A stretch of 61,846 nt of DNA from Rhodospirillaceae bacterium (GTDB lineage Bacteria; Pseudomonadota; Alphaproteobacteria; MPNO01; UBA2964), in contig PAPV01000021.1 in assembly GCA_002709075.1 (NCBI GenBank), positions 1 to 61,846 on the forward strand, written 5' to 3'. The position numbers and the translations under genes are program-made. The notes beneath the pieces were generated by a model. That model was given only the letters and a program-made list of their open reading frames with translations, made no database searches and was not told the origin of the DNA. Numbering within the stretch: position 1 is the stretch's first letter; each line of letters starts with the position of its first letter. Positions 1 through 61,846 of the stretch are shown in pieces.

Positions 1-444
1 AATGTTTATTTTGAACAACCGGACAAACATTATGCATATTCCGTTTCCAAGAGATGTGAAATATAAATACCTTTCAAGAAAAACAACGTCGTTTAACGCG
101 GTTAAAGATCATTGGTATGTCATTTTTGGGTAGTGCATTTATTTGTTGCACTCTAGGAATGTTATTTTTTGGTAATACGCCTAATTATAAAGTTACCTCA
201 ATACAATTTCAGGACACGCTTCCTTCCTGCATACCACATAATAGAAGATGCTAGATCCTGATTAACTTTTCAGCAAAGAATTTTTTACTCTTTTTCGATT
301 TATTTTATTATAAATTTTAAGAAATAAAGTTTCGAACTAATTGAATTTTATAAATTTAGATACTGTACTTTTTTAGAGAGATGTATAATGCGATTAGTTG
401 AAGAAATTATTTTAAAATAGAGAATTTGCTAAAGATAACTAGGT
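1..444. other. Gene-poor left end
   Basis: No gene can be supported here. Stop codons are frequent in all frames and the DNA is very AT-rich. The only suggestive piece is a 45-codon plus-strand frame from an ATG at 117 to a TAG at 252-254. It encodes one hydrophobic stretch with two adjacent cysteines, but has no convincing ribosome binding site. It could be a small membrane peptide or the remnant of a larger gene. The minus-strand gene at 445 ends just inside this boundary, so the stretch is its 3' flank. Confidence 0.5.
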
Positions 445-1245
445 TTAGGGGTGAAAAATATTAAATTGCTTTAATAAGTGCGGCATATACTCCGAACCTG
501 AGACATATAATAGCCTTAAAGCTAATACTGTCATAAATAGCTTAAAAATAATTCGAAACCACTGTTCCGGCATACTATTAAGAAAATAGCGTCCAATGTA
601 ATTTCCTAAGAAAGCACAGAAAATCATTGAAATAATTAATGGTAGGTACTCACTTACAGATGTTCCAAGTAACCCGAAGGCTACAAGTTTAGCAAGATGA
701 CAAAGTGACATCAATGCTCCGAGTGTTGATGCATGATTCTGCCGTTTTTCAGATGCACCCGCTAGAAAAACACTTACTAGAGTTCCTGTAGCACTAACAA
801 ACATGCCAATAAAGGTAGCTCCAAATCCAACTCCTAAAAACCGCCAGCCTGTGGACCCAATTATGCTTAATTTAGGAAGCCAAGTGAGAAATAATATCAT
901 ACTTCCAATGATTCCCTGTAACATGACCGAGGGTAAACTTATAAAAAACTGAGCGCCCAACATTGCCCCCAATACCGCACCAACAGAGAAGGGAAATAAG
1001 GTGTTTTTTAAAACAAATCTCCACATTAGCAATGTTCGACTGCAGCCAACTCCTAATTGTACAAATGTGTGCATAGGGACTAAAATTGCCGGCGGGAAGA
1101 AAATTGCCATGATTGCTAAAAGAGCAAGTCCACCGGCTGTACCGGTGAGTATACCTACAAGAGTGGTAAAAACTGTAGCGATACACAGAAGAACAAACAA
1201 AGAAAATGAAACGTCAGGGATTCCTAAAAAATTCTGTTCAATCAT
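445..1245 (-). CDS. TauE/SafE family membrane permease
   Basis: A 266-residue, almost entirely hydrophobic protein with about eight membrane-spanning stretches. The first is near residues 15-45 and carries a Gly/Thr-rich turn (GILTGTAGG), the pattern that opens TauE/SafE (DUF81) proteins. The second half repeats the pattern around residues 138-165 (GVGFGATFIGMFVSATGT), as expected for this internally duplicated family. Family members export sulfite, sulfoacetate or other small organic anions across the inner membrane; the substrate here cannot be read. It stands alone, divergent from the unknown gene at 1435. The start is an ATG at 1245. A second TauE/SafE gene lies at 50896. Confidence 0.85.
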   Translation of the reverse strand: MIEQNFLGIPDVSFSLFVLLCIATVFTTLVGILTGTAGGLALLAIMAIFFPPAILVPMHTFVQLGVGCSRTLLMWRFVLKNTLFPFSVGAVLGAMLGAQFFISLPSVMLQGIIGSMILFLTWLPKLSIIGSTGWRFLGVGFGATFIGMFVSATGTLVSVFLAGASEKRQNHASTLGALMSLCHLAKLVAFGLLGTSVSEYLPLIISMIFCAFLGNYIGRYFLNSMPEQWFRIIFKLFMTVLALRLLYVSGSEYMPHLLKQFNIFHP

Positions 1246-1434
1246 TTTTTTTCGTGAATTTAGTATTGTCTTCTAAAAACATTTGCACTGATATACAACG
1301 TTATTGTTGACTTTTTTTGACGATGTTTAAACAAAATGGTGTCTTAAATGGAAAAATTTAGTTTATAACATTTAACTTAGATTCATTTCTGCATTTATCT
1401 AAACGTCACAGTAAATATACGTTAAGGCAAAATT

Positions 1435-2250
1435 TTGAAAACAAATAAACAAACCAGACATAACACGTTAACATCGTTAGAACATATCAACACATCTTTT
1501 CATCCGCTTGATTTATCTTATAACAATGTATCCTTTGAGGGTATGTTTGCCTCAATATTCAATTTAAATAGTATGAGAAGAGAACTTGATAAAATCAAAA
1601 AACCACATAGTGAGAAGGAATATAAAACAAACTACAAACATAATGAATTTTATCGTCTATTCGCTACTTCCATAGAATTAAACAACCAATTACAAAAGCA
1701 ATTAGAAGCCAAAAATTTAGATATTAAAAAGAAGTATCAACAAATTGTAATTGGACCAAAAGATGCAAAAATTTTATTCGAAGATTGGGATAAAGACTTG
1801 AATCACTATAAGGTTCTCGCAACTAGATGGTACGCATTTACAAAAACTTTTTTTCAAATTAATCATAGCATTGCCAAAAGAAAAGCCGCCTCATTAAATC
1901 ATATTGTACTATTGTTAGGCGATATATCAAATCACTTCTGTCCTCTAGAACTTTTAGTAAGTGGAATTCTTAATAATGGTCATATAAACCTCATTCCATA
2001 TATTAAAGATTGGCAACACAAAGTTGACACTTGGAATGACAATATATGTTCACAAAACAACATTGTATTTTCTAAAAATAAGGTTTTTGGATTGGATACC
2101 ATGTCGGAATCAATTAACGTTGATGAGATATTAAAAGCCATTGCTGAAACTTTTAACGACCTTTATCAACTAACGCTCTCAAAGATGATCGCGAAACTAA
2201 TACCTGATCTAGAACAAGAGGGACCGACAGTGCTTAAACTACATAGGTAA
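1435..2250 (+). CDS. Unrecognised Lys/Asn-rich protein
   Basis: A 271-residue soluble protein that I do not recognise. It has no signal peptide, no membrane segment and no catalytic motif I can name. Composition is strongly Lys, Asn, Ile and Leu, with a charged, probably helical stretch at about residues 50-105 and more helices to the C terminus. The frame opens with TTG at 1435, preceded by AAGG at a usable distance. The next in-frame ATG (residue 37) would remove much of the N terminus, so TTG is preferred. It is monocistronic, bounded by a divergent TauE gene and by a 650-base region with a large inverted repeat. The codon use looks more AT-rich than that of the housekeeping genes, which suggests accessory origin. 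Confidence 0.5.
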   Translation: MKTNKQTRHNTLTSLEHINTSFHPLDLSYNNVSFEGMFASIFNLNSMRRELDKIKKPHSEKEYKTNYKHNEFYRLFATSIELNNQLQKQLEAKNLDIKKKYQQIVIGPKDAKILFEDWDKDLNHYKVLATRWYAFTKTFFQINHSIAKRKAASLNHIVLLLGDISNHFCPLELLVSGILNNGHINLIPYIKDWQHKVDTWNDNICSQNNIVFSKNKVFGLDTMSESINVDEILKAIAETFNDLYQLTLSKMIAKLIPDLEQEGPTVLKLHR

Positions 2251-2904
2251 ATGAAGTAATTTAATATTAGCAATGTAAATTGACGAATTTCTTTATAAAA
2301 TTATAAGAATTGTAAATATTAAAAAACTTGTAAGAAATATTTTCTCCCTATGTATCTCTAAAAACATTCAAAGCTAGTTAATAACAACATTTTTGCTTAT
2401 TTGAGTCGTAATTTAATTTTGTAGGTTTAAATACAAGTTCCCAGGGAAAAGTTACCTTGATGAAGCTTATTAAGCCTAAGCATACTAAAAACTATAAGGA
2501 AATGGTCGTAAATACTTTGTGTGGGTCAGTGGGGAATTACACTGTAGGCACCTAGTTTTTAGTTGCAGCAAGTAATGCTCATAGATTAGGGAAAACTATA
2601 GGGATTATTCCCCACTAACCCACTAACCAATTATCTATTTTCCAAAAACTTTACTGGCTTAGATTATTCTAATTTTTGTATCGATGAAAAATCTTTGTTT
2701 CTATTCATTGGCGGAAAAGACAAAATATAGAACATGTAGAGACCTGCTATAAAAGTATCAAAGAGATAATTTTTCTAAACCAAATAACTGTGCCAAAAAG
2801 CCGTTATAATTAAATTCATAAAACATGATTAATGATTGAAAAAACTACAGAATTTACTGATTAAAACAAAAAAATAAAAATTGGCAGTTTTTTATTATTT
2901 AATA
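2251..2904. other. Gene-free region with nested inverted repeat
   Basis: No coding sequence is supported. The region separates the unknown gene ending at 2250 from the 3' end of the SemiSWEET gene. Its one striking content is the nested inverted repeat at 2521-2623, listed separately. The rest is AT-rich with many stops. Confidence 0.5.
2521..2623. repeat. 103-nt nested inverted repeat (possible structured RNA or MITE-like element)
   Basis: The arms 2521-2537 and 2607-2623 are reverse complements at 16 of 17 positions. Inside them, 2551-2559 (CCTAGTTTT) pairs with 2592-2602 (AAAACTATAGG) with a two-base bulge. At the apex, 2567-2570 (AGCA) pairs with 2576-2579 (TGCT) across a five-base loop. 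The right arm also belongs to an 8-base tandem repeat (CCCACTAA twice). Three co-axial pairings in 103 bases of otherwise AT-rich, non-coding DNA are unlikely to be chance. It could be a non-coding RNA, a small mobile repeat or a DNA cruciform. A short TATTTT tract follows on the plus strand, but it is too far from the stem for a typical terminator. Confidence 0.6.
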
Positions 2905-3162
2905 TTATCCATTTCGTATTTTAAGAAAAAGCACGATACCCGCGAGAAAAAGAGTAACACTATTGGCTAGTAACAATGGAAAATCCATTTTTAAAATCCC
3001 ATAGACTAACCATAATGATATACCTACAAATAAAACCAACCACATTGGCAGTGATAAATCTTTAGTCGAACGCGATTGCCATGTTTTTATTACTTGAGGC
3101 AAGAATGCAAAAGTGGTCAAACATCCAGCTAACAATCCTATAAAACTAGTAAATGATTCCAT
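2905..3162 (-). CDS. SemiSWEET/PQ-loop sugar transporter
   Basis: An 85-residue protein with three membrane helices and the Pro-Gln pair at about residues 22-23 (FAFLPQVIKTW) in helix 1, the hallmark of SemiSWEET proteins. The second helix starts after a conserved-looking SLPMW segment near residue 38, and the third ends in a short basic tail. Bacterial SemiSWEETs work as dimers and allow facilitated diffusion of sugars such as sucrose. The length matches the family. It reads from an ATG at 3162 and is downstream of SelO on the same strand with an 81-base gap, so co-transcription is possible but no functional link is evident. Confidence 0.88.
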   Translation of the reverse strand: MESFTSFIGLLAGCLTTFAFLPQVIKTWQSRSTKDLSLPMWLVLFVGISLWLVYGILKMDFPLLLANSVTLFLAGIVLFLKIRNG

Positions 3163-3243
3163 TCCTCAACACGTTATCTATTTTATAAAAAATATATTTT
3201 TCATGGTTTAATACCCGAGCGACAAAAAATAACAAAAAAATAG

Positions 3244-4698
3244 TTATGTTCCACAAAATGTTTGAAAGATACGTTGGTCATCTCTTGGCGGTGTTTTGTA
3301 TTCTGAGATTTCTAAAGTTTTCCGGTAAGGATTTTTTAGAACGTCAAGAAGTTTATGCAGAGACTGAAGATCACCCTGCTCTGCTGCGTCCAAAACAGTT
3401 TCAACAATATGATTTCTAGGAATAATTTCTGGATTCGTTTTTTTCATCAAATCTATACAGCGCTTATATGTTTCCGGATTGTTACTTACCCGCAATTGCC
3501 AACGGATGGTCCAATCCTCAAATTCTTTGTCATATTTTGATATATCATTTAGTTTTTTCTTATCTCTTAAATCACAAAAGGTATTCGTATAATCTGCACC
3601 GGTTCTCTGCATCCAGGTCAATAACTCCCTTATAAGTTTTTTATCGTCATTTTTTGGTTTCACCAATCCAAGTTTTGCACGCATCATAGATAGCCATCTA
3701 TCTTCATATAAGCTGGAAAAACTATTTACAGCTTTTTCAGCTAAACTTATGGCTTTCGATTTTTCAAGATCAATCAAGCTAAGCAAAGCTTCAGCTAAGC
3801 GTGCAATATTCCACTGAGCTATTTTGGGTTGATTTCCAAATGAATATCGTCCAAATTTGTCAATGGAACTAAATACAGTATTTGAGTCATATTCATCTAA
3901 GTAGGCACAAGGTCCATAATCAATTGTTTCTCCAGATAGAGCCATGTTATCCGTATTCATCACACCATGGATAAAACCAACTCTCGCCCACTCAACCATT
4001 AATTCAACCTGACGTTCAATTACAGCATATAAAAATTTCAGTGCTTTATTTTGATTTGTATCGATAGATGGATAGTGACGTTTGACTGTATAATTTAGTA
4101 AACTCTCGAGTACTTTTCTATTTTTCTGCATAGCTGCAAACACAAACGTTCCGACACGAATATGTGATGCAGCAACGCGCGTTAATATTGCGCCTTGCAA
4201 TGCAGTTTCCCTATACACATTCTCTCCGGTTGTTACCACTGCGAGAGACCTACTTGTTGGAATTCCCAGAGCATTCATAGCTTCGGAAATTATGTATTCC
4301 CGAAGCATTGGAGCTAATGCGGCTCTTCCATCTCCTCTACGTGAATAGGGAGTGGGTCCGGAACCCTTTAACTGAATATCGAATCTTTCATGTTTTTTTG
4401 TAATATGCTCCCCTAGCAAATGGGCCCTGCCATCACCAAGTATAGTTAAATGACCAAACTGATGTCCGGCATATGCTTGAGAGAGCGGCTGTGCACCTTC
4501 CAGAATTCTATTCCCTGAAAATAAAGAAGCTATTTCTTTTTCAGTTACAGAATAAAAATCGAGTCCTAATTCGTCAGAAAGATCTTGATTAAATATTACT
4601 AGCTTGGGTAAGGCTACAGGTATAGGTTCGAGGCGCGTATAAAGTGATTTTTCCAAAACTAGGTAACTGTTCTCGAAATTAAATTTATATTTATTCAT
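3244..4698 (-). CDS. selO: Protein adenylyltransferase SelO (YdiU/UPF0061)
   Basis: A 484-residue pseudokinase-fold protein close to the E. coli YdiU length (about 478). Recognisable blocks are YAGHQFGHL near residue 75, QLKGSGPTPYSRRGDGRA near 109-126, HGVMNTDNM near 244 and IDYGP near 258. These are the nucleotide- and metal-binding segments of SelO. In the characterised family, SelO binds ATP in a flipped orientation and AMPylates Ser, Thr or Tyr of other proteins, with a role in redox stress. The protein ends FCGT: the cysteine is antepenultimate (residue 482), where eukaryotic SelO carries selenocysteine. So the redox-active tail is kept in its Cys form. The start is an ATG at 4698. Confidence 0.95.
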   Translation of the reverse strand: MNKYKFNFENSYLVLEKSLYTRLEPIPVALPKLVIFNQDLSDELGLDFYSVTEKEIASLFSGNRILEGAQPLSQAYAGHQFGHLTILGDGRAHLLGEHITKKHERFDIQLKGSGPTPYSRRGDGRAALAPMLREYIISEAMNALGIPTSRSLAVVTTGENVYRETALQGAILTRVAASHIRVGTFVFAAMQKNRKVLESLLNYTVKRHYPSIDTNQNKALKFLYAVIERQVELMVEWARVGFIHGVMNTDNMALSGETIDYGPCAYLDEYDSNTVFSSIDKFGRYSFGNQPKIAQWNIARLAEALLSLIDLEKSKAISLAEKAVNSFSSLYEDRWLSMMRAKLGLVKPKNDDKKLIRELLTWMQRTGADYTNTFCDLRDKKKLNDISKYDKEFEDWTIRWQLRVSNNPETYKRCIDLMKKTNPEIIPRNHIVETVLDAAEQGDLQSLHKLLDVLKNPYRKTLEISEYKTPPRDDQRIFQTFCGT

Positions 4699-4753
4699 AA
4701 ATATCTGACTTTCTAATTTCCAAGATTATGTATTCTTTGGCATATAAACCTTC

Positions 4754-5653
4754 TTATGGTTGCTGCCGAATTATTAACTTGTTAACCGGCAAAGAAAAGC
4801 TGCAACGGTTTCCCTGTTTCTGGGAAGCAAACAGCGCCTCCAACTCTTTCAACACTCGACTATGTTCTGCAGGTCCTAAAATAAAGGATGCGTAAAAAAA
4901 ACCAGACACCTGTCGAGCTAGTAGCTCTGGAGTACCATGGAGAAAAAAAACACTCGGTTCTATACTTACAAATACTCCTTTCATACATTCATTTATTAAA
5001 TCAACAAGACTTTGAGCAGAACGAACTCTAGGGTCACCTAATTCAATTCCATCATAATTTTGAAATTCGTTCTTCGCCGCCTTGTAGATTATGTTATTGA
5101 CATCCGCATAACCATCGGCCGTCAAAGGGTCTCCATCTACAATCGCTGCAAAAATTCCATTTGGTTTCAATATCCTTCCTATTTCCTTCAAGACTGCTGG
5201 AACCTGATCCATCAGAGTTAAAGCCCAGTGACAGAGGACTACATCAATTGTTCTATCGGCTATGAAATAAAGATCTTGAGCTATCCCTTGATAAAATTCA
5301 ATTGATGACTCTTTGTTACGACTGCGAGCAAGATCAAGTTCCTCATGGCTCATATCCACCCCTATCAAATCACATTTTTGACCAGCTCGTTTAAGACACA
5401 TCTCAAGCAAAACGCCACCACCGCAAGCAAGATCCAAAACGCGCGAGTGGAGCTTGGGCTCAAAAACATCAGCAAGAACTTCATAGGTATTTCGCCCTGA
5501 TGCGTCAAAACTATGCATAGCACAACATTCCGTAAAACCCGGATATTGCTTATGAACTACTTGAAGATGATCACGAAGATCTTCATCGTTCGGACTTTCT
5601 CCAGCCTTAAGACGGTTGGTCCAACGAGACTCTATATTATGATGATATTGCAT
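4754..5653 (-). CDS. Class I SAM-dependent methyltransferase
   Basis: About 299 residues with a Rossmann methyltransferase core. Motif I is VLDLACGGGVLLEMC near residues 72-86. A later acidic strand end (LIGVDMSHEELDLA) and the post-motif strand IDVVLCHWALTLM follow the usual class I order. The frame can also open at a TTG at 5662, but ATG at 5653 is more usual. The substrate is unknown; the general fold resembles UbiE/MenG-like or natural-product methyltransferases. It is the last gene of a minus-strand run (PhyH dioxygenase, methyltransferase, MFS, this gene) and lies about 60 bases behind the MFS gene, which suggests a shared small-molecule pathway (inference). Confidence 0.8.
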   Translation of the reverse strand: MQYHHNIESRWTNRLKAGESPNDEDLRDHLQVVHKQYPGFTECCAMHSFDASGRNTYEVLADVFEPKLHSRVLDLACGGGVLLEMCLKRAGQKCDLIGVDMSHEELDLARSRNKESSIEFYQGIAQDLYFIADRTIDVVLCHWALTLMDQVPAVLKEIGRILKPNGIFAAIVDGDPLTADGYADVNNIIYKAAKNEFQNYDGIELGDPRVRSAQSLVDLINECMKGVFVSIEPSVFFLHGTPELLARQVSGFFYASFILGPAEHSRVLKELEALFASQKQGNRCSFSLPVNKLIIRQQP

Positions 5654-5719
5654 TCTTACCAAAACCTATTATTTAACGACATCGACAAAATTAATAAGAT
5701 TTCATTCCGTAACGTCTGT

Positions 5720-6949
5720 TTAATCTGTGGAGCATGTATGTAGATTTGGAGTAAATCTTATTAATGCAAACGCACAGAATATTGTACAAACCGATAATAT
5801 TAAAAATTGAGATTCTAACTTTAGACCAAAATCTATAAAAAATCCCATCAAACCAGGTGAAAGAGAAGTTGCTAATACCATTAATGTGATGCTGAGAGCC
5901 CGAATTTCCCCAAGGAAATCAGTACCATATAATTCGGCCCATATAGCTCCAAAAATCACAGTTCCCGAACCAGCAGTCATACCCATCAAAATCATGAAAA
6001 TTGGTACAATTAAAATTGAGTCACTTATAGCTAATAAACCAACTCCGATACCAAGTGGCAGCAAATAAAAACCAATTAAGCTTACCGATCCAACACGATC
6101 CGTTATCCAACCAACGATAATACCAAATGTTGTTGAGCTTAACGCATAAAACGAATAACACGCTGCAAAACTAGAGAGCGTCCAGGACTTTGTTTCTACT
6201 AGATGAACCTGATGAAATAGAATTCCGGTAATAATGAAGGGAGAAATGAAAAGCCCAGGTAAGATAATATAAAAACGCTTATCTTGAAGAACCTCAGCCC
6301 GTGTCCACGAACATTTTTTGCTTGCTTCGGGAAATACATGGTTAGCTTGCGGCAAGTTTACAATTCTTTTTCGTATATAATGGGAAAGCAATAAAATTAG
6401 TGGGCATATCGATATAGCCAAAACAGCCGAAACTCCTAGCCAAACCTCTCGCCAAGTCATAAATAACAAACAAAATGATACAATCATAGGACACAATGCC
6501 TCACCTGCTGCAAAACCAACCGACGCAGCGCTGACTGCCTTCCCTCGGTGAGAAGAATACCAACGTCCCATAGCAGTAATGGCAATATGACCCAAGTTTC
6601 CTTGACCTAATAATCGAATTCCAAATATTGCCAAACCGAGAACGATGATATCATTTGCTATAGAGATCAAAAATGTACAAATAACTAAACCTAAAAGAGT
6701 GACAATTCCTAGATATAAGAGATCATATTTGTCAGTGGATTTTCCTAACCAAACAAATATTACTGCGCTAGAGAATGTTGCACATGTATACAGCATACCA
6801 AATGATCCATGTGTAAGATCTAATTCATTCTGAATTTCTGAAGAAAAAAGCGATATAAAAAAAGTCTGCCCAACACTAGAACTAAATGTTAAGATAAAAG
6901 CAAAAAATAGAGCAGGAGCTCCATAATTTATGACTCTAGGCTCATTCAT
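5720..6949 (-). CDS. MFS transporter
   Basis: A 409-residue membrane protein with about 12 hydrophobic segments and an MFS loop motif after helix 2 (FVWLGKSTDKYD, near residue 66). The equivalent loop in the second half is GIIVGWITDRVGS (near 275). The N terminus reads as a monocarboxylate/oxalate-formate-antiporter-like MFS (VGQTFFISLFSSEIQNELDL), but the substrate cannot be fixed. It sits between two methyltransferase genes on the same strand with gaps of about 60-70 bases, so it may move the substrate or product of that cluster. The start is an ATG at 6949. Confidence 0.88.
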   Translation of the reverse strand: MNEPRVINYGAPALFFAFILTFSSSVGQTFFISLFSSEIQNELDLTHGSFGMLYTCATFSSAVIFVWLGKSTDKYDLLYLGIVTLLGLVICTFLISIANDIIVLGLAIFGIRLLGQGNLGHIAITAMGRWYSSHRGKAVSAASVGFAAGEALCPMIVSFCLLFMTWREVWLGVSAVLAISICPLILLLSHYIRKRIVNLPQANHVFPEASKKCSWTRAEVLQDKRFYIILPGLFISPFIITGILFHQVHLVETKSWTLSSFAACYSFYALSSTTFGIIVGWITDRVGSVSLIGFYLLPLGIGVGLLAISDSILIVPIFMILMGMTAGSGTVIFGAIWAELYGTDFLGEIRALSITLMVLATSLSPGLMGFFIDFGLKLESQFLILSVCTIFCAFALIRFTPNLHTCSTD

Positions 6950-7020
6950 TACTTAACTGAAAATATCTGTTTGATTTAGAGTTCAAGTGCTGTAAAAATT
7001 TTCCGTCGATATTATATGCT

Positions 7021-7848
7021 TTACAAAAATATCAACAAAACTTCTTGATTAAAACACCAAGTTTCATCCTTTAAACACTCATCAAGGTATGCACCAGTGC
7101 AAGGGTTTTCAAGCATCATTTCAAGGCTAATGGTATTATCAAATAAACACCTTTGAAGGTAACCTTCTAATAACTTTCCTGAATTCTTAGAAACAGTATT
7201 CTGATACGATATTTTTTTTACTTCAATTTTCTTTTTCAAGCCAGAAAAGATATCAATTATTTGCTCTGCAGCTGAAAAGGGCTGCGTTACAACATCTTTA
7301 AAACCGTCAAGGTAGCTTTGATAAAAACGAATATAATGCGAATTTTTAGTTGCATGAGCGATGAATCCTGCTCGTTTAGTAGCAAAAATAAAACGTTCAA
7401 TTGCTATTTCAAGTTCATTCACAGGTACTGCATAAAGTGCGTGGATAGCCCAAACAATATCAAATTCACTCGGCCTACAAACCAAACCCTGAAGAGTGCT
7501 CTCATATTCTGCATCTGCAACAAAGGGGAACGGGAGCACATCTCGTGTTTCGGAAATCGAGAATTTGGATGGGTCGAGAAGTGAATAATCAACGGGAAAA
7601 ATTCTAGCATCTGCTACGTTAGAAAACTTTGCTAGAGCCAATGGGAATTTTCCTGATCCGCAAGCGACATCCAGAATTTTTAAATTTTTTTTGCCAACCA
7701 TTTCCTGTTGTTCTTCTATCCAGTTTTTCCAGTCAACTGCTTCTGCAAGATATTGATAATCAACCGACGCGAGGGTATAAAATTTTTCCATTTCATCTCT
7801 ACCCTCTTCACTCCAGTGCTGACAGCTTCTCTGAAATGTATCATGCAT
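7021..7848 (-). CDS. SAM-dependent methyltransferase-like protein
   Basis: A 275-residue protein with a clear motif I (ILDVACGSGKFPLALAKF, about residues 58-75) and a motif-IV-like strand, FDIVWAIHALYAVPV (near 134). The C-terminal third does not resemble a family I can name. The start is an ATG at 7848, 16 bases after the PhyH stop, so the two genes are probably translated from one message. It shares only the fold with the methyltransferase at 4754 and is not a recent duplicate by eye. Substrate unknown. Confidence 0.75.
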   Translation of the reverse strand: MHDTFQRSCQHWSEEGRDEMEKFYTLASVDYQYLAEAVDWKNWIEEQQEMVGKKNLKILDVACGSGKFPLALAKFSNVADARIFPVDYSLLDPSKFSISETRDVLPFPFVADAEYESTLQGLVCRPSEFDIVWAIHALYAVPVNELEIAIERFIFATKRAGFIAHATKNSHYIRFYQSYLDGFKDVVTQPFSAAEQIIDIFSGLKKKIEVKKISYQNTVSKNSGKLLEGYLQRCLFDNTISLEMMLENPCTGAYLDECLKDETWCFNQEVLLIFL

Positions 7849-7864
7849 TCAATTATGCCTCCGT

Positions 7865-8860
7865 TTACCAACAAATTGGATTGTATTCAGTTGCTGCAGG
7901 ATCACCTGGAGCAGTATTGGGGATAAATTTTTGCCAATCGCCAGACACCATTGTAGGTTGCTTTAATACTCTTGCGCCATCGGCATAATATGTGGTCGCT
8001 AAAACAATCCGACTTTGATTGGTATTATTAGGGCCAGCAGTATGAAAACTTCTATTGTGATGAAAGCTAACTTCCCCAATAGCGAAAGCACTTTCTTCAA
8101 TAGACACCTGATTTTCTAAAAATATTTGGCTTATTTGGCGATCGTAACTAGTGTCAAATTTATTAAATTTTATACTCTTTACAAGCTCAAATACATTTAG
8201 CGGTTTTGCAAAGGTCAAGGGACCCATTTCAAGCGGAATAGGCTGCGCGGGAATCCATGCTGTTATCACATCATCCGTAGCCAATGGAAAATGATGATCA
8301 TCGTAATGCCATGGAGTTCGTCCACACCCCGGTTCTTTTGACAGTATGTTATCATGATAAAGACGTACATTTCTGACATTTAATAGTTCTGCGCAAATTT
8401 TTGCTATACGTTTACTTAAAACAAAAGATCTAATGAGTGGGTTATTAAGCCATACCATTTCGAGACTCAAAAAACGGTCCTGCTCTCCGCCGTCAAGCTT
8501 TGTGTTATAGAACTCCGCCAACAGTTTGAGCGCTTCATTACGCAAACGAATAATCGCTCCAGTGGAAAAAATATTTTTAAGTTTTATAAACCCGTCCCGA
8601 CGAAATTGTTCTAAATTTTGACGATTAAGAAGAAATGGTTTTTTTATTTCTTCAAATATTTCATCGTCAGTTGGCAATTCAACCGATGGAAACTCAGGCC
8701 TGACACACAGTTTAGCACGTTGCGTGCCGTTGTTTTCAGCAAGTGTAACATACCAATCCCACCAAGCCTGATTATCCTGCTCCCAAGGTTGATTTATATC
8801 AGACTGTAAAGCATTTTTACCCGTCAAAACCTCGGCGCGTTTTCTATGTTTCTGTTTCAC
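7865..8860 (-). CDS. Phytanoyl-CoA dioxygenase (PhyH) family protein
   Basis: A 331-residue non-haem Fe(II)/2-oxoglutarate dioxygenase. The iron-binding HxD is in WHYDDHHFPL (about residues 200-209), the distal histidine in RSFHTAGPN (about 277-285), and the 2OG-binding arginine follows in NQSR. A long N-terminal extension of about 90 residues precedes the fold, with FRRDGFIKL as its first conserved piece. The start is GTG at 8860, supported by GGAAAG five bases upstream. PhyH enzymes hydroxylate or halogenate small molecules; with two methyltransferases and an MFS carrier downstream, a tailoring role is plausible (inference). It is the first gene of the run. Confidence 0.85.
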   Translation of the reverse strand: MKQKHRKRAEVLTGKNALQSDINQPWEQDNQAWWDWYVTLAENNGTQRAKLCVRPEFPSVELPTDDEIFEEIKKPFLLNRQNLEQFRRDGFIKLKNIFSTGAIIRLRNEALKLLAEFYNTKLDGGEQDRFLSLEMVWLNNPLIRSFVLSKRIAKICAELLNVRNVRLYHDNILSKEPGCGRTPWHYDDHHFPLATDDVITAWIPAQPIPLEMGPLTFAKPLNVFELVKSIKFNKFDTSYDRQISQIFLENQVSIEESAFAIGEVSFHHNRSFHTAGPNNTNQSRIVLATTYYADGARVLKQPTMVSGDWQKFIPNTAPGDPAATEYNPICW

Positions 8861-9158
8861 TAAAACTTTCCATTTGCGATAATTTTATGAAAAATAAAGC
8901 CTTATTGTTAACCTATCTTACCAGATACTTATAAATTTTATCAGGTTTAGAATGCTTTGCTTATATAATGTGTACTAAAGGGGTATTTTTAAAACACTAA
9001 ACTTTCAATCAAGACAAATTTTTTCAAGCCGATCCGAAAAAATACCGAAGTAAAGTTCCTTAATTTGATTATTTAGCGGATTTAGCCAAGTGAAGCTGCT
9101 TTTCTTATATCAGTGTTGCTTAAAAAAATCTAAAAATAATATCTCTTACACACTTAAG

Positions 9159-9234
9159 TGGTGACCCCAACGGGACTCGAACCCGTGTTTTCGGCGTGAA
9201 AGGCCGATGTCCTAGGCCACTAGACGATGGGGTC
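9159..9234 (-). tRNA. tRNA-Glu (UUC)
   Basis: Reading the minus strand, a 7-bp acceptor stem (GACCCCA/TGGGGTC), a D arm, an anticodon arm with loop CTTTCAC (anticodon TTC), a T arm with GGTTCGAGTCC and an encoded CCA end fold into a normal 76-nt cloverleaf. It lies between the DUF2062 gene and the PhyH operon on the same strand. Confidence 0.97.
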
Positions 9235-9355
9235 ACATTGTGCTTGCTAAAGATAAAAGAACAAAAAATCAACCCAAATTCAGTAATTAATAATGCTCTT
9301 ATATTTGAAGGTCTTTCGTTTTCTATTTTATTATTCTACGAACATATTTCAATCT

Positions 9356-9943
9356 CTATTTCTGTTTGCGATTTTGGCGTACTAACTTACGCTTCTGTTT
9401 TAATAACCGATGTTTGAGAATAAAACGTAAAGATAAAAAATAACTTAAAACCCCTCCCACAATTGACCATGGCAAACATCCCAATAACAGGGGCACTCCC
9501 CAAACCCTACCAGCAATTGACATATCTGCCCACAATTTTGAGAAGAAATCCATTTCCTTATTTTGGCTAATCAACTCTTCCCATTGACGAGAAAATTCTA
9601 TGTAGCCAGATAAATCATCACCACGCCACAAGAACAATTGTCCAGTCACGAAAAATAAATAAAAACACGGAATAGCAGTCACGACGTTAGTAGTCCAAGT
9701 CCACGCCATAGCCACCAATAAATTAAATTCCCAGTTAAATATTTTTTTAGCAATAAACCAAGTGACTAAACAAAATATCATCTGAACACCCAGGCTGGGA
9801 GTAAGAGCCCAAGCCATACCTATACCAACACCACGAGCAGTGAATTGAGGAGGCTTCGAACTGCGTTTAATTGGAATTAAAAGTCTCAACCGAGCTAATC
9901 GCTTAACTTTTTGCCAACCTGATAGGTGTCTCACTTCAACCAA
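9356..9943 (-). CDS. DUF2062 membrane protein
   Basis: A 195-residue protein. A basic N-terminal stretch (residues 10-35, rich in Arg and Lys) is followed by the DUF2062 core, FTARGVGIGMAWALTPSLGVQM, and three or four membrane segments. The C-terminal tail is strongly basic. The frame opens with TTG at 9943; a GTG three codons later is an alternative, and neither has a strong ribosome binding site. DUF2062 proteins are membrane proteins without an agreed function. It follows recJ by 71 bases on the same strand and precedes tRNA-Glu. Confidence 0.82.
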   Translation of the reverse strand: MVEVRHLSGWQKVKRLARLRLLIPIKRSSKPPQFTARGVGIGMAWALTPSLGVQMIFCLVTWFIAKKIFNWEFNLLVAMAWTWTTNVVTAIPCFYLFFVTGQLFLWRGDDLSGYIEFSRQWEELISQNKEMDFFSKLWADMSIAGRVWGVPLLLGCLPWSIVGGVLSYFLSLRFILKHRLLKQKRKLVRQNRKQK

Positions 9944-10014
9944 GCCTGTTTGCTGTGTAATAGCATTGAATCATGTAGAACTTTTTGAGAATGGGGCAAG
10001 AAAACATAATTTCT

Positions 10015-11808
10015 TCATGCTTGGAAGCAAATATCTTCGATAAACATCTGAACTGAATTTCTTCCCTGCCAATTATCAGTGCGCAAAGTACCTGCCACGT
10101 GTAATGCGAGCCCGTGGTGATTTAAAAGAGCATCGCCAACCTCTGTGTCGACTTTTCTAAAGGCTATACCTTTTAATCTTTGTTTACCACTTTTATCAGA
10201 AAGAACACAACGGACGTGATTATTTCCAACTATCGAACTGTCAACAATAAATACGTCCGGAACCAAAAAACGCGGCCGCGAGTTTCCAGCACCAAATGGA
10301 CCAACTTGTTCCAGCAAATCAACCAGTTCTATCACTGCACCAGAAATACTGACAACACCGTCAATCAGTAACTCAGATTTAATCTGTATTCCATTTAACT
10401 GACGATTTACATTTTCCTTTAAAAAAGTATGAAGCTGTAACAAATGACCTTTTCCGACTGTAAACCCTGCAGCCATAGAGTGCCCACCGCCACTTAGTAA
10501 TAATCCTAATTGCTGTGCTGCAATAACTGCAGAACCCAATCCAATACCAGTAACAGAACGTGCAGAGCCTATACCAATTCCATCCCCTATTGCCACAACA
10601 CAGGCTGGAACATCAAAAGTTTCACGAAGGCGACCTGCCACAATCCCGATAACCCCTACATGCCATCCCTCAGCAGCAACAAATATAAGTGGGTCTTTAT
10701 TTAGCATTTGTTGTTTGGCTTGATCTAACGCCGCAATGTACACTTCTTGTTCAATCTGCTGCCGCTCCTTGTTTAATGAGTTCAAAATCTCAGCAATAGC
10801 AAAGACTTCAGACTGGTTGTTGGAAGACAAAAGTTTCACACCCAAATCCGCTTTTCCAACTCTACCGCCTGCATTAATACGTGGCCCAAGAATAAACCCA
10901 GCATGATAAGCATTTAGCATTCGGTCAACGCATGCTACCTCAGCTAATGCGTTAATTCCTGGATTTGAACGGGCCGCCAGTACTCTCAGGCCCTGCTTTA
11001 CCAAAGCCCTATTAATTCCAATCAATGGTACGACGTCACATATTGTTCCAAGCGCAACTAAATCCAGCCACTGGAGCAAGTCTGGTTCAGGTTGCTCAGT
11101 CCCATACCAAGATAAATTTCTCAAGGCGCGATTAATAGCAATAACCAACATAAAAGTGACACCGACCGCTGCTAACTGCTCATAATTGCGGTTTTCATCC
11201 ATTCTGTTTGGATTTACTACGATAGCACCAGCTGGTAACCGGTTCTCTGCGGCGTGATGATCGATTACAATTATATCGATACCTGCCATTTTGGCTTCTT
11301 CTAGAACAGAAAAGGCCGTGGTACCACAATCAACAGTAATAATAAGAGTTACCCCTTTTTCCTTTAAACGAAGTATCGCCGGCAAATTTGGTCCGTAACC
11401 TTCTTTACGCCGATCAGGAATATGAACATGAACATTACGATCAAGAGAACAAAAAAACCTCATCAAAAGAGCCGCAGAGGTTGCTCCATCAACATCGTAA
11501 TCACCAAACACACCAATTCCCTCTTCAAGTTTGATTGCTTTAATAATTCGGGCAACAGCTTGGTCCATATCCAAAAATTGTGATGGATCTGGTATCTGCT
11601 TGCGAAGTGAGGGAGTTAGAAAAGTATTTACACTCTCAATATCAACTCCTCTTCCAACCAGCACGCGAGAGACTAAGTCTGGCAATGAGCACTTTTGGGA
11701 AAGAGCCAGCGCAAGTCTTTCATCGGTCAATCTTTTGCGCCAAATTTTCCCAGAAATAGATCTAGTCCCGTTCAAAGCCGGTTCAGAAAAGGAAGATACC
11801 TTAGTCAT
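10015..11808 (-). CDS. recJ: Single-stranded-DNA-specific exonuclease RecJ
   Basis: A 597-residue DHH-family 5'-3' exonuclease used in recombination, mismatch repair and restart of stalled forks. Signature blocks occur in order: GVFGDYDVDGATSAALL (about residues 98-114), ITVDCGT (about 157), VIDHHAAEN (about 176) and GGGHSMAAGF of the DHHA1 domain (about 438). The C-terminal OB-like domain follows. Length fits the family (E. coli 577). The ATG at 11808 lies nine bases after the glpX stop, so recJ is the last gene of the alaC-hom-glpX-recJ run. Confidence 0.97.
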   Translation of the reverse strand: MTKVSSFSEPALNGTRSISGKIWRKRLTDERLALALSQKCSLPDLVSRVLVGRGVDIESVNTFLTPSLRKQIPDPSQFLDMDQAVARIIKAIKLEEGIGVFGDYDVDGATSAALLMRFFCSLDRNVHVHIPDRRKEGYGPNLPAILRLKEKGVTLIITVDCGTTAFSVLEEAKMAGIDIIVIDHHAAENRLPAGAIVVNPNRMDENRNYEQLAAVGVTFMLVIAINRALRNLSWYGTEQPEPDLLQWLDLVALGTICDVVPLIGINRALVKQGLRVLAARSNPGINALAEVACVDRMLNAYHAGFILGPRINAGGRVGKADLGVKLLSSNNQSEVFAIAEILNSLNKERQQIEQEVYIAALDQAKQQMLNKDPLIFVAAEGWHVGVIGIVAGRLRETFDVPACVVAIGDGIGIGSARSVTGIGLGSAVIAAQQLGLLLSGGGHSMAAGFTVGKGHLLQLHTFLKENVNRQLNGIQIKSELLIDGVVSISGAVIELVDLLEQVGPFGAGNSRPRFLVPDVFIVDSSIVGNNHVRCVLSDKSGKQRLKGIAFRKVDTEVGDALLNHHGLALHVAGTLRTDNWQGRNSVQMFIEDICFQA

Positions 11809-11817
11809 CTTTATTAT

Positions 11818-12804
11818 TTATTCAGAAACATCCAGCGCTGGCTTCCGATCAAAGTTGTGAGTTGTAGATATAAACCGAACTGTTCCAGTCTGAGAACGCA
11901 TCACCACTGATTGCGTTTCAGCACCATCTTTAAACCTCCGCACTCCGCTAACCATATTTCCGTTCGTTACACCTGTGGCTGCAAACATGACATTGCCATG
12001 TGCTAAATCATGTAAACAATATTTTCTATCAAAGTCTTCAATCCCGCACCGGTGTGCTCGTTCCCTTTCGTCATCATTCCTAAATATTAACCGCCCCTGC
12101 ATTTGGCCTCCAATGCAGCGAAGCGCAGCCGCTGCTAAAACACCTTCGGGTGCCCCGCCCGACCCCATATAAATATCAACTCCACTGCCTTCTTCGGATG
12201 TGGACATAACTCCACTAACATCTCCATCTGATATAAGCATTATTCTGGCACCCGCCTCTCGAACCTCTGTTATCAATTTTTCATGACGGGGGCGATCTAA
12301 TATACAAACCACTAAGTTAGAAATGTCCGTATTTTTTGCACTCGCTAAACTTTTTAAATTTTCATCCGGTGTCATATCCAGATCAACCACCCCCTCTGGC
12401 AAGCCACCACCAACAGCGATTTTATTCATATAGACATCCGGAGAAAATAAAAAACCACCATGTTCAGCCATCGCTATTACAGCAAGAGCATTGTTAAGCC
12501 CCTTGGCAGTAATTGTAGTACCCTCAAGTGGGTCAAGGGCGATATCAATTTCTGGACCCCTGCCTGTTCCAACTTCCTCACCAATGAAAAGCATCGGCGC
12601 TTCGTCTCGTTCTCCTTCACCGATAACAACTGTTCCTTTTATATCCAAACTATTCAGGGCAGTACGCATTGCATCAACAGCCATCTGATCAGCAACTTTT
12701 TCATCGCCCCTGCCCATTGAACGTGAAGCAGCCAAAGCAGCCGCTTCAGTCACTCGAACTGCTTCCAATGCTAAATTCCTATCCATAGGAATGGACTCAG
12801 ACAT
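11818..12804 (-). CDS. glpX: Class II fructose-1,6-bisphosphatase
   Basis: A 328-residue GlpX-type enzyme that converts fructose 1,6-bisphosphate to fructose 6-phosphate in gluconeogenesis (some alphaproteobacterial forms also use sedoheptulose bisphosphate). Motifs visible are GEGERDEAPML (about residues 62-72), the metal-binding IALDPLEGTT (about 87-96) and GSGGAPEGVLAAAAL (about 192-206). Length agrees with E. coli GlpX (336). A TCTCTCCTG-complementary SD (GGAG) precedes the ATG at 12804. It lies 40 bases behind hom and nine ahead of recJ in one operon. Confidence 0.96.
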   Translation of the reverse strand: MSESIPMDRNLALEAVRVTEAAALAASRSMGRGDEKVADQMAVDAMRTALNSLDIKGTVVIGEGERDEAPMLFIGEEVGTGRGPEIDIALDPLEGTTITAKGLNNALAVIAMAEHGGFLFSPDVYMNKIAVGGGLPEGVVDLDMTPDENLKSLASAKNTDISNLVVCILDRPRHEKLITEVREAGARIMLISDGDVSGVMSTSEEGSGVDIYMGSGGAPEGVLAAAALRCIGGQMQGRLIFRNDDERERAHRCGIEDFDRKYCLHDLAHGNVMFAATGVTNGNMVSGVRRFKDGAETQSVVMRSQTGTVRFISTTHNFDRKPALDVSE

Positions 12805-12844
12805 TTTATCTCTCCTGTAATAAATTTTTTATCTTAAAATATCG

Positions 12845-14137
12845 TCAAAAAGTTAAAGGCTCAATTCTAATTGCACGCGGATCTTCTACTACTGTATCTA
12901 TTGCTGAAAGCCGACGCAAAACACGTTTCATGGAGTGAGAATCAACCTCATGGGTTGTCATTACTACGGGAACGGGTTCGCCTGGTGATCGGGTACGCTG
13001 AAGAATCGCTTCCATGGATACATTTTCATCTCTTAATGCTCCGGCAACCTCTGCAAAAACTCCGGATCGATCTAATACCATTAGCCTTACATAATAGCGA
13101 CCGATATTGTTTTCTGTATTTTTATCCTCATTAAACGTTAGGTATTGAACAGGAACCCCCAGAATCGGTGGCCTAATACCCCTTGTTAAATCAATTATAT
13201 CTGCCAAAACCGCCGACGCTGTTGGATCTGCGCCAGCACCCTGGCCCTCGAGAATGATCGGACCTGATGCACTTCCTTTTATCGCGATCGCGTTATACAC
13301 ACCTTCAACATGCGCCATTGGTGATCCAATTTTCACCATACATGGTTGAATCACTTGCTCTACAATACCACTAATTTTCTGAGCTATGCCCAGTAATTTG
13401 ATTCTGTACCCCAATTCCTGAGCAAACGATATATCGAGATCTGTTATATGCCGAATGCCCTCTATTTTTACCGACTCAAATTTTGGAATGCAACCGAAAG
13501 CAACCGATGCTAAAATTGACAACTTGTGAGCCGCGTCCACACCATCGATATCAAAACTTGGATCTTCCTCGGCATATCCTCGTCTCTTTGCCTCTGTTAA
13601 AGCAGTATTGAAATCACACCCACTTTCTCTCATTCGACTTAAAATAAAATTACAAGTCCCATTTAGAATGCCGTAAATACTCTGTACTATATTTGACGAT
13701 AGACCCTCTCTTAAAGCCTTTATTACAGGAATCGCGCCTGCGACCGCGGCTTCATAACCAATTGAGAGACCAGCTCTCTCTGCTTTCGTAGCAAAATATA
13801 AGCCATGATGAGCGAGCAATGCCTTATTAGCCGTAACCAGATCTTTTCCATTCGCAAGTGCTGCATCACAAACATCAAACGCAATTCCATCGGAACCTCC
13901 TATTAACTCGACAACAATGTCTGCCCCGGAGTCCTTCGCCATTAGCACTGGATCATCGAACCAAACAACTTTATCAAGAGAAATTCCTCTATCGCGTGAC
14001 TTATCACGCGCAGAAACAGCAATGATTTCGATAGGAACTGTTGTATTCACGGACCTCATTTCTTGCGCTAATTTAAAGACTGCAGATCCAACTGTTCCAA
14101 GCCCAGCTAAAGCTAGTTTGATAGTTGGGTTGGTCAA
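12845..14137 (-). CDS. hom: Homoserine dehydrogenase
   Basis: A 430-residue enzyme reducing aspartate semialdehyde to homoserine for threonine, methionine and isoleucine synthesis. It has an N-terminal NAD(P) fold (LAGLGTVGSAVFKL, residues 9-22), the catalytic domain with ILNGTCNFILSRM (about 158-170) and EEDPSFDIDGVDAAHKL (about 193-209), and a C-terminal ACT regulatory domain (from about 350). The ACT domain suggests threonine feedback, as known for this long form. Its ATG overlaps the alaC stop by four bases (ATGA), indicating translational coupling. Confidence 0.97.
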   Translation of the reverse strand: MTNPTIKLALAGLGTVGSAVFKLAQEMRSVNTTVPIEIIAVSARDKSRDRGISLDKVVWFDDPVLMAKDSGADIVVELIGGSDGIAFDVCDAALANGKDLVTANKALLAHHGLYFATKAERAGLSIGYEAAVAGAIPVIKALREGLSSNIVQSIYGILNGTCNFILSRMRESGCDFNTALTEAKRRGYAEEDPSFDIDGVDAAHKLSILASVAFGCIPKFESVKIEGIRHITDLDISFAQELGYRIKLLGIAQKISGIVEQVIQPCMVKIGSPMAHVEGVYNAIAIKGSASGPIILEGQGAGADPTASAVLADIIDLTRGIRPPILGVPVQYLTFNEDKNTENNIGRYYVRLMVLDRSGVFAEVAGALRDENVSMEAILQRTRSPGEPVPVVMTTHEVDSHSMKRVLRRLSAIDTVVEDPRAIRIEPLTF

Positions 14138-15354
14138 AGCAACATTCTCCTTCTCTCAAACTCTTCCATTGTTTTATTCTGTGACAACATAATGCGACGA
14201 ATATTTCGCGCAGCCTGCTGAATTCGTTGTTCATTCTCTACTAGAGCTATCCGGACATAACCTTCACCATGTTCTCCAAATCCAATCCCAGGTGACACAG
14301 CCACGTTAGCACACTCAAGAAGTAATTTCGAAAATTCCAAAGATCCCATTTCCTTAAAAGGTTTGGGAATTGGTGCCCAAACAAACATGGTTGCAGTTGG
14401 TGACGGGATCACCCACCCGGCCCTCGCGAAACTCTTTATCAAAGTATCTCTGCGCCTTCGGTATATTTTTCTCATATTATCCACAATATCCTGAGGGCCA
14501 TTTAATGCGGCGGCAGCAGCCACCTGAATTGGTGTAAATGCACCATAATCTAAATATGATTTTATCCGTGCCAAAGCCTCTATAAGCTTTGCATTGCCTG
14601 TAGCAAAACCAATTCGCCATCCAGGCATAGAATATGTTTTGCTTATCGACGTAAATTCCACCGCAATTTCTCGGGCATCTTTAACTTGTAGGATTGACGG
14701 CGGCGGAAACTGATTAAAATATACTTCCGCATACGCTAAATCTGATAAAATCCAGAGCCCCTGGTTGCGGCAAAATTCAACGACTTCCTCATAAAAATCT
14801 AATGTGACCACTTGAGCAGTTGGATTTGAAGGGAAGTTCAATACAAGGGCTAGTGGTTTAGGAATGCAGTGTGCAACAGCATGTTTAAGTTCCTGCAGCA
14901 TTTGTTCAGCAGAGCCGACAGGTAGGTGTCTTAATGCGCCTCCCGCTATAATAAAACCATAAGCATGTATTGGATAGCTAGGGTTTGGAACCAAAACCAC
15001 ATCTCCAGGGCTAGTAATGGCCATTGCCAAGTTTGCGAAACCTTCCTTCGATCCTAAAGTCACAATAGTTTCTTTCTCTGGATCAATATCTACGTTAAAC
15101 CTTCTATAATAGTAATCTGCGTTAGCTCGCCTCAGTCCGTTTATTCCACGCGATACCGAATAACGATGGGTTTTTGGATTTTGTATAGTCGCAATCACCT
15201 TTTCCACCACGTGATCTGGGGGCTGAATATCAGGATTACCCATACCAAAATCTATAATATCAAGACCCCGAGACCGCGCATTAAGTTTCATTGTATTAAC
15301 TTCAGAAAAGACATACGGCGGTAAACGTTTTACACGTAAAAAATCTTCACTCAT
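14134..15354 (-). CDS. alaC: PLP-dependent aminotransferase, AlaC-like
   Basis: A 406-residue class I/II aminotransferase. The PLP lysine is in SISKTYSMPGWRIGFATG (about residues 235-252), substrate-carboxylate contacts in NFPSNPTAQV (about 168), and DFGMGNPDIQ near residue 36 opens the fold. In alphaproteobacteria this gene often precedes hom and is annotated either as glutamate-pyruvate aminotransferase (AlaC) or as LL-diaminopimelate aminotransferase; the sequence cannot settle this. It overlaps hom by four bases and starts 63 bases after the OmpA-like gene. Confidence 0.87.
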   Translation of the reverse strand: MSEDFLRVKRLPPYVFSEVNTMKLNARSRGLDIIDFGMGNPDIQPPDHVVEKVIATIQNPKTHRYSVSRGINGLRRANADYYYRRFNVDIDPEKETIVTLGSKEGFANLAMAITSPGDVVLVPNPSYPIHAYGFIIAGGALRHLPVGSAEQMLQELKHAVAHCIPKPLALVLNFPSNPTAQVVTLDFYEEVVEFCRNQGLWILSDLAYAEVYFNQFPPPSILQVKDAREIAVEFTSISKTYSMPGWRIGFATGNAKLIEALARIKSYLDYGAFTPIQVAAAAALNGPQDIVDNMRKIYRRRRDTLIKSFARAGWVIPSPTATMFVWAPIPKPFKEMGSLEFSKLLLECANVAVSPGIGFGEHGEGYVRIALVENEQRIQQAARNIRRIMLSQNKTMEEFERRRMLL

Positions 15355-15417
15355 AATGCTCTGTAAAAGTAATTTAGTACCTGATCCGCGGAAAATAACA
15401 AAACTTTCTAATACCTC

Positions 15418-16500
15418 TTAGCGCGCAAAGAAAATTTCAGCTCTTCTATTCCCTGCCTCACCAGCTGGCATTACTTCAAAAAATGCTGGCTCTTGATCAG
15501 CAATTGCACTCACTATGATCATATTTGGTTTTACTCCAAGCCGCATGAGTTCATCAGCAACAGCATTCGCCCGCTTATTTGACACCTTCAAATTTGCCAA
15601 ATGATGCCGGGGGGGAACCATATTTGGCGTTCTGCTGCTGGCATGACCAATGATCTTTATGGTTCCTCTGCCTTCGTCTTGATAAAGCCTTAGAACTCTT
15701 CGAATTCGATCCTTCGCCTGTATATTCAATGTTGCTGAATTGTTTTTGAAATATACAATCGCTACCGGCAAACCAAACCCTAAAAATTGATTTTTCGCTT
15801 GATTAAATTTCTTAGTTGGCAGAAATGCTGACGATGTACCTGCAGGAAACCGGGGAGAAAATTGATCAGCCTGCACGAAAACATTATTACTGCTTGTAAC
15901 ACTGACCATATCCTCTGGAGGTGACTTTTGAATAGCAGTGTTAAACTCCCGATTTGAATAACTTTTTTCCAATACAGGTTTGGAGAGTACTCCTCTCATT
16001 TTATCCGATCTAACAGAAGTACCTGTACCAGGGGTTCTATCCACTGATGATTGTTTTTTATGCTTCCCGTCGCCTGGTAATTCAGATCGGCTGACGTTTG
16101 GTAATCCAATATTTTCAGTCGAGCCATTATTTGATGACATATCTTCTCCAAATCTTACTTTTTTGTCTGAATATTGAGATGATTTGCGGTCAGAAACTAA
16201 GCCTGACTTCATTCTATTTATCTCTAAAGTTGTTGGTCTTTTTGGACGGTCCGGAACTTGATCAGCGCGCGGGAACCCTATAAGTTTTTTTTTCTTTCGA
16301 TCGTTTCGGTAAGTATCACTGTTAGCTGGAATATTATCACCTGTAACCCAATCAATAGCCCCTTTATACCATTCTGCAGGATTTGCATAATCCGGTAGTG
16401 AAGAACAGCCAGTTCCAACCAATAAAAAGGCTCCAAAAATCAATAGAGATAAGGAACGTCTTTCAACAACTCTACGAATATTTTTATCTGTTCTGTACAT
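15418..16500 (-). CDS. OmpA-family peptidoglycan-associated lipoprotein
   Basis: A 360-residue exported protein. A basic N terminus and a hydrophobic stretch end in the lipobox VGTGC, so Cys32 should be lipidated. Residues 60-230 are a low-complexity, Ser/Lys/Asn-rich linker with little apparent fold. The C-terminal OmpA-like domain (about 240-360) shows VYFKNNSATLN, IKIIGHASSR and NKRANAVADELMRLGV, typical of peptidoglycan-binding OmpA_C modules, and ends in NRRAEIFF. It probably ties the outer membrane or a partner to the cell wall. It stands upstream of alaC on the same strand without an evident functional link. Confidence 0.87.
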   Translation of the reverse strand: MYRTDKNIRRVVERRSLSLLIFGAFLLVGTGCSSLPDYANPAEWYKGAIDWVTGDNIPANSDTYRNDRKKKKLIGFPRADQVPDRPKRPTTLEINRMKSGLVSDRKSSQYSDKKVRFGEDMSSNNGSTENIGLPNVSRSELPGDGKHKKQSSVDRTPGTGTSVRSDKMRGVLSKPVLEKSYSNREFNTAIQKSPPEDMVSVTSSNNVFVQADQFSPRFPAGTSSAFLPTKKFNQAKNQFLGFGLPVAIVYFKNNSATLNIQAKDRIRRVLRLYQDEGRGTIKIIGHASSRTPNMVPPRHHLANLKVSNKRANAVADELMRLGVKPNMIIVSAIADQEPAFFEVMPAGEAGNRRAEIFFAR

Positions 16501-16658
16501 TTATCGAAAATTCCTTTCCGTTAACGACAAGTTAACTACACCATCTCCACAAAGTACATTATAAAATCTCAAAATAGACAAAGCACTATAGAAAAAACCT
16601 TGGAAATCTGGCAACAAATTCAATTAATACCCTAATGATTCGGCCTTAATAAGTAATT

Positions 16659-17195
16659 TTAGCGATACTTGAAGGATTTTTCTACATAGTTTTCTGACGT
16701 TCGAGATAATTCATCAGCATACTCTTTAGTTATTTCGCGCAAAAATTTTGCGGGTCTTCCAGCCCACAGTTGTCTGTGGGGCACTGTTTTTCTTGCCGTT
16801 AGGAGGGCTCCAGCAGCCAACATTGCGCCACTTTCCACTACTGCTTCATCTAAAATTTGCGCACCCATTCCAACGAAGGAGTTACTCTCGAGTGAACATG
16901 CGTGAAGAAGACACATGTGTCCTACGGAAACATTATCGCCAATAAAAGTACCCTGTTTTTTGCCGTGAACATGAATAACCGTTCCATCTTGTAAATTCGA
17001 ACGATTTCCTATCACGATAGGAGCTTCATCGGCTCGTAAAATACAGCCAAACCAAACACTACTTAAATGTCCTACCTTAACGTCTCCTACCAAAACCGCG
17101 CCAGGGGCGATAAATGCACTATCAGCAACTTCCGGTTTCTTTCCTTCGAATGGTAAAATTATAGGAGGACTGTTGTGAACCGAATGATAAGCCAT
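16659..17195 (-). CDS. Gamma-class carbonic anhydrase family protein
   Basis: A 178-residue left-handed beta-helix protein with hexapeptide-like repeats (FIAPGAVLVGDVKVG, NLQDGTVIHVHG). The zinc histidines are expected in VIHVHG (about residue 74) and VGHMCLLHAC (about 86-95), where the spacing matches gamma-carbonic anhydrases (YrdA/CaiE-like). Many family members lack measurable hydratase activity, so the function is tentative. It follows argC by 12 bases on the same strand. The start is an ATG at 17195. Confidence 0.88.
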   Translation of the reverse strand: MAYHSVHNSPPIILPFEGKKPEVADSAFIAPGAVLVGDVKVGHLSSVWFGCILRADEAPIVIGNRSNLQDGTVIHVHGKKQGTFIGDNVSVGHMCLLHACSLESNSFVGMGAQILDEAVVESGAMLAAGALLTARKTVPHRQLWAGRPAKFLREITKEYADELSRTSENYVEKSFKYR

Positions 17196-17207
17196 TACTA
17201 AAGTGAT

Positions 17208-18251
17208 TCAAGGAAATAGTGGTTGTTGAACAATTGCTGTGGTCTCTTTTAACCCTAACATTATGTTCATATTTTGAATTGCCTGTCCGGAAGCTCCTTT
17301 CACAAGATTATCAATTGCTGATATGATTATTGCTTTTCCTGCCAATCTATCCTCAAAAACATTTATAAAACAAAAATTTGACCCGCGAACATGTCGCGTA
17401 GAAGGTAATCTTTTTCCTGGTAAAATTTTTATAAACTCATCATGTTTGTAGTAATCCTCCAAAGTCGACTTTAAATCAACAACAGTGTAATTTTTATTAA
17501 GAGAAATATATATAGTCGCAAGAATGCCTCTGCTCATAGGCATAAGGTGGGGTGTAAACCTGACAAAGACCGCTCGACCTGCGGCATTTGATAACTCTTG
17601 TTCAATTTCCGGCATATGCCGATGTGAACCAACTCCGTAGGCATGTACACCCTCCGCGATTTCTCCGAAGAGGTGTGCTTCATTAGGTGAACGTCCTGCA
17701 CCTGATACACCTGATTTAGCATCGATAACAATGTCGTCTGAATTGATGAGTTCAAAACTTAGAAGAGGCGCAAGAGGCAAGATACATGATGTCGGATAGC
17801 AGCCTGGATTTGCAACAAAACTGGCGCGCTTTAATTTTTCCCTATTTAATTCAGAAAGCCCATATACGAATGATTTTTGAATACCCGGCGCCTTATGTTC
17901 ACCATACCACTTTTCATATATGTTAACATCCATAAAACGAAAATCTGGAGATAAATCTATGAGTTTATTTTTCGGATTTAGCCTGCCTATAACTTGGTGA
18001 CTAGCCCCATGAGGCAACCCACAAAATATAACATCGATATTAGCAAAATCGACATCGTCCACGCGTTTAAGTTTAGGCAATCTCTGCCCAACAAGATGAG
18101 GATAAACATCATCCATTTCTTGATCAGCGTTGCGGTCAGCAGTAAGTACTTTGATACGTGCTAAAGGATGTAATGCAAGAATTCGGACAATTTCCGCCCC
18201 GGTGTAGCCGCTTGCTCCTAGAACAGCGATGTTGATTTCGTTTGCAACCAT
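17208..18251 (-). CDS. argC: N-acetyl-gamma-glutamyl-phosphate reductase
   Basis: A 347-residue enzyme of arginine synthesis that reduces N-acetylglutamyl phosphate to the semialdehyde. The NADP fold begins AVLGASGYTGAEIVRIL (about residues 8-24), the catalytic cysteine is in VANPGCYPTSCILPLAPL (about 141-158), and KSGVSGAGR and HRHMPEI follow. The reading frame is open to 18287, but the ATG at 18251 gives the usual N terminus and avoids running into the rpsI terminator. It lies 35 bases downstream of that terminator, so it needs its own promoter or read-through. Confidence 0.95.
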   Translation of the reverse strand: MVANEINIAVLGASGYTGAEIVRILALHPLARIKVLTADRNADQEMDDVYPHLVGQRLPKLKRVDDVDFANIDVIFCGLPHGASHQVIGRLNPKNKLIDLSPDFRFMDVNIYEKWYGEHKAPGIQKSFVYGLSELNREKLKRASFVANPGCYPTSCILPLAPLLSFELINSDDIVIDAKSGVSGAGRSPNEAHLFGEIAEGVHAYGVGSHRHMPEIEQELSNAAGRAVFVRFTPHLMPMSRGILATIYISLNKNYTVVDLKSTLEDYYKHDEFIKILPGKRLPSTRHVRGSNFCFINVFEDRLAGKAIIISAIDNLVKGASGQAIQNMNIMLGLKETTAIVQQPLFP

Positions 18252-18285
18252 GGTTCGATCCCTGAAAGTTGACAATAACCAAAAC

Positions 18286-18313
18286 AAAAAAAGCGTCCAA
18301 ATAGAACGCTTTT
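18286..18313 (-). terminator. Factor-independent terminator of rplM-rpsI
   Basis: On the minus strand, AAAAGCGTTC pairs with GGACGCTTTT around a five-base loop, and the 3' arm runs into a seven-base T tract. The hairpin starts 21 bases after the rpsI stop and precedes argC. The arms are 18289-18298 and 18304-18313. Confidence 0.88.
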
Positions 18314-18334
18314 AAAACAGTTCGTTGGTAACTT

Positions 18335-18826
18335 TTAACGTTTAGAAAACTGAAAACTTCTACGAGCTTTTGGCTTACCATATTTCTTTCGTTCGACTGT
18401 ACGGGAATCCCGTGTCAAAAACCCTCCACTTTTCAGTTTACCACGTAAATCGGGATCTTGACATGTCAAAGCCCGAGACAGGCCATGCCTAACTGCACCA
18501 GCCTGACCAGACAAACCCCCACCTTTTACTGTGCACCAAACGTCGATGCTATCCTGACGGTCAGTAGCAACCAAAGGCTGTCTAACAATCATTTGCAAAG
18601 AAGGTCGTGCAAAATAGTTTTCGATAGGCTTACCATTGACAACAACTTGACCACCCCCAGGCTTTACCCACACGCGTGCCACTGCATCCTTTCGGCGGCC
18701 AGTGGAATAGGATCTCCCAAAACTATCAATTTTTGCTTCATATTTTGTAACATCGTCAATTGAAACTGTGCTCGCAACCTCTGCAGGCATGGCATCAGCG
18801 ATTGTTGCAACACTCTCTTCAGCCAT
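18335..18826 (-). CDS. rpsI: 30S ribosomal protein S9
   Basis: A 163-residue S9 with the usual alphaproteobacterial N-terminal extension. The core begins at [19 protein letters not shown] (about residues 40-58) and ends in [13 protein letters not shown], the conserved basic tail that reaches the P-site tRNA. The ATG at 18826 is preferred over the upstream in-frame ATG at 18865. It follows the rplM stop by one base and has AAGGGG about ten bases upstream. It forms the standard rplM-rpsI operon. Confidence 0.97.
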
Positions 18827-18827
18827 A

Positions 18828-19301
18828 TCAAGCATTCCCCTTATTCTTGCGGTTAATTGAGGCAATATCTAATACTTCAGGAGACTGGGCTTCATGAGGG
18901 TGCGAAGCGCTAGCATAAACTCTAAGTTTGCCAATCTGTTTTCTACCCAATTTCGTTTTGGGAAGCATTCGTTTAACAGCTTTCGTGATAACCCTATCTG
19001 GAAATTTACCATCAAGAATTTGTTCGGCTGTCCGACTTTTAATTCCTCCAGGATACCCAGTATGCCAATAGTAAGTTTTGTCACGTCGTTTGCTTCCCGT
19101 CAGGACAATTCTATCAGCATTAATGATAATGACGTTATCACCGCAATCTATATGCGGAGTGTAAATAGGTTTATGCTTGCCACGAAGGATATTTGCGACA
19201 ATTGCAGCCATTCTTCCAAGCACAACCCCTTCAGCATCAATTAAGAACCATTTCATATCAATATCGGTTGGCTTTGCCGAGTATGTGCTAGAAGTCAGCA
19301 T
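18828..19301 (-). CDS. rplM: 50S ribosomal protein L13
   Basis: A 157-residue L13 with recognisable [34 protein letters not shown] and [16 protein letters not shown], then [18 protein letters not shown] near the C terminus. The frame is open to an ATG at 19322. The ATG at 19301 gives the family's usual N terminus, has GGA nine bases upstream and leaves a sensible leader behind the promoter candidate at 19340-19368. Confidence 0.95.
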
Positions 19302-19339
19302 TAAATTTAATCCAAATTTCATTAATTATCTAATTTTAA

Positions 19340-19368
19340 CTTTTATGATTTAAATCTTTTTTCGTCAA
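19340..19368 (-). promoter_or_regulatory. Candidate housekeeping promoter for rplM-rpsI
   Basis: On the minus strand, TTGACG (19363-19368) and TAAAAG (19340-19345) are separated by 17 bases. The first differs from the -35 consensus at one position and the second from the -10 at two. Predicted initiation near 19333 would give a leader of about 30 bases to the ATG at 19301. Confidence 0.45.
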
Positions 19369-19493
19369 TAAAAAAACAATATAAATCACGTGTTTATTGC
19401 AGCGGTATTATTTTACCTCTAATTTTTTTATACGACTTGAATCAAAATTCAGAAAAGCTTACACATTTTCAGGGTTAATGTAGAGACAATCAA

Positions 19494-20513
19494 ATGGCAG
19501 AAAATAAGCTTCCAATTATTAACATTAAACACTTTAAAACGGGAAACAGCATTATAAAAGAAGAAATAGCCAATGAGCTAGATTATGCATGCCGCAAAAT
19601 CGGATTTTTTGCCATCGTTGGCCACGGAGTGAGTGAAACAATCATGTCCCGTACACGTGCAAAAGCAGAGGAATTTTTTAATTTACCAGAAAGCGAAAAA
19701 GTCCTCGTAGAAAGGCCACCTCAAAAGGTAAGCCGTGGCTACAATAAATTAAAAGACCGGTCACTTTCATATTCACTAGGATTGAAGGCGCCACCTGATC
19801 TCCAAGAGGCGTTCGCGTTTGGTCCAGAAGAAATTGATGGTAGTAGATGGATACCGGAAAATCCAGAAACAGCTATGCTCGCCCCAAATCGTTGGCCTGA
19901 ATTTCCTACAGATTTTAAAAAAGTTATGCTCGAATATGATACCGAAATGCGTGCGCTTGGTGAACGCATGTTGGATATTATAGCAGTTGCCCTTGATACA
20001 GATCGACAATACTTTCGAACGAAATTTAATCACCAGTCAAGTGTAGCGAGAATGGTGCGATATCCAGCACAAGAGAAAGTTCCTGAAAAAGGACAATTAC
20101 GTGCAGGTGTACATTCAGATTATGGGACACTTACCTTTTTAAGAGGTGATCCAGTTCCTGGAGGTACGCAAATTTTATTAAAAAATGGTGAGTGGCTGGA
20201 TGTGAAAACGCCAGAAAATGGGTTTGTATGCAATATCGGAGACGCTTTGGCACGCTGGACGAACGATAGATGGGTTTCAACTCTGCATCGAGTGGGCAAC
20301 CCTCCGTCCACAACCTATCAGACTGATAGAATTTCAATGGTTTATTTTCACAGTCCCAACCACGATGCGATTATTGATTGTTTACCATCCTGTCGCCATG
20401 AAAAAGCCAAATATCCACCCGTAACATTTGCCCAACATTACCTAAACAAAGTTATGAAGGCTGCCCACGCACGAAAGAGTGCAAGCGTCATCGACGCAAA
20501 AGCTGACAAATAA
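19494..20513 (+). CDS. Isopenicillin N synthase-like 2OG-Fe(II) oxygenase
   Basis: A 339-residue non-haem iron oxygenase. The N-terminal DIOX_N-type segment includes ACRKIGFFAIVGHGV (about residues 28-42). The catalytic 2OG-FeII domain has the iron ligands in GVHSDYGTLTFL (about 206-217) and STLHRVGNPP (about 260-269), then the cosubstrate pair Arg-x-Ser in DRISMVYF (about 278). Relatives oxidise amino-acid-derived or xenobiotic substrates; the substrate here is unknown. It is divergent from rplM and sits ten bases ahead of the ArsC-like gene, so the two are probably co-transcribed. Confidence 0.88.
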   Translation: MAENKLPIINIKHFKTGNSIIKEEIANELDYACRKIGFFAIVGHGVSETIMSRTRAKAEEFFNLPESEKVLVERPPQKVSRGYNKLKDRSLSYSLGLKAPPDLQEAFAFGPEEIDGSRWIPENPETAMLAPNRWPEFPTDFKKVMLEYDTEMRALGERMLDIIAVALDTDRQYFRTKFNHQSSVARMVRYPAQEKVPEKGQLRAGVHSDYGTLTFLRGDPVPGGTQILLKNGEWLDVKTPENGFVCNIGDALARWTNDRWVSTLHRVGNPPSTTYQTDRISMVYFHSPNHDAIIDCLPSCRHEKAKYPPVTFAQHYLNKVMKAAHARKSASVIDAKADK

Positions 20514-20523
20514 GGACAGATTA

Positions 20524-20868
20524 ATGTTAACACTTTATGGAATAGATAATTGCGACACTTGTCGAAAGGCGCGAATATGGTTGACCAACAATAAGATTAA
20601 ATTCAAGTATCACGACCTTCGAAAAGACGGCATCCATTTAGAAAAAATAAATAAATGGATAGAACAAGTTGGATACGAGAACTTGTTAAATCGTCGCAGC
20701 ACCACCTGGCGGAATCTGCCCGAGAATGTCAAAAAAAATATTGATATTTTGTCAGTCGCGGATTTAATTTTAACTTCTCCCACGATCCTAAAAAGGCCTA
20801 TTATAGAAAAATATAGTTCTATAACTGTTGGTTTTTCAGAGAAGATACGAAGCACCTTAAGTCAATAA
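20524..20868 (+). CDS. ArsC/Spx-family thioredoxin-fold protein (YffB-like)
   Basis: A 114-residue protein beginning LTLYGIDNCDTCRKARIWL, with a CxxC at about residues 10-13, followed by YHDLRKDGI and, near the C terminus, PTILKRPIIEKYSSITVGFSE. The KRP segment is characteristic of ArsC/YffB/Spx proteins. It is more likely a YffB-type glutathione-linked reductase than a true arsenate reductase, because no ars genes are nearby. The ATG at 20524 has AAGGA upstream; the open frame extends to 20479 but would overlap the oxygenase gene. Confidence 0.85.
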   Translation: MLTLYGIDNCDTCRKARIWLTNNKIKFKYHDLRKDGIHLEKINKWIEQVGYENLLNRRSTTWRNLPENVKKNIDILSVADLILTSPTILKRPIIEKYSSITVGFSEKIRSTLSQ

Positions 20869-20883
20869 ATAATTTCAAATTGT

Positions 20884-22122
20884 CTAAAAGCATTGTTTGC
20901 CGTCGCGGCGGTGAACTTTGACAGGCGGCAATAAAACAGCACCAATAATTACAATTGTTGCTAGAACACCTAAAAAACCAAAGAACCAAAAAAAACCAAT
21001 CGTTTGATCAAAAATATAACCATTTACCAGTACTGCCGCCGATCCCCCGCCGAGACCAATAACAAATTTTATGCTGAACAATCGAGCATGCCAATCCTCT
21101 GGTACGAAATTAACTAGAATACAATTTTCCGCTGGTAAACATCCAGTAACCGCAATCATAATAAATGCACCAGTTATAATTAGTCCAACACCCTCAGTTT
21201 TTATTGAAATAAATACTAAGGGTAAAACAAAAAGAAACATGCCAATATAAACGTTCTTAGGGGACCACAGCGAGGACAAATTTCCGCCAATTATTTGTCC
21301 AAATGATCCAAAAAAAATTACCATTGAAACAAATGCTGCTGATATAAGTTTACCTTGAAAAGTGTCTAAATTAAGCAGCACTATAAAATGTTTTAATGTA
21401 CTGTCATAAAGTTTAGGTAAGCCAATAGTAAACGCCTGAGTGAATAAACCAACAGCCAGAACCGTGATCGTGAGAATTGACATTACACGTATAAGTTCAG
21501 GAGTGGTCAGATCCCGAAACGAAGTCTGTTTCTTCTTTGTTTGTTCCCTTGTTGTCAGCGCCAAATTGGATTTGGACATTAAAAAAACAATTCCAAGTAA
21601 AAGACTTGCTATTCCGGGAAGAAGAAAAGCCGCCCGCCATCCAAATAAAAAGGTTAAACCAGCCGCAATTAATGACGCAGATGCAAGGCCAGCAGTTCCC
21701 CATGCGCCATTTTTTCCAAGCTCCTTAGCTCTATTTTCTGCATGTCGTACTACAAAAGCCGTTCCAACAGGATGATAAATAGACGCGAACAATCCGATTA
21801 TTGAAAGACCAATAAACATTTGTAAAAGATTAGCAGCAAAACCAGTAGCAATGGCAGCCATTCCTGTACCAATTAAATAAATTACAAGCATATACCAGGC
21901 ATTCCAGCGATCACTTATCCAAGCAGCTGGATAGGCTGCAATACCGTAAATCATTGAACCTACAAAAAAAGCGGAGAGTAATTCACCATATGAATGTGGC
22001 CATACTTCACTTATTGTAAGCGCAATTGTAGGGTATATCAGCATAATCACATGGTTCAAGAAATGACCATAATTGACTAAACGAATAGCTTGATTTGGGC
22101 TTCCTGATTTTACTTGTAACAT
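20884..22122 (-). CDS. MFS transporter
   Basis: A 412-residue carrier with about 12 membrane segments. The helix 2-3 loop reads YPAAWISDRWNAW, and helix 4-5 contains GLFASIYHPVGTAFVVRHAENRAKELG, a pattern found in fosmidomycin-resistance-like MFS proteins (Fsr type). The substrate is not assigned. The frame opens at a TTG at 22152, but the ATG at 22122 gives a normal MFS N terminus. It converges with the ArsC-like gene, with only 15 bases between the stops. Confidence 0.83.
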   Translation of the reverse strand: MLQVKSGSPNQAIRLVNYGHFLNHVIMLIYPTIALTISEVWPHSYGELLSAFFVGSMIYGIAAYPAAWISDRWNAWYMLVIYLIGTGMAAIATGFAANLLQMFIGLSIIGLFASIYHPVGTAFVVRHAENRAKELGKNGAWGTAGLASASLIAAGLTFLFGWRAAFLLPGIASLLLGIVFLMSKSNLALTTREQTKKKQTSFRDLTTPELIRVMSILTITVLAVGLFTQAFTIGLPKLYDSTLKHFIVLLNLDTFQGKLISAAFVSMVIFFGSFGQIIGGNLSSLWSPKNVYIGMFLFVLPLVFISIKTEGVGLIITGAFIMIAVTGCLPAENCILVNFVPEDWHARLFSIKFVIGLGGGSAAVLVNGYIFDQTIGFFWFFGFLGVLATIVIIGAVLLPPVKVHRRDGKQCF

Positions 22123-22186
22123 GTTCTTTATTTTTTCTCGCAACAAACACAAGAAAACAAGCTAGCAGAATGCTTTGTTATATGAG

Positions 22187-22510
22187 TCATCTTCCAACAA
22201 CCCATTTTAGAAACTCAGGGTCTCCGCCATCTACTCCTAATTTAATAATACACGGACATTCATAGCTGTGAACCTCTTTTACCCTTGAAATTACAGCATC
22301 TGCCTTAGAAAGACTTGTCTTAACTAAAAACCCAATCTCTTTCTCAGAAACAAGTTTGTTATCCCACCAAAATATTGAATCGATTTCACCCAAAATATTT
22401 ACACAAACCGCTAATTTTTCATTTAACAAGACGTGAGAAATATCTTCGGCTTCCTTCCGCGACGAACTAGTCACATATATCAAACAGATTTTTTCCATGG
22501 CCAATTTCAA
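22187..22510 (-). CDS. cutA: Divalent-cation tolerance protein CutA
   Basis: A 107-residue CutA-type protein. It shows the family's CLIYVTSSSRKEAEDISHVLLNEKLAVCVN start, the core SIFWWDNKLVSEKEIGFLVKT, and VKEVHSYECPCIIKL in the second half. CutA forms very stable trimers and was first linked to copper tolerance; its cellular role remains uncertain. TTG at 22510 is chosen as start because AGAGGA lies seven bases upstream; the internal ATG at 22498 has none. Confidence 0.93.
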   Translation of the reverse strand: MKLAMEKICLIYVTSSSRKEAEDISHVLLNEKLAVCVNILGEIDSIFWWDNKLVSEKEIGFLVKTSLSKADAVISRVKEVHSYECPCIIKLGVDGGDPEFLKWVVGR

Positions 22511-22563
22511 AAAAGTTTCCTCTTAAACAAAGTTGTTAAAAAACTTAAATTTACGCACTAATT

Positions 22564-23751
22564 TTATTTAGTTAATCGATACCGAAAACTTACAATAAAA
22601 AGCCCCAAAATTGCCAGTCCACCGATTAGATAGAAACCTATGACCATACTCGTGATTTGGACCACAATACCAAGAGCAATGGGAACAATTACATTTAATA
22701 ATTGATGACATGTCATTCTTAGGCCAATTAATCTTCCTTGATATTCGGATTTAACCTCTTTGGCTAAAATGGCCAACAATAATGCCACACTTATAGCGAG
22801 AGAAAAACCTCGCAAAGCGGCCATCGCACACTGAAAAATAAGATTTTCTGAAACCGGAACTATTGTAATGGAAAAAATTGAAATTCCTACACTCCAAAAT
22901 AACAATTTTTCAGAATTGAAATATCGGGTAAGCCATCCCGTCCAAACTGAAAAAATACCAGCTAAACCATTTATGGCGAATAAAAGACCTATGATTATCT
23001 CCGAAACACCAACATCGCTTAAATGTATGGTGTAAAATGAGCCTTGGATGCTGGATCCAACTTGGCGCAAGGTGGTAACTGCCATCATGGTTGCGATAAT
23101 TGGCATCGATAAAAGACGAAAAGTTGTGCGGTAATCTGCAAACTTCGGGATTATATTGTGAGGTTCAACGGTTGGAGGTAAAACGGGTCTGGGAATTGAG
23201 AATGCAGGCACAAGTATAATTGATATTAAGGTTCCGAAACCCCAAAGTGACATGGCTAAAAAACCACCGATTGGGCCGAATGAATCAAGACAGATGCCAG
23301 CAATAAAAGGGCCGATCAAAGTACCAATACGAGTTGCCGCAATCATTCTGCCGGCCAAAACAGCACAGCCCTTAAAAACCTGATTTGTAAGGGTTTGAGA
23401 TCCACTCCAACTGATTGAGTCTGCAAGTCCACCAACAAGTTGTAGACAAATAACGAATGGCAGCCAGCCGGAAAATGAATAAAGTAGTGGAGTAATAGCT
23501 CCGAGACATCCAAAAAATATTAACACCTTCCGGACACCGAAACGGTCCATCAATGCGCCGCCTTGTATTGAGAAAAGTAAAGGGCCTATGTAACGTGCGC
23601 TAACCGTTAAACCTATCAATATTGGTTCCACATCAATCGTTGTCAGCCACAAAGGAATGACAAGAGGCACTATATCTCCGAGACTATTGCTAAAACCTGC
23701 TGTGGAGTAAACCGGAATTTGAACACGTTTTGATATGGATAAATTAACCAT
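22564..23751 (-). CDS. MFS transporter
   Basis: A 395-residue carrier with about 12 membrane segments. The conserved loop after helix 2 reads GGALMDRFGVRKVLIFFG (about residues 59-76), and the second half has GWLTRYFNSEKLL. It resembles multidrug-type MFS proteins in general form only. It is divergent from the aspartate dehydrogenase gene (122 bases between starts) and is followed by cutA. The start is an ATG at 23751. Confidence 0.85.
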   Translation of the reverse strand: MVNLSISKRVQIPVYSTAGFSNSLGDIVPLVIPLWLTTIDVEPILIGLTVSARYIGPLLFSIQGGALMDRFGVRKVLIFFGCLGAITPLLYSFSGWLPFVICLQLVGGLADSISWSGSQTLTNQVFKGCAVLAGRMIAATRIGTLIGPFIAGICLDSFGPIGGFLAMSLWGFGTLISIILVPAFSIPRPVLPPTVEPHNIIPKFADYRTTFRLLSMPIIATMMAVTTLRQVGSSIQGSFYTIHLSDVGVSEIIIGLLFAINGLAGIFSVWTGWLTRYFNSEKLLFWSVGISIFSITIVPVSENLIFQCAMAALRGFSLAISVALLLAILAKEVKSEYQGRLIGLRMTCHQLLNVIVPIALGIVVQITSMVIGFYLIGGLAILGLFIVSFRYRLTK

Positions 23752-23873
23752 TAAAACTACCCCCGTGTTCCTATTTTACACTTGCAAAAAAAGCTTTCTC
23801 TAGACGATACTAAATGTTTTTTCTGGTAACGCACCTTAGTTTGTTGTCCGTGTGTCTAAATTAGGAGTAATCA

Positions 23874-24686
23874 ATGAAAAAAATTTCAATCATAGGGTTT
23901 GGGGCAATCACTCATATGCTGCTCAATAGACTAAATGAACATGATCCTGAAAAAAGAGTTGTTATTGATTATATAATGGTACGAAAAGATCGTCTTAGCA
24001 CAGCGAAACGGGAGCTCGCTGACAAAATAAAAGTTTCTTCATCTATTAATCTGTTAATACAAAACAAGCCAGATTTAATAGTTGAATGCGCAGGTCAAAA
24101 TGCGGTGAAAGAATATGGTCCTAAAATATTAAGATCTGGAATTAATTTCATGATTATATCAACTGGGGCTCTTGTTGACAAAAAATTCTACGATGATCTT
24201 ATTTTCACCGCAAAGGAAAAAAATTCAAAGATTATAATTCCTTCAGGCGCGATTGCAGGTATAGATGGACTTGGATCGCTAAAAAAGGGTGGTCTTAAAA
24301 ACGTCCGCTACATTTCTACTAAACCGCCAATAGCATGGAGGGGGACACCAGCAGAAAAAAACTTTGATTTAGATAATATAAAAAAACCGACCAGTTTATT
24401 TAAGGGAACAGCATCAAAGGCTGCGGAACTTTTTCCGAAAAATGCAAACCTTGCTGCTACGGTCGCATTAGCCGGTGTGGGCATGCAGAAAACAGAAGTT
24501 GAACTTGTTGCCGATCCAACTGTGAGCCCAAACAATATAGGAAGCATACAGGCTGAGGGTGAGTTTGGTAGTTTGAAAATTGAATGCCGAAGCTTGCCCG
24601 CTCCAAACAATCCTAAAACCTCTGCATCCACAGCTTTATCTTTAACTTATGCAATATTAAAAAATCAAGAAACGCTTGTCATCTGA
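23874..24686 (+). CDS. nadX: L-aspartate dehydrogenase
   Basis: A 270-residue NAD(P)-binding enzyme: SIIGFGAITHMLLNRL (residues 4-19) is the dinucleotide fold, IPSGAIAGIDGLGSLKKGG (about 121-139) covers the substrate site, and FPKNANLAATVALAGVGM (about 187-204) is the conserved C-domain helix. Aspartate dehydrogenase makes iminoaspartate for de novo NAD synthesis in place of NadB; it can also run in amino-acid catabolism. No nadA or nadC is nearby, so the pathway assignment is inferred. The ATG at 23874 has a good AGGAG upstream. Confidence 0.9.
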   Translation: MKKISIIGFGAITHMLLNRLNEHDPEKRVVIDYIMVRKDRLSTAKRELADKIKVSSSINLLIQNKPDLIVECAGQNAVKEYGPKILRSGINFMIISTGALVDKKFYDDLIFTAKEKNSKIIIPSGAIAGIDGLGSLKKGGLKNVRYISTKPPIAWRGTPAEKNFDLDNIKKPTSLFKGTASKAAELFPKNANLAATVALAGVGMQKTEVELVADPTVSPNNIGSIQAEGEFGSLKIECRSLPAPNNPKTSASTALSLTYAILKNQETLVI

Positions 24687-24709
24687 GACAAGTGTTATCC
24701 TCAAAACAA

Positions 24710-24786
24710 TGGTCGGAGCGGCCAGATTTGAACTGACGACCCCCACACCCCCAGTGTGGTGCGCTACCAGACTGCGCCACGCTCCG
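24710..24786 (-). tRNA. tRNA-Pro (GGG)
   Basis: On the minus strand a 7-bp acceptor stem (CGGAGCG/CGCTCCG), a D arm, an anticodon arm with loop CTGGGGG (anticodon GGG), a T arm with TTCAAAT and an encoded CCA give a standard 77-nt tRNA. It lies downstream of the MerR-ihfA-fabH-plsX run on the same strand, a common alphaproteobacterial arrangement. Confidence 0.97.
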
Positions 24787-24950
24787 TGCTTAAACACTTG
24801 CAATTTTTTGAAACACTACGTCAAATCTAATTTTTACAAAAACCTGAAGAAACTAATTTGTTTATGAATAACATAATCCACACTTTTAAAAACTTACTAC
24901 AATAGTTAATTCCATATTTTTAAAGTAGAAAGAATATACCTCTTTCAGAT

Positions 24951-25391
24951 CTAGTTACCTCGGAGGCTATCCCGAAGGTTTTCTAATTCATGTACAACCT
25001 CAACTAAATCTTTTCTTCTTGCTCCACCAATCAACTCACCATTACGCGCAGTATCAAGAATATCTCCAGGCTGTAAATGCGTAGAAGTAACTGATTTAGT
25101 TTTTTTATACCCTGAGCTTGCTCGAAGAAATTTCTGGGCACCCCTAATAGTGTAGCCATCATCATAGAGAAGTGTTTTTATTCTTTGAAGAAGTTCAATA
25201 TCTTCTGGCCGATAATAACGCCGCCCACCACCTCTTTTTAGCGGTCGAACCTGAGAGAACTTTGACTCCCAAAACCTCAAAACATGGGTTGGAATTTCAA
25301 GTTCACTCGAAACTTCACTAATTGTCCGAAAAGCAGTCGCAGATTTTTTCCCTCGCCGAATCCCTGAGCCGATATTCAATTCTTCAGACAT
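24951..25391 (-). CDS. MerR-family transcriptional regulator
   Basis: A 146-residue protein with a winged-helix MerR DNA-binding domain: [20 protein letters not shown] (about residues 22-41), then [20 protein letters not shown] and [16 protein letters not shown]. The tail after about residue 95 is short and has no cysteine-rich metal site, so the effector is unknown. It starts directly after the ihfA stop (no gap). This MerR gene next to ihfA is widespread in alphaproteobacteria. Confidence 0.92.
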
Positions 25392-25694
25392 TTAAGCCAC
25401 GCTTGGCCCATTTATTTTTTCCTTAAGAACATTTGACGCCCGAAAGAATAATACACGTCGGGGTGTTATAGGAACTTCCTCCCCAGTTTTAGGATTTCTT
25501 CCGGTGCGCTCACCCTTTTCTCTCAATCCGAACCGCCCAAAAGAAGAAATCTTAACGGTTTCTCCACGAATAAGGGTGTCAGAAATTTCTGAAAGCACCT
25601 CTTCTACCAAATCAGAGGACTCATTACGCGAAAGTCCAACTTCTTGATACACAGCCTCGGTTAGCTGAGCCCGTGTTACCGTCATACCGGCCAT
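25392..25694 (-). CDS. ihfA: Integration host factor subunit alpha
   Basis: A 100-residue HU/IHF-fold DNA-bending protein. It begins [17 protein letters not shown], carries the dimer-core [12 protein letters not shown] and has the family signature [20 protein letters not shown] (about residues 50-69), which includes the minor-groove arm ending in the conserved Pro. With IhfB it bends DNA in promoters, replication and recombination. The ATG at 25694 is preferred because GGGGGG lies just upstream; ATG at 25685 is possible. Confidence 0.96.
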
Positions 25695-25784
25695 AATCCC
25701 CCCAAAAAAACAATATAATATTTTAACGAAGGCTAATAATTCAGTCAATATTTATTAGATTTAAAATAACAAAGACACCGATTT

Positions 25785-26750
25785 TTACCACCGAATAACT
25801 GCCGCTCCCCAAGTAAAGCCACCTCCCATAGCTTCAAGAACCACTAAATCATTCTGCTTAATACGGCCATCCCCTGCCGCTTCAGAGAGAGCCAATGGAA
25901 TTGATGCAGCGGACGTGTTTGCGTGACGATCAACGGTTAAAACAACTTTTTCAGCCGGCAAGCCAATCTTTTTTGCAGTGCTGTCAAGAATACGCTTGTT
26001 TGCTTGATGAGGAACAAGCCAATCTATATCATTTGCTTCAAGTTTATTTTCAGCTAAAGCCTCCAAGAGGATCGCAGACATGTTTGTTACAGCATGTTTA
26101 AAAACTTCTCTTCCTTCCATTCGCAAGTAACCGACCGTCATGGTTGAAGAAGGTCCACCATCTACATGCAGCAGATCTTGATGTCGGCCGTCTGAACGAA
26201 TATGAGTGCTCAAAATTCCCCGTTTATCGCCTTTCTCCGCGGCGGATAACACTACAGCTCCCGCTCCATCACCAAAAAGAACACAGGTACGCCTATCTTT
26301 CCAATCTAATATCCGTGAAAAGGTCTCAGCGCCGATTACAAGAGCATTGCGAGCCTGGCCAAGCTTAATAAAATTGTCTGCAACGTTTAACGCATAAATA
26401 AACCCTGTACATACAGCCTGAATATCAAAAGCCGCTCCGTGAAAAATTCCAAGATCAGCTTGTACCTTGGTGGCTGTAGCGGGGAATGTTTTATCAGGCG
26501 TTGCAGTAGCAAGTACAATAAGATCTATTTCCGAAACAGAAACTCCAGAATTTTCCAGAGCATTTCTCGCAGCATTTACGGCCAAATTTGATGTTAACTC
26601 ATTATTATCTGCAATTCTGCGCTCACAAATACCCGTGCGTTGTTGTATCCATTCATCTGAAGTTTCTAATGTCTTGGACAATTCTTTATTAGTGACAATC
26701 CTCTCAGGAAGATACGCACCACAGCCAGATAAAATAGTTCTATAAAACAT
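25785..26750 (-). CDS. fabH: 3-oxoacyl-[ACP] synthase III
   Basis: A 321-residue KAS III that condenses acetyl-CoA with malonyl-ACP to start fatty-acid synthesis. The catalytic triad is visible: Cys in [13 protein letters not shown] (about residue 113), His in VPHQANKRI (about 248) and Asn in [14 protein letters not shown] (about 278). Length matches E. coli FabH (317). Its start overlaps the plsX stop by 11 bases, so translation is probably coupled. Confidence 0.97.
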
Positions 26751-27798
26751 CAGTTTTTGCAGCTTCGCTCATCTTTGATCTCTGCTCTGTATAAGACGCT
26801 ATTTCCTTGGTAATGATCTTATTTAAACCATTTTTGACCATATCAGCTCCAACACCAACCGCATTAGCAAAACCAAACCCATCAGCAGACCCGTGACTTT
26901 TCACAACTATTCCGTTAAGACCCAAAAATGTAGCACCGTTATAACTTCTTGGGTCGATTCTAGCCTTGAGTCTTTTAAACGCCCCTTTGGCAAGAAAACC
27001 AGCAACCTTCGAAAATAGTGTACTACCGAAAGCCCATCGCAGATACTCAGTGTATAGTTTCACCGTACCTTCAATAGATTTTAACATTAAGTTTCCAGTA
27101 AACCCATCTACTACGAAAACATTCACGGTGCCCTTACCTATGTCGTCACCCTCTACAAAACCCTTAAAATCAAATGGAAGATTAGGTTCCCTTAATAAAA
27201 TAGCAGCTTTCTTTACTACATCTCCTCCTTTGACCTCTTCCTCTCCAACATTAAGAAGTCCAACAGTCGGTTTTTCTATTCCAAGCACAGTCCTGACATA
27301 AGCAGCACCCAATACGCCAAATTGTAGCAAATTATCAGGATCGCATTCAATATTAGCGCCAAGATCAAGCATTGCACTGTCACCAATCTCTGTAGGGCAT
27401 AAAGCGCAAATTGCTGGCCGATTTATACCAGGCAACATCCTTAATGTGACCTTAGAGATAGCCATAAGAGCGCCTGTATTGCCCGCGGAAACAATGCATT
27501 GAGCTTCTCCATCTCTAATTGCATTTACAGCGAGTTGCATGCTTGATTTGCGGCCTTTTCTTAGAGCTACAGTTGGCTTCTCATCACCAGAAACAAAATC
27601 CGCCGTATGACGTACCGACGAAACAGAGGCCAGCTCGGGTTTAGATTTCAAAAGAGGATTAAGCTGCATCTGATCTCCAAAAAGCAAAAATTTTGCATCA
27701 GGATATCTTACTCTAGCGAGTTCGGCACCTCTAATAACAATCCCAGGGGCGTTATCACCGCCCATCGCATCTAGGGCGATAGTCAAATCCCTTTTCAA
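26740..27798 (-). CDS. plsX: Phosphate acyltransferase PlsX
   Basis: A 352-residue enzyme making acyl-phosphate from acyl-ACP for phosphatidic acid synthesis. Signature blocks are [18 protein letters not shown] at the N terminus, [12 protein letters not shown] (about residue 104), ALCPTE, and [13 protein letters not shown] (about 232). The order rpmF-plsX-fabH is the classical lipid/ribosome cluster. It lies 42 bases after rpmF. Confidence 0.97.
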
Positions 27799-27840
27799 CT
27801 CAGAAGTTCCCGTATTTTAAAAGAATGGTGCAGTACCAGA

Positions 27841-28023
27841 TCAGACTTCCATAGCCTCAATAATTTCACGGTTATCACATTGCACGCAGGGGTTAAAAAC
27901 GTGTTTGGGTAGTTTTAACTCACCGTAAGTATTACAATCAACCAACACCGCTAAATTACGGTTATGATGGGATTGGCACATATTACGTTTTGATTTAGAG
28001 GTCTTTTGCTTTGGTTCAGCCAT
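27841..28023 (-). CDS. rpmF: 50S ribosomal protein L32 (partly degenerate zinc ribbon)
   Basis: A 60-residue L32. The N terminus MAEPKQKTSKSKRNMCQSHH matches the family block MAVPKxKTSxSxRxMRR, and GELKLPKHVFNPC matches GELxxPHHVCxxC. Position in front of plsX and after DUF177 confirms it. The four zinc cysteines of the Cys-containing L32 form (CxxC...CxxC) are only partly kept here: VDCNTYGE has one of the first pair, and NPCVQC has a displaced pair. Many alphaproteobacteria have a Cys-free L32, so this looks like an intermediate form. Confidence 0.92.
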   Translation of the reverse strand: MAEPKQKTSKSKRNMCQSHHNRNLAVLVDCNTYGELKLPKHVFNPCVQCDNREIIEAMEV

Positions 28024-28130
28024 ATTTTTGTTCCGTTTCTGAAGCCCCTTTTATGCAAAGCGCGTGTATTACCTAAATTTTGCTATTAGGGCAAGTCTAA
28101 TAGCGCTTACACTATAAATTAGAAATCAGC

Positions 28131-28694
28131 TTACTCTTTTCTCTGAAGTTCTGCCAGCACAGAAAATGGCTTTTGGATATTATTTTTTTTTAACAGTTCA
28201 AATTCTTGTTCATTAAAGACCTGTATACCCTTAAGATTTGCGTCAATAGAACTAAGATCAACTCCCGGTTTTCTCGGGTAAGGATCAAGTGCAAGTCCTA
28301 ATTCAATAGCAGAGATTTCACCAATATCCACTGCATCGTCGTAATAAAATTCAAAATCTTGATCCTCTGGAATCTTTTTTGGCGAAATGTTTTCTTTTGC
28401 AAGAAAGAGCTCAAAACTATGATTTATATTTTTCTGCACCGGCTCTAATGTAACCACGCATTTTTGTGTAACTTTTGCCTCCAACAAACCTGATAGAGCA
28501 AACCAATTTGATTGAGCTGTTTTATTAATTGTTATCTGTACAAAAAATTGTTCCAGCTCAACCAAACAAAACCGCGCAGAAATGTCTCCCCGTTCATGCT
28601 CAGATGCTTCAATTTTCTTATAAAGAAATTCGCACACACCAGAAATAAGTGGTTTAAGAGAGATCTTTTTTGATAAAGGCTGATTAATATTCAC
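28131..28694 (-). CDS. DUF177 (YceD-like) protein
   Basis: A 187-residue protein of the YceD/DUF177 family. The core signature is QKCVVTLEPVQ (about residues 75-85), followed by an acidic stretch with DAVDIGEISAIELGLALDPYPRKPG (about 120-144). Bacterial YceD has been linked to 23S rRNA maturation, and its gene nearly always precedes rpmF, as here. Its start overlaps the stop of the bc1 chaperone gene by one base. Confidence 0.92.
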   Translation of the reverse strand: MNINQPLSKKISLKPLISGVCEFLYKKIEASEHERGDISARFCLVELEQFFVQITINKTAQSNWFALSGLLEAKVTQKCVVTLEPVQKNINHSFELFLAKENISPKKIPEDQDFEFYYDDAVDIGEISAIELGLALDPYPRKPGVDLSSIDANLKGIQVFNEQEFELLKKNNIQKPFSVLAELQRKE

Positions 28695-29218
28695 TATACG
28701 ATCACTTTAAAAACCATCTGACCAGATAGCAAGTCGCTTTTACTCAAATTTTTCAAGTGTGCAGCCTGTAAATTTATATAATCCGCCAAGTCTTTAGCGT
28801 TTTCGATATAATCACGGTCTCCACCATAAACATTTTTAATAACCACCTCAGCCAAAACAGAGGGGTCATCCAGTGCAGCTTCGTAAGCGGCCACACGACC
28901 GTAAAACGATTTGGCCATGGCCTTAACCCTTTTACCCACACCCAAGTCACCAGCTCCCATTTCACGAAGTGATTGGTCCATATCCCTAAACATGACATCA
29001 AAGAGCGCCTGACCAAGCTTGCTATCCGCAATATCTGACTGTTTAATTCTTTGCAATAACAAAAAAACATGCATTGCGATCATCTCAAAACGACCATTCA
29101 CATCGTCGGTTACACCACACTCCGCATAGAACCATGGGGTACGCCCCTGCGAAACTGCAAAAGAGTAGAGGTTTTCAGCACTTTGCTTTACTAGTTTTCT
29201 TTTATTCAAAAATTTCAT
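28694..29218 (-). CDS. Ubiquinol-cytochrome c chaperone (Cbp3-like)
   Basis: A 174-residue member of the family of yeast Cbp3/UQCC1. Recognisable segments are GRTPWFYAECGVTDDVNGRFEMIAMHVFLLLQRI (about residues 25-58) and DVMFRDMDQSLREMGAGDLGVGKRVK (about 75-100). In mitochondria the homologue assists assembly of cytochrome b of the bc1 complex, which suggests a respiratory role here. It is the first gene of the run to DUF177, rpmF, plsX and fabH. The ATG at 29218 faces a divergent BamE-like gene. Confidence 0.93.
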   Translation of the reverse strand: MKFLNKRKLVKQSAENLYSFAVSQGRTPWFYAECGVTDDVNGRFEMIAMHVFLLLQRIKQSDIADSKLGQALFDVMFRDMDQSLREMGAGDLGVGKRVKAMAKSFYGRVAAYEAALDDPSVLAEVVIKNVYGGDRDYIENAKDLADYINLQAAHLKNLSKSDLLSGQMVFKVIV

Positions 29219-29391
29219 TTTAAGTATTTACGTACACTATAAATGTTGACAATTACACCTCATGACAATTAGTTAGATACTAAATATTTAACTTCATGTA
29301 AAAAGTAGGCATTATAGTTTCAGTACTCTGAACAAAATATACTTTCTAATGCGACGTTCCAAAATTCAAATAACAAACAGAGGCAAATAAA

Positions 29392-29862
29392 ATTCGTTCA
29401 ACAATATTTATCTCACTTTTTTTTTCTGTAGTGATACTTACCGCTTGCGAAAAAAATATCTCAACACACGGTATTTTACCAAAACCTAATAAAATTGCAT
29501 CTATAAAGGTTGGGCTTCATCACAAAAATGATGTAAGGACTATTCTAGGTACCCCCTCAACTAGTTCAAACTTTGATAATAAAATATGGTATTATATTGG
29601 CTCTCGAATTGAAGACGCATCAGTGTTTACACCTAAAATTCTTGATAGGAAGGTTTTAGCTGTCGAATTCGATAAAGATGGAACTGTAAAAAAAATACAA
29701 CATTTTGATGCGATCAAGAAAAATACGATTGTACCGGTGAACCGGAAGACCCCAACAAAAGGAAAAGAGCTAACGATAATTCAGCAGTTGATTGGTAATG
29801 TCGGAAGATTCTCAACAACTGAAGATGACTCTCTTGGCGTGCCAAAGCCTGGAGGCCTCTAG
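29392..29862 (+). CDS. bamE: BamE/SmpA/OmlA-family outer-membrane lipoprotein, apparent ATT start
   Basis: A small lipoprotein of the outer-membrane beta-barrel assembly (Bam) complex. After the lipobox LTAC, the mature part has the BamE signature IKVGLHHKNDVRTILGTPS, then KIWYYIGSR and VLAVEFDKDGTVKKIQHF. A GTG at 29431 would start in the middle of the signal peptide, five residues before the Cys. The frame stays open upstream to 29374 and encodes IRSTIFISLFFSVVILTAC, a complete lipoprotein signal. The only start with a ribosome binding site (AGAGG, about eight bases upstream) is an ATT at 29392. No ATG, GTG or TTG exists between the upstream stop and 29431. Confidence 0.85.
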   Translation: MRSTIFISLFFSVVILTACEKNISTHGILPKPNKIASIKVGLHHKNDVRTILGTPSTSSNFDNKIWYYIGSRIEDASVFTPKILDRKVLAVEFDKDGTVKKIQHFDAIKKNTIVPVNRKTPTKGKELTIIQQLIGNVGRFSTTEDDSLGVPKPGGL

Positions 29863-29918
29863 AATCTGCTAAACTTAAGTCTTAGGGTAAAAACTAAAAG
29901 TTATCACGTTTCAAATCG

Positions 29919-32009
29919 TTAAGCTACAATAGCAAGCAATAAGATTGCAACAATATTGATAATTTTTATCATGGGGTTGATTGCCGGACCCGCCGTGTCC
30001 TTATAAGGATCTCCAACTGTATCACCAGTTACAGCGGCCATGTGAGCCTCTGAACCCTTTCCACCATGGTTTCCATCTTCAATGTATTTCTTAGCATTAT
30101 CCCAAGCACCCCCTCCAGATGTCATCGAAATAGCTACAAATAGACCTGTCACAATTGTCCCCAATAATAAAGCACCAAGAGCAGTCAGTGCTTGTGCCTG
30201 GTCTGCAACAAAATAAATGACGAAATAAAAAATGATTGGTGCGAGAACTGGTAACATTGATGGTATAATCATTTCCTTGATTGCTGCTTTCGTCAGTAAA
30301 TCGACAGCACGACCGTACTCAGGCTTAGCCGTCCCCTCCATAATTCCAGGTATTTCTTTAAATTGTCTTCGGACTTCAACAACCACAGCTCCTGCTGCCC
30401 TCCCAACCGCTTGCATGCCTAAAGCACCAAATAAATAGGGGAGCATACCACCGATAAACAAACCAATAACAACGTAGGGATTTTGAAGCTCAAATTTTAC
30501 TTCGGATGCCAAATCAGGAAAATAATGCTTCATATCAGTAGTGTAGGCTGCAAATAATACGAGCGCTGCTAGGCCAGCTGAACCAATGGCATAACCCTTT
30601 GTTACTGCCTTTGTTGTATTTCCAACAGCATCCAAAGAGTCGGTATAACTCCGGACTTCTTCTGGCAATTCAGCCATTTCTGCTATACCACCAGCGTTGT
30701 CGGTTACCGGACCGTAGGCATCAAGCGCAACAATTACACCACCCAGAGCCAGCATAGTAGTTGCAGCTAACCCAATCCCGTACATACCAGCATAGAAATC
30801 GGCAGCAATTATACCCGCACAGATAACCAAAACTGGCACTGCAGTTGCTTCCATTGAGACAGCAAGCCCCTGTATAACATTAGTCCCATGACCAGTTTCA
30901 GATGCTTTAGCAACAATTTGAACGGGCCGGTGATCTGTTCCAGTATAGTATTCAGTAATCCAAACCAGCAGTCCGGTAACAATCAATCCAACAAGTGCAC
31001 AATATAACAAATTTATTGTCTCAAAATCCCTAATTTTTACATCAAAACCGCCAAAAAGCCACCAAATTGCTGCAGCTATTAAAATTGCAGATGCAACCAT
31101 GCTAACTATCAACCCCTTATAGAGAGCACCCATGATATTGTTGCTCGCGCCCAAGCGAACAAAAAAGAATCCGAAAATAGAACCAACAATACTTACTCCA
31201 CCAATTATAAGCGGAAGAAGAAGTAATTTTTCTTGAAATGCACCAGTAAAAAATATGGCAGCTAGCAGCATAGTGGCCACCATCGTCACGGCGTAGGTTT
31301 CAAAAAGATCTGCCGCCATTCCAGCACAATCACCTACATTATCACCCACATTATCAGCAATAACCGCTGCATTACGCGGGTCATCTTCTGGGATACCGGC
31401 CTCAATTTTTCCAACAAGATCGGCACCCACATCAGCGCCTTTAGTAAATATTCCACCCCCTAATCGTGCAAAAATAGAAATAAGGGATGCGCCAAAGCCC
31501 AACGCAACAAGAGCCTCTAAAATCTTTCTGAGACCCGACTCCTCTGCTGGATTAAAAATATTCTGAAGAAAAAAGTAATATCCAGCGACCCCAAGAAGTC
31601 CCAGACCAACTACTAAAATTCCGGTTACTGCACCTGATTGAAAAGCTACAGCGAGTGCAGGTTTCAAACCACCAGTTCGTGCGGCGCTAGTTGTTCGAAC
31701 ATTAGCGCGAACTGAAACATGCATTCCTATATAACCAGTAACACCGGATAAAATTGCTCCAACGAAATAACCCACCGCAACATATAAATTTAATGTAAAC
31801 CCCAATATAATCCCTATGACTACACCTACTGCGGCGATTGTACTGTACTGACGGTTTAAATATGCGCTAGCACCTTCTTGAATTGCGGTTGCTATCTCCT
31901 GCATTTTTTCTGTACCAGCATCTGTTGCTAATACAGCTCTAATTGCATAAGCCCCATAAGCCAGAGCAAAAAGACCACATGCTAACACTGCCCATTCTAT
32001 CCCCGCCAT
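29919..32009 (-). CDS. hppA: K+-independent proton-translocating pyrophosphatase
   Basis: A 696-residue membrane pyrophosphatase with about 16 membrane helices, which couples pyrophosphate hydrolysis to proton export. Catalytic motifs are [20 protein letters not shown] (about residues 190-209), [21 protein letters not shown] (about 218-238) and the C-terminal [18 protein letters not shown]. The segment [13 protein letters not shown] has Lys where the K+-dependent class has Ala, marking the K+-independent subfamily. It follows thiL on the same strand after 170 bases that hold a tandem repeat, so its own promoter is likely. Confidence 0.96.
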
Positions 32010-32047
32010 TTTTTTTTCGTCCCTATTCTATTATAAAAAATATCTCA

Positions 32048-32073
32048 AAATGTGACCTATAAATGTGACCTAT
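32048..32073. repeat. Perfect 13-base tandem repeat upstream of hppA
   Basis: AAATGTGACCTAT occurs twice head to tail (32048-32060 and 32061-32073), 39-64 bases upstream of the hppA start. Each copy holds a TGTGAC core. The position and spacing suit a binding site for a transcription factor acting on hppA, but this is inference. Confidence 0.5.
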
Positions 32074-32179
32074 GTAATTTTTTTTCGCATAAGTGGCGGG
32101 AACATGACAGATTAGATTACTCAAGGCAACACCCATCGATTCATTGCATATACCAAATTTCTATACACGCAGAAATAAG

Positions 32180-33166
32180 TCAAAAATGTTCCCAACCCAT
32201 TGTCTCAAAGAGCATTCGTTTGCCATCACCATCCACGATTTTTACTTCACATTGTCCTGGGATGACCCTTCCAATTTTTGAGACCTCTATTCCTATTGTT
32301 TTACAATCTTCAGTAATATTTTGACCATTTTCTTCGGAGGCGCAGAACAAAATCTCATAATCATCGCCACCAGAAGGAATAATATTTTTCAATTTGGGCT
32401 GATTTTCTAACATCAAGTGCATTTCTGGTGAGAGAGGCAAGGAATTAAAATCTATCTCCATTGCTACTTCGGATGCAGAACAAATATGCCCAGCGTCGGC
32501 TAGAAGTCCATCCGAGATATCAATAGCCGCGTTTGCTCTGCCGCGAAGTAGCTTAGCGACATCAAGTAGAAGAGGCGGCTCTCTGTATCGAGAAACAGCA
32601 AAAGATGCATTTTCCATTGCAACTTTCATCCCCAATTTTTTTATAAGATATAAACCAACAGACGCCGCTCCGATGGTGCCTGTAACGTAGACAAAATCAC
32701 CTAAACGCGCGCTGGATCGTCTCACAATCAGTTTAGAGGGAACTTCGCCAAATGCAGTAATTGACAAACTAATTGGCCCAGGAGTACTTGTAGTATCTCC
32801 TCCATACAGTAATATTTTTTGTAGATCCTGTTCACTTTTTAATCCATCTGCAAAATCCGTTATCCACTGATTTCCAACTCCTTCCGGAAGGCTTATAGAT
32901 AAAAAATATCCAACGGGCTTAGCACCAGATGATATTAAATCAGACAAATTTACTCTGAGGAGCTTTTTAGCTAAATGGGCAGGAGGGTCATCCAAAAAAA
33001 AATGAATGCCGCCAACCATTGTATCAACACTGACAACGGGTACGCTGTTAGGACTAATATCCAAAATAGAAACATCATCTTTAAGGTTCTCAGCGCCACG
33101 AGCACCAGAGCTTAATGGAACAAAATGTCGTCTAATAATTTCAAATTCAGAAAATTTATCTATCAC
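32180..33166 (-). CDS. thiL: Thiamine-monophosphate kinase
   Basis: A 328-residue kinase that makes thiamine diphosphate. Motifs are LSSGARGAENLKDDVSIL at the N terminus, VVSVDTMVGGIHFF (about residue 44), the magnesium-binding DISDGLLADAGHICSAS (about 216-232) and IPSGGDDYEILF. It overlaps nusB by 11 bases. No other thiamine gene is nearby; the ribH-nusB-thiL order is common in proteobacteria. Confidence 0.96.
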   Translation of the reverse strand: MIDKFSEFEIIRRHFVPLSSGARGAENLKDDVSILDISPNSVPVVSVDTMVGGIHFFLDDPPAHLAKKLLRVNLSDLISSGAKPVGYFLSISLPEGVGNQWITDFADGLKSEQDLQKILLYGGDTTSTPGPISLSITAFGEVPSKLIVRRSSARLGDFVYVTGTIGAASVGLYLIKKLGMKVAMENASFAVSRYREPPLLLDVAKLLRGRANAAIDISDGLLADAGHICSASEVAMEIDFNSLPLSPEMHLMLENQPKLKNIIPSGGDDYEILFCASEENGQNITEDCKTIGIEVSKIGRVIPGQCEVKIVDGDGKRMLFETMGWEHF

Positions 33167-33680
33167 TGATCGCCCGTGAAGTTTCTAACTCTCCTGGCCT
33201 GAGATTTCTTGTAACCTTATCAAGTATTCCATTTACAAATCCTGGCTGATCGCCTGAATAAAAAGCACTAGCAATCCAAACATACTCTTGAATAATGGAT
33301 CTCGCTGGAACTTGTATCCTCCGGCTCAATTCGTAGAACCCTGCTCTAAGGATACACCGTAACAGAATTTCCAAACTTTCGATTGGTTTCTTTGAAATCA
33401 AAAACGAACTCAATTTAGCATCAATTTGATCGCTTTCCAAATTCACTTCGTTAACTATTTCTGAAAATAAAATGTTATTTGCTTTTGCACCACCTGCGAT
33501 TTCCGGATCTCTTCCATCTATCCTATATAACTTAAATTCTTTAATTACTTTAGAAGCCAAGTCATTTGTTACTTCAATTTGATACAGCGCTTGAACAGCT
33601 GCTAAACGTGCAGCATTTTGTTGGCGAACACTACGCCGCCGAGGCCTTGATTTCACACGCCGAGTAGGCGAATTAATCAC
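33156..33680 (-). CDS. nusB: Transcription antitermination protein NusB
   Basis: A 174-residue NusB. The all-helical core starts NAARLAAVQALYQIE (about residues 22-36) and includes LRCILRAGFYEL and AKNNILFSEIV-type helices. The C-terminal IASAFYSGDQPGFVNGILDKVTR is the family signature. It binds boxA RNA with NusE during rRNA transcription. An Arg-rich N-terminal extension of about 20 residues precedes the fold, as in other alphaproteobacteria. It overlaps ribH by four bases and thiL by 11. Confidence 0.95.
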   Translation of the reverse strand: MINSPTRRVKSRPRRRSVRQQNAARLAAVQALYQIEVTNDLASKVIKEFKLYRIDGRDPEIAGGAKANNILFSEIVNEVNLESDQIDAKLSSFLISKKPIESLEILLRCILRAGFYELSRRIQVPARSIIQEYVWIASAFYSGDQPGFVNGILDKVTRNLRPGELETSRAISDR

Positions 33681-34141
33681 TTACCTCCCAATCCAAAAAT
33701 TGTTTTTAAATTCAACATTTGTAGGCAGGCTCTCGCTGCGTGACCACCGCGATCTTTACCTGAACGGATTGCGCGCTTCATTGCCTGTTCACGATTTTCT
33801 ACAGTTAAAATACCGTATCCAATTGCGGCCGAATTACGAATCGCAAGTTCTTGTAAGCCACGAGCGCTCTCTCCACATACGTAATCGTAATGTGTTGTTT
33901 CCCCACGAACCACACACCCTAGCCCAATAAAACCGTCGAAAGCCTGAGGAATTGTACCACGGACGCCGGCCTCTATTGCAAAGGCTATCGCTCCAGGAAT
34001 TTCGAAAGCTCCAGGAACTTCATGCCTTTCATATGCAGCACCAACAGAGTCTAATTCAATTAAAACTGAGTCAATCAATGCTTGAGCTATTTCCTCATAA
34101 TAACGGGACTCAACGATCAATATTCGTGGATTTTTAGCCAT
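33677..34141 (-). CDS. ribH: 6,7-dimethyl-8-ribityllumazine synthase
   Basis: A 154-residue lumazine synthase catalysing the penultimate riboflavin step. It shows ILIVESRYYEEIAQALIDSV, HEVPGAFEIPGAIAFA (about residues 40-55), GFIGLGCVVRGETTHYDYVC (about 71-90) with the catalytic His, and GILTVENREQAMKRA. It lies 37 bases after ribBX and overlaps nusB by four bases, in line with one rib-nus-thi operon. Confidence 0.97.
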   Translation of the reverse strand: MAKNPRILIVESRYYEEIAQALIDSVLIELDSVGAAYERHEVPGAFEIPGAIAFAIEAGVRGTIPQAFDGFIGLGCVVRGETTHYDYVCGESARGLQELAIRNSAAIGYGILTVENREQAMKRAIRSGKDRGGHAARACLQMLNLKTIFGLGGK

Positions 34142-34178
34142 AACAAGTCCTTTGATATGTTAAACACTATCTAACTAT

Positions 34179-35372
34179 TTAGGCTTTTAAATTATTATTA
34201 ATAGGTATTGCAACTCTTTCAACAATCTTCAACCCATAACCATCTATCCCTTTAATGGTTGTTTCTTTCGTATTTGTAAGCAATCTAAGATTTGAAATAC
34301 CAAGATTCCTCAATATTTGTGCACCAACACCATAATCGCGTAGCACCGTCCGACCTGATTCTGTAATTTTTCCATCATTAGCTCCAGCAATTTTCTGTCG
34401 CATAGCTATCTGATTAGAAAAACTACTATTCCAAGAATCCCTAATGAGAACAACAGCTCCCTTCCCCTCCTCTGCTACCATCTTTAATGATATTTCCAGC
34501 TCGTCCCCGCGTCCATTTTTTGTGTCATGCAAAACATCATCCATGACATTAAATGCATGCATTCTCACTAAAACTGGTTCGTCCTCTGTCCAATTACCAA
34601 TCGTGAGAGCGACATGTTCTGTCCCATTAAATGAACTTTCAAAAACTATGAGGTCAAACTTACTACCGCAGCGATGATCAATTGACGTCTCTATCTTTCG
34701 GTCTACAACACCGTCATTTTTTAGTCTGTAAGCAATCAAATCAGCTATCGTACCGAGTTTTAAGCTATGAATACGGCAATATTCAACCAAATCTGGTAAC
34801 CTGGCCATCGTGCCATCATCATTCATTATTTCACAGATTACGCCAGAAGGATTTAAACCCGCAAGACGGGATAAATCTACGGCCGCCTCTGTATGACCTG
34901 CCCTCACAAGAACACCGCCGTCACGCGCTGCAAGCGGAAAGACATGGCCCGGCGTAACTAATTCCTCCGGACCTTTTTCCATATCAATTGCAACCTGGAC
35001 CGTCCTTGCTCTGTCTGCAGCAGAAATCCCCGTGGTTACTCCCTCACGGGCCTCGATAGAGACTGTAAATGCGGTTCCCAAAGGTGCACGATTGTCAGCT
35101 ACCATCATCGATAGATCGAGTTCTTTCACCCTCTGCTCAGTCATAGCAAGACAAATTAACCCTCGGCCATGAGTAGCCATAAAGTTAATAACTTCTGGGC
35201 TTGCTTTTTCCGCAGCTATCACCAAATCACCCTCATTTTCACGGTCTTCATCATCTACTAACACAACCATTTTTCCAGCTTGAATGTCAGCGAGAATCTC
35301 TTCAGGTGAAGCGATAGCATTGGAAAGTTGTTGATCTTCTGTATTCATAGATTTATTTATGTTATTGGCCAC
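34179..35372 (-). CDS. ribB: RibBX: DHBP synthase fused to a degenerate GTP cyclohydrolase II domain
   Basis: A 397-residue fusion. Residues 20-215 are 3,4-dihydroxy-2-butanone-4-phosphate synthase, with [15 protein letters not shown] (about 37-51), [11 protein letters not shown] (about 67) and [15 protein letters not shown] (about 158). The remainder has the RibA fold, but the zinc-binding CxDxxxSxRCDCG region is absent: the corresponding stretch reads [14 protein letters not shown], with no cysteine. That fits the RibBX type known from proteobacteria, in which the second domain is not catalytic. A separate RibA would be needed elsewhere in the genome. Confidence 0.93.
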
Positions 35373-35389
35373 GATAACGAAGTCTCCTT

Positions 35390-35980
35390 TTATCTGACTG
35401 ATTGCGACAACCGCGCCACATACCGAGCCAGCATGTCGATTTCAATATTCACAGGGTCTCCAGCTTGTTTTCTGCAAAATGTGGTTTCTTCCTGAGTGTG
35501 ACTGATAATATTTACTCCAAACTTGTGATTATCCACTGCATTAACAGTGAGTGAAACTCCATCCAAACAAACCGAACCCTTTTCAGCTATGAAAGGGCTT
35601 ATTTCTGCGGGCGCTTCGAAAACAAATCGAACACTATCACCCTCGGCTTCAGTTGACACAATATCAGCTATCCCATCTATATGGCCAGAAACTATATGAC
35701 CCCCCAGTTCATCTCCCAAACACAGTGCACGTTCTAGATTAACATTTGTACCTTCGATCCAAGTACCAATAGTTGTACAATTAAGAGTTTCAGCGGATGC
35801 TTCCACAGCAAACCAATCCAAGCCTTTTTCCACGACGGTGAGGCATGGTCCTGAACATGCGATTGACGCACCAATATCTATTGTTTTCAAATCATAAGTC
35901 GTACTAATTTCTATACGGGTGTCTCCACGTTTTTCTAATAACCGAACAGACCCAATATCAGTAATTATTCCAGTAAACAT
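35390..35980 (-). CDS. ribE: Riboflavin synthase alpha subunit
   Basis: A 196-residue enzyme that dismutates two lumazines to riboflavin. The start MFTGIITDIGSV is diagnostic, and the two homologous barrels share the same motifs: SIACSGPCLTVVE (about residues 40-52) and GSVCLDGVSLTVNAVD (about 136-151). GHIVSGHIDGIADI lies at about 93-106. It sits six bases downstream of ribD and 17 upstream of ribBX. Confidence 0.96.
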   Translation of the reverse strand: MFTGIITDIGSVRLLEKRGDTRIEISTTYDLKTIDIGASIACSGPCLTVVEKGLDWFAVEASAETLNCTTIGTWIEGTNVNLERALCLGDELGGHIVSGHIDGIADIVSTEAEGDSVRFVFEAPAEISPFIAEKGSVCLDGVSLTVNAVDNHKFGVNIISHTQEETTFCRKQAGDPVNIEIDMLARYVARLSQSVR

Positions 35981-35985
35981 AAATT

Positions 35986-37110
35986 TTATCTCCGTCTTTC
36001 GAGACCCTCGATTACATCATTACCTACCTGCCGAAAAGAGGCGCGCGAAAATGCAACCGAATTTGAGAGGTTATCAATTCCAAAACCACGAATTGCCGGA
36101 GTTCCATCTCCACCTATTATGGAGGCAGAGCGAAACCAAAAAATATGGTCAACCCACTTTTGTGAAAGTAGCGAAGTAGCTACTGAAGCACCTCCCTCTA
36201 CTAAAAGTCTGGTGACGCCCTCATCACCAAGTGCTCGTAAAAATTCAACAATCATCAAATTTCCTTCTCCATCCTCGTTTACTGCAATAATACGGACCCC
36301 GGATCTTTGTAATACCAAAACATGTTCTTTCTTTTTCAACAACGCATTTGTTGATGTAAAAAAGATTACTGGAAGTTCCTTTGCCGTTTGTACCAATTTG
36401 TGTGTTGGAGGAATCCTCAATTTTCCATCCAGAACCACCCGAATGGGAGAAGTCCCTTCTAACCCTTTTAAGCGACATGTTAAGGTAGGGTTATCCTTTA
36501 AAGCGGTACCAGATCCAATCAAAATTGCATCATTTTGTGATCTAAGAAAATGCCCAACAGCCCGAGCTTCAGTTCCTGTAATCCATTGGCTTTGTCCGAT
36601 TTTAGTGGAAATACAACCATCCAAAGATGATGCAATTTTTAGAGTAACTAGAGGAAGGCCAGTTTCGACCCTTGATAAAAATCCCGAATTGACTCTCATC
36701 GCCTGTTCTTGACAAACACCAGACAAAACTTCGAGACCTGCATCCTGCATCAATTTAATTCCACCTCCGTTAACTCTGGGATCAGGATCTAGCATAGCAA
36801 CTACAACTTTTTTTATTCCTGCATTGATCAGCGCTGCCGCGCAGGGTCCAGTTTCGCCTGTATGGGCACACGGTTCTAAGGTTACGTAAGCTGTAGACCC
36901 TGCAGCCCTATTTCCAGCTCGGTCTAAAGCCTCAGTTTCAGCATGAGGACGTCCCCCATCTTGGGTCCATCCTCTGGCTATAACTTGATTATTTTGTGTT
37001 AACACACACCCAACCGCTGGATTAGGAGCGACCCTTCCAAGACCACGCTTCGCAAGTTCTAGAGCAATACGCATAAATCGAACATCGGAACATTTATCGC
37101 TCTGGTTCAC
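35986..37110 (-). CDS. ribD: Bifunctional riboflavin deaminase/reductase RibD
   Basis: A 374-residue two-domain enzyme. The N-terminal deaminase has the zinc motifs [10 protein letters not shown] (about residues 53-62) and [18 protein letters not shown] (about 77-94). The C-terminal HTP reductase (from about 150) shows [17 protein letters not shown] and [22 protein letters not shown]. It deaminates and then reduces the pyrimidine intermediate of riboflavin synthesis. It overlaps nrdR by 17 bases, so expression is coupled. Confidence 0.96.
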
Positions 37111-37552
37111 TTAGCGTCCCCAAAAAATCTTCAAAATCACTTGCCTCACGAAAATTTTTATACACAGAGGCATATCTGACATACGCGACCGGATCTAAGG
37201 TATTTAATGAATTCATTACCAATTCACCGATCACCTCTGTTTTCACTTCGCTCTCACCACTACTCTCTAACCTACGGACAATTCCATTTATCACTCGTTC
37301 CACTCGTTCTATATCTACTGGCCTTTTTCGAAGGGCAATACTCATTGAACGCGCAAGCTTATCCCTATCTAAGGTCTCTTTTTTTCCTCCACTTTTGATG
37401 ACGGTTAACTCTCTAAGTTGCACTCGCTCAAATGTAGTAAATCTTGCCCCACAGTTAAGACACGCTCTCCTACGCCGGATAGCTGCAGCTTCTTCAGTAG
37501 GACGTGAGTCTTTCACCTGGGTATCTTCAACACCACAAAACGGACACCGCAT
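37094..37552 (-). CDS. nrdR: Transcriptional repressor NrdR
   Basis: A 152-residue regulator with an N-terminal zinc ribbon ([17 protein letters not shown], then [16 protein letters not shown]) and an ATP-cone domain (about residues 49-139) containing [14 protein letters not shown] and [13 protein letters not shown]. NrdR senses ATP/dATP and represses ribonucleotide reductase operons. The glyA-nrdR-ribD order is common in proteobacteria and does not imply a role in riboflavin synthesis. Confidence 0.97.
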
Positions 37553-37567
37553 AAAGGTTTTGCCTCC

Positions 37568-38875
37568 TTACAAAGTTGGGTATATAGGAAAACGACTTGT
37601 TAGCTCTTGTACTCTTGCCCGTACAGCAAATTCAACATCGGAGTTTTCATCATTATTTTGAGCTAGACCATCAAGAACTTGGCTAATCATTTCACCCACA
37701 CATGCAAATTCTTCCTCCTTAAAACCGCGACTGGTTGCCGCTGGACTGCCAAGCCTTATACCGGAGGTAATTGCGGGTCTTTCTGGATCGAAAGGAATTC
37801 CATTTTTGTTGCAGGTTATTCCTGCACGTTCAAGACTTGTTTCTGCATCTTTTCCTGTTAGCCCTTTTGGTCGCAAATCAACCAAAACCAAGTGTGAGTC
37901 TGTGCCTCCAGAAATAATATCCAAACCTTTATTGTTTAAAGTGGAAGCAAGAGTCTTCGCATTACGTATTACCTGCTTAGCATAAATTTTAAATTCGGGT
38001 TGTAATGCTTCTCTGAAAGCAACTGCCTTTGCCGCAATTACGTGCATAAGCGGACCACCCTGCGTTCCTGGAAAAATTGCCGAGTTTATTTTTTTTGCTA
38101 AAATTTCATCATTTGTAAGGATCATTCCACCTCGAGGACCACGAAGGGTTTTGTGAGTAGTTGTTGTCACTATGTGTGCGTGCGGCACGGGGCTTGGATA
38201 AACCCCAGCGGCAACCAAGCCAGAAAAGTGGGACATATCAACAAGTAGATATGCACCAATTTTGTCGGCAATGGTCCTAAAAGCTTTAAAATCAATGATT
38301 CGAGGATAAGCGGACCCGCCCGCTATAATAATTTTTGGCTTATGTTTTATTGAGAGTTCTTCTACTTCGTCTATATCAATAAGATGATCATTTTGTCGAA
38401 CACCAAATTGAACTCCTTTCAACCATTTACCTGAAAAATTTGGTGCTGCACCGTGAGTTAGGTGCCCACCCGCAGCAAGTGACATACCCAGAATAGTGTC
38501 ATTGGGCCTGCACAATGCTGCGTACACCCCGAGGTTCGCTTGAGCACCCGCATGTGGCTGGACGTTTGCAAAATTACACTTAAAAAGTTTTTTTGCCCTA
38601 TTAATTGCTAGTTCCTCGGCAATATCAACATTTTCACACCCTCCGTAATACCGGCGGCCAGGATAACCCTCAGCATATTTATTTGTAAGTACTGAACCGG
38701 TTGTTTCCAAAACTGCCAGTGATGCAACATTTTCAGAAGCAATTAGTTCAATAGTATCGCGCAGCCGACCCAATTCAAGGCCTAAGGCATTCGCCAATTC
38801 AGGATCGCGGGAAATTACACCGTCGGTAAAGTGTTTTTCTACTTGCACTGCAGGGGTATCAAACGCATTCATCAT
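37568..38875 (-). CDS. glyA: Serine hydroxymethyltransferase
   Basis: A 435-residue PLP enzyme converting serine and tetrahydrofolate to glycine and methylene-THF. The PLP lysine is in [18 protein letters not shown] (about residues 235-252), with [18 protein letters not shown] (about 68-85) and [14 protein letters not shown] (about 210). ATG at 38875 is preceded by AGGAG at six bases. A five-codon mini-frame overlaps this start (listed separately). Confidence 0.97.
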
Positions 38876-38889
38876 ATAATCTCCTTCAT
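38872..38889 (-). promoter_or_regulatory. Five-codon mini-ORF coupled to glyA
   Basis: On the minus strand, ATG-AAG-GAG-ATT-ATA-TGA reads from 38889 to 38872. It has its own ribosome binding site (GGAGGAG, nine bases upstream), and its TGA overlaps the glyA ATG by four bases. The glyA SD lies inside the mini-ORF. The two SD regions look like an imperfect tandem copy (GGAGACTATAT / GGAGATTATAT). It may couple or attenuate glyA translation. Confidence 0.4.
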
Positions 38890-38928
38890 TTATATAGTCT
38901 CCTCCATTTGCACTTTTAAATAAGTTTG

Positions 38929-39363
38929 TCAGCTAAGTTTTGCAATTCGACGCTGGTGCCGACCACCCTCAAACTCTGTTTCAAGGAAAGTAATCAAACA
39001 ATGCTTCGCTATTTCTTTTTCGACGAGCCGCGAACCAAAAACAATAATATTTGCGTCATTATGAAGCCTGGCGAATTTAGCCATTTTTTCGGAATAACAA
39101 AGTGCTGCTCTTATGTGTGGAAATCGGTTTGCAGAGATAGACATACCGATGCCGGTGCCGCATATCAAAACGCCACGTTCCACTTCAGATTTTAAAACGG
39201 CATCTGTTACAGCCCTGCAAAAATCGGGATAATCAACCGACTCTTCATTAAAAGTCCCGAAATCGAAAATTTTCAGCGATCTGTCTCGAACAACGTTAAT
39301 TAAAAATTGCTTGAGTGCAAATCCAGCGTGGTCACATCCTATTGCAATTTGAGAGGTAAGCAT
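38929..39363 (-). CDS. rpiB: Ribose-5-phosphate isomerase B
   Basis: A 144-residue isomerase interconverting ribose and ribulose 5-phosphate. It begins [16 protein letters not shown], with the catalytic-cysteine segment [25 protein letters not shown] at about residues 64-88 and [13 protein letters not shown] following. The frame is open to 39384, but the ATG at 39363 has AAGGA nine bases upstream and the usual N terminus. It precedes glyA by 53 bases. Confidence 0.95.
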
Positions 39364-39732
39364 AAAATTATTTTCCTTAAGCATTGCATCGCTTCATAAC
39401 ACACCTCATAAGCTTATTGCCACCCTGCTTATCGAAAATAGAAATATCATATTTACTAAGCTAAATAGTTTAAAAATCATAAGTTAATAAAGTTTCATCT
39501 TAGGGAGACAATACAATTTGAGTAGAAAATAAAATGTAAAGTTTTTATGTTTTTTGAGTGTCAGAATAACAAAATAAATAACATTCAAGTTATCTATATG
39601 AACTTTTTTTCTGTGAAGGAATTTTAAGGCGTTTTCAGTATTGTTCAAAAAATAGTAGGCAAGTGAACTAAAAAAAAATCTCACGCGTAGAATTCATGTT
39701 GTTATATTTTACGCGAAGCTTAGAGGCATCGG
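39364..39732. other. Divergent intergenic region, rpiB/rpoH
   Basis: This 369-base stretch separates divergent rpiB and rpoH and must hold both promoters. It is very AT-rich. I see no convincing -35/-10 pair, heat-shock promoter or riboswitch. A 66-codon minus-strand frame at 39484-39684 has low-complexity Lys/Phe/Leu composition and is not considered a gene. Confidence 0.5.
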
Positions 39733-40632
39733 ATGGTTTACTTTTCGCAAAACACGCCTGACAAATCGGACAGAAGGTTCATTTCTCGATCTATGAAGGC
39801 ACCCATGTTGGAAAAGGAAGAAGAATTGGCGCTTGGCCGCGCTTGGCGGGATGAAAATGATAAAACAGCACTTGATAAATTAGTATCAAGTCATGTGCGC
39901 CTTTCAGTTAAAATTGCGTCGAGATTTAAAGGATATGGTCTTCCTATCACCGACTTGATTCAGGAAGGCAATCTTGGGTTATTAGACGCGGCAAAAAAAT
40001 TTGACCCGGAAAAAGGGGCACGGTTTTCAACGTATGCGTCCTGGTGGGTTTTGGCATCAATTCAGGACTACGTTCTTCGCAACAGCTCAATCGTTCGAAT
40101 TGGAACGACCCAAGCGCAAAAATCTCTCTTTTTTAAGTTGAGAAGGCTCAGAAATTTAATTTCGAAAAACTTAGTCGGACAAATGTCAACAGAGGATCGA
40201 GAAGCTATCGCAACTACGTTAAATGTTCCGATTGATGCGGTTGAAAGGATGGAAGCTCATTTTTCAGGACCAGATAAATCGCTGAATGCGTCTGTTGGTC
40301 ACCTTAACGGTGAAAACAATCAGGTTCAGGATTTTCTAGAGGATAACCGCCCAAATCCCGAAATAGTTGTTGGAGATATTTTAGATAGTGAGAGAAGATC
40401 ACAGTGGATTGCAACTGCAATGCACAGTCTTAATGATCGTGAGCAGGAAATTATTCGGCAAAGGTTTTTGGTTGGTGAAAAGAAAACACTAGCCGAAATT
40501 GCTGTTAAATTCGGCGTAACAAAAGAACGAATAAGGCAAATAGAGAGTAGGGCTCTACAAACTCTTAAATCTGCTTTGGAAAAAACACCAAGAGCAAGTG
40601 CAGATAGGATAAACGACTTAGTGAATGCTTGA
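39733..40632 (+). CDS. rpoH: RNA polymerase heat-shock sigma factor (sigma-32)
   Basis: A 299-residue group 3 sigma factor. Region 2 has LVSSHVRLSVKIASRFKGYGL, LIQEGNLGLLDAAKKFDPEKG and FSTYASWWVLASIQDYVLR (about residues 90-120). Directly after it the RpoH box is recognisable as TTQAQKSLFFKLRRLRN (about 126-142), with small departures from the usual QRKLFFNLRR. Region 4 includes AVKFGVTKERIRQIESRAL. It directs transcription of chaperone and protease genes. Monocistronic, convergent with coxS. Confidence 0.93.
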   Translation: MVYFSQNTPDKSDRRFISRSMKAPMLEKEEELALGRAWRDENDKTALDKLVSSHVRLSVKIASRFKGYGLPITDLIQEGNLGLLDAAKKFDPEKGARFSTYASWWVLASIQDYVLRNSSIVRIGTTQAQKSLFFKLRRLRNLISKNLVGQMSTEDREAIATTLNVPIDAVERMEAHFSGPDKSLNASVGHLNGENNQVQDFLEDNRPNPEIVVGDILDSERRSQWIATAMHSLNDREQEIIRQRFLVGEKKTLAEIAVKFGVTKERIRQIESRALQTLKSALEKTPRASADRINDLVNA

Positions 40633-40666
40633 AAATTACAACTTCATGCTAACATAAGCAAATTTT

Positions 40667-41170
40667 TTACTGTATTTGATTTACATTTTGATTGCGCAAA
40701 CGCTCAGCCGCATCTAAAGCAGCAGCTACTATACCTTGGTATCCAGTACATCGACATAAATTGCCACTGATAGCAATACGCACTTCTTCCTCGGTGGGGT
40801 CGGGATTATCTTTCAAAAATTCTAGTAATGTTGTGAGCATTCCGGGAGTACAAAATCCACATTGAAGCCCGTGATTATCTCGAAATGCTTCCTGCAACGG
40901 ATGCAACTCATCTTCTGAAGGTGCAATTCCCTCAATAGTTAAAATTTCTTGCCCGTCAGCTTGCACGGCTAGTAACAAACAAGAACGTGCACTTTCACCG
41001 TTCAATAAAATTGTACAAGCTCCACAAACACCGTGTTCGCAACCAAGATGTGTCCCCGTCAAACCCAACTGCTGGCGGATAAAATCAGCTAAATGGAAAC
41101 GGACTTCAACTTCTTCTTGATAAGTCTTTCCATTAATAGTGACTGAAATATTTCTGGTTTCTCCCATCAA
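40667..41170 (-). CDS. 2Fe-2S small subunit of a xanthine-oxidase-family molybdenum hydroxylase (CoxS-like)
   Basis: A 167-residue protein with both [2Fe-2S] domains. The plant-ferredoxin type has CEHGVCGACTILLNG and a later Cys in SARSCLLLA (about residues 44-66). The all-helical second cluster has CGFCTPGM (about 103) and GNLCRCTGYQGI (about 135). It passes electrons from the Mo site to FAD in CO dehydrogenase or xanthine-dehydrogenase-like enzymes. It overlaps the FAD subunit gene by four bases. No Mo-binding large subunit is encoded in the window. Confidence 0.93.
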   Translation of the reverse strand: MMGETRNISVTINGKTYQEEVEVRFHLADFIRQQLGLTGTHLGCEHGVCGACTILLNGESARSCLLLAVQADGQEILTIEGIAPSEDELHPLQEAFRDNHGLQCGFCTPGMLTTLLEFLKDNPDPTEEEVRIAISGNLCRCTGYQGIVAAALDAAERLRNQNVNQIQ

Positions 41171-42039
41171 TTATCTCCTCCGAGCGCACGATCGTAGGCT
41201 TTGACAAGAGCACGCCGAGACATAACAGCTGCTAAGTGCTGTCTGTATTCGGTAGACGCATAAACATCCCCCATCGCTTCTATCCCGCGACAAACTTCAC
41301 ACGCTTCTTTGAATACGTCTTCAGAACCAATTTGTCCGGATATAGCTTCTTCGACTTCAGTAATTCTCATGGGAGCTGCCCCAACTCCGCCCACGGTAAT
41401 TGCAGACCGCACTATCCTCCCTTCCGCATCTAATTCTAACAATGCACCAGAGGAAACAATTGCAAAATCGCCATGCCTTCGAGCAAATTCAACGAATGCA
41501 AATCCATGCCCTTTTTGCCAACAAGGTACCCGTACAGAGGTGACAATCTCATCCATTTCAACCGAAGGTGTCATATAACCGGCAGGAAATTCCGCAAATG
41601 GGATTTCGCGCTCACCATTTGGTCCCTTTACTCTTACAACAGCATCAGAAATTGCACATACCGCTGGCATTTCAGCTGCAGGGTCCAAATGGGCTAGTGA
41701 CCCACCTAAAGTACCGCGGTTACGAGTTTGCCGATGCCCAACCCACTGCAGGGCCTCATGCATTATTGGACAATTTTCTTTCACAATGTCAGAAAATTCT
41801 AAATCTCTTTGCCTAGTCATGGCGCCTATTTCTAACGCATCAGTTTCCTTTTTTATATAAGAAAGATTTTCGATTTTATTTAAGTCGACAATGTGATCTG
41901 GCATCACATACCGCATATTTAACATCGGCATTAATGACTGACCACCAGCTAGAACCTTCGTATTTTCAAGAGTTGAAAGAAGTGACACCGCATCGTCAAC
42001 TGATCGAGGGTCATGGTAGGAAAATGGCGGTGGCTTCAT
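41167..42039 (-). CDS. FAD-binding medium subunit of a xanthine-oxidase-family hydroxylase (CoxM-like)
   Basis: A 290-residue FAD subunit. The flavin-binding segments are KVLAGGQSLMPMLNMR (about residues 29-44) and RNRGTLGGSLAHLDPAAEMP (about 106-125), the usual AGGxSLxP and TxGGxxxxxxPxxxxP motifs. The C-terminal CO_deh_flav_C domain follows from about 175. It is translated just ahead of the 2Fe-2S subunit (ATGA overlap). The absence of the large subunit suggests a partner elsewhere. Confidence 0.93.
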   Translation of the reverse strand: MKPPPFSYHDPRSVDDAVSLLSTLENTKVLAGGQSLMPMLNMRYVMPDHIVDLNKIENLSYIKKETDALEIGAMTRQRDLEFSDIVKENCPIMHEALQWVGHRQTRNRGTLGGSLAHLDPAAEMPAVCAISDAVVRVKGPNGEREIPFAEFPAGYMTPSVEMDEIVTSVRVPCWQKGHGFAFVEFARRHGDFAIVSSGALLELDAEGRIVRSAITVGGVGAAPMRITEVEEAISGQIGSEDVFKEACEVCRGIEAMGDVYASTEYRQHLAAVMSRRALVKAYDRALGGDN

Positions 42040-42137
42040 AAAAAAATCTCCGAAAAAAACTTTATAGATAATAATAATATAAAGTAGTTATAAGTCTGAC
42101 GCTACGCCATGCGTTACAATGACGCAATGCCACTAAA

Positions 42138-42764
42138 TTATTTCACTATATTTGACACAAGATCAAGTGCACGCCTATGCAACAAATTTGTTAATTTGGG
42201 AAGGCCACCTTCACTCAGTGTTTTAATAAATTCATTTTTCCTCTTTTTTATCTCACTAATTCCTCCCTCAACAATAATGTCGATAATCCACCATCTTCCA
42301 CCATAAAGAACAGCAACATATGAAATTTCAACAACACCTTCATCCGACTTTTTTATTTCTGCGTCAACAACAACAATTCTGTGTTTTATTTTTCGTTCCC
42401 TCAGAACATTAAAGACTTCTCCGTTATAGCTATCAAAAAGGGTTGCCAGCGTGGCAACACTCATCTCTGTAAACGCTTTTACGAATAGGAGCTTTTGATC
42501 ACTCGTCGCCGTTCGCCAATAGGGAGTTGTAACTGAAGCAGACATCACCTCTAGATGAAAAATCGTCCTAATTAATGGAACCAATTTTTTGTAGCGGCCT
42601 TCAATGCCCAAAGAGTTTGCCTCTTTCATGACCCTTACCAAACCCTGCTGAAATTCATTAGCCAAATGACTTGGCCCACTCCCTCTAACAATTTCAACAC
42701 CAGCAAAGCTAGAAACTGGAAAGATAATCAGAATTAATGAAGTTGAAAGGTTAAGCAGCCGCAT
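42138..42764 (-). CDS. mlaC: MlaC/Ttg2D family periplasmic phospholipid-binding protein
   Basis: A 208-residue secreted protein with a signal peptide (MRLLNLSTSLILIIFPVSSFA) and the MlaC/Tol_Tol_Ttg2 fold. Recognisable pieces are YKKLVPLIRTIFHLEVMSASV (about residues 58-78), DQKLLFVKAFTEMSVATLATLFD (about 88-110) and GGRWWIIDIIVEG near 156. MlaC carries phospholipids between the outer-membrane and inner-membrane Mla complexes. The usual mlaFED neighbours are missing, so this may be a stand-alone paralogue. It precedes the coxM gene on the same strand by 98 bases. Confidence 0.85.
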   Translation of the reverse strand: MRLLNLSTSLILIIFPVSSFAGVEIVRGSGPSHLANEFQQGLVRVMKEANSLGIEGRYKKLVPLIRTIFHLEVMSASVTTPYWRTATSDQKLLFVKAFTEMSVATLATLFDSYNGEVFNVLRERKIKHRIVVVDAEIKKSDEGVVEISYVAVLYGGRWWIIDIIVEGGISEIKKRKNEFIKTLSEGGLPKLTNLLHRRALDLVSNIVK

Positions 42765-43009
42765 TTAATGCTCCTAGTTGCTAAAGCTAATTATAATATC
42801 ACCGATTGAAAATAGTTAAATTAAACTATGCCTAAATTTAAGCATTGTTTAAAATTTCTCAAAAATCTTGATTTCTTGACACCCTAAGAAAGCCAGAATA
42901 TATCTGGGCATCTTTTTATATTTGGTAAAATACCGACAAGCTGACATTCAATTTCACAGTAACGCGAATTTTGGATCTGATCAGTTCACGTTATGGGTAG
43001 AGGAAGAAA

Positions 43010-43594
43010 ATGACTGAAGGAAGCACAGAAACTGGGATAACGGATGCCGGGCCAGGACATAATCAACCGGAAGTTATTTGGGACAGGTGGGTAAAAAAAC
43101 GTACTTTTGTGCGCGCACTTGAAGGAACATACGGGGAAATGAAACAGGGTCTTTATGATCAGAAACGTGTTTACAGCATCCACGACTGGAAATGGAGAGG
43201 TGGACCCCAATTTTATGATAAAGCAGTTATAAATCCTCAAAATCTAGATATTGCACAATCCATCGAAACTCACCTTGGGGCATTTGCCCCAGGAGGATAT
43301 GGTCAAAAACATGGTCACATGAATAGTGCGGTGTTTTTTGTTCTAAGGGGAGAGGGTTACGACGTTCATGATGGCGAACGTATTGATGCTGAGGCCGGAG
43401 ACTGTATGATTGTTGAAAATGGCTGCGTTCATCAACATTTTAACAAAAGTGCAGATGAAGAATTTGTGGTGTTAGTTATGAAAGCCAAACCACTATTTTT
43501 GTTTATGCACATGGTTTTTCAAAAAAATGTTAAGATGCCACCGAAAGAGATTGCACCCGGACAAGAAGACTACATGCCACCTGGCGATTATTAG
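43010..43594 (+). CDS. Cupin-domain protein 1 (Glu ligand replaced)
   Basis: A 194-residue single-domain cupin. Motif 1 is GGYGQKHGHMNSAVFFV (about residues 95-111) and motif 2 is GDCMIVENGCVHQHFN (about 129-144). The Glu normally four residues after the HxH is Ala, as seen when it is aligned with cupin 2 (HGHMNSA versus HRHLAEE), leaving a possible three-His metal site like that of thiol or gentisate dioxygenases. It has a good SD (GAGGAAG). It is the first gene of a plus-strand array that includes a second cupin 37 bases away. Confidence 0.82.
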   Translation: MTEGSTETGITDAGPGHNQPEVIWDRWVKKRTFVRALEGTYGEMKQGLYDQKRVYSIHDWKWRGGPQFYDKAVINPQNLDIAQSIETHLGAFAPGGYGQKHGHMNSAVFFVLRGEGYDVHDGERIDAEAGDCMIVENGCVHQHFNKSADEEFVVLVMKAKPLFLFMHMVFQKNVKMPPKEIAPGQEDYMPPGDY

Positions 43595-43631
43595 GCATCC
43601 GTGCCGGTTTTTTTAAATTAGGGAGAGTAAG

Positions 43632-44222
43632 TTGGATGAACGCGACGTTGCGGCAGCAGGAGAAAAAGTCTGCACTTTCTACAAGGACAACCTAGCTGAG
43701 ACAGCCGCCTTTGTTGAGGATTATTATAACAATAGATTAAAAGTCGTAAAATCGACTGATATGCCATTAGAAAATTCCCCTCATGGTATACTTAAACATA
43801 TGATAAATGAAAAAATGAATACAGTTGAAAACTGTGTTGATATTTACATGCATTTATTTCCTCCAGGATGGGCTTCAGGAAAACATCGTCATTTGGCTGA
43901 GGAAGTTTTCTTTGTTGCTGAAGGAAGTGGATATGATCTCCATTGGGATGTAAACTTCGAAGTGGACGTAAAATTTTCTTGGACATGGGAAAAAGAACCG
44001 AAAAAATTTGAGTGGAACAGAGGGGATTTTGTATACATCCCTCCCTATGTTGCGCATAAGCATTTTAATGCAGATAAGGGTAACCCAGCAAGATTGGTGG
44101 TTTGTCATAACAGAATTTTAAAAGCTATGGGGGCGGCATGGTACGAACAATTAGAACCATACGAAGATTACAACCCTGAAGAAGACCCCCGTGATATACT
44201 TTCTAAATACGGAATGCGTTAA
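43632..44222 (+). CDS. Cupin-domain protein 2
   Basis: A 196-residue single-domain cupin with the full ligand set. HRHLAEEVFFVAEGSG (about residues 80-95) gives two His and Glu, and YVAHKHFN (about 138-145) gives the third His. An insertion of about 20 residues, rich in Trp and Lys, separates the two motifs. It shares the H-x-HFN ending of motif 2 with cupin 1, so the two may be distant paralogues that work as a pair. The start is TTG at 43632 with GGGAGAG upstream; the nearby ATG is out of frame. Confidence 0.8.
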   Translation: MDERDVAAAGEKVCTFYKDNLAETAAFVEDYYNNRLKVVKSTDMPLENSPHGILKHMINEKMNTVENCVDIYMHLFPPGWASGKHRHLAEEVFFVAEGSGYDLHWDVNFEVDVKFSWTWEKEPKKFEWNRGDFVYIPPYVAHKHFNADKGNPARLVVCHNRILKAMGAAWYEQLEPYEDYNPEEDPRDILSKYGMR

Positions 44223-44322
44223 ACATATGATTTTTTTTTCCGCACAGGGGTAAAAGTGAGATTTGGGTCTTGTGTGCTCTCCCTAATCCCCGCTTTTTAT
44301 TTTTAATTGTTTAGGTTTCCTA

Positions 44323-45402
44323 ATGACACTGATTTTATCAAACGAGGAGATCACCGATCTTCTTGAAATGAAAGAAGTAATAAACGAGTTGGAAGAAGTT
44401 TATCGTGACCTAGATATTGGTAAAGCAACGACACGACGTCGATCTGACAGCTTAGTTCCGGCTCTACACGACGGAAACGAGGCAATATATGGCCTAAAGA
44501 GCATGGATGGTATTTCCCCAAGGCAGGGATTCAGTGCTGTAAGACTCAACTCTGATATAATAACTTGGCCAATTATTGAAGGTAATTTACGTAGGGTAAA
44601 AATTCCCGCAGCACCTAACAATAGGTGGGTAGGTCTTATAATTTTGTTCAGCACTCACAATGGTGAACCTCTTGCAATTATGCCTGATGGTGTGATCCAA
44701 AGAATGCGGGTAGGCGCAACAAACGGTCTTGGTATCAAATATATGGCCCGTGAAAGCGCAAAAACTATCGGTATACTAGGCTCTGGATGGCAGGCAGGAA
44801 CTCAACTGTTAGCAGCTTGTAATGTCCGCGATATTGAAATGATAAAATGCTTTAGCCCCAATTCCGCGAATAGGCTAAATTTTACCCAAGAAATGACAGA
44901 AATTCTTGGTGTAGAAATGATGGTGGTTAACTCTGCAGAGGAAGCTGTATCTGGCGTTGACATAGTTCTCTGTGCAACAAACTCGATTGAAAAAGTCTAC
45001 ATCGAGAGCTGGCTTCGCCCCGGCATTCACATAAGTTCTATAAAAATGCCAGAAATTGAAGAAGAGGTATTGAAAAAGTGCCACCGAGTTTGCCTTCATT
45101 ATGGTCAACAACGTCCTGATACGGTAATTGCAAAAGGTCTCGTGCCCCCAGATCGGCGCCTTGGTAAAGGTTGGGAAGCTAATAGAACATTTGACTATGG
45201 TTCATGCCCTCTTTTATCCCAAATGATTTCTGGAAAAGTTAAAGGGCGAAAATCTGATGATGAAATAACATGTTTTATCAACGACATGGGCATCGGTCTT
45301 CAATTCGCAGTTACAGCAGGGGTAGCTTACAAGAAGGCTTTGGATGCTGGGGTTGGTAAAAAATTACCTACAGACTGGTTTACTGAAAACGTGCATCCGT
45401 AG
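44323..45402 (+). CDS. Ornithine cyclodeaminase/mu-crystallin family enzyme
   Basis: A 359-residue NAD(P)-dependent enzyme. The dinucleotide-binding motif is IGILGSGWQAGTQL (about residues 149-162); upstream, TTRRRSDSLVPA and QRMRVGATNGLGIKYMARE are family blocks. Relatives include ornithine cyclodeaminase, alanine dehydrogenase of archaeal type and ketimine reductases, and the substrate cannot be chosen from sequence. It follows cupin 2 by 100 bases and is followed by two half-permeases at 13 and then 1 base, which implies a pathway for uptake or export of a small amino-acid-like compound (inference). Confidence 0.85.
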   Translation: MTLILSNEEITDLLEMKEVINELEEVYRDLDIGKATTRRRSDSLVPALHDGNEAIYGLKSMDGISPRQGFSAVRLNSDIITWPIIEGNLRRVKIPAAPNNRWVGLIILFSTHNGEPLAIMPDGVIQRMRVGATNGLGIKYMARESAKTIGILGSGWQAGTQLLAACNVRDIEMIKCFSPNSANRLNFTQEMTEILGVEMMVVNSAEEAVSGVDIVLCATNSIEKVYIESWLRPGIHISSIKMPEIEEEVLKKCHRVCLHYGQQRPDTVIAKGLVPPDRRLGKGWEANRTFDYGSCPLLSQMISGKVKGRKSDDEITCFINDMGIGLQFAVTAGVAYKKALDAGVGKKLPTDWFTENVHP

Positions 45403-45415
45403 AGAAACCGACCTA

Positions 45416-46000
45416 ATGATACCTAATGAAAAAGAAAGTAATAAAAAGAATCCTACAAGCGGACCAATAACAAGAAAAATTTTTGATTTTTCACTTCTAA
45501 TTTTTGCTGCTCTCTCAATTTTAGCTGGTTTGGCTGTCTGGAATCTCAAGGGCCCACAGGCTTTTGATAGAGCCATGACTGATGCATGGGAATTATTTAA
45601 ATTTGTGATGCCACGAGTTGGTGCTGCCGTTCTAATTGCTGCCTTTTTACAATTACTCTTACCTCGCGAATTGATTGCTAAATTGATTGGTGAGGATGCT
45701 GGAATAAAAAGTGTTTTAATAGCTTCAGTTGCAGGAGCTATAACACCTGGCGGACCACTAACTTCTTTCCCGATTTTAGTTGCATTATACGTTTCTGGAG
45801 CGAATAAAGGTGCTTTAGTTGCATACCTTTCTGCTTGGGCAATGATCGGATTTCAACGAATTCTAGTCTGGGAACTACCATTGATGGGGGAAGAATTTAC
45901 TCTTACGCGAGTTACTGCAAGTTTTCTTTTGCCGATAATATGCGGAAGTATTGCGCTCTACCTTCCTTTAAATTTAAATATTTCTAAGCAAAATAAATAA
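45416..46000 (+). CDS. Half-size permease A (YraQ/ArsP_1-like)
   Basis: A 194-residue membrane protein with about four to five helices. The core reads FVMPRVGAAVLIAAFLQLLL, then AGAITPGGPLTSFPILVALY and WAMIGFQRILVWELPLMG. The Gly/Pro-rich helix break resembles half of a YraQ-type (UPF0718/ArsP_1) permease, but without its cysteines. It starts at an ATG at 45416, 13 bases after the cyclodeaminase stop; the longer frame to 45344 would overlap that gene. Its neighbour at 46002 is a homologue, so the two probably form a heterodimer. Confidence 0.7.
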   Translation: MIPNEKESNKKNPTSGPITRKIFDFSLLIFAALSILAGLAVWNLKGPQAFDRAMTDAWELFKFVMPRVGAAVLIAAFLQLLLPRELIAKLIGEDAGIKSVLIASVAGAITPGGPLTSFPILVALYVSGANKGALVAYLSAWAMIGFQRILVWELPLMGEEFTLTRVTASFLLPIICGSIALYLPLNLNISKQNK

Positions 46001-46001
46001 A

Positions 46002-46526
46002 ATGGGAGGAGAAAATAATCCTACTGTAGCTATATTAATGTGGGTTGGTGTTTTTTTGCTTTTGTGGCTGGCTTGGCGTAAACATGACGGCACTTTAAAA
46101 AAGGGTACTAGCGTCGGGTGGGGCTATTTTTTAATGATGACCCCAAGATTGTGTTGTGCTCTTACCATTGCGGTATTCGCCGCAGAGTTGCTTCCCGGAG
46201 AAACCATAAGTAAATGGCTGGGTTCTGAATCAGGATTTCAGGGAATAATTATTGCGTCTTTTGCTGGACTTCTAATTCCTGCAGGTGGAGTGATTGCTTT
46301 CCCGATGGCACTAGCAATGTATAAAATTGGCGTTGGAATACCACAGTTGGTAGCATTTCTAACAACTTGGGAAATTTTTGCTATTCATCGTATCTTAGCA
46401 TGGGAAATTCCCTTTCTTGGGTATAGATTTGTGACGTTACGAATTGCATCTTCATTTTTTTTACCGCCGCTTGCAGGGGTATTTGCGGCCTTGATTGTTT
46501 TTTATCTTGACGATTGGATGAGTTGA
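46002..46526 (+). CDS. Half-size permease B (paralogue of permease A)
   Basis: A 174-residue membrane protein homologous to the preceding one. Aligned segments are FLMMTPRLCCALTIAVFAAELLPG, SFAGLLIPAGGVIAFPMALAM and FAIHRILAWEIPFLGYRF, against PRVGAAVLIAAF, AGAITPGGPLTSFP and FQRILVWELPLMG in permease A. The shared pattern P-G/A-G-G-x3-FP and RILxWExPxxG identifies one family. The ATG at 46002 follows the upstream stop by one base. A strong SD-like GGAGGAG lies just inside the gene, and an ATG at 46038 is a second start candidate. Confidence 0.7.
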   Translation: MGGENNPTVAILMWVGVFLLLWLAWRKHDGTLKKGTSVGWGYFLMMTPRLCCALTIAVFAAELLPGETISKWLGSESGFQGIIIASFAGLLIPAGGVIAFPMALAMYKIGVGIPQLVAFLTTWEIFAIHRILAWEIPFLGYRFVTLRIASSFFLPPLAGVFAALIVFYLDDWMS

Positions 46527-46616
46527 CAAATGATTATAAAACCAATTGAGATAACTTTAAAAGTTTACAGGCAATTGCATAAAAAACTATAGACGAAATC
46601 TAATCGAGGAAAAAAT

Positions 46617-47822
46617 ATGACATCTGTAATGGGTAATATTGGACATGAATTTCGAATACTCGGACTGGTAAGCACAGGACACTTTATGAGCCACTATTCC
46701 CAGCTAATTTTACCACCGTTATTTGTCCTGATGGCTCCTTATTATGGGGTTGGCTTTGCTGCGATGGGATTTATAATGGCGTTACTCAATATATCTGGTG
46801 CGATTGCGCAAATCCCAGTCGGGTTCATGGTGGATCGTATAGGCGCAAAATGGATACTAATTGTTGGGCTATTTACAAAAACATTCGCTCTTAGTGCAAT
46901 GGCTTTTGTGGACTCTTTTTGGATTTTACCGCTTTTAGCGATCATCGCTGGTTTAGGCCACAGTGTGTTTCATCCAACCGATTATGCTATAATCATGTCC
47001 ACTGTCCATGAGAAACGCATCGGGCGTGCATTCAGCATACACACCGCTGCAGGAAATGTAGGAACTTTATTAGCACCTTTAGTGGCGACTATATTTTTAT
47101 CAACGGCGTGGGGCTGGAAAGGTGCTATTTTGTCGGTGGCATTTATCGGATGCACTTCTGGTATTGCTATATTATTACAAGCAGGCAGCTTGCAAGACCA
47201 TGTGGGGAGAAAAAAAGATAAAAATAAAGATCCACTTTCTATAGTGGAAGGAATTAATTTATTGATTAAGCCCGAGATGCTCATTCTTTATTTATTCTTT
47301 TGTATAACAGCAATGGCAACCGTAGGGCTGAATACAATGATTCCGGCAACATTATATAAAGCGCATGGTATTGACCCGGCTTCCGCAGCAACAGTGCTCT
47401 CATTTTATGCTGGAGGTAGCTTATTTGGTATCATTGCAGGAGGTTGGTTAGCTGATAAATTTCAAAAACATAATTTGCTGGCTGCATTAGCATTTACAAT
47501 TGGAGCAAGTCTTACAATTATCGCCGGGTATTTTACTTTGCCATATTTTTGTTATTTGCTTTTCTTCTTCATAGTTGGATTGGTGCTTGGTTTAGTTCGC
47601 CCTGCCCGTGATATGATGGTAAAAAATATTACGCCAGACGGTCAGGCCGGAAAAACGTTCGGCTTTATGTCAAATGGACATTTTATTGGAGCTGCATTGA
47701 GCCCGGTGTTAATGGGTCTGATCCTTGATGCAGGGTATGCTAATTCGGTATTTTATCTAGCCGCGGGACTGATGTCATTGTCAATCCTCACACTTCTTAA
47801 TCCGCCAAAATTACGAATATGA
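46617..47822 (+). CDS. MFS transporter
   Basis: A 401-residue carrier with about 12 helices. Helix 2-3 loop: PVGFMVDRIGAKWILIVG (about residues 67-84). Helix 4-5: GHSVFHPTDYAIIMSTVHEKRIGRAFS, with the His-Pro pair seen in fosmidomycin-resistance-like MFS proteins. It also resembles the carrier at 20884 in this region. The ATG at 46617 has GAGGA upstream. It ends one base from the cobT stop, with which it converges. It is the last gene of the cupin array. Confidence 0.85.
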   Translation: MTSVMGNIGHEFRILGLVSTGHFMSHYSQLILPPLFVLMAPYYGVGFAAMGFIMALLNISGAIAQIPVGFMVDRIGAKWILIVGLFTKTFALSAMAFVDSFWILPLLAIIAGLGHSVFHPTDYAIIMSTVHEKRIGRAFSIHTAAGNVGTLLAPLVATIFLSTAWGWKGAILSVAFIGCTSGIAILLQAGSLQDHVGRKKDKNKDPLSIVEGINLLIKPEMLILYLFFCITAMATVGLNTMIPATLYKAHGIDPASAATVLSFYAGGSLFGIIAGGWLADKFQKHNLLAALAFTIGASLTIIAGYFTLPYFCYLLFFFIVGLVLGLVRPARDMMVKNITPDGQAGKTFGFMSNGHFIGAALSPVLMGLILDAGYANSVFYLAAGLMSLSILTLLNPPKLRI

Positions 47823-47823
47823 T

Positions 47824-49680
47824 TTACGCAGCTTTGTTCTTTCCGCGGCGAATAAATTTTGAAAGCCACTCATCTTCTTCTTCGAAAAGCTCAGCAAGTT
47901 TCTCCATCATTGTGCCGCCAAGTTGTTCTGCATCCATTATTGTTACAGCTCGACGGTAGTAGCGGGTAACATCATGACCAATTCCAATAGCAATGATTTC
48001 TGCAGGTGATCGAGTTTCAATGTATTCAATTACAGAACGAAGGTGATTCTCTAGGAAGTTTCCCTGATTAACAGATAGGGTCGAGTCGTCCACCGGAGCG
48101 CCATCAGATATAACCATCAAAATCTGACGTTGTTCAGGTCTTATCATTAAACGATTATGCGCCCACAAAAGTGCCTCACCATCAATATTTTCTTTCAGTA
48201 GACCCTCTCTTAACATTAACCCTAAACTTTTACGCGCTCGCCGGTATGGTGAATCGGCACTTTTATAAACAATATGTCTGAGATCATTAAGACGACCAGG
48301 AGAACTTGTTTTACCTTCAGCTAGCCATTTCTCCCGCGACTGACCACCCTTCCATGCCTTCGTGGTAAACCCTAATATTTCAACCTTTACGCCACAGCGC
48401 TCAAGCGTGCGCGCCAATATGTCAGCGCTCATTGCTGCCACAGATATTGGACGGCCTCTCATTGAACCCGAATTATCTATTAATAGAGTAACAACGGTGT
48501 CTCTAAATTCGGTTTCATGTTCCATTTTATATGAGAGGGCTTGCATCGGGTTTACAACAACTCTTGCTAGCCGTCCAGCATCTAGTAGTCCTTCCTCGAG
48601 ATCAAATTCCCAAGAACGGGACTGTTTTGCCATTAAGCGACGTTGAAGACGATTAGCTAATCTACCAATAATTCCCTGATGAATGCTTAATTGCTGATCT
48701 AAATGGTGTCTTAGACGCAACAGTTCCTCATCCTCACAAAGATCGGCAGCTTCAATTTCTTCATCAAATTCCTGAGAGAAAATTTTATAATTGATACGCT
48801 TACCAGTCGCGCCGTTGGCATCACGACGCTGTTTTTCGCTATCAGCCTGGTCAGAATCATCCTCTCCAGCTACTTGATCATCTTCGATTTGCTCTGCACC
48901 ATCTTCTTCGTCTTCCTCACTTTCATCCCCATCTACGCTCTCTGCGTTTTCCTCTGCCTCACTCTCATCATCCGAATCATCATTCTCATCTTCATCGGGA
49001 GATTCTTCACTAATTTCCTCATCACCTTCTTCCTCATCTTCCATGTCATAAAGATCAAGATGAACCATTATTTTATCAAGCGCTTTCGCAAATTCCTCTT
49101 GATTCGATAGTTTTTCCTGCAAATCGTCAAAATCGTCTCCAATACGATTTTCAAGCCAATCCCTCCAATACCCTAAGGCATTTTTTGCAGAAGCTGGTAA
49201 TTCTTCCCCCATTAGAATTTCACGGCTTAATAATCCCACTGCATCCGAAAGTTCGATATCTGCCTTGTCGCAGACCCTCGAAAAGCCTTTCTCTTTGCAT
49301 TTTTCTTGAAATGCCGCGCGCAAATTTTTTGAACAGCCTCTGAATTCGCTCGAGCCAAGCGTCTCTACTCGTACCTGTTCGAACGAGTCAAATACAGCTC
49401 GGGCTTCTTGCCCAGCCGGCGCAAAACTCCGATGGACTTTATCATCATGAAATCTTAATCGTAAAGCCATTGCATCTGCTGCACCTCTTATCTGTGCCAC
49501 ATCATCTTTAGTCATCAGACGCGGAGGTGCGGGAAGGCGTGCAGTATTACCAACCATTCTAGCTTCTGAACCAAATGCAACCTGAAGTTCTTCGTTTTCT
49601 GAAATAGCGCGCATTGCTGCAGCAGTTATGCGGCGAAATTCTTCCGAGGGGTTTTCATCACTAGCCATGTATAATGCCAA
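47824..49680 (-). CDS. cobT: Aerobic cobaltochelatase subunit CobT
   Basis: A 618-residue CobT, close to the family length. The N-terminal region (1-205) has [20 protein letters not shown] very acidic, low-complexity segment follows at about residues 210-285. A C-terminal von Willebrand factor A domain carries the metal-ion site ([21 protein letters not shown], about 402-422). With CobS it forms the AAA+/VWA chaperone that drives CobN to insert cobalt in aerobic B12 synthesis. CobN is not in the window. It lies 33 bases after cobS. Confidence 0.96.
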
Positions 49681-49713
49681 ACCTATTGTTTTTTTATATT
49701 TTGCCTGAACAAT

Positions 49714-50712
49714 TTAACCAGCTTCTGCCTGCGATGTTTGGTATTCAGGTAACTCATCCCCAAAACAACGTTGATAATATTCAGCAACAGTTGTGCGCTC
49801 AAGTTCATCACATTTATTAATAAATGTCATACGGTATGCAGTGGCGACATCATTAAAAATCTGCGCATTCTCTGCCCATGTGATGACCGTTCTGGGGGAC
49901 ATCACCGTTGAAATATCACCAGCCATAAAGCCAGACCGCGATAGATCAGCCACCCGCACCATACTAGAAATGGTCTTCTTTCCTTCTTCATTATCAAATT
50001 CTGGGGTTTTTGCCAAAACGATCTGGCATTCGACTTCATGTGGCAAATAGTTTAACGTAGTAACTAGGTTCCAGCGATCCATTTGAGCTTGATTTATTTG
50101 CTGCGTGCCGTGATAGAGCCCGGTAGTATCTCCGAGTCCAACTGTATTAGCTGTAGAGAATAGGCGAAAACCTCTGTGTGTGTGGATTACTCTATTTTGA
50201 TCCAACAGAGTCATCTTACCATCGGACTCAAGAATCCGTTGAATAACAAACATAACATCAGGACGCCCGGCATCATATTCATCAAATACAAGTGCAACTG
50301 GGTGCTGAATTGCCCAAGGCAGTATTCCTTCACGGAACTCCGTAATCTGCTGACCATCCTTGAGTACAATTGCATCCTTTCCAATCAGATCAATTCTACT
50401 TATATGGCTATCCAAATTAACTCGTATACATGGCCAGTTTAGTCGTGAGGCGACCTGTTCTATGTGCGTCGACTTACCGGTGCCGTGATAACCCTGCACC
50501 ATCAACCGGCGATTGTATGAAAATGCCGCTAAAATTGCCAAAGTAGTTTCTTTATCAAAAAAATATGCGGCATCCTCTTCAGGAACATACTCGGTCTTCT
50601 TTTTAAAAGCCGGCACCTTCATATCGATGTCTATACCGAATGTCTTACGTACATCAACTTCCGTATCCGGAAGATCTATGCCCAGAGTATTAATACCGTC
50701 AGAACCAGACAA
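49714..50712 (-). CDS. cobS: Aerobic cobaltochelatase subunit CobS
   Basis: A 332-residue AAA+ ATPase. Walker A is [15 protein letters not shown] (about residues 72-86), Walker B is [14 protein letters not shown] (about 138-151), and the sensor region [14 protein letters not shown] follows. The N-terminal extension has [20 protein letters not shown]. It forms a ring with CobT to power cobalt insertion into hydrogenobyrinate a,c-diamide. An ATG at 50712 has GGAG upstream. No cobalamin riboswitch is apparent in the 183-base upstream gap. Confidence 0.96.
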
Positions 50713-50895
50713 GGCTCACGCTCCTTTTTAAATTGATACACATAACCTATCACGTCGTAGTAACTCAAAAAAAATTTCTGATACCATGTAGCCGACTGTC
50801 AGAAAAGACCGGACGGAAAGGGTAAGAAATTCCAACGATCATAGTATATAATCCTACGAAATCTAGCCATTAATACCCCCTAATCGGAATAACTT

Positions 50896-51645
50896 TCAAA
50901 AACCCTGAGACAAAATACGCCAAATAAGCCTAACCTCTATCAAGATCAATAGTCCTATAATGATAAAATTAAAACCACGATCAGAAAAAAAACGGGATAA
51001 TCTTACCGCTAACGGCAGAAAAATTATTATCGGCACGCAAGCCAAAAAACTCTCGTAGGCACGCTCGACATTGATAAGCCCCAAAAATAAGAATGATATG
51101 AACTGTGTTAGAGCAAAAATTTGAAATAACACAGAAATAACGAAAACATACTGAGGTTGTTTTAAATTCAACGAATGCACAAATGGGGCTAATATTGGTC
51201 CAGCCGTTCCTACTGCCCCTTGTATCAGACCTGCTATGGCAACAACAATTACCATTTTATGTCTACCGGCGCTATTGGATCTTAGCAACTTTTTTTTAAA
51301 AAATAGCGACAGAAGATAACCCCCAAGCCAAATTGCAAGAAATAGCAGTAAGTAGCTGGGAGCAACAGTTGTTAATACTAATGATCCACATATCACTCCT
51401 ATGACGCCTGCTGAACATACCAACTGAAAATTTTTTATACGAACAGCATATTTCCTGTAAGTCCATATCAGCCACATGTTCAAAAATACACCAGGTATAA
51501 TCATAATGGCGACAGCACGATCAATGTCCATGAAACTGGCCATTACCGGGATTGCAATTAAAGGCAAACCCAATCCTGAAATTCCTTTTACGAGTGAACC
51601 GACTGCAAGGGCAGAAAAAATTATAATCAAGGATTCATGTAACAT
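50896..51645 (-). CDS. TauE/SafE family membrane permease
   Basis: A 249-residue hydrophobic protein with about eight helices. The duplicated TauE/SafE pattern is seen in SLVKGISGLGLPLIAIPVMASFMD (about residues 17-40) and in AGLIQGAVGTAGPILAPFVHSL (about 137-158). The substrate is unknown (sulfite or sulfonate-type anions in known relatives). It is only distantly similar to the TauE gene at 445. It stands alone, divergent from asnB. Confidence 0.85.
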   Translation of the reverse strand: MLHESLIIIFSALAVGSLVKGISGLGLPLIAIPVMASFMDIDRAVAIMIIPGVFLNMWLIWTYRKYAVRIKNFQLVCSAGVIGVICGSLVLTTVAPSYLLLFLAIWLGGYLLSLFFKKKLLRSNSAGRHKMVIVVAIAGLIQGAVGTAGPILAPFVHSLNLKQPQYVFVISVLFQIFALTQFISFLFLGLINVERAYESFLACVPIIIFLPLAVRLSRFFSDRGFNFIIIGLLILIEVRLIWRILSQGF

Positions 51646-51856
51646 CTGAAAATAAGATAAAAATTTTAATATTATTGTGGCTAGGACAATCGAGCTACAA
51701 TAAATAATCTAAGATAATAAAAAATTATATACATTTAATTTACGTTGCAAAAAGCAGAATTTGTATCTTATGGTCGCGGGACCTTTGTGAGACCAATAGT
51801 TAGTTCAATATTAGAAAAAACTAGGTAGTGAATTAATGAAAAAGAGTTGTAATTAA

Positions 51857-53794
51857 ATGTGCGGTATAGGCGGTGTTTGGACCCCAAGTCCAATTATATC
51901 TAAACCTAAATTTGAGAGATGTCTTTGGGATATGGTTGCGACCTTGCGTCACCGTGGTCCAGATGGGGAAGGTATATGGACAGATGGGTCCATTGGCCTC
52001 GCACATACCAGATTAGCAGTGCTTGATCTCAGTGAAGCCGGAGCACAACCAATGGCAGACTGGGAAAAGATCAACTTCATTTCATATAATGGTGAAATTT
52101 ATAACTATGTATCACTCAGAAATGAGCTTAAAAACCTTGGGTTTCACTTTCGTTCTAAAACCGACACCGAGGTTATACTGGCAGGATACCAAAAATGGGG
52201 AGTTGATATACTTAATAAGTTAACTGGAATGTTTGCGATTGCACTATGGGACTCCAAAAACAAAACATTACTTTTGGCACGAGACCGCTTTGGAAAAAAA
52301 CCCCTATACTATTCATGGAAACAAAATTGTTTGTATTTTGGTTCTGAGATCAAAAGCATACTTGCTGGTTCGCGAATGAAACCAAAAGCAGACATTAACG
52401 CCATAGATCAATATCTTACGTATCAATACGTTCCAGGAGTCAAAACAGGTTTCGAAGGAATTAGTAAGGTTCGACCGGGTTGCTACTTAGTGATTAAGCC
52501 TGATGGCTTAGTAATCGAAAAAACTTATTGGAAACCAACCAAACCACCAGAGATAAAAAACAGGTCAGAAAAAGAAATTAGTGAGGAAATTCTGCTAAAA
52601 TTTGATATTGCTGTAGCTGATAGAATGGTATCAGATGTTCCAATTGGTGCATTTTTATCAGGTGGAATTGACTCAGCGTCTATAGTTGCGTCCATGGCAA
52701 AGAATTCCACACAGCCAATAAAAACCTTTACCATGGGGTTTGAGGAACCAAATTTTGATGAACGACAGTTGGCTAATTTAGTAGCGGAGAAATATCAAAC
52801 AGATCATTATGAACATGTTATAAAACCAGACGTAATTAATATTCTCGATAAATTGGTATGGCACTATGGAGTTCCATTCGCTGACTCATCATCAATATCA
52901 AGTTTTTGTGTTGCAGAATTAGCTCGCAAACATGTTACTGTGGCTTTAAGTGGTGATGGAGGCGATGAAATATTTCTTGGATATTCGAGATATGCTGCTA
53001 CGAAGCTTGCTGGCTATCTAGATAAAATGCCAAGATTTATTTTGAATTCATTAGCAGCGTTTGGAAGCTGTTTTCCTTTTCAAAAAATTGATTATAAAAA
53101 AGTGAGATACGCCGAGAGGTTCCTTTCTGAAATATTGAATGTTCCATACAGGCGTTATGGGAATTGGATTTGTTTTTTCTCAAATCAAGCCAAATCTGAA
53201 TTATATACTGAAGCATTTTTGAACCATGATAGAGACAAGGATTTCAAATTAATTGCACCCTATTTCGTAACAAACACAGATCCCCCCGAGGCCAACGCCG
53301 CGTGGAGCGATATTCACAATTATTTACCAGATAATCTGCTGGTAAAAACTGATATTGCTACAATGGCATATGGTTTAGAGGCTCGATCACCATTCCTTGA
53401 TCATCATTTTTTTGATTTTGCACTCTCAATTCCAAGTTTTCAAAAAATGCAGGGGCTTAAAATGAAATCTTTGTTAAAAAGAACAATGATAGATCGTTTA
53501 CCTACTAATACATTGAAAGCTCCAAAAGCAGGTTTTGGTGTTCCTGTTGAAAGATGGTTTAAAAAGGAATTAAAGAATATTGCATATGATACACTTTTAT
53601 CAAAACGCTCATTAGAACGTGGATTATTTGAAAAATCAGGAATTCAAAAACTATTAGACGACCATGTATTAGGTCTTAGCAGAAATCAGAATCGTCTATG
53701 GGCCCTACTCTTTCTTGAGTTGTGGTTCCGTATGTGGATCGACTCTCCAACTATTCCCAATAAACCATCAGGACAAACATTAAAAGTTCTCTGA
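51857..53794 (+). CDS. asnB: Asparagine synthase (glutamine-hydrolysing)
   Basis: A 645-residue two-domain enzyme. The N-terminal glutaminase starts MCGIGGVW with the catalytic Cys2 and has LRHRGPDGEGIW and SYNGEIYNY. The C-terminal synthetase has the pyrophosphate loop FLSGGIDSASIV (about residues 264-275). It is longer than E. coli AsnB (554) and resembles the form found beside polysaccharide or natural-product genes, so the acceptor may not be free aspartate. It is followed by ubiD after 78 bases. Confidence 0.9.
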   Translation: MCGIGGVWTPSPIISKPKFERCLWDMVATLRHRGPDGEGIWTDGSIGLAHTRLAVLDLSEAGAQPMADWEKINFISYNGEIYNYVSLRNELKNLGFHFRSKTDTEVILAGYQKWGVDILNKLTGMFAIALWDSKNKTLLLARDRFGKKPLYYSWKQNCLYFGSEIKSILAGSRMKPKADINAIDQYLTYQYVPGVKTGFEGISKVRPGCYLVIKPDGLVIEKTYWKPTKPPEIKNRSEKEISEEILLKFDIAVADRMVSDVPIGAFLSGGIDSASIVASMAKNSTQPIKTFTMGFEEPNFDERQLANLVAEKYQTDHYEHVIKPDVINILDKLVWHYGVPFADSSSISSFCVAELARKHVTVALSGDGGDEIFLGYSRYAATKLAGYLDKMPRFILNSLAAFGSCFPFQKIDYKKVRYAERFLSEILNVPYRRYGNWICFFSNQAKSELYTEAFLNHDRDKDFKLIAPYFVTNTDPPEANAAWSDIHNYLPDNLLVKTDIATMAYGLEARSPFLDHHFFDFALSIPSFQKMQGLKMKSLLKRTMIDRLPTNTLKAPKAGFGVPVERWFKKELKNIAYDTLLSKRSLERGLFEKSGIQKLLDDHVLGLSRNQNRLWALLFLELWFRMWIDSPTIPNKPSGQTLKVL

Positions 53795-53872
53795 TACTTA
53801 GTCGAAAAAAGTGTGTATTTGGAACTAACTCCTCGTTATTATAATAATTCAAAATCTTCGAGAGAAAAAACT

Positions 53873-55390
53873 ATGAATGTCAAACACCGCAACACACAAA
53901 ACCAACCCATTCAAGATTTGCGACAATGGCTAGATGCAGTTGAAAAGATCGGAGAACTAGTAAAGGTTTCCAAACCCGTCAGTCGGGACCAAGAGATGAG
54001 TGCAATTGGTTACCTTCTTGCTAAGCAGGAAACTTCTCCCACTGTTCTATTTGAAACAATTAAAGATTTTGACAACAGCACTGTAAATGCTCGTTTATTG
54101 TGGAACCTTGCAGGGCCGAGCCTCAAAAGAATAGCTATTACTATGGGAGAGGACCCAGATATTCCCACAGTGGAACTTATAAAAAATGTAAAATCGAAAT
54201 TGCTTAAGCGGGTTCCCCCCAAAGAAATCAATGCAGAAGAGGCAGCTATATTTGAAAATTCACTTTATGACGATGATATAAATCTTGATAAGTTTCCAAT
54301 ACCCAAACATTGGCCTCTTGATGGTGGTCGTTACCCTGGGACTGCTGACTGCGTAATAACGCGCGATCCTGAAACCGGTTACATAAATGTTGGCACATAC
54401 CGAATGATGCAACAGGGAAAAAAACATGCCGGGCTATACCTTTCCCCTGGAAAGGACGCCCGCTTGCATATGGAAAGAGCTTGGGAAAATGGATCTTCAT
54501 TAGAGGTTGCTGCTGCGTGGGGTGTAGACCCAATCTTTATGCTAGTTGGATCTCAAGGATTTCCAAAAAATGTCTCAGAATACGAATTTATCGGAGGTAT
54601 AAGAGGTCAAGCGGTTGAAGTTGTTCGAGGTAAACGAACAAGCTTGTTGTTACCTGCCAACGCAGAAATAGTTGTAGAGGGGACTATTCATCCTAAAGCA
54701 ATGAAAAACGAAGGCCCATTCGGAGAGTTCACAGGGTATTATGGTAAACCCGAAGGTGAAGCTCCATTAGTTGAATTAACAGCATTACATTTCCGAGACC
54801 AACCAATCATGACTAATGCGCTCATGGCAGATTATCCATCTTGCGAACAATCAGGATTTTTTGCGATTGTTCGGTCTGCACGAATATGGAATGACTTTGA
54901 TAAACTTGGTATCGCAGGAGTGAAGTCAATTTATTGTCACCCTGCAGCAGCCGGTGGCTGGGGAATGACGTGTGTTAGCATAGAACAGCGTTATGCTGGG
55001 CATGCAGCACAAGTATTAGCGTTAGCAGCTCAAGTTCCGGGGGGGGCCTATTATACAAAATGGATAATTGTAGTCGATGAGGACATAGATCCGTCGGACA
55101 TGGACCAAGTAATATGGGCAATGTCCACTAGAAGCAATCCATCTGATGATGTTGAAATACTGAATAATACCTGGTCCACTCAGCTTGATCCCGCGCAATA
55201 TCCCGCAGAGAAAAGGCCATATGGTTCAAAGTGCCTGATAAATGCGTGTAAAAATCATCGACATATCAATGAATATTCAAAAAGGACAATGCTATCTAAG
55301 AGGATTTACAACTCTGTTGTGTCCGATTGGGAAAACCTTGGCCTCCCAGGCGTTCCTCCAACAATAGAAAATTTTGAAAAAGAAGTCTAA
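53873..55390 (+). CDS. UbiD-family decarboxylase
   Basis: A 505-residue prenylated-FMN-dependent (de)carboxylase of the UbiD family. Typical blocks are INVGTYRMMQQGKKHAGLYL (about residues 174-193), AWGVDPIFMLVGSQGFP near 219 and GPFGEFTGYYG (about 282-292), with the Glu-Arg-Glu catalytic set expected in these regions. Family members act on 4-hydroxy-3-polyprenylbenzoate or aromatic acids. The ATG at 53873 has GAGAG upstream; the frame extends to 53813 without support. UbiX, the maker of prFMN, is not in the window. Confidence 0.88.
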   Translation: MNVKHRNTQNQPIQDLRQWLDAVEKIGELVKVSKPVSRDQEMSAIGYLLAKQETSPTVLFETIKDFDNSTVNARLLWNLAGPSLKRIAITMGEDPDIPTVELIKNVKSKLLKRVPPKEINAEEAAIFENSLYDDDINLDKFPIPKHWPLDGGRYPGTADCVITRDPETGYINVGTYRMMQQGKKHAGLYLSPGKDARLHMERAWENGSSLEVAAAWGVDPIFMLVGSQGFPKNVSEYEFIGGIRGQAVEVVRGKRTSLLLPANAEIVVEGTIHPKAMKNEGPFGEFTGYYGKPEGEAPLVELTALHFRDQPIMTNALMADYPSCEQSGFFAIVRSARIWNDFDKLGIAGVKSIYCHPAAAGGWGMTCVSIEQRYAGHAAQVLALAAQVPGGAYYTKWIIVVDEDIDPSDMDQVIWAMSTRSNPSDDVEILNNTWSTQLDPAQYPAEKRPYGSKCLINACKNHRHINEYSKRTMLSKRIYNSVVSDWENLGLPGVPPTIENFEKEV

Positions 55391-55527
55391 AAAAAAACAG
55401 TATTAAATAAACTCTTTAATGAAGTGATTATAAAAAGAATAACACTGCAAAAACCAAACACGCAGCCAAGTCACACAATATAAAGATTTGCCTATAAAAT
55501 TTATACACTTAAACCCCGTTATTTTTC

Positions 55528-55776
55528 TCAATGAGGGGTTATTGTAACTATTTCGCCATTAACCAATGGACAAACTCGTTTAGAACCGTCTGATCCACAT
55601 TCACCACATTTAAATCCAATTTCCCCATATTCTACGTCAGGCAATCCCTGCTCCAACCATTCACTTGGAACCACCCCTTCCCATCTATCGCAGGACTCAC
55701 AATACAATCCAATACAGCACTCATGCTCAGCGAGATCGCTCATAGTATTTACTGTAACAGCAGCACAATTTTCCAT
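55528..55776 (-). CDS. Small Cys-rich protein, possible zinc ribbon
   Basis: An 82-residue soluble protein that I do not recognise. Eight cysteines are present: two CxxC-type pairs (CESC at 26-29 and CGEC at 57-60), a CC doublet at 20-21, Cys4 and Cys69. The spacing of about 27 residues between the two CxxC pairs suggests one zinc ribbon, with other cysteines extra. The central segment WEGVVPSEWLEQGLPDVEYGE is acidic. The ATG at 55776 gives this length; the frame is open to 55815. It stands alone between convergent or divergent neighbours. Confidence 0.6.
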   Translation of the reverse strand: MENCAAVTVNTMSDLAEHECCIGLYCESCDRWEGVVPSEWLEQGLPDVEYGEIGFKCGECGSDGSKRVCPLVNGEIVTITPH

Positions 55777-56061
55777 TTTATAACACCGTTTTACGCAAAT
55801 TAGTTTAAGGAACAAAATATGTGGTAATTAATAACATACTATAATACGCTTGAGTGAGTAGCATGGATGACATAATTTCACAAAAAGATGCAGTGTGATC
55901 TTCTATTGTGTTGGATAGCATTTTCAAATTTCTTCTACAATTGCATGACAGAAATATATCAAAGCTTTACACCTTACCCTTCACTAGAGAATATAAAGTC
56001 GGGTCCATTTGCGTAAATTAGGTCAAAATGTCGAATGTAAACCAAAATATGAATTAAGCTA

Positions 56062-57036
56062 TTGCTCAAACCAAAGATTGCAATAATTGGGGCGGGGTTA
56101 TCGGGCCTTTCTTGCGCGAAAAAACTATGCCTTGCTGGTTTTTCGCCTACTGTGATCGAAAAAAGTCGGGGAATCGGAGGACGACTATCAACGCGCAGAA
56201 TTGGCAACCAATTTTCTTTCGATCATGGAGCTCAATATGTTTCCTCAAATGGATATGATTTCAACTTATATCTTAACGAAGCCATGGAAAAAGGTGTCGC
56301 CGGAGAATGGTGCAGGATGCATTCAAATGCAAATGCAAAACCTAAATCAAAACCAAAAATCGTTGGGCTAAAAGGTATGAGCAATTTAGTTACTCCACTA
56401 GCTGAAAATTTAGACCTACATTTCAACTCAGCCGTAAAAAGTATTAATCCTCATAATAACGGCTGGGAAGTAGAAACAATTAACAAATTAGGTAAAACAA
56501 CATTTGATATTGTTGTAATCACGATACCAGCCCCCCAGGCAAGAGAATTGCTATCAACCCAATTAGTTATATCCTCAGATTTAAACAAAGTTCAGTTTTC
56601 TCCATGTTTAGCCGCAATGATAGCCTTTGAAGACAAAATCTCCATTGAAACAAATACATTTATGAGTCCGAATTCTGAATTAGCATGGTGTGCTCGAAAT
56701 AGCTCAAAACCCAATCAACAATTACTTCCTGATTGTTGGATAGTACATGCTAGTGCTGGTTGGAGCGAAAAAAATATTGATAGTTCAAAAGATGAGATTG
56801 CAAAAAATTTACTAAAAATATTTAGCAATACATTTCACATTAAATTACCGAAAGTCCAGTTTTTGGCAGGTCATAAATGGAGATATGCTTTTGCTTGCCT
56901 GCCGCTGAAAAAAGACTACATCCTCTCGTCTGAAAAAACTCTAATTGTAGGTGGGGACTGGTGTTTAGGCAATCGCGCTGAAGACGCCTACGACACAGGT
57001 CTTTCGATTGCGAGTTTTATTTCAAATACTTTCTAA
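56062..57036 (+). CDS. FAD-dependent amine-oxidase/renalase-like oxidoreductase
   Basis: A 324-residue flavoprotein. The FAD-binding motif is IAIIGAGLSGLSCAKKL (about residues 6-22), then IEKSRGIGGRLSTRR (about 32-46) and FDHGAQYVS. The C-terminal FAD contact is GGDWCLGNRAEDAYDTGLSIAS (about 298-319). It resembles bacterial renalase-like and NAD/FAD amine oxidoreductases. Substrate unknown. The start is TTG at 56062 with only a weak ribosome binding site. Confidence 0.87.
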   Translation: MLKPKIAIIGAGLSGLSCAKKLCLAGFSPTVIEKSRGIGGRLSTRRIGNQFSFDHGAQYVSSNGYDFNLYLNEAMEKGVAGEWCRMHSNANAKPKSKPKIVGLKGMSNLVTPLAENLDLHFNSAVKSINPHNNGWEVETINKLGKTTFDIVVITIPAPQARELLSTQLVISSDLNKVQFSPCLAAMIAFEDKISIETNTFMSPNSELAWCARNSSKPNQQLLPDCWIVHASAGWSEKNIDSSKDEIAKNLLKIFSNTFHIKLPKVQFLAGHKWRYAFACLPLKKDYILSSEKTLIVGGDWCLGNRAEDAYDTGLSIASFISNTF

Positions 57037-57154
57037 ATTTAGTGAAAAACCTAACTTATATAATTTTTGTTTAAATTCATTAAGAAAATTTCTTGCTCAC
57101 AAAACAATTTCGTTATTATTTTAAATGACTTAAATAATTCTTGGGTAGTCAATT

Positions 57155-57457
57155 ATGTACATAGCAATGAACCGTTTTAAAATAATGTTGGGTCGAGAAA
57201 AAGATTTTGAGGCAATTTGGACAGACAGAAAAACCTTCCTTAAGCAGGTGCCTGGTTTTATAAAATTCAATCTTATTAGAGGAACTACACAGGACGATCA
57301 TACATTGTATGCCTCACATAGTTCTTGGAACTCTTATACGGATTTTGAAAATTGGACAAAATCAGAGCAGTTTCGTGAAGCCCATGCAGGAGCTGGTAAG
57401 CATTCTTCACTCTATCTTGGACATCCCATTTTCGAAGGTTTCGAGGTAATTATTTAG
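57155..57457 (+). CDS. IsdG/HmuD-like haem-degrading monooxygenase
   Basis: A 100-residue ABM-fold (ferredoxin-like dimer) protein. It keeps the residues that define the IsdG class: Asn6 in YIAMNRF, Trp67 in FENWTKS and His77 in FREAH, matching Asn7, Trp67 and His77 of staphylococcal IsdG. PGFIKFNLIRG at about 33-43 is the family core. Such enzymes open haem to free iron. No haem-uptake genes are nearby. The ATG at 57155 stands 118 bases after the flavoprotein stop. Confidence 0.82.
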   Translation: MYIAMNRFKIMLGREKDFEAIWTDRKTFLKQVPGFIKFNLIRGTTQDDHTLYASHSSWNSYTDFENWTKSEQFREAHAGAGKHSSLYLGHPIFEGFEVII

Positions 57458-57501
57458 TGTCTGCGTTTTTATCTTCTCATAAAATTAATTACTTATCATT
57501 A

Positions 57502-57516
57502 TACACACCTTGTGTA
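57502..57516. promoter_or_regulatory. Perfect dyad upstream of the betaine ABC operon
   Basis: TACACA-CCT-TGTGTA is a perfect 15-base palindrome with its 3' end 51 bases before the substrate-binding protein ATG. It overlaps a possible -35 (TTGTGT, 57510-57515) that is 17 bases from GATACT at 57533-57538, so it could be an operator for a repressor of the transporter. Confidence 0.4.
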
Positions 57517-57567
57517 GATTGAAGTAATTCAGGATACTTAATTAAATTTTTTGGAGAAAAAAAAACA

Positions 57568-58569
57568 ATGAAAATTACAACAAGTTTTTGCTTTATCTAC
57601 TTTTTCTTTTTTTTTAATGTTCACGTAGTTTATGCAAAATGTGGAGCAATTACAATTGCCGAAATGACCTGGGGGTCGGCAGCTGTTGCAGCACATGTTA
57701 AAAACATTTTCCTTGCAAAAGTATTTAATTGCAATACCGATTTAGTACCGGGAGATACTGTACCAACTGTAACTTCAATGACCGAAAAAGGTCAGCCTGA
57801 TATAGCGCCTGAAATTTGGGTAAATTCAGCTCGAAACGTCGTCAACAAAGCGGTATCAGATGGAAAACTGAAAATTGCAGGAAACATTTTATCTGATGGT
57901 GCGGAAGAAGGCTGGTGGATCCCCAAATATTTGGCAACAGCAAGACCAAATTTGACCAAATTAAGTGAAATTTTAAAAAACCCAAATCTATTTCCAGATA
58001 AAGAAGAACCAGGGAAAGGACGGTTTTATACTTGTCCTCCTGGTTGGGCATGTGAGATTGTTAACAAAAATCTTTACACTGCGTATAGATTAAAAGATGC
58101 TGGCTTTACTATTTTTAACCCCGGTTCAGGAAAGGGGTTGGCGGCAGCCATTGCACGCGCTTATGAGAGACGGGAACCTATATTCACATATTACTGGGCT
58201 CCGACTGCGATATTAGGAAAATATCCAATGGTAAAGATTACAGAAATGAAACATAATCCTGAAACTTGGCTCTGCATCACCAAAAAAGATTGTCAATTCC
58301 CAAAAAAAAATATGTATCCAGAATCAAAGGTTGTCACTTTGGTGACTACTGACTTCGCTTCAAACAATCCAGGTGCATTTGAATTTGTAAATAAATTTTC
58401 CTGGTCAAATAAAGTTGTTAATGCACTTTTAGCTTGGAAGGAAAAGGAACGGGCAACGGCAAAAGAAACGGCTGAATATTTCATTGTTAATTATGCCGAT
58501 ATTTGGAAAAATTGGATTCCTGCATACACACATTTTAAACTTAAACCATTTGTTAAAAATATTGACTGA
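57568..58569 (+). CDS. proX: Glycine betaine/choline-type ABC transporter substrate-binding protein
   Basis: A 333-residue periplasmic protein with a signal peptide ending near VVYAK. It has the OpuAC/ProX fold with the tryptophans that form the quaternary-amine cage: AEMTWGSAAVAAHV (about residue 31), PEIWVNSARN (about 75) and EEGWWIPKY (about 105), then YYWAPTAIL. It captures glycine betaine or a related compound. The first gene of a three-gene set; SD GGAG precedes the ATG at 57568. Confidence 0.92.
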   Translation: MKITTSFCFIYFFFFFNVHVVYAKCGAITIAEMTWGSAAVAAHVKNIFLAKVFNCNTDLVPGDTVPTVTSMTEKGQPDIAPEIWVNSARNVVNKAVSDGKLKIAGNILSDGAEEGWWIPKYLATARPNLTKLSEILKNPNLFPDKEEPGKGRFYTCPPGWACEIVNKNLYTAYRLKDAGFTIFNPGSGKGLAAAIARAYERREPIFTYYWAPTAILGKYPMVKITEMKHNPETWLCITKKDCQFPKKNMYPESKVVTLVTTDFASNNPGAFEFVNKFSWSNKVVNALLAWKEKERATAKETAEYFIVNYADIWKNWIPAYTHFKLKPFVKNID

Positions 58570-58616
58570 TGCAAACAAAATCTAAACGTTTTTACTTCTT
58601 TTGATCATACAAAACA

Positions 58617-59504
58617 GTGGAAATCTTTAACGCAAATTTTCCTGTGCTTGATAATAAACTTCTAAGAAGTATACAAAGAGGTATAGATGATTCATATCTT
58701 GAATTCTCAAGAACATTTGGCGCTAAAATAGAAAGTTTTTTCGATCCACTACTTTATGTTTTGATCTGGTTCGAGCAGGGTCTAATGCTCATGCCTTGGT
58801 GGTCGGTGATATGTTTAATTGGAATAATAGCTTACTTGTCTAGTCGAAGTTTAATATTCACATTTTGTGTCTGTAGTGCCTTCCTCTCCATTGGCTTCCT
58901 TGGTATGTGGGATAACACGATGCGAACGGTTGCAATAATATTACTCTCGACTTTTTTTGCTGTTCTAATTGGAGTTCCGATCGGGCTTTTAATGTCAAGG
59001 TCAAATATATTGGAAAGGTTGGTATTACCAGTTTTAGATATTATGCAAACCATGCCAATATTTGTTTATCTTATTCCGGTTGTGATGTTGTTTGGCCTAG
59101 GAAAGGTACCAGGGTTAATAGCTGTAGTAATTTATGCAATACCACCCGTGATACGGTTAACAAATCTTGGAATACGATTAGTCGACAAAGACATTTTAGA
59201 GGCAGCAGAAGCGTTTGGGACAAGTAAAGCAACCCGCATGTTAAACATCGAAATTCCACTTGCATTACCAAATATATTGGCTGGGATAAACCAGACAATT
59301 ATGATGGCCTTATCAATGGTTGTGATAGCATCAATGATTGGCGTAAAAGGCCTTGGTCAGCCAGTTCTGCAAGCGGTAACCAACCAATATTTTGCGGTTG
59401 GTCTTTTCAATGGAATGGCTGTGGTATGTTTAGCAATTGTTTTTGATCGAATAACACAAAATTTTGGACGCCGTATTCAAAAAGAACATAAGCCAATTAT
59501 ATAA
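58617..59504 (+). CDS. proW: Betaine/proline ABC transporter permease
   Basis: A 295-residue inner-membrane permease. After an N-terminal cytoplasmic segment it has about six to seven helices; the coupling motif EAAEAFGTSKATRMLNIEIPLALPNI (about residues 197-222) contacts the ATPase. TMRTVAIILLSTFFAVLIGVPIG and MQTMPIFVYLIPVVMLFGLG are family blocks. The start is GTG at 58617 with no strong SD, so it may be coupled to proX. It overlaps proV by one base. Confidence 0.93.
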   Translation: MEIFNANFPVLDNKLLRSIQRGIDDSYLEFSRTFGAKIESFFDPLLYVLIWFEQGLMLMPWWSVICLIGIIAYLSSRSLIFTFCVCSAFLSIGFLGMWDNTMRTVAIILLSTFFAVLIGVPIGLLMSRSNILERLVLPVLDIMQTMPIFVYLIPVVMLFGLGKVPGLIAVVIYAIPPVIRLTNLGIRLVDKDILEAAEAFGTSKATRMLNIEIPLALPNILAGINQTIMMALSMVVIASMIGVKGLGQPVLQAVTNQYFAVGLFNGMAVVCLAIVFDRITQNFGRRIQKEHKPII

Positions 59505-60535
59505 TGGTATTGAAAGACCTAAATAAAATTCGAATAAACAAACTTTATAAAGTATTTGGGCCGAGACCTAAAAAAGTAATGTCGTTGGTGACCCAAGGAA
59601 TTTCTAAATCTGAATTACTTCGTGATCATAATCACATACTCGCACTGCGAAACGTAAACCTTGCAATACAACAAGGGAAACTGCAGGTCATCATGGGTCT
59701 AAGTGGAAGTGGAAAATCTACTTTAATACGTCATATAAATCGATTGATAGAACCAACTTCGGGAGACATTTGGTACGATAACAATAATATTTTGAGTTAC
59801 TCATCAGCGAAAATTCGGAAGTTTCGAAGAGAGAACATTAGTATGGTTTTCCAGAACTTTGCCCTAATGCCTCATCAAAATATATCGCAAAATGTAGAAT
59901 TAGGGTTGAAGGTACAAGGAAAATCGAAGTCCTTTCGGGCAAAGGTGGCGTCTGATTGGATTAAAAAAGTTGGACTTCAAGGGTTCGAAAAATATTATCC
60001 ACATCAGTTATCTGGTGGGATGCGTCAAAGGGTTGGTCTAGCCAGAGCACTGGCCACAAATGCAGAAGTACTGCTTATGGATGAACCGTTTAGTGCATTG
60101 GATCCCCTTATTAAAACAGATATGCAAACCCTTCTGATTAAACTCCAAAAAGAAGTAAAAAAAACTATTATATTTGTTACTCATGATCTCGAGGAAGCAA
60201 TTTATATTGGAGATAAGATTGTGATACTCAAAGACGGAGAAGCCATCCAAAATGGTAATTCCCAACAAATTTTACTTCAACCTAAAAATGATTATATTGC
60301 GTCTTTCACCCGTCGAGTTAATAGAGGTCGTGCTATTAAGGTGGGATCAATTACAAATTCAACAGAACACACATACACCGATGCTGAATGCAACGAAAAC
60401 ACGTGTTTAGAAGAAGCATTGAAGCTGGCGTTAAAGTCACCGGAAAAAAAAATCCGGGTAATAAATGATAATAATGATTATGTAGGTTTTGTGGATGCTG
60501 CTTCGATAATGGAAACTATATGCGAACCCAAGTAA
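59504..60535 (+). CDS. proV: Betaine/proline ABC transporter ATP-binding protein
   Basis: A 343-residue ATPase. Walker A is GLSGSGKSTLI (about residues 65-75), the signature is LSGGMRQRVGLARA (about 170-183), Walker B is VLLMDEPFSALD (about 191-202) and the His-switch is VTHDLEEAI. The N-terminal part ahead of Walker A is longer than in generic ABC ATPases, as in ProV. The C terminus holds only part of a CBS pair (RVINDNNDYVGFVD). The ATG overlaps the proW stop (TAATG). Confidence 0.95.
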   Translation: MVLKDLNKIRINKLYKVFGPRPKKVMSLVTQGISKSELLRDHNHILALRNVNLAIQQGKLQVIMGLSGSGKSTLIRHINRLIEPTSGDIWYDNNNILSYSSAKIRKFRRENISMVFQNFALMPHQNISQNVELGLKVQGKSKSFRAKVASDWIKKVGLQGFEKYYPHQLSGGMRQRVGLARALATNAEVLLMDEPFSALDPLIKTDMQTLLIKLQKEVKKTIIFVTHDLEEAIYIGDKIVILKDGEAIQNGNSQQILLQPKNDYIASFTRRVNRGRAIKVGSITNSTEHTYTDAECNENTCLEEALKLALKSPEKKIRVINDNNDYVGFVDAASIMETICEPK

Positions 60536-60629
60536 TTCTCTGATCTATGAATGCCCTGTCTGTTTAACGAATGAATTTGTACAAAACAACAAATACATTG
60601 GTCAAATTCATCCAAGGATTTTGCCACCG

Positions 60630-60728
60630 TCATACCGCGACGAGCACAACCAATCCGATAACTATTATGTTAGCAGCCCAATAAAGAATTATGAGCCCTA
60701 ACGTTTCCAAATCCTTAAGCATTTTCAT
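60630..60728 (-). CDS. Possible small single-span membrane peptide
   Basis: Reading from an ATG at 60728 (GGAAAG five bases upstream), 32 codons encode a basic start (MKMLKDLE) and a hydrophobic stretch, LILYWAANIIVIGLVVLVAV, that would span the membrane once. A longer frame from a GTG at 60875 is unlikely. There is no family I can name. This is a weak call because only composition, start context and length support it. Confidence 0.25.
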   Translation of the reverse strand: MKMLKDLETLGLIILYWAANIIVIGLVVLVAV

Positions 60729-60984
60729 ATATACTTTCCATGCTGCAAATCCTTCAATTGCTACAATACGCAGTGAATTGGAATATGGATTTTTTCTGCT
60801 TATCTGGAAGCCCTTTAGGCAAGCTTGAAAACCTAACTGAACAACTAAATGAAGCTTTTTACAATTTTGAGACACATGAATAAGTTTTCCAATAAGAGTT
60901 AACTTCTACATCTTAGACAAGATGTAATAACATAATTAACAAAACTTGTTTCTGAGTGATCTGCAAAACAGCCTTTTTGGTATA

Positions 60985-61005
60985 TTGAAAAGGTCACTCT
61001 TGACC
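60985..61005 (-). terminator. Minus-strand factor-independent terminator
   Basis: On the minus strand, GGTCA-AGAG-TGACC (60992-61005) is followed by TTTTCAATAT. It lies directly after the large stem at 61006-61059 and could end the gene at 61110 or a separate small RNA. Confidence 0.5.
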
Positions 61006-61059
61006 GGCGCGCATTCAGGCTCCCTTAAAACCCTCCCGGTTAAACACTGAATGCGCGCC
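61006..61059 (-). repeat. 13-bp perfect inverted repeat with structured loop
   Basis: GGCGCGCATTCAG (61006-61018) and CTGAATGCGCGCC (61047-61059) are perfect reverse complements separated by 28 bases. The loop holds a smaller hairpin (AACC-CTCCC-GGTT on the plus strand). Together with the adjacent minus-strand terminator this looks like a small RNA or the 3' UTR of the gene at 61110. GC content of the stem contrasts with the flanks. Confidence 0.55.
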
Positions 61060-61109
61060 ACTAAAACAAAGGTAACGGGAAAGGTAAAAATTAAGCATTG
61101 GTAGAAACG

Positions 61110-61370
61110 TTATCGAAAGGTTTTTTTTAATCCTTCACGCTTACATTGTCTGATGATCAATTTATAGCCCAACTTCAAAAACCCACGATGTTTTTTATTT
61201 TCTGCGTTTTCTATCTGAGCTAATTGTTTCTCAGTTAGATCAGTAATGTCGCGCGTACCAAAATATTCACAAATTTTATTACTCACCTCATTAAAAATTT
61301 CTTCTTCAATTAGCTTCATTTTACTCTCGGTACCTTTCGAGACGAATTCTTCAAAATCCTGCTTTAACAA
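61110..61370 (-). CDS. Small hypothetical protein
   Basis: An 86-residue soluble protein that I do not recognise. It is highly charged and probably helical (Glu-rich at residues 6-40, Lys/Arg-rich at 58-86), with DITDLTEKQLAQIENAENKK in the middle. There is no signal peptide. The start is TTG at 61370, supported by a strong AGGAG six bases upstream. The gene is followed by the hairpin and terminator at 60985-61059. Confidence 0.6.
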   Translation of the reverse strand: MLKQDFEEFVSKGTESKMKLIEEEIFNEVSNKICEYFGTRDITDLTEKQLAQIENAENKKHRGFLKLGYKLIIRQCKREGLKKTFR

Positions 61371-61846
61371 CTTTTTCTCCTATGATTTGCTATTCAAGAT
61401 GATTAACATATGCATTCTGTATTTCACTCAATTCGGGTATCGAATTTATCATTTTGTAAACTATTAATGTATCAAGCCTAATACACATTCGTTTTTGTGA
61501 GTTTGATCGGTATCACACCTAAGAGAATAGTTATTAGCTATGTGAAAACTTATTTATATGAAAAATAATCCGATGCAAATATAAGATAGGTTAATCTTCC
61601 CTAATTTTTATAATAAATTGTGAAAAAGTATTGGTCCAAGGACTTTCCCTAATCGTAAATGTTATATGAATATTTGTGGACATCTGATGATTCGTGTTTG
61701 TAAAAATCTAAAAATTGAGATAGATAAATTTTTTTATATCTGCTCACTATTAATTGTTTATGGTATGTAGTCATTTGCAAGCCCTAACATTTAAAGTAAG
61801 GGTCTTACCCCGGTTCTAGAAGTTTTTTTGAAAATAATAATGCAGA
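61371..61846. other. Gene-free right end
   Basis: No coding sequence is supported. Near the end, 61782-61802 and 61800-61810 could form two overlapping short hairpins (CCCT/AGGG and GGGT/ACCC), and a T7 tract follows at 61823-61829, 12 bases beyond the second stem. This spacing is too large for a terminator. The window cuts off before any next gene. Confidence 0.4.

Follow-up and report, generated by a model that had tools for sequence, protein, structure and literature searches.

The window, the 61,846-nucleotide stretch of DNA analysed here, contains six plus-strand open reading frames in a row (Table 1), which encode two cupins (cup1 and cup2), a member of the OCD/mu-crystallin family (OCD), two half-size permeases (a and b) and an MFS transporter. 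The genes were found at the positions and on the strand given in the original prediction, and family scans (Cupin_2 twice, OCD_Mu_crystall, ArsP_1 and MFS_1) agreed with the names it had used. Read from its longest ORF, permease a would begin at 45344, inside the OCD gene; the ATG at 45416 avoids the overlap, and with this start the predicted gaps of 37, 100, 13, 1 and 90 bases are correct. Promoter and terminator scans of the operon gave no clear excess over shuffles.

Table 1. Genes of the operon and other features of the window.
Feature	Position	Strand	Family match
cup1 (cupin)	43010..43594	+	Pfam Cupin_2 9.2e-13
cup2 (cupin, TTG start)	43632..44222	+	Pfam Cupin_2 1e-9
OCD/mu-crystallin-family NAD(P)-dependent oxidoreductase or cyclodeaminase	44323..45402	+	PF02423 1.2e-35
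Half-size permease a (ArsP-like)	45416..46000	+	PF03773 44.3 bits
Half-size permease b (ArsP-like)	46002..46526	+	PF03773 23.3 bits
MFS transporter	46617..47822	+	PF07690 1.9e-55
Molybdenum hydroxylase small and FAD subunits	40667-42039	-	
CobT- and CobS-like cobaltochelatase subunits	47824-50712	-	
UbiD	53813-55390		

Distribution of the operon and of the cup1-cup2 pair

The assembly that contains the window (G000) is 2.52 Mb in size and 99.9% complete, and holds a single copy of the operon. Orthologs of cup2 were present in 10 of the 13 genomes of the window's family, the window's own included, and the nine others were 71-85% identical to the cup2 of the window. The loci of these nine relatives preserve the order cup1, cup2, OCD, permease a, permease b, MFS, with the exception of one (L015), in which the permease pair is reduced to a remnant. 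Within the family, the flanks of the operon (xdhM/xdhS/hpnM and cobT/cobS/tauE) are largely as syntenic as the operon itself, and since they are about as conserved, family synteny alone indicates inheritance as a block rather than joint function. The family also carries, at other loci, tandem cup1-cup1' paralogs without cup2.

Downstream of the operon lie subunits resembling CobT and CobS, as read from their sequences. Of the family loci that extend to this point, nearly all have such genes after the operon; neither a functional connection to the operon nor an association in other lineages was found for them. The molybdenum hydroxylase subunits of the window have no large subunit adjacent, while a relative (L089) has a 778-residue large-subunit-like ORF (4144-6480) beside its copies of them. 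The genome as a whole encodes 22 molybdenum-hydroxylase large subunits (MoCoBD_2) together with 15 Rieske domains. These are high numbers for 2.5 Mb and suggest that the organism specialises on dissolved matter that is oxidised or aromatic. Contig 8 of the same assembly contains a decayed cup1 paralog with seven in-frame stops (L126:9144-9590, minus strand), which adjoins an MFS gene (7780-9021) and an apparent TauD-type dioxygenase (6850-7692).

A scan of 84,980 species genomes, one genome per species, revealed at least 459 places encoding a cup1 relative, and the best 80 were fetched. Among these 80 best loci, ORF clustering placed cup2 immediately after cup1 in 63, and tblastn added three further cases (66/80). 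In the loci fetched, the pair is part of catabolic gene clusters of Proteobacteria from the sea and from fresh water (Rhodobacterales, Litoricola and the window's Rhodospirillales-like lineage), and no close cup1 was found in plasmid records. Two further families of the window's order retain cup1-cup2 alone, with OCD nearby in some, and two loci (L084 and L125) have the order cup1, cup2, TctABC-type transporter genes, OCD. The pairing is broken mainly by Rhizobiales-type loci with cup1 alone and by the cup1-cup1' tandems of the family, which suggests that cup2 is not always needed. Thus the six-gene array that had been predicted is a conserved unit, with its gene order kept, within the window's family, but is divisible elsewhere: the constant core is cup1-cup2, while OCD, a carboxylate or MFS transporter and the permease pair are interchangeable parts that join it by lineage.

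The two cupin proteins

Three histidines that form a predicted metal site in cup1 (H101, H103 and H141) were present in 92 of 92 sequences. The position of the glutamate is taken by Ala107, which is alanine in all 92, as in the gentisate-type ring-cleaving dioxygenases. The cup2 of the window has the full 3-His/1-Glu ligand set (H85, H87, E91 and H142), shared by 25 of the other sequences surveyed (26/67); the set is incomplete in the other 41, the first histidine being lost in 31 of the 67 and all three in 10. Strict conservation in the cupins is seen at the metal ligands and in a long C-terminal motif. The two proteins are homologous (26% identity, profile probability 99.3%) and have the same closest solved relative, gentisate 1,2-dioxygenase 3bu7, with profile E values of 1.9e-14 for cup1 and 2.2e-12 for cup2; cup1 did not reach the cut-off of the gentisate dioxygenase model TIGR02272 (27.9 bits against 442.1). 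A fused bicupin gene with 19 members occurs in the same clusters, and in most of these the first domain is most similar to cup2 and the second, which retains the HxH...H site, to cup1. The original prediction had described two single-domain cupins; the ligand survey, their homology and the fused bicupin favour parts of one enzyme over two independent ones. We consider it very probable, from these comparisons of sequence, that cup1 and cup2 make up a split, heteromeric bicupin. The simplest reading is that cup1 would be the catalytic half and cup2 its partner subunit.

Several characterized enzymes can be set beside this predicted bicupin, and its ligand pattern has parallels in two of them. 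The gentisate dioxygenase of Silicibacter (Ruegeria) pomeroyi, the enzyme of structure 3bu7, is a bicupin with two ferrous centres; hydroquinone dioxygenases are built from two unlike cupin subunits and bind the metal in one of them (PMC10306065). Gentisate dioxygenase is a single polypeptide, while cup1 and cup2 are separate proteins of about 195 residues. The heterotetrameric hydroquinone 1,2-dioxygenases (HapCD/PnpCD) likewise combine two different cupins, and a single working site is suggested in many cup1-cup2 lineages, although the window's cup2 retains the full ligand set. The subunits of hydroquinone 1,2-dioxygenase, at 19 and 38 kDa, differ in size from cup1 and cup2, and no HapCD/PnpCD chain was named among the cupin profile matches (A2/A3 to E 1; A5 to E 0.5). 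The small monocupin 5-nitrosalicylate 1,2-dioxygenase (8ch4) is also a ring-cleaver, and its three histidine ligands (96, 98 and 136; PMC10306065) have the same spacing as those of cup1, but it is a homotetramer of a single subunit type and its profile match to cup1 was weak (E 0.018).

Structure models of both proteins gave cupin barrels, with a pLDDT of 88 for cup2 and of 72 for cup1, in which most of the N-terminal 40 residues fell below 50. Cupins of many unrelated functions tied in fold searches with the two models, so that the models do not discriminate between functions; the absence of hydroquinone dioxygenase from the fold-search matches listed is likewise uninformative.

OCD, the MFS protein and the half-size permeases

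The OCD protein scored 123.5 bits against PF02423, over the cut-off of 24, and reached no NCBIfam equivalog for ornithine cyclodeaminase or another named enzyme of the family (best 147.8 bits against 417). Its closest solved relative is the delta1-pyrroline-2-carboxylate reductase 6t3e, a protein of the same family matched over the full length (2.6e-38). Outside the window's family OCD is often accompanied by the TctABC carboxylate transporter, and the OCD proteins encoded downstream of cup1-cup2-TctABC in the two loci mentioned above are 51-55% identical to that of the window. It is probable that OCD acts in the same pathway as the cupins. Enzymes of the OCD family reduce or deaminate imino or keto-amino acids, and this known chemistry makes an amino- or N-heteroaromatic substrate attractive. 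The MFS protein (188.7 bits against PF07690, cut-off 33.4) is encoded by a gene that is mostly specific to the window's family, and related MFS genes (30-34% identity) adjoin the family's cup1 paralogs at other loci.

The two permeases were predicted to be mutually homologous halves, and they do share 35% identity over 144 residues. Permease a exceeds the PF03773 cut-off of 32.3 bits and matches profile positions 180-291, in the C-terminal half, while permease b falls below it and matches positions 17-129, in the N-terminal half. Each covers about 113 of the 294 positions and neither is a full-length two-repeat protein, so the profile match to the ArsP/SaoE/SO_0444-type permeases is here divided between two half-size proteins. 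The halves form separate clades in the tree (support 100/99). Each clade has members from the window's family, from Rhodobacterales/Stappiaceae and from the Litoricola group, and since both are represented in the same lineages the duplication appears to be older than these, with both halves kept since.

In 31 of the 80 loci, those of Gammaproteobacteria and Rhodobacterales with their differing gene orders included, this permease family was represented no more than 10 kb from cup1, and the pair itself occurs within that distance in other orientations in Rhodobacterales, Stappiaceae and the gammaproteobacterial Litoricola group. Roseivivax jejudonensis carries cup1, cup2, OCD and the permease pair at a single locus, and Roseibium marinum has the cupins together with the permeases. 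Among 337 sampled genomes of the class, 21 had the pair, seven had cup1 and six had both; the pair was thus present in 6 of 7 cup1 genomes and in 15 of 330 others (p 1.9e-7, a value that ignores relatedness). Leaving out the window's family, it was present in 3 of 3 cup1 genomes (p 1.3e-4, again ignoring relatedness), all of them of one family, and only in one of the three (G694) were cup1 and the pair close together. The 15 genomes with the pair but no cup1 show it in varied settings, which suggests a carrier of general use, frequently recruited by the cupin system. The chances that the pair is functionally linked to the cupin system appear to us about even.

In Rhodobacterales the pair stands beside an apparent NicO-like metal transporter, as read from its sequence, and a His-rich protein. 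Two small proteins without a Pfam family (L118:15134-15685 and L118:13809-14252, minus strand), the second of which has a His-rich tail, are conserved there in the interval that separates a LigXa-type Rieske oxygenase from the permease pair.

Possible function of the operon

No pathway could be named from the gene set when the locus was first described, and none with this set was found in open-licence papers either, although an earlier description elsewhere is possible. The neighbours of the cup1-cup2 pair in other lineages include LigXa-type Rieske oxygenases, two-component ring-hydroxylating dioxygenases, LigAB-type extradiol dioxygenases, a gentisate-dioxygenase-like bicupin, a UbiD decarboxylase and dienelactone hydrolase, together with a TPP-dependent enzyme, TctABC transporters and IclR or LysR regulators; a relative of 2-keto-4-pentenoate hydratase and an Asp/Glu-racemase-family protein lie near loci with cup1 only. 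The IclR, LysR, TauD and HyuAB assignments come from reading the sequences, without a family search. Inside the window's operon itself no gene for ring hydroxylation or for a cleavage product was found. Taken together, the neighbours elsewhere point to aromatic or heteroaromatic acids as substrates, and the recurrence of the two-half enzyme in aromatic-degradation clusters suggests that it probably belongs to an unstudied route that opens and uses aromatic molecules.

Several candidates were set aside. The UbiD of the window is 35% identical to one that neighbours the permease pair in a different family, and no UbiD was found near the operon in the window's family. An iron-containing dehydrogenase in a cup1-paralog cluster (L056:16033-17097) was not confirmed as maleylacetate reductase by family search. 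Breakdown of homarine, picolinate, gentisate, hydroquinone or mycosporine was considered as a candidate pathway, and none of these was supported by any test. EutA-type reactivating factors also stand near the cupin clusters (L118:18303-19988, plus strand, PF06277 1.3e-114; similar in L086, L092, L108, L109 and L117), and ethanolamine ammonia-lyase genes were not noticed alongside them.

The operon is a real and conserved unit, probably catabolic, built around an apparently undescribed split bicupin. We put the probability at roughly 0.5 that it encodes uptake of a small aromatic or heteroaromatic acid and its oxidative degradation by way of this bicupin, OCD and the transporters. What has been observed is which genes are present and in what order, their homology, the conservation of the ligands and the recurrence of the unit; in the scheme that we propose, the single complex, the identity of the metal, ring cleavage, the direction of transport and the role of OCD are all predictions. 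The MFS protein would import the substrate, replacing TctABC, which fills that role in other lineages. The cup1 protein, holding a 3-His Fe(II)-type site, would open the ring with O2 in the manner of the gentisate and salicylate dioxygenases, with cup2 as the partner barrel completing the oligomer and a second metal possible in the window's family; we lean slightly towards such O2-dependent aromatic ring cleavage by the two proteins. If the opened ring yields an imine or a keto-amino compound, OCD might then reduce this with NAD(P)H, or deaminate it, and the half-size permeases may form a heteromeric ArsP-like carrier of the product, the substrate or a metal. That all of these parts hold at once, with cup1-cup2 a new and widespread split-bicupin ring-cleaver, OCD reducing its imine or keto-amino product and the permeases a heteromeric ArsP-like carrier in an undescribed pathway for an aromatic or N-heteroaromatic acid, is a tentative reading, somewhat less likely than not.

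Cupins of this size also include lyases and isomerases, and the cup1-cup2 pair might instead be a non-oxidative metal enzyme (hydratase, lyase or isomerase) that acts on a later aromatic intermediate, the ring being opened by other dioxygenases. Several clusters do have a second ring-opening candidate next to cup1, either a LigAB-type dioxygenase or the gentisate-dioxygenase-like bicupin, and the fold searches fail to separate dioxygenases from lyases and isomerases. There is also a precedent in LumY, which is annotated as a cupin and is a dienedioate hydratase of riboflavin catabolism (PMC12746152). However, O2 chemistry is favoured by the invariant 3-His site of cup1, which lacks a glutamate, and by gentisate dioxygenase being its best profile match, and other clusters show no obvious further candidate for ring opening within 10 kb; we regard a non-oxidative role as rather unlikely.

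Less likely still is that the operon joins two or three modules with no common role (the cupin pair with OCD, a permease pair for a metal or toxic compound, and an MFS carrier), which came to lie together by chance in one family and were inherited there as a block. The equally syntenic flanks would fit this, as would the permease pairs without cup1 and their NicO-like and His-rich neighbours in Rhodobacterales, but the nearness of the permease family to cup1 across many loci, its co-occurrence with cup1 outside the family (within one family) and the recurrence of related MFS genes beside the family's cup1 paralogs argue otherwise. That the cupins are non-catalytic regulatory or binding proteins, as weak Auxin_BP and AraC_binding profile matches might hint, is highly improbable given their full metal ligand sets, the strict conservation of these ligands and of the long C-terminal motif, and the absence of any DNA-binding domain in the family scan.

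If the predicted split bicupin does open aromatic rings, the pair would put a name to a step, so far unassigned, by which dissolved aromatic matter is turned over. Its separate and fused forms, grading from two metal sites to one, would then provide a natural series for the loss of a site in bicupins.
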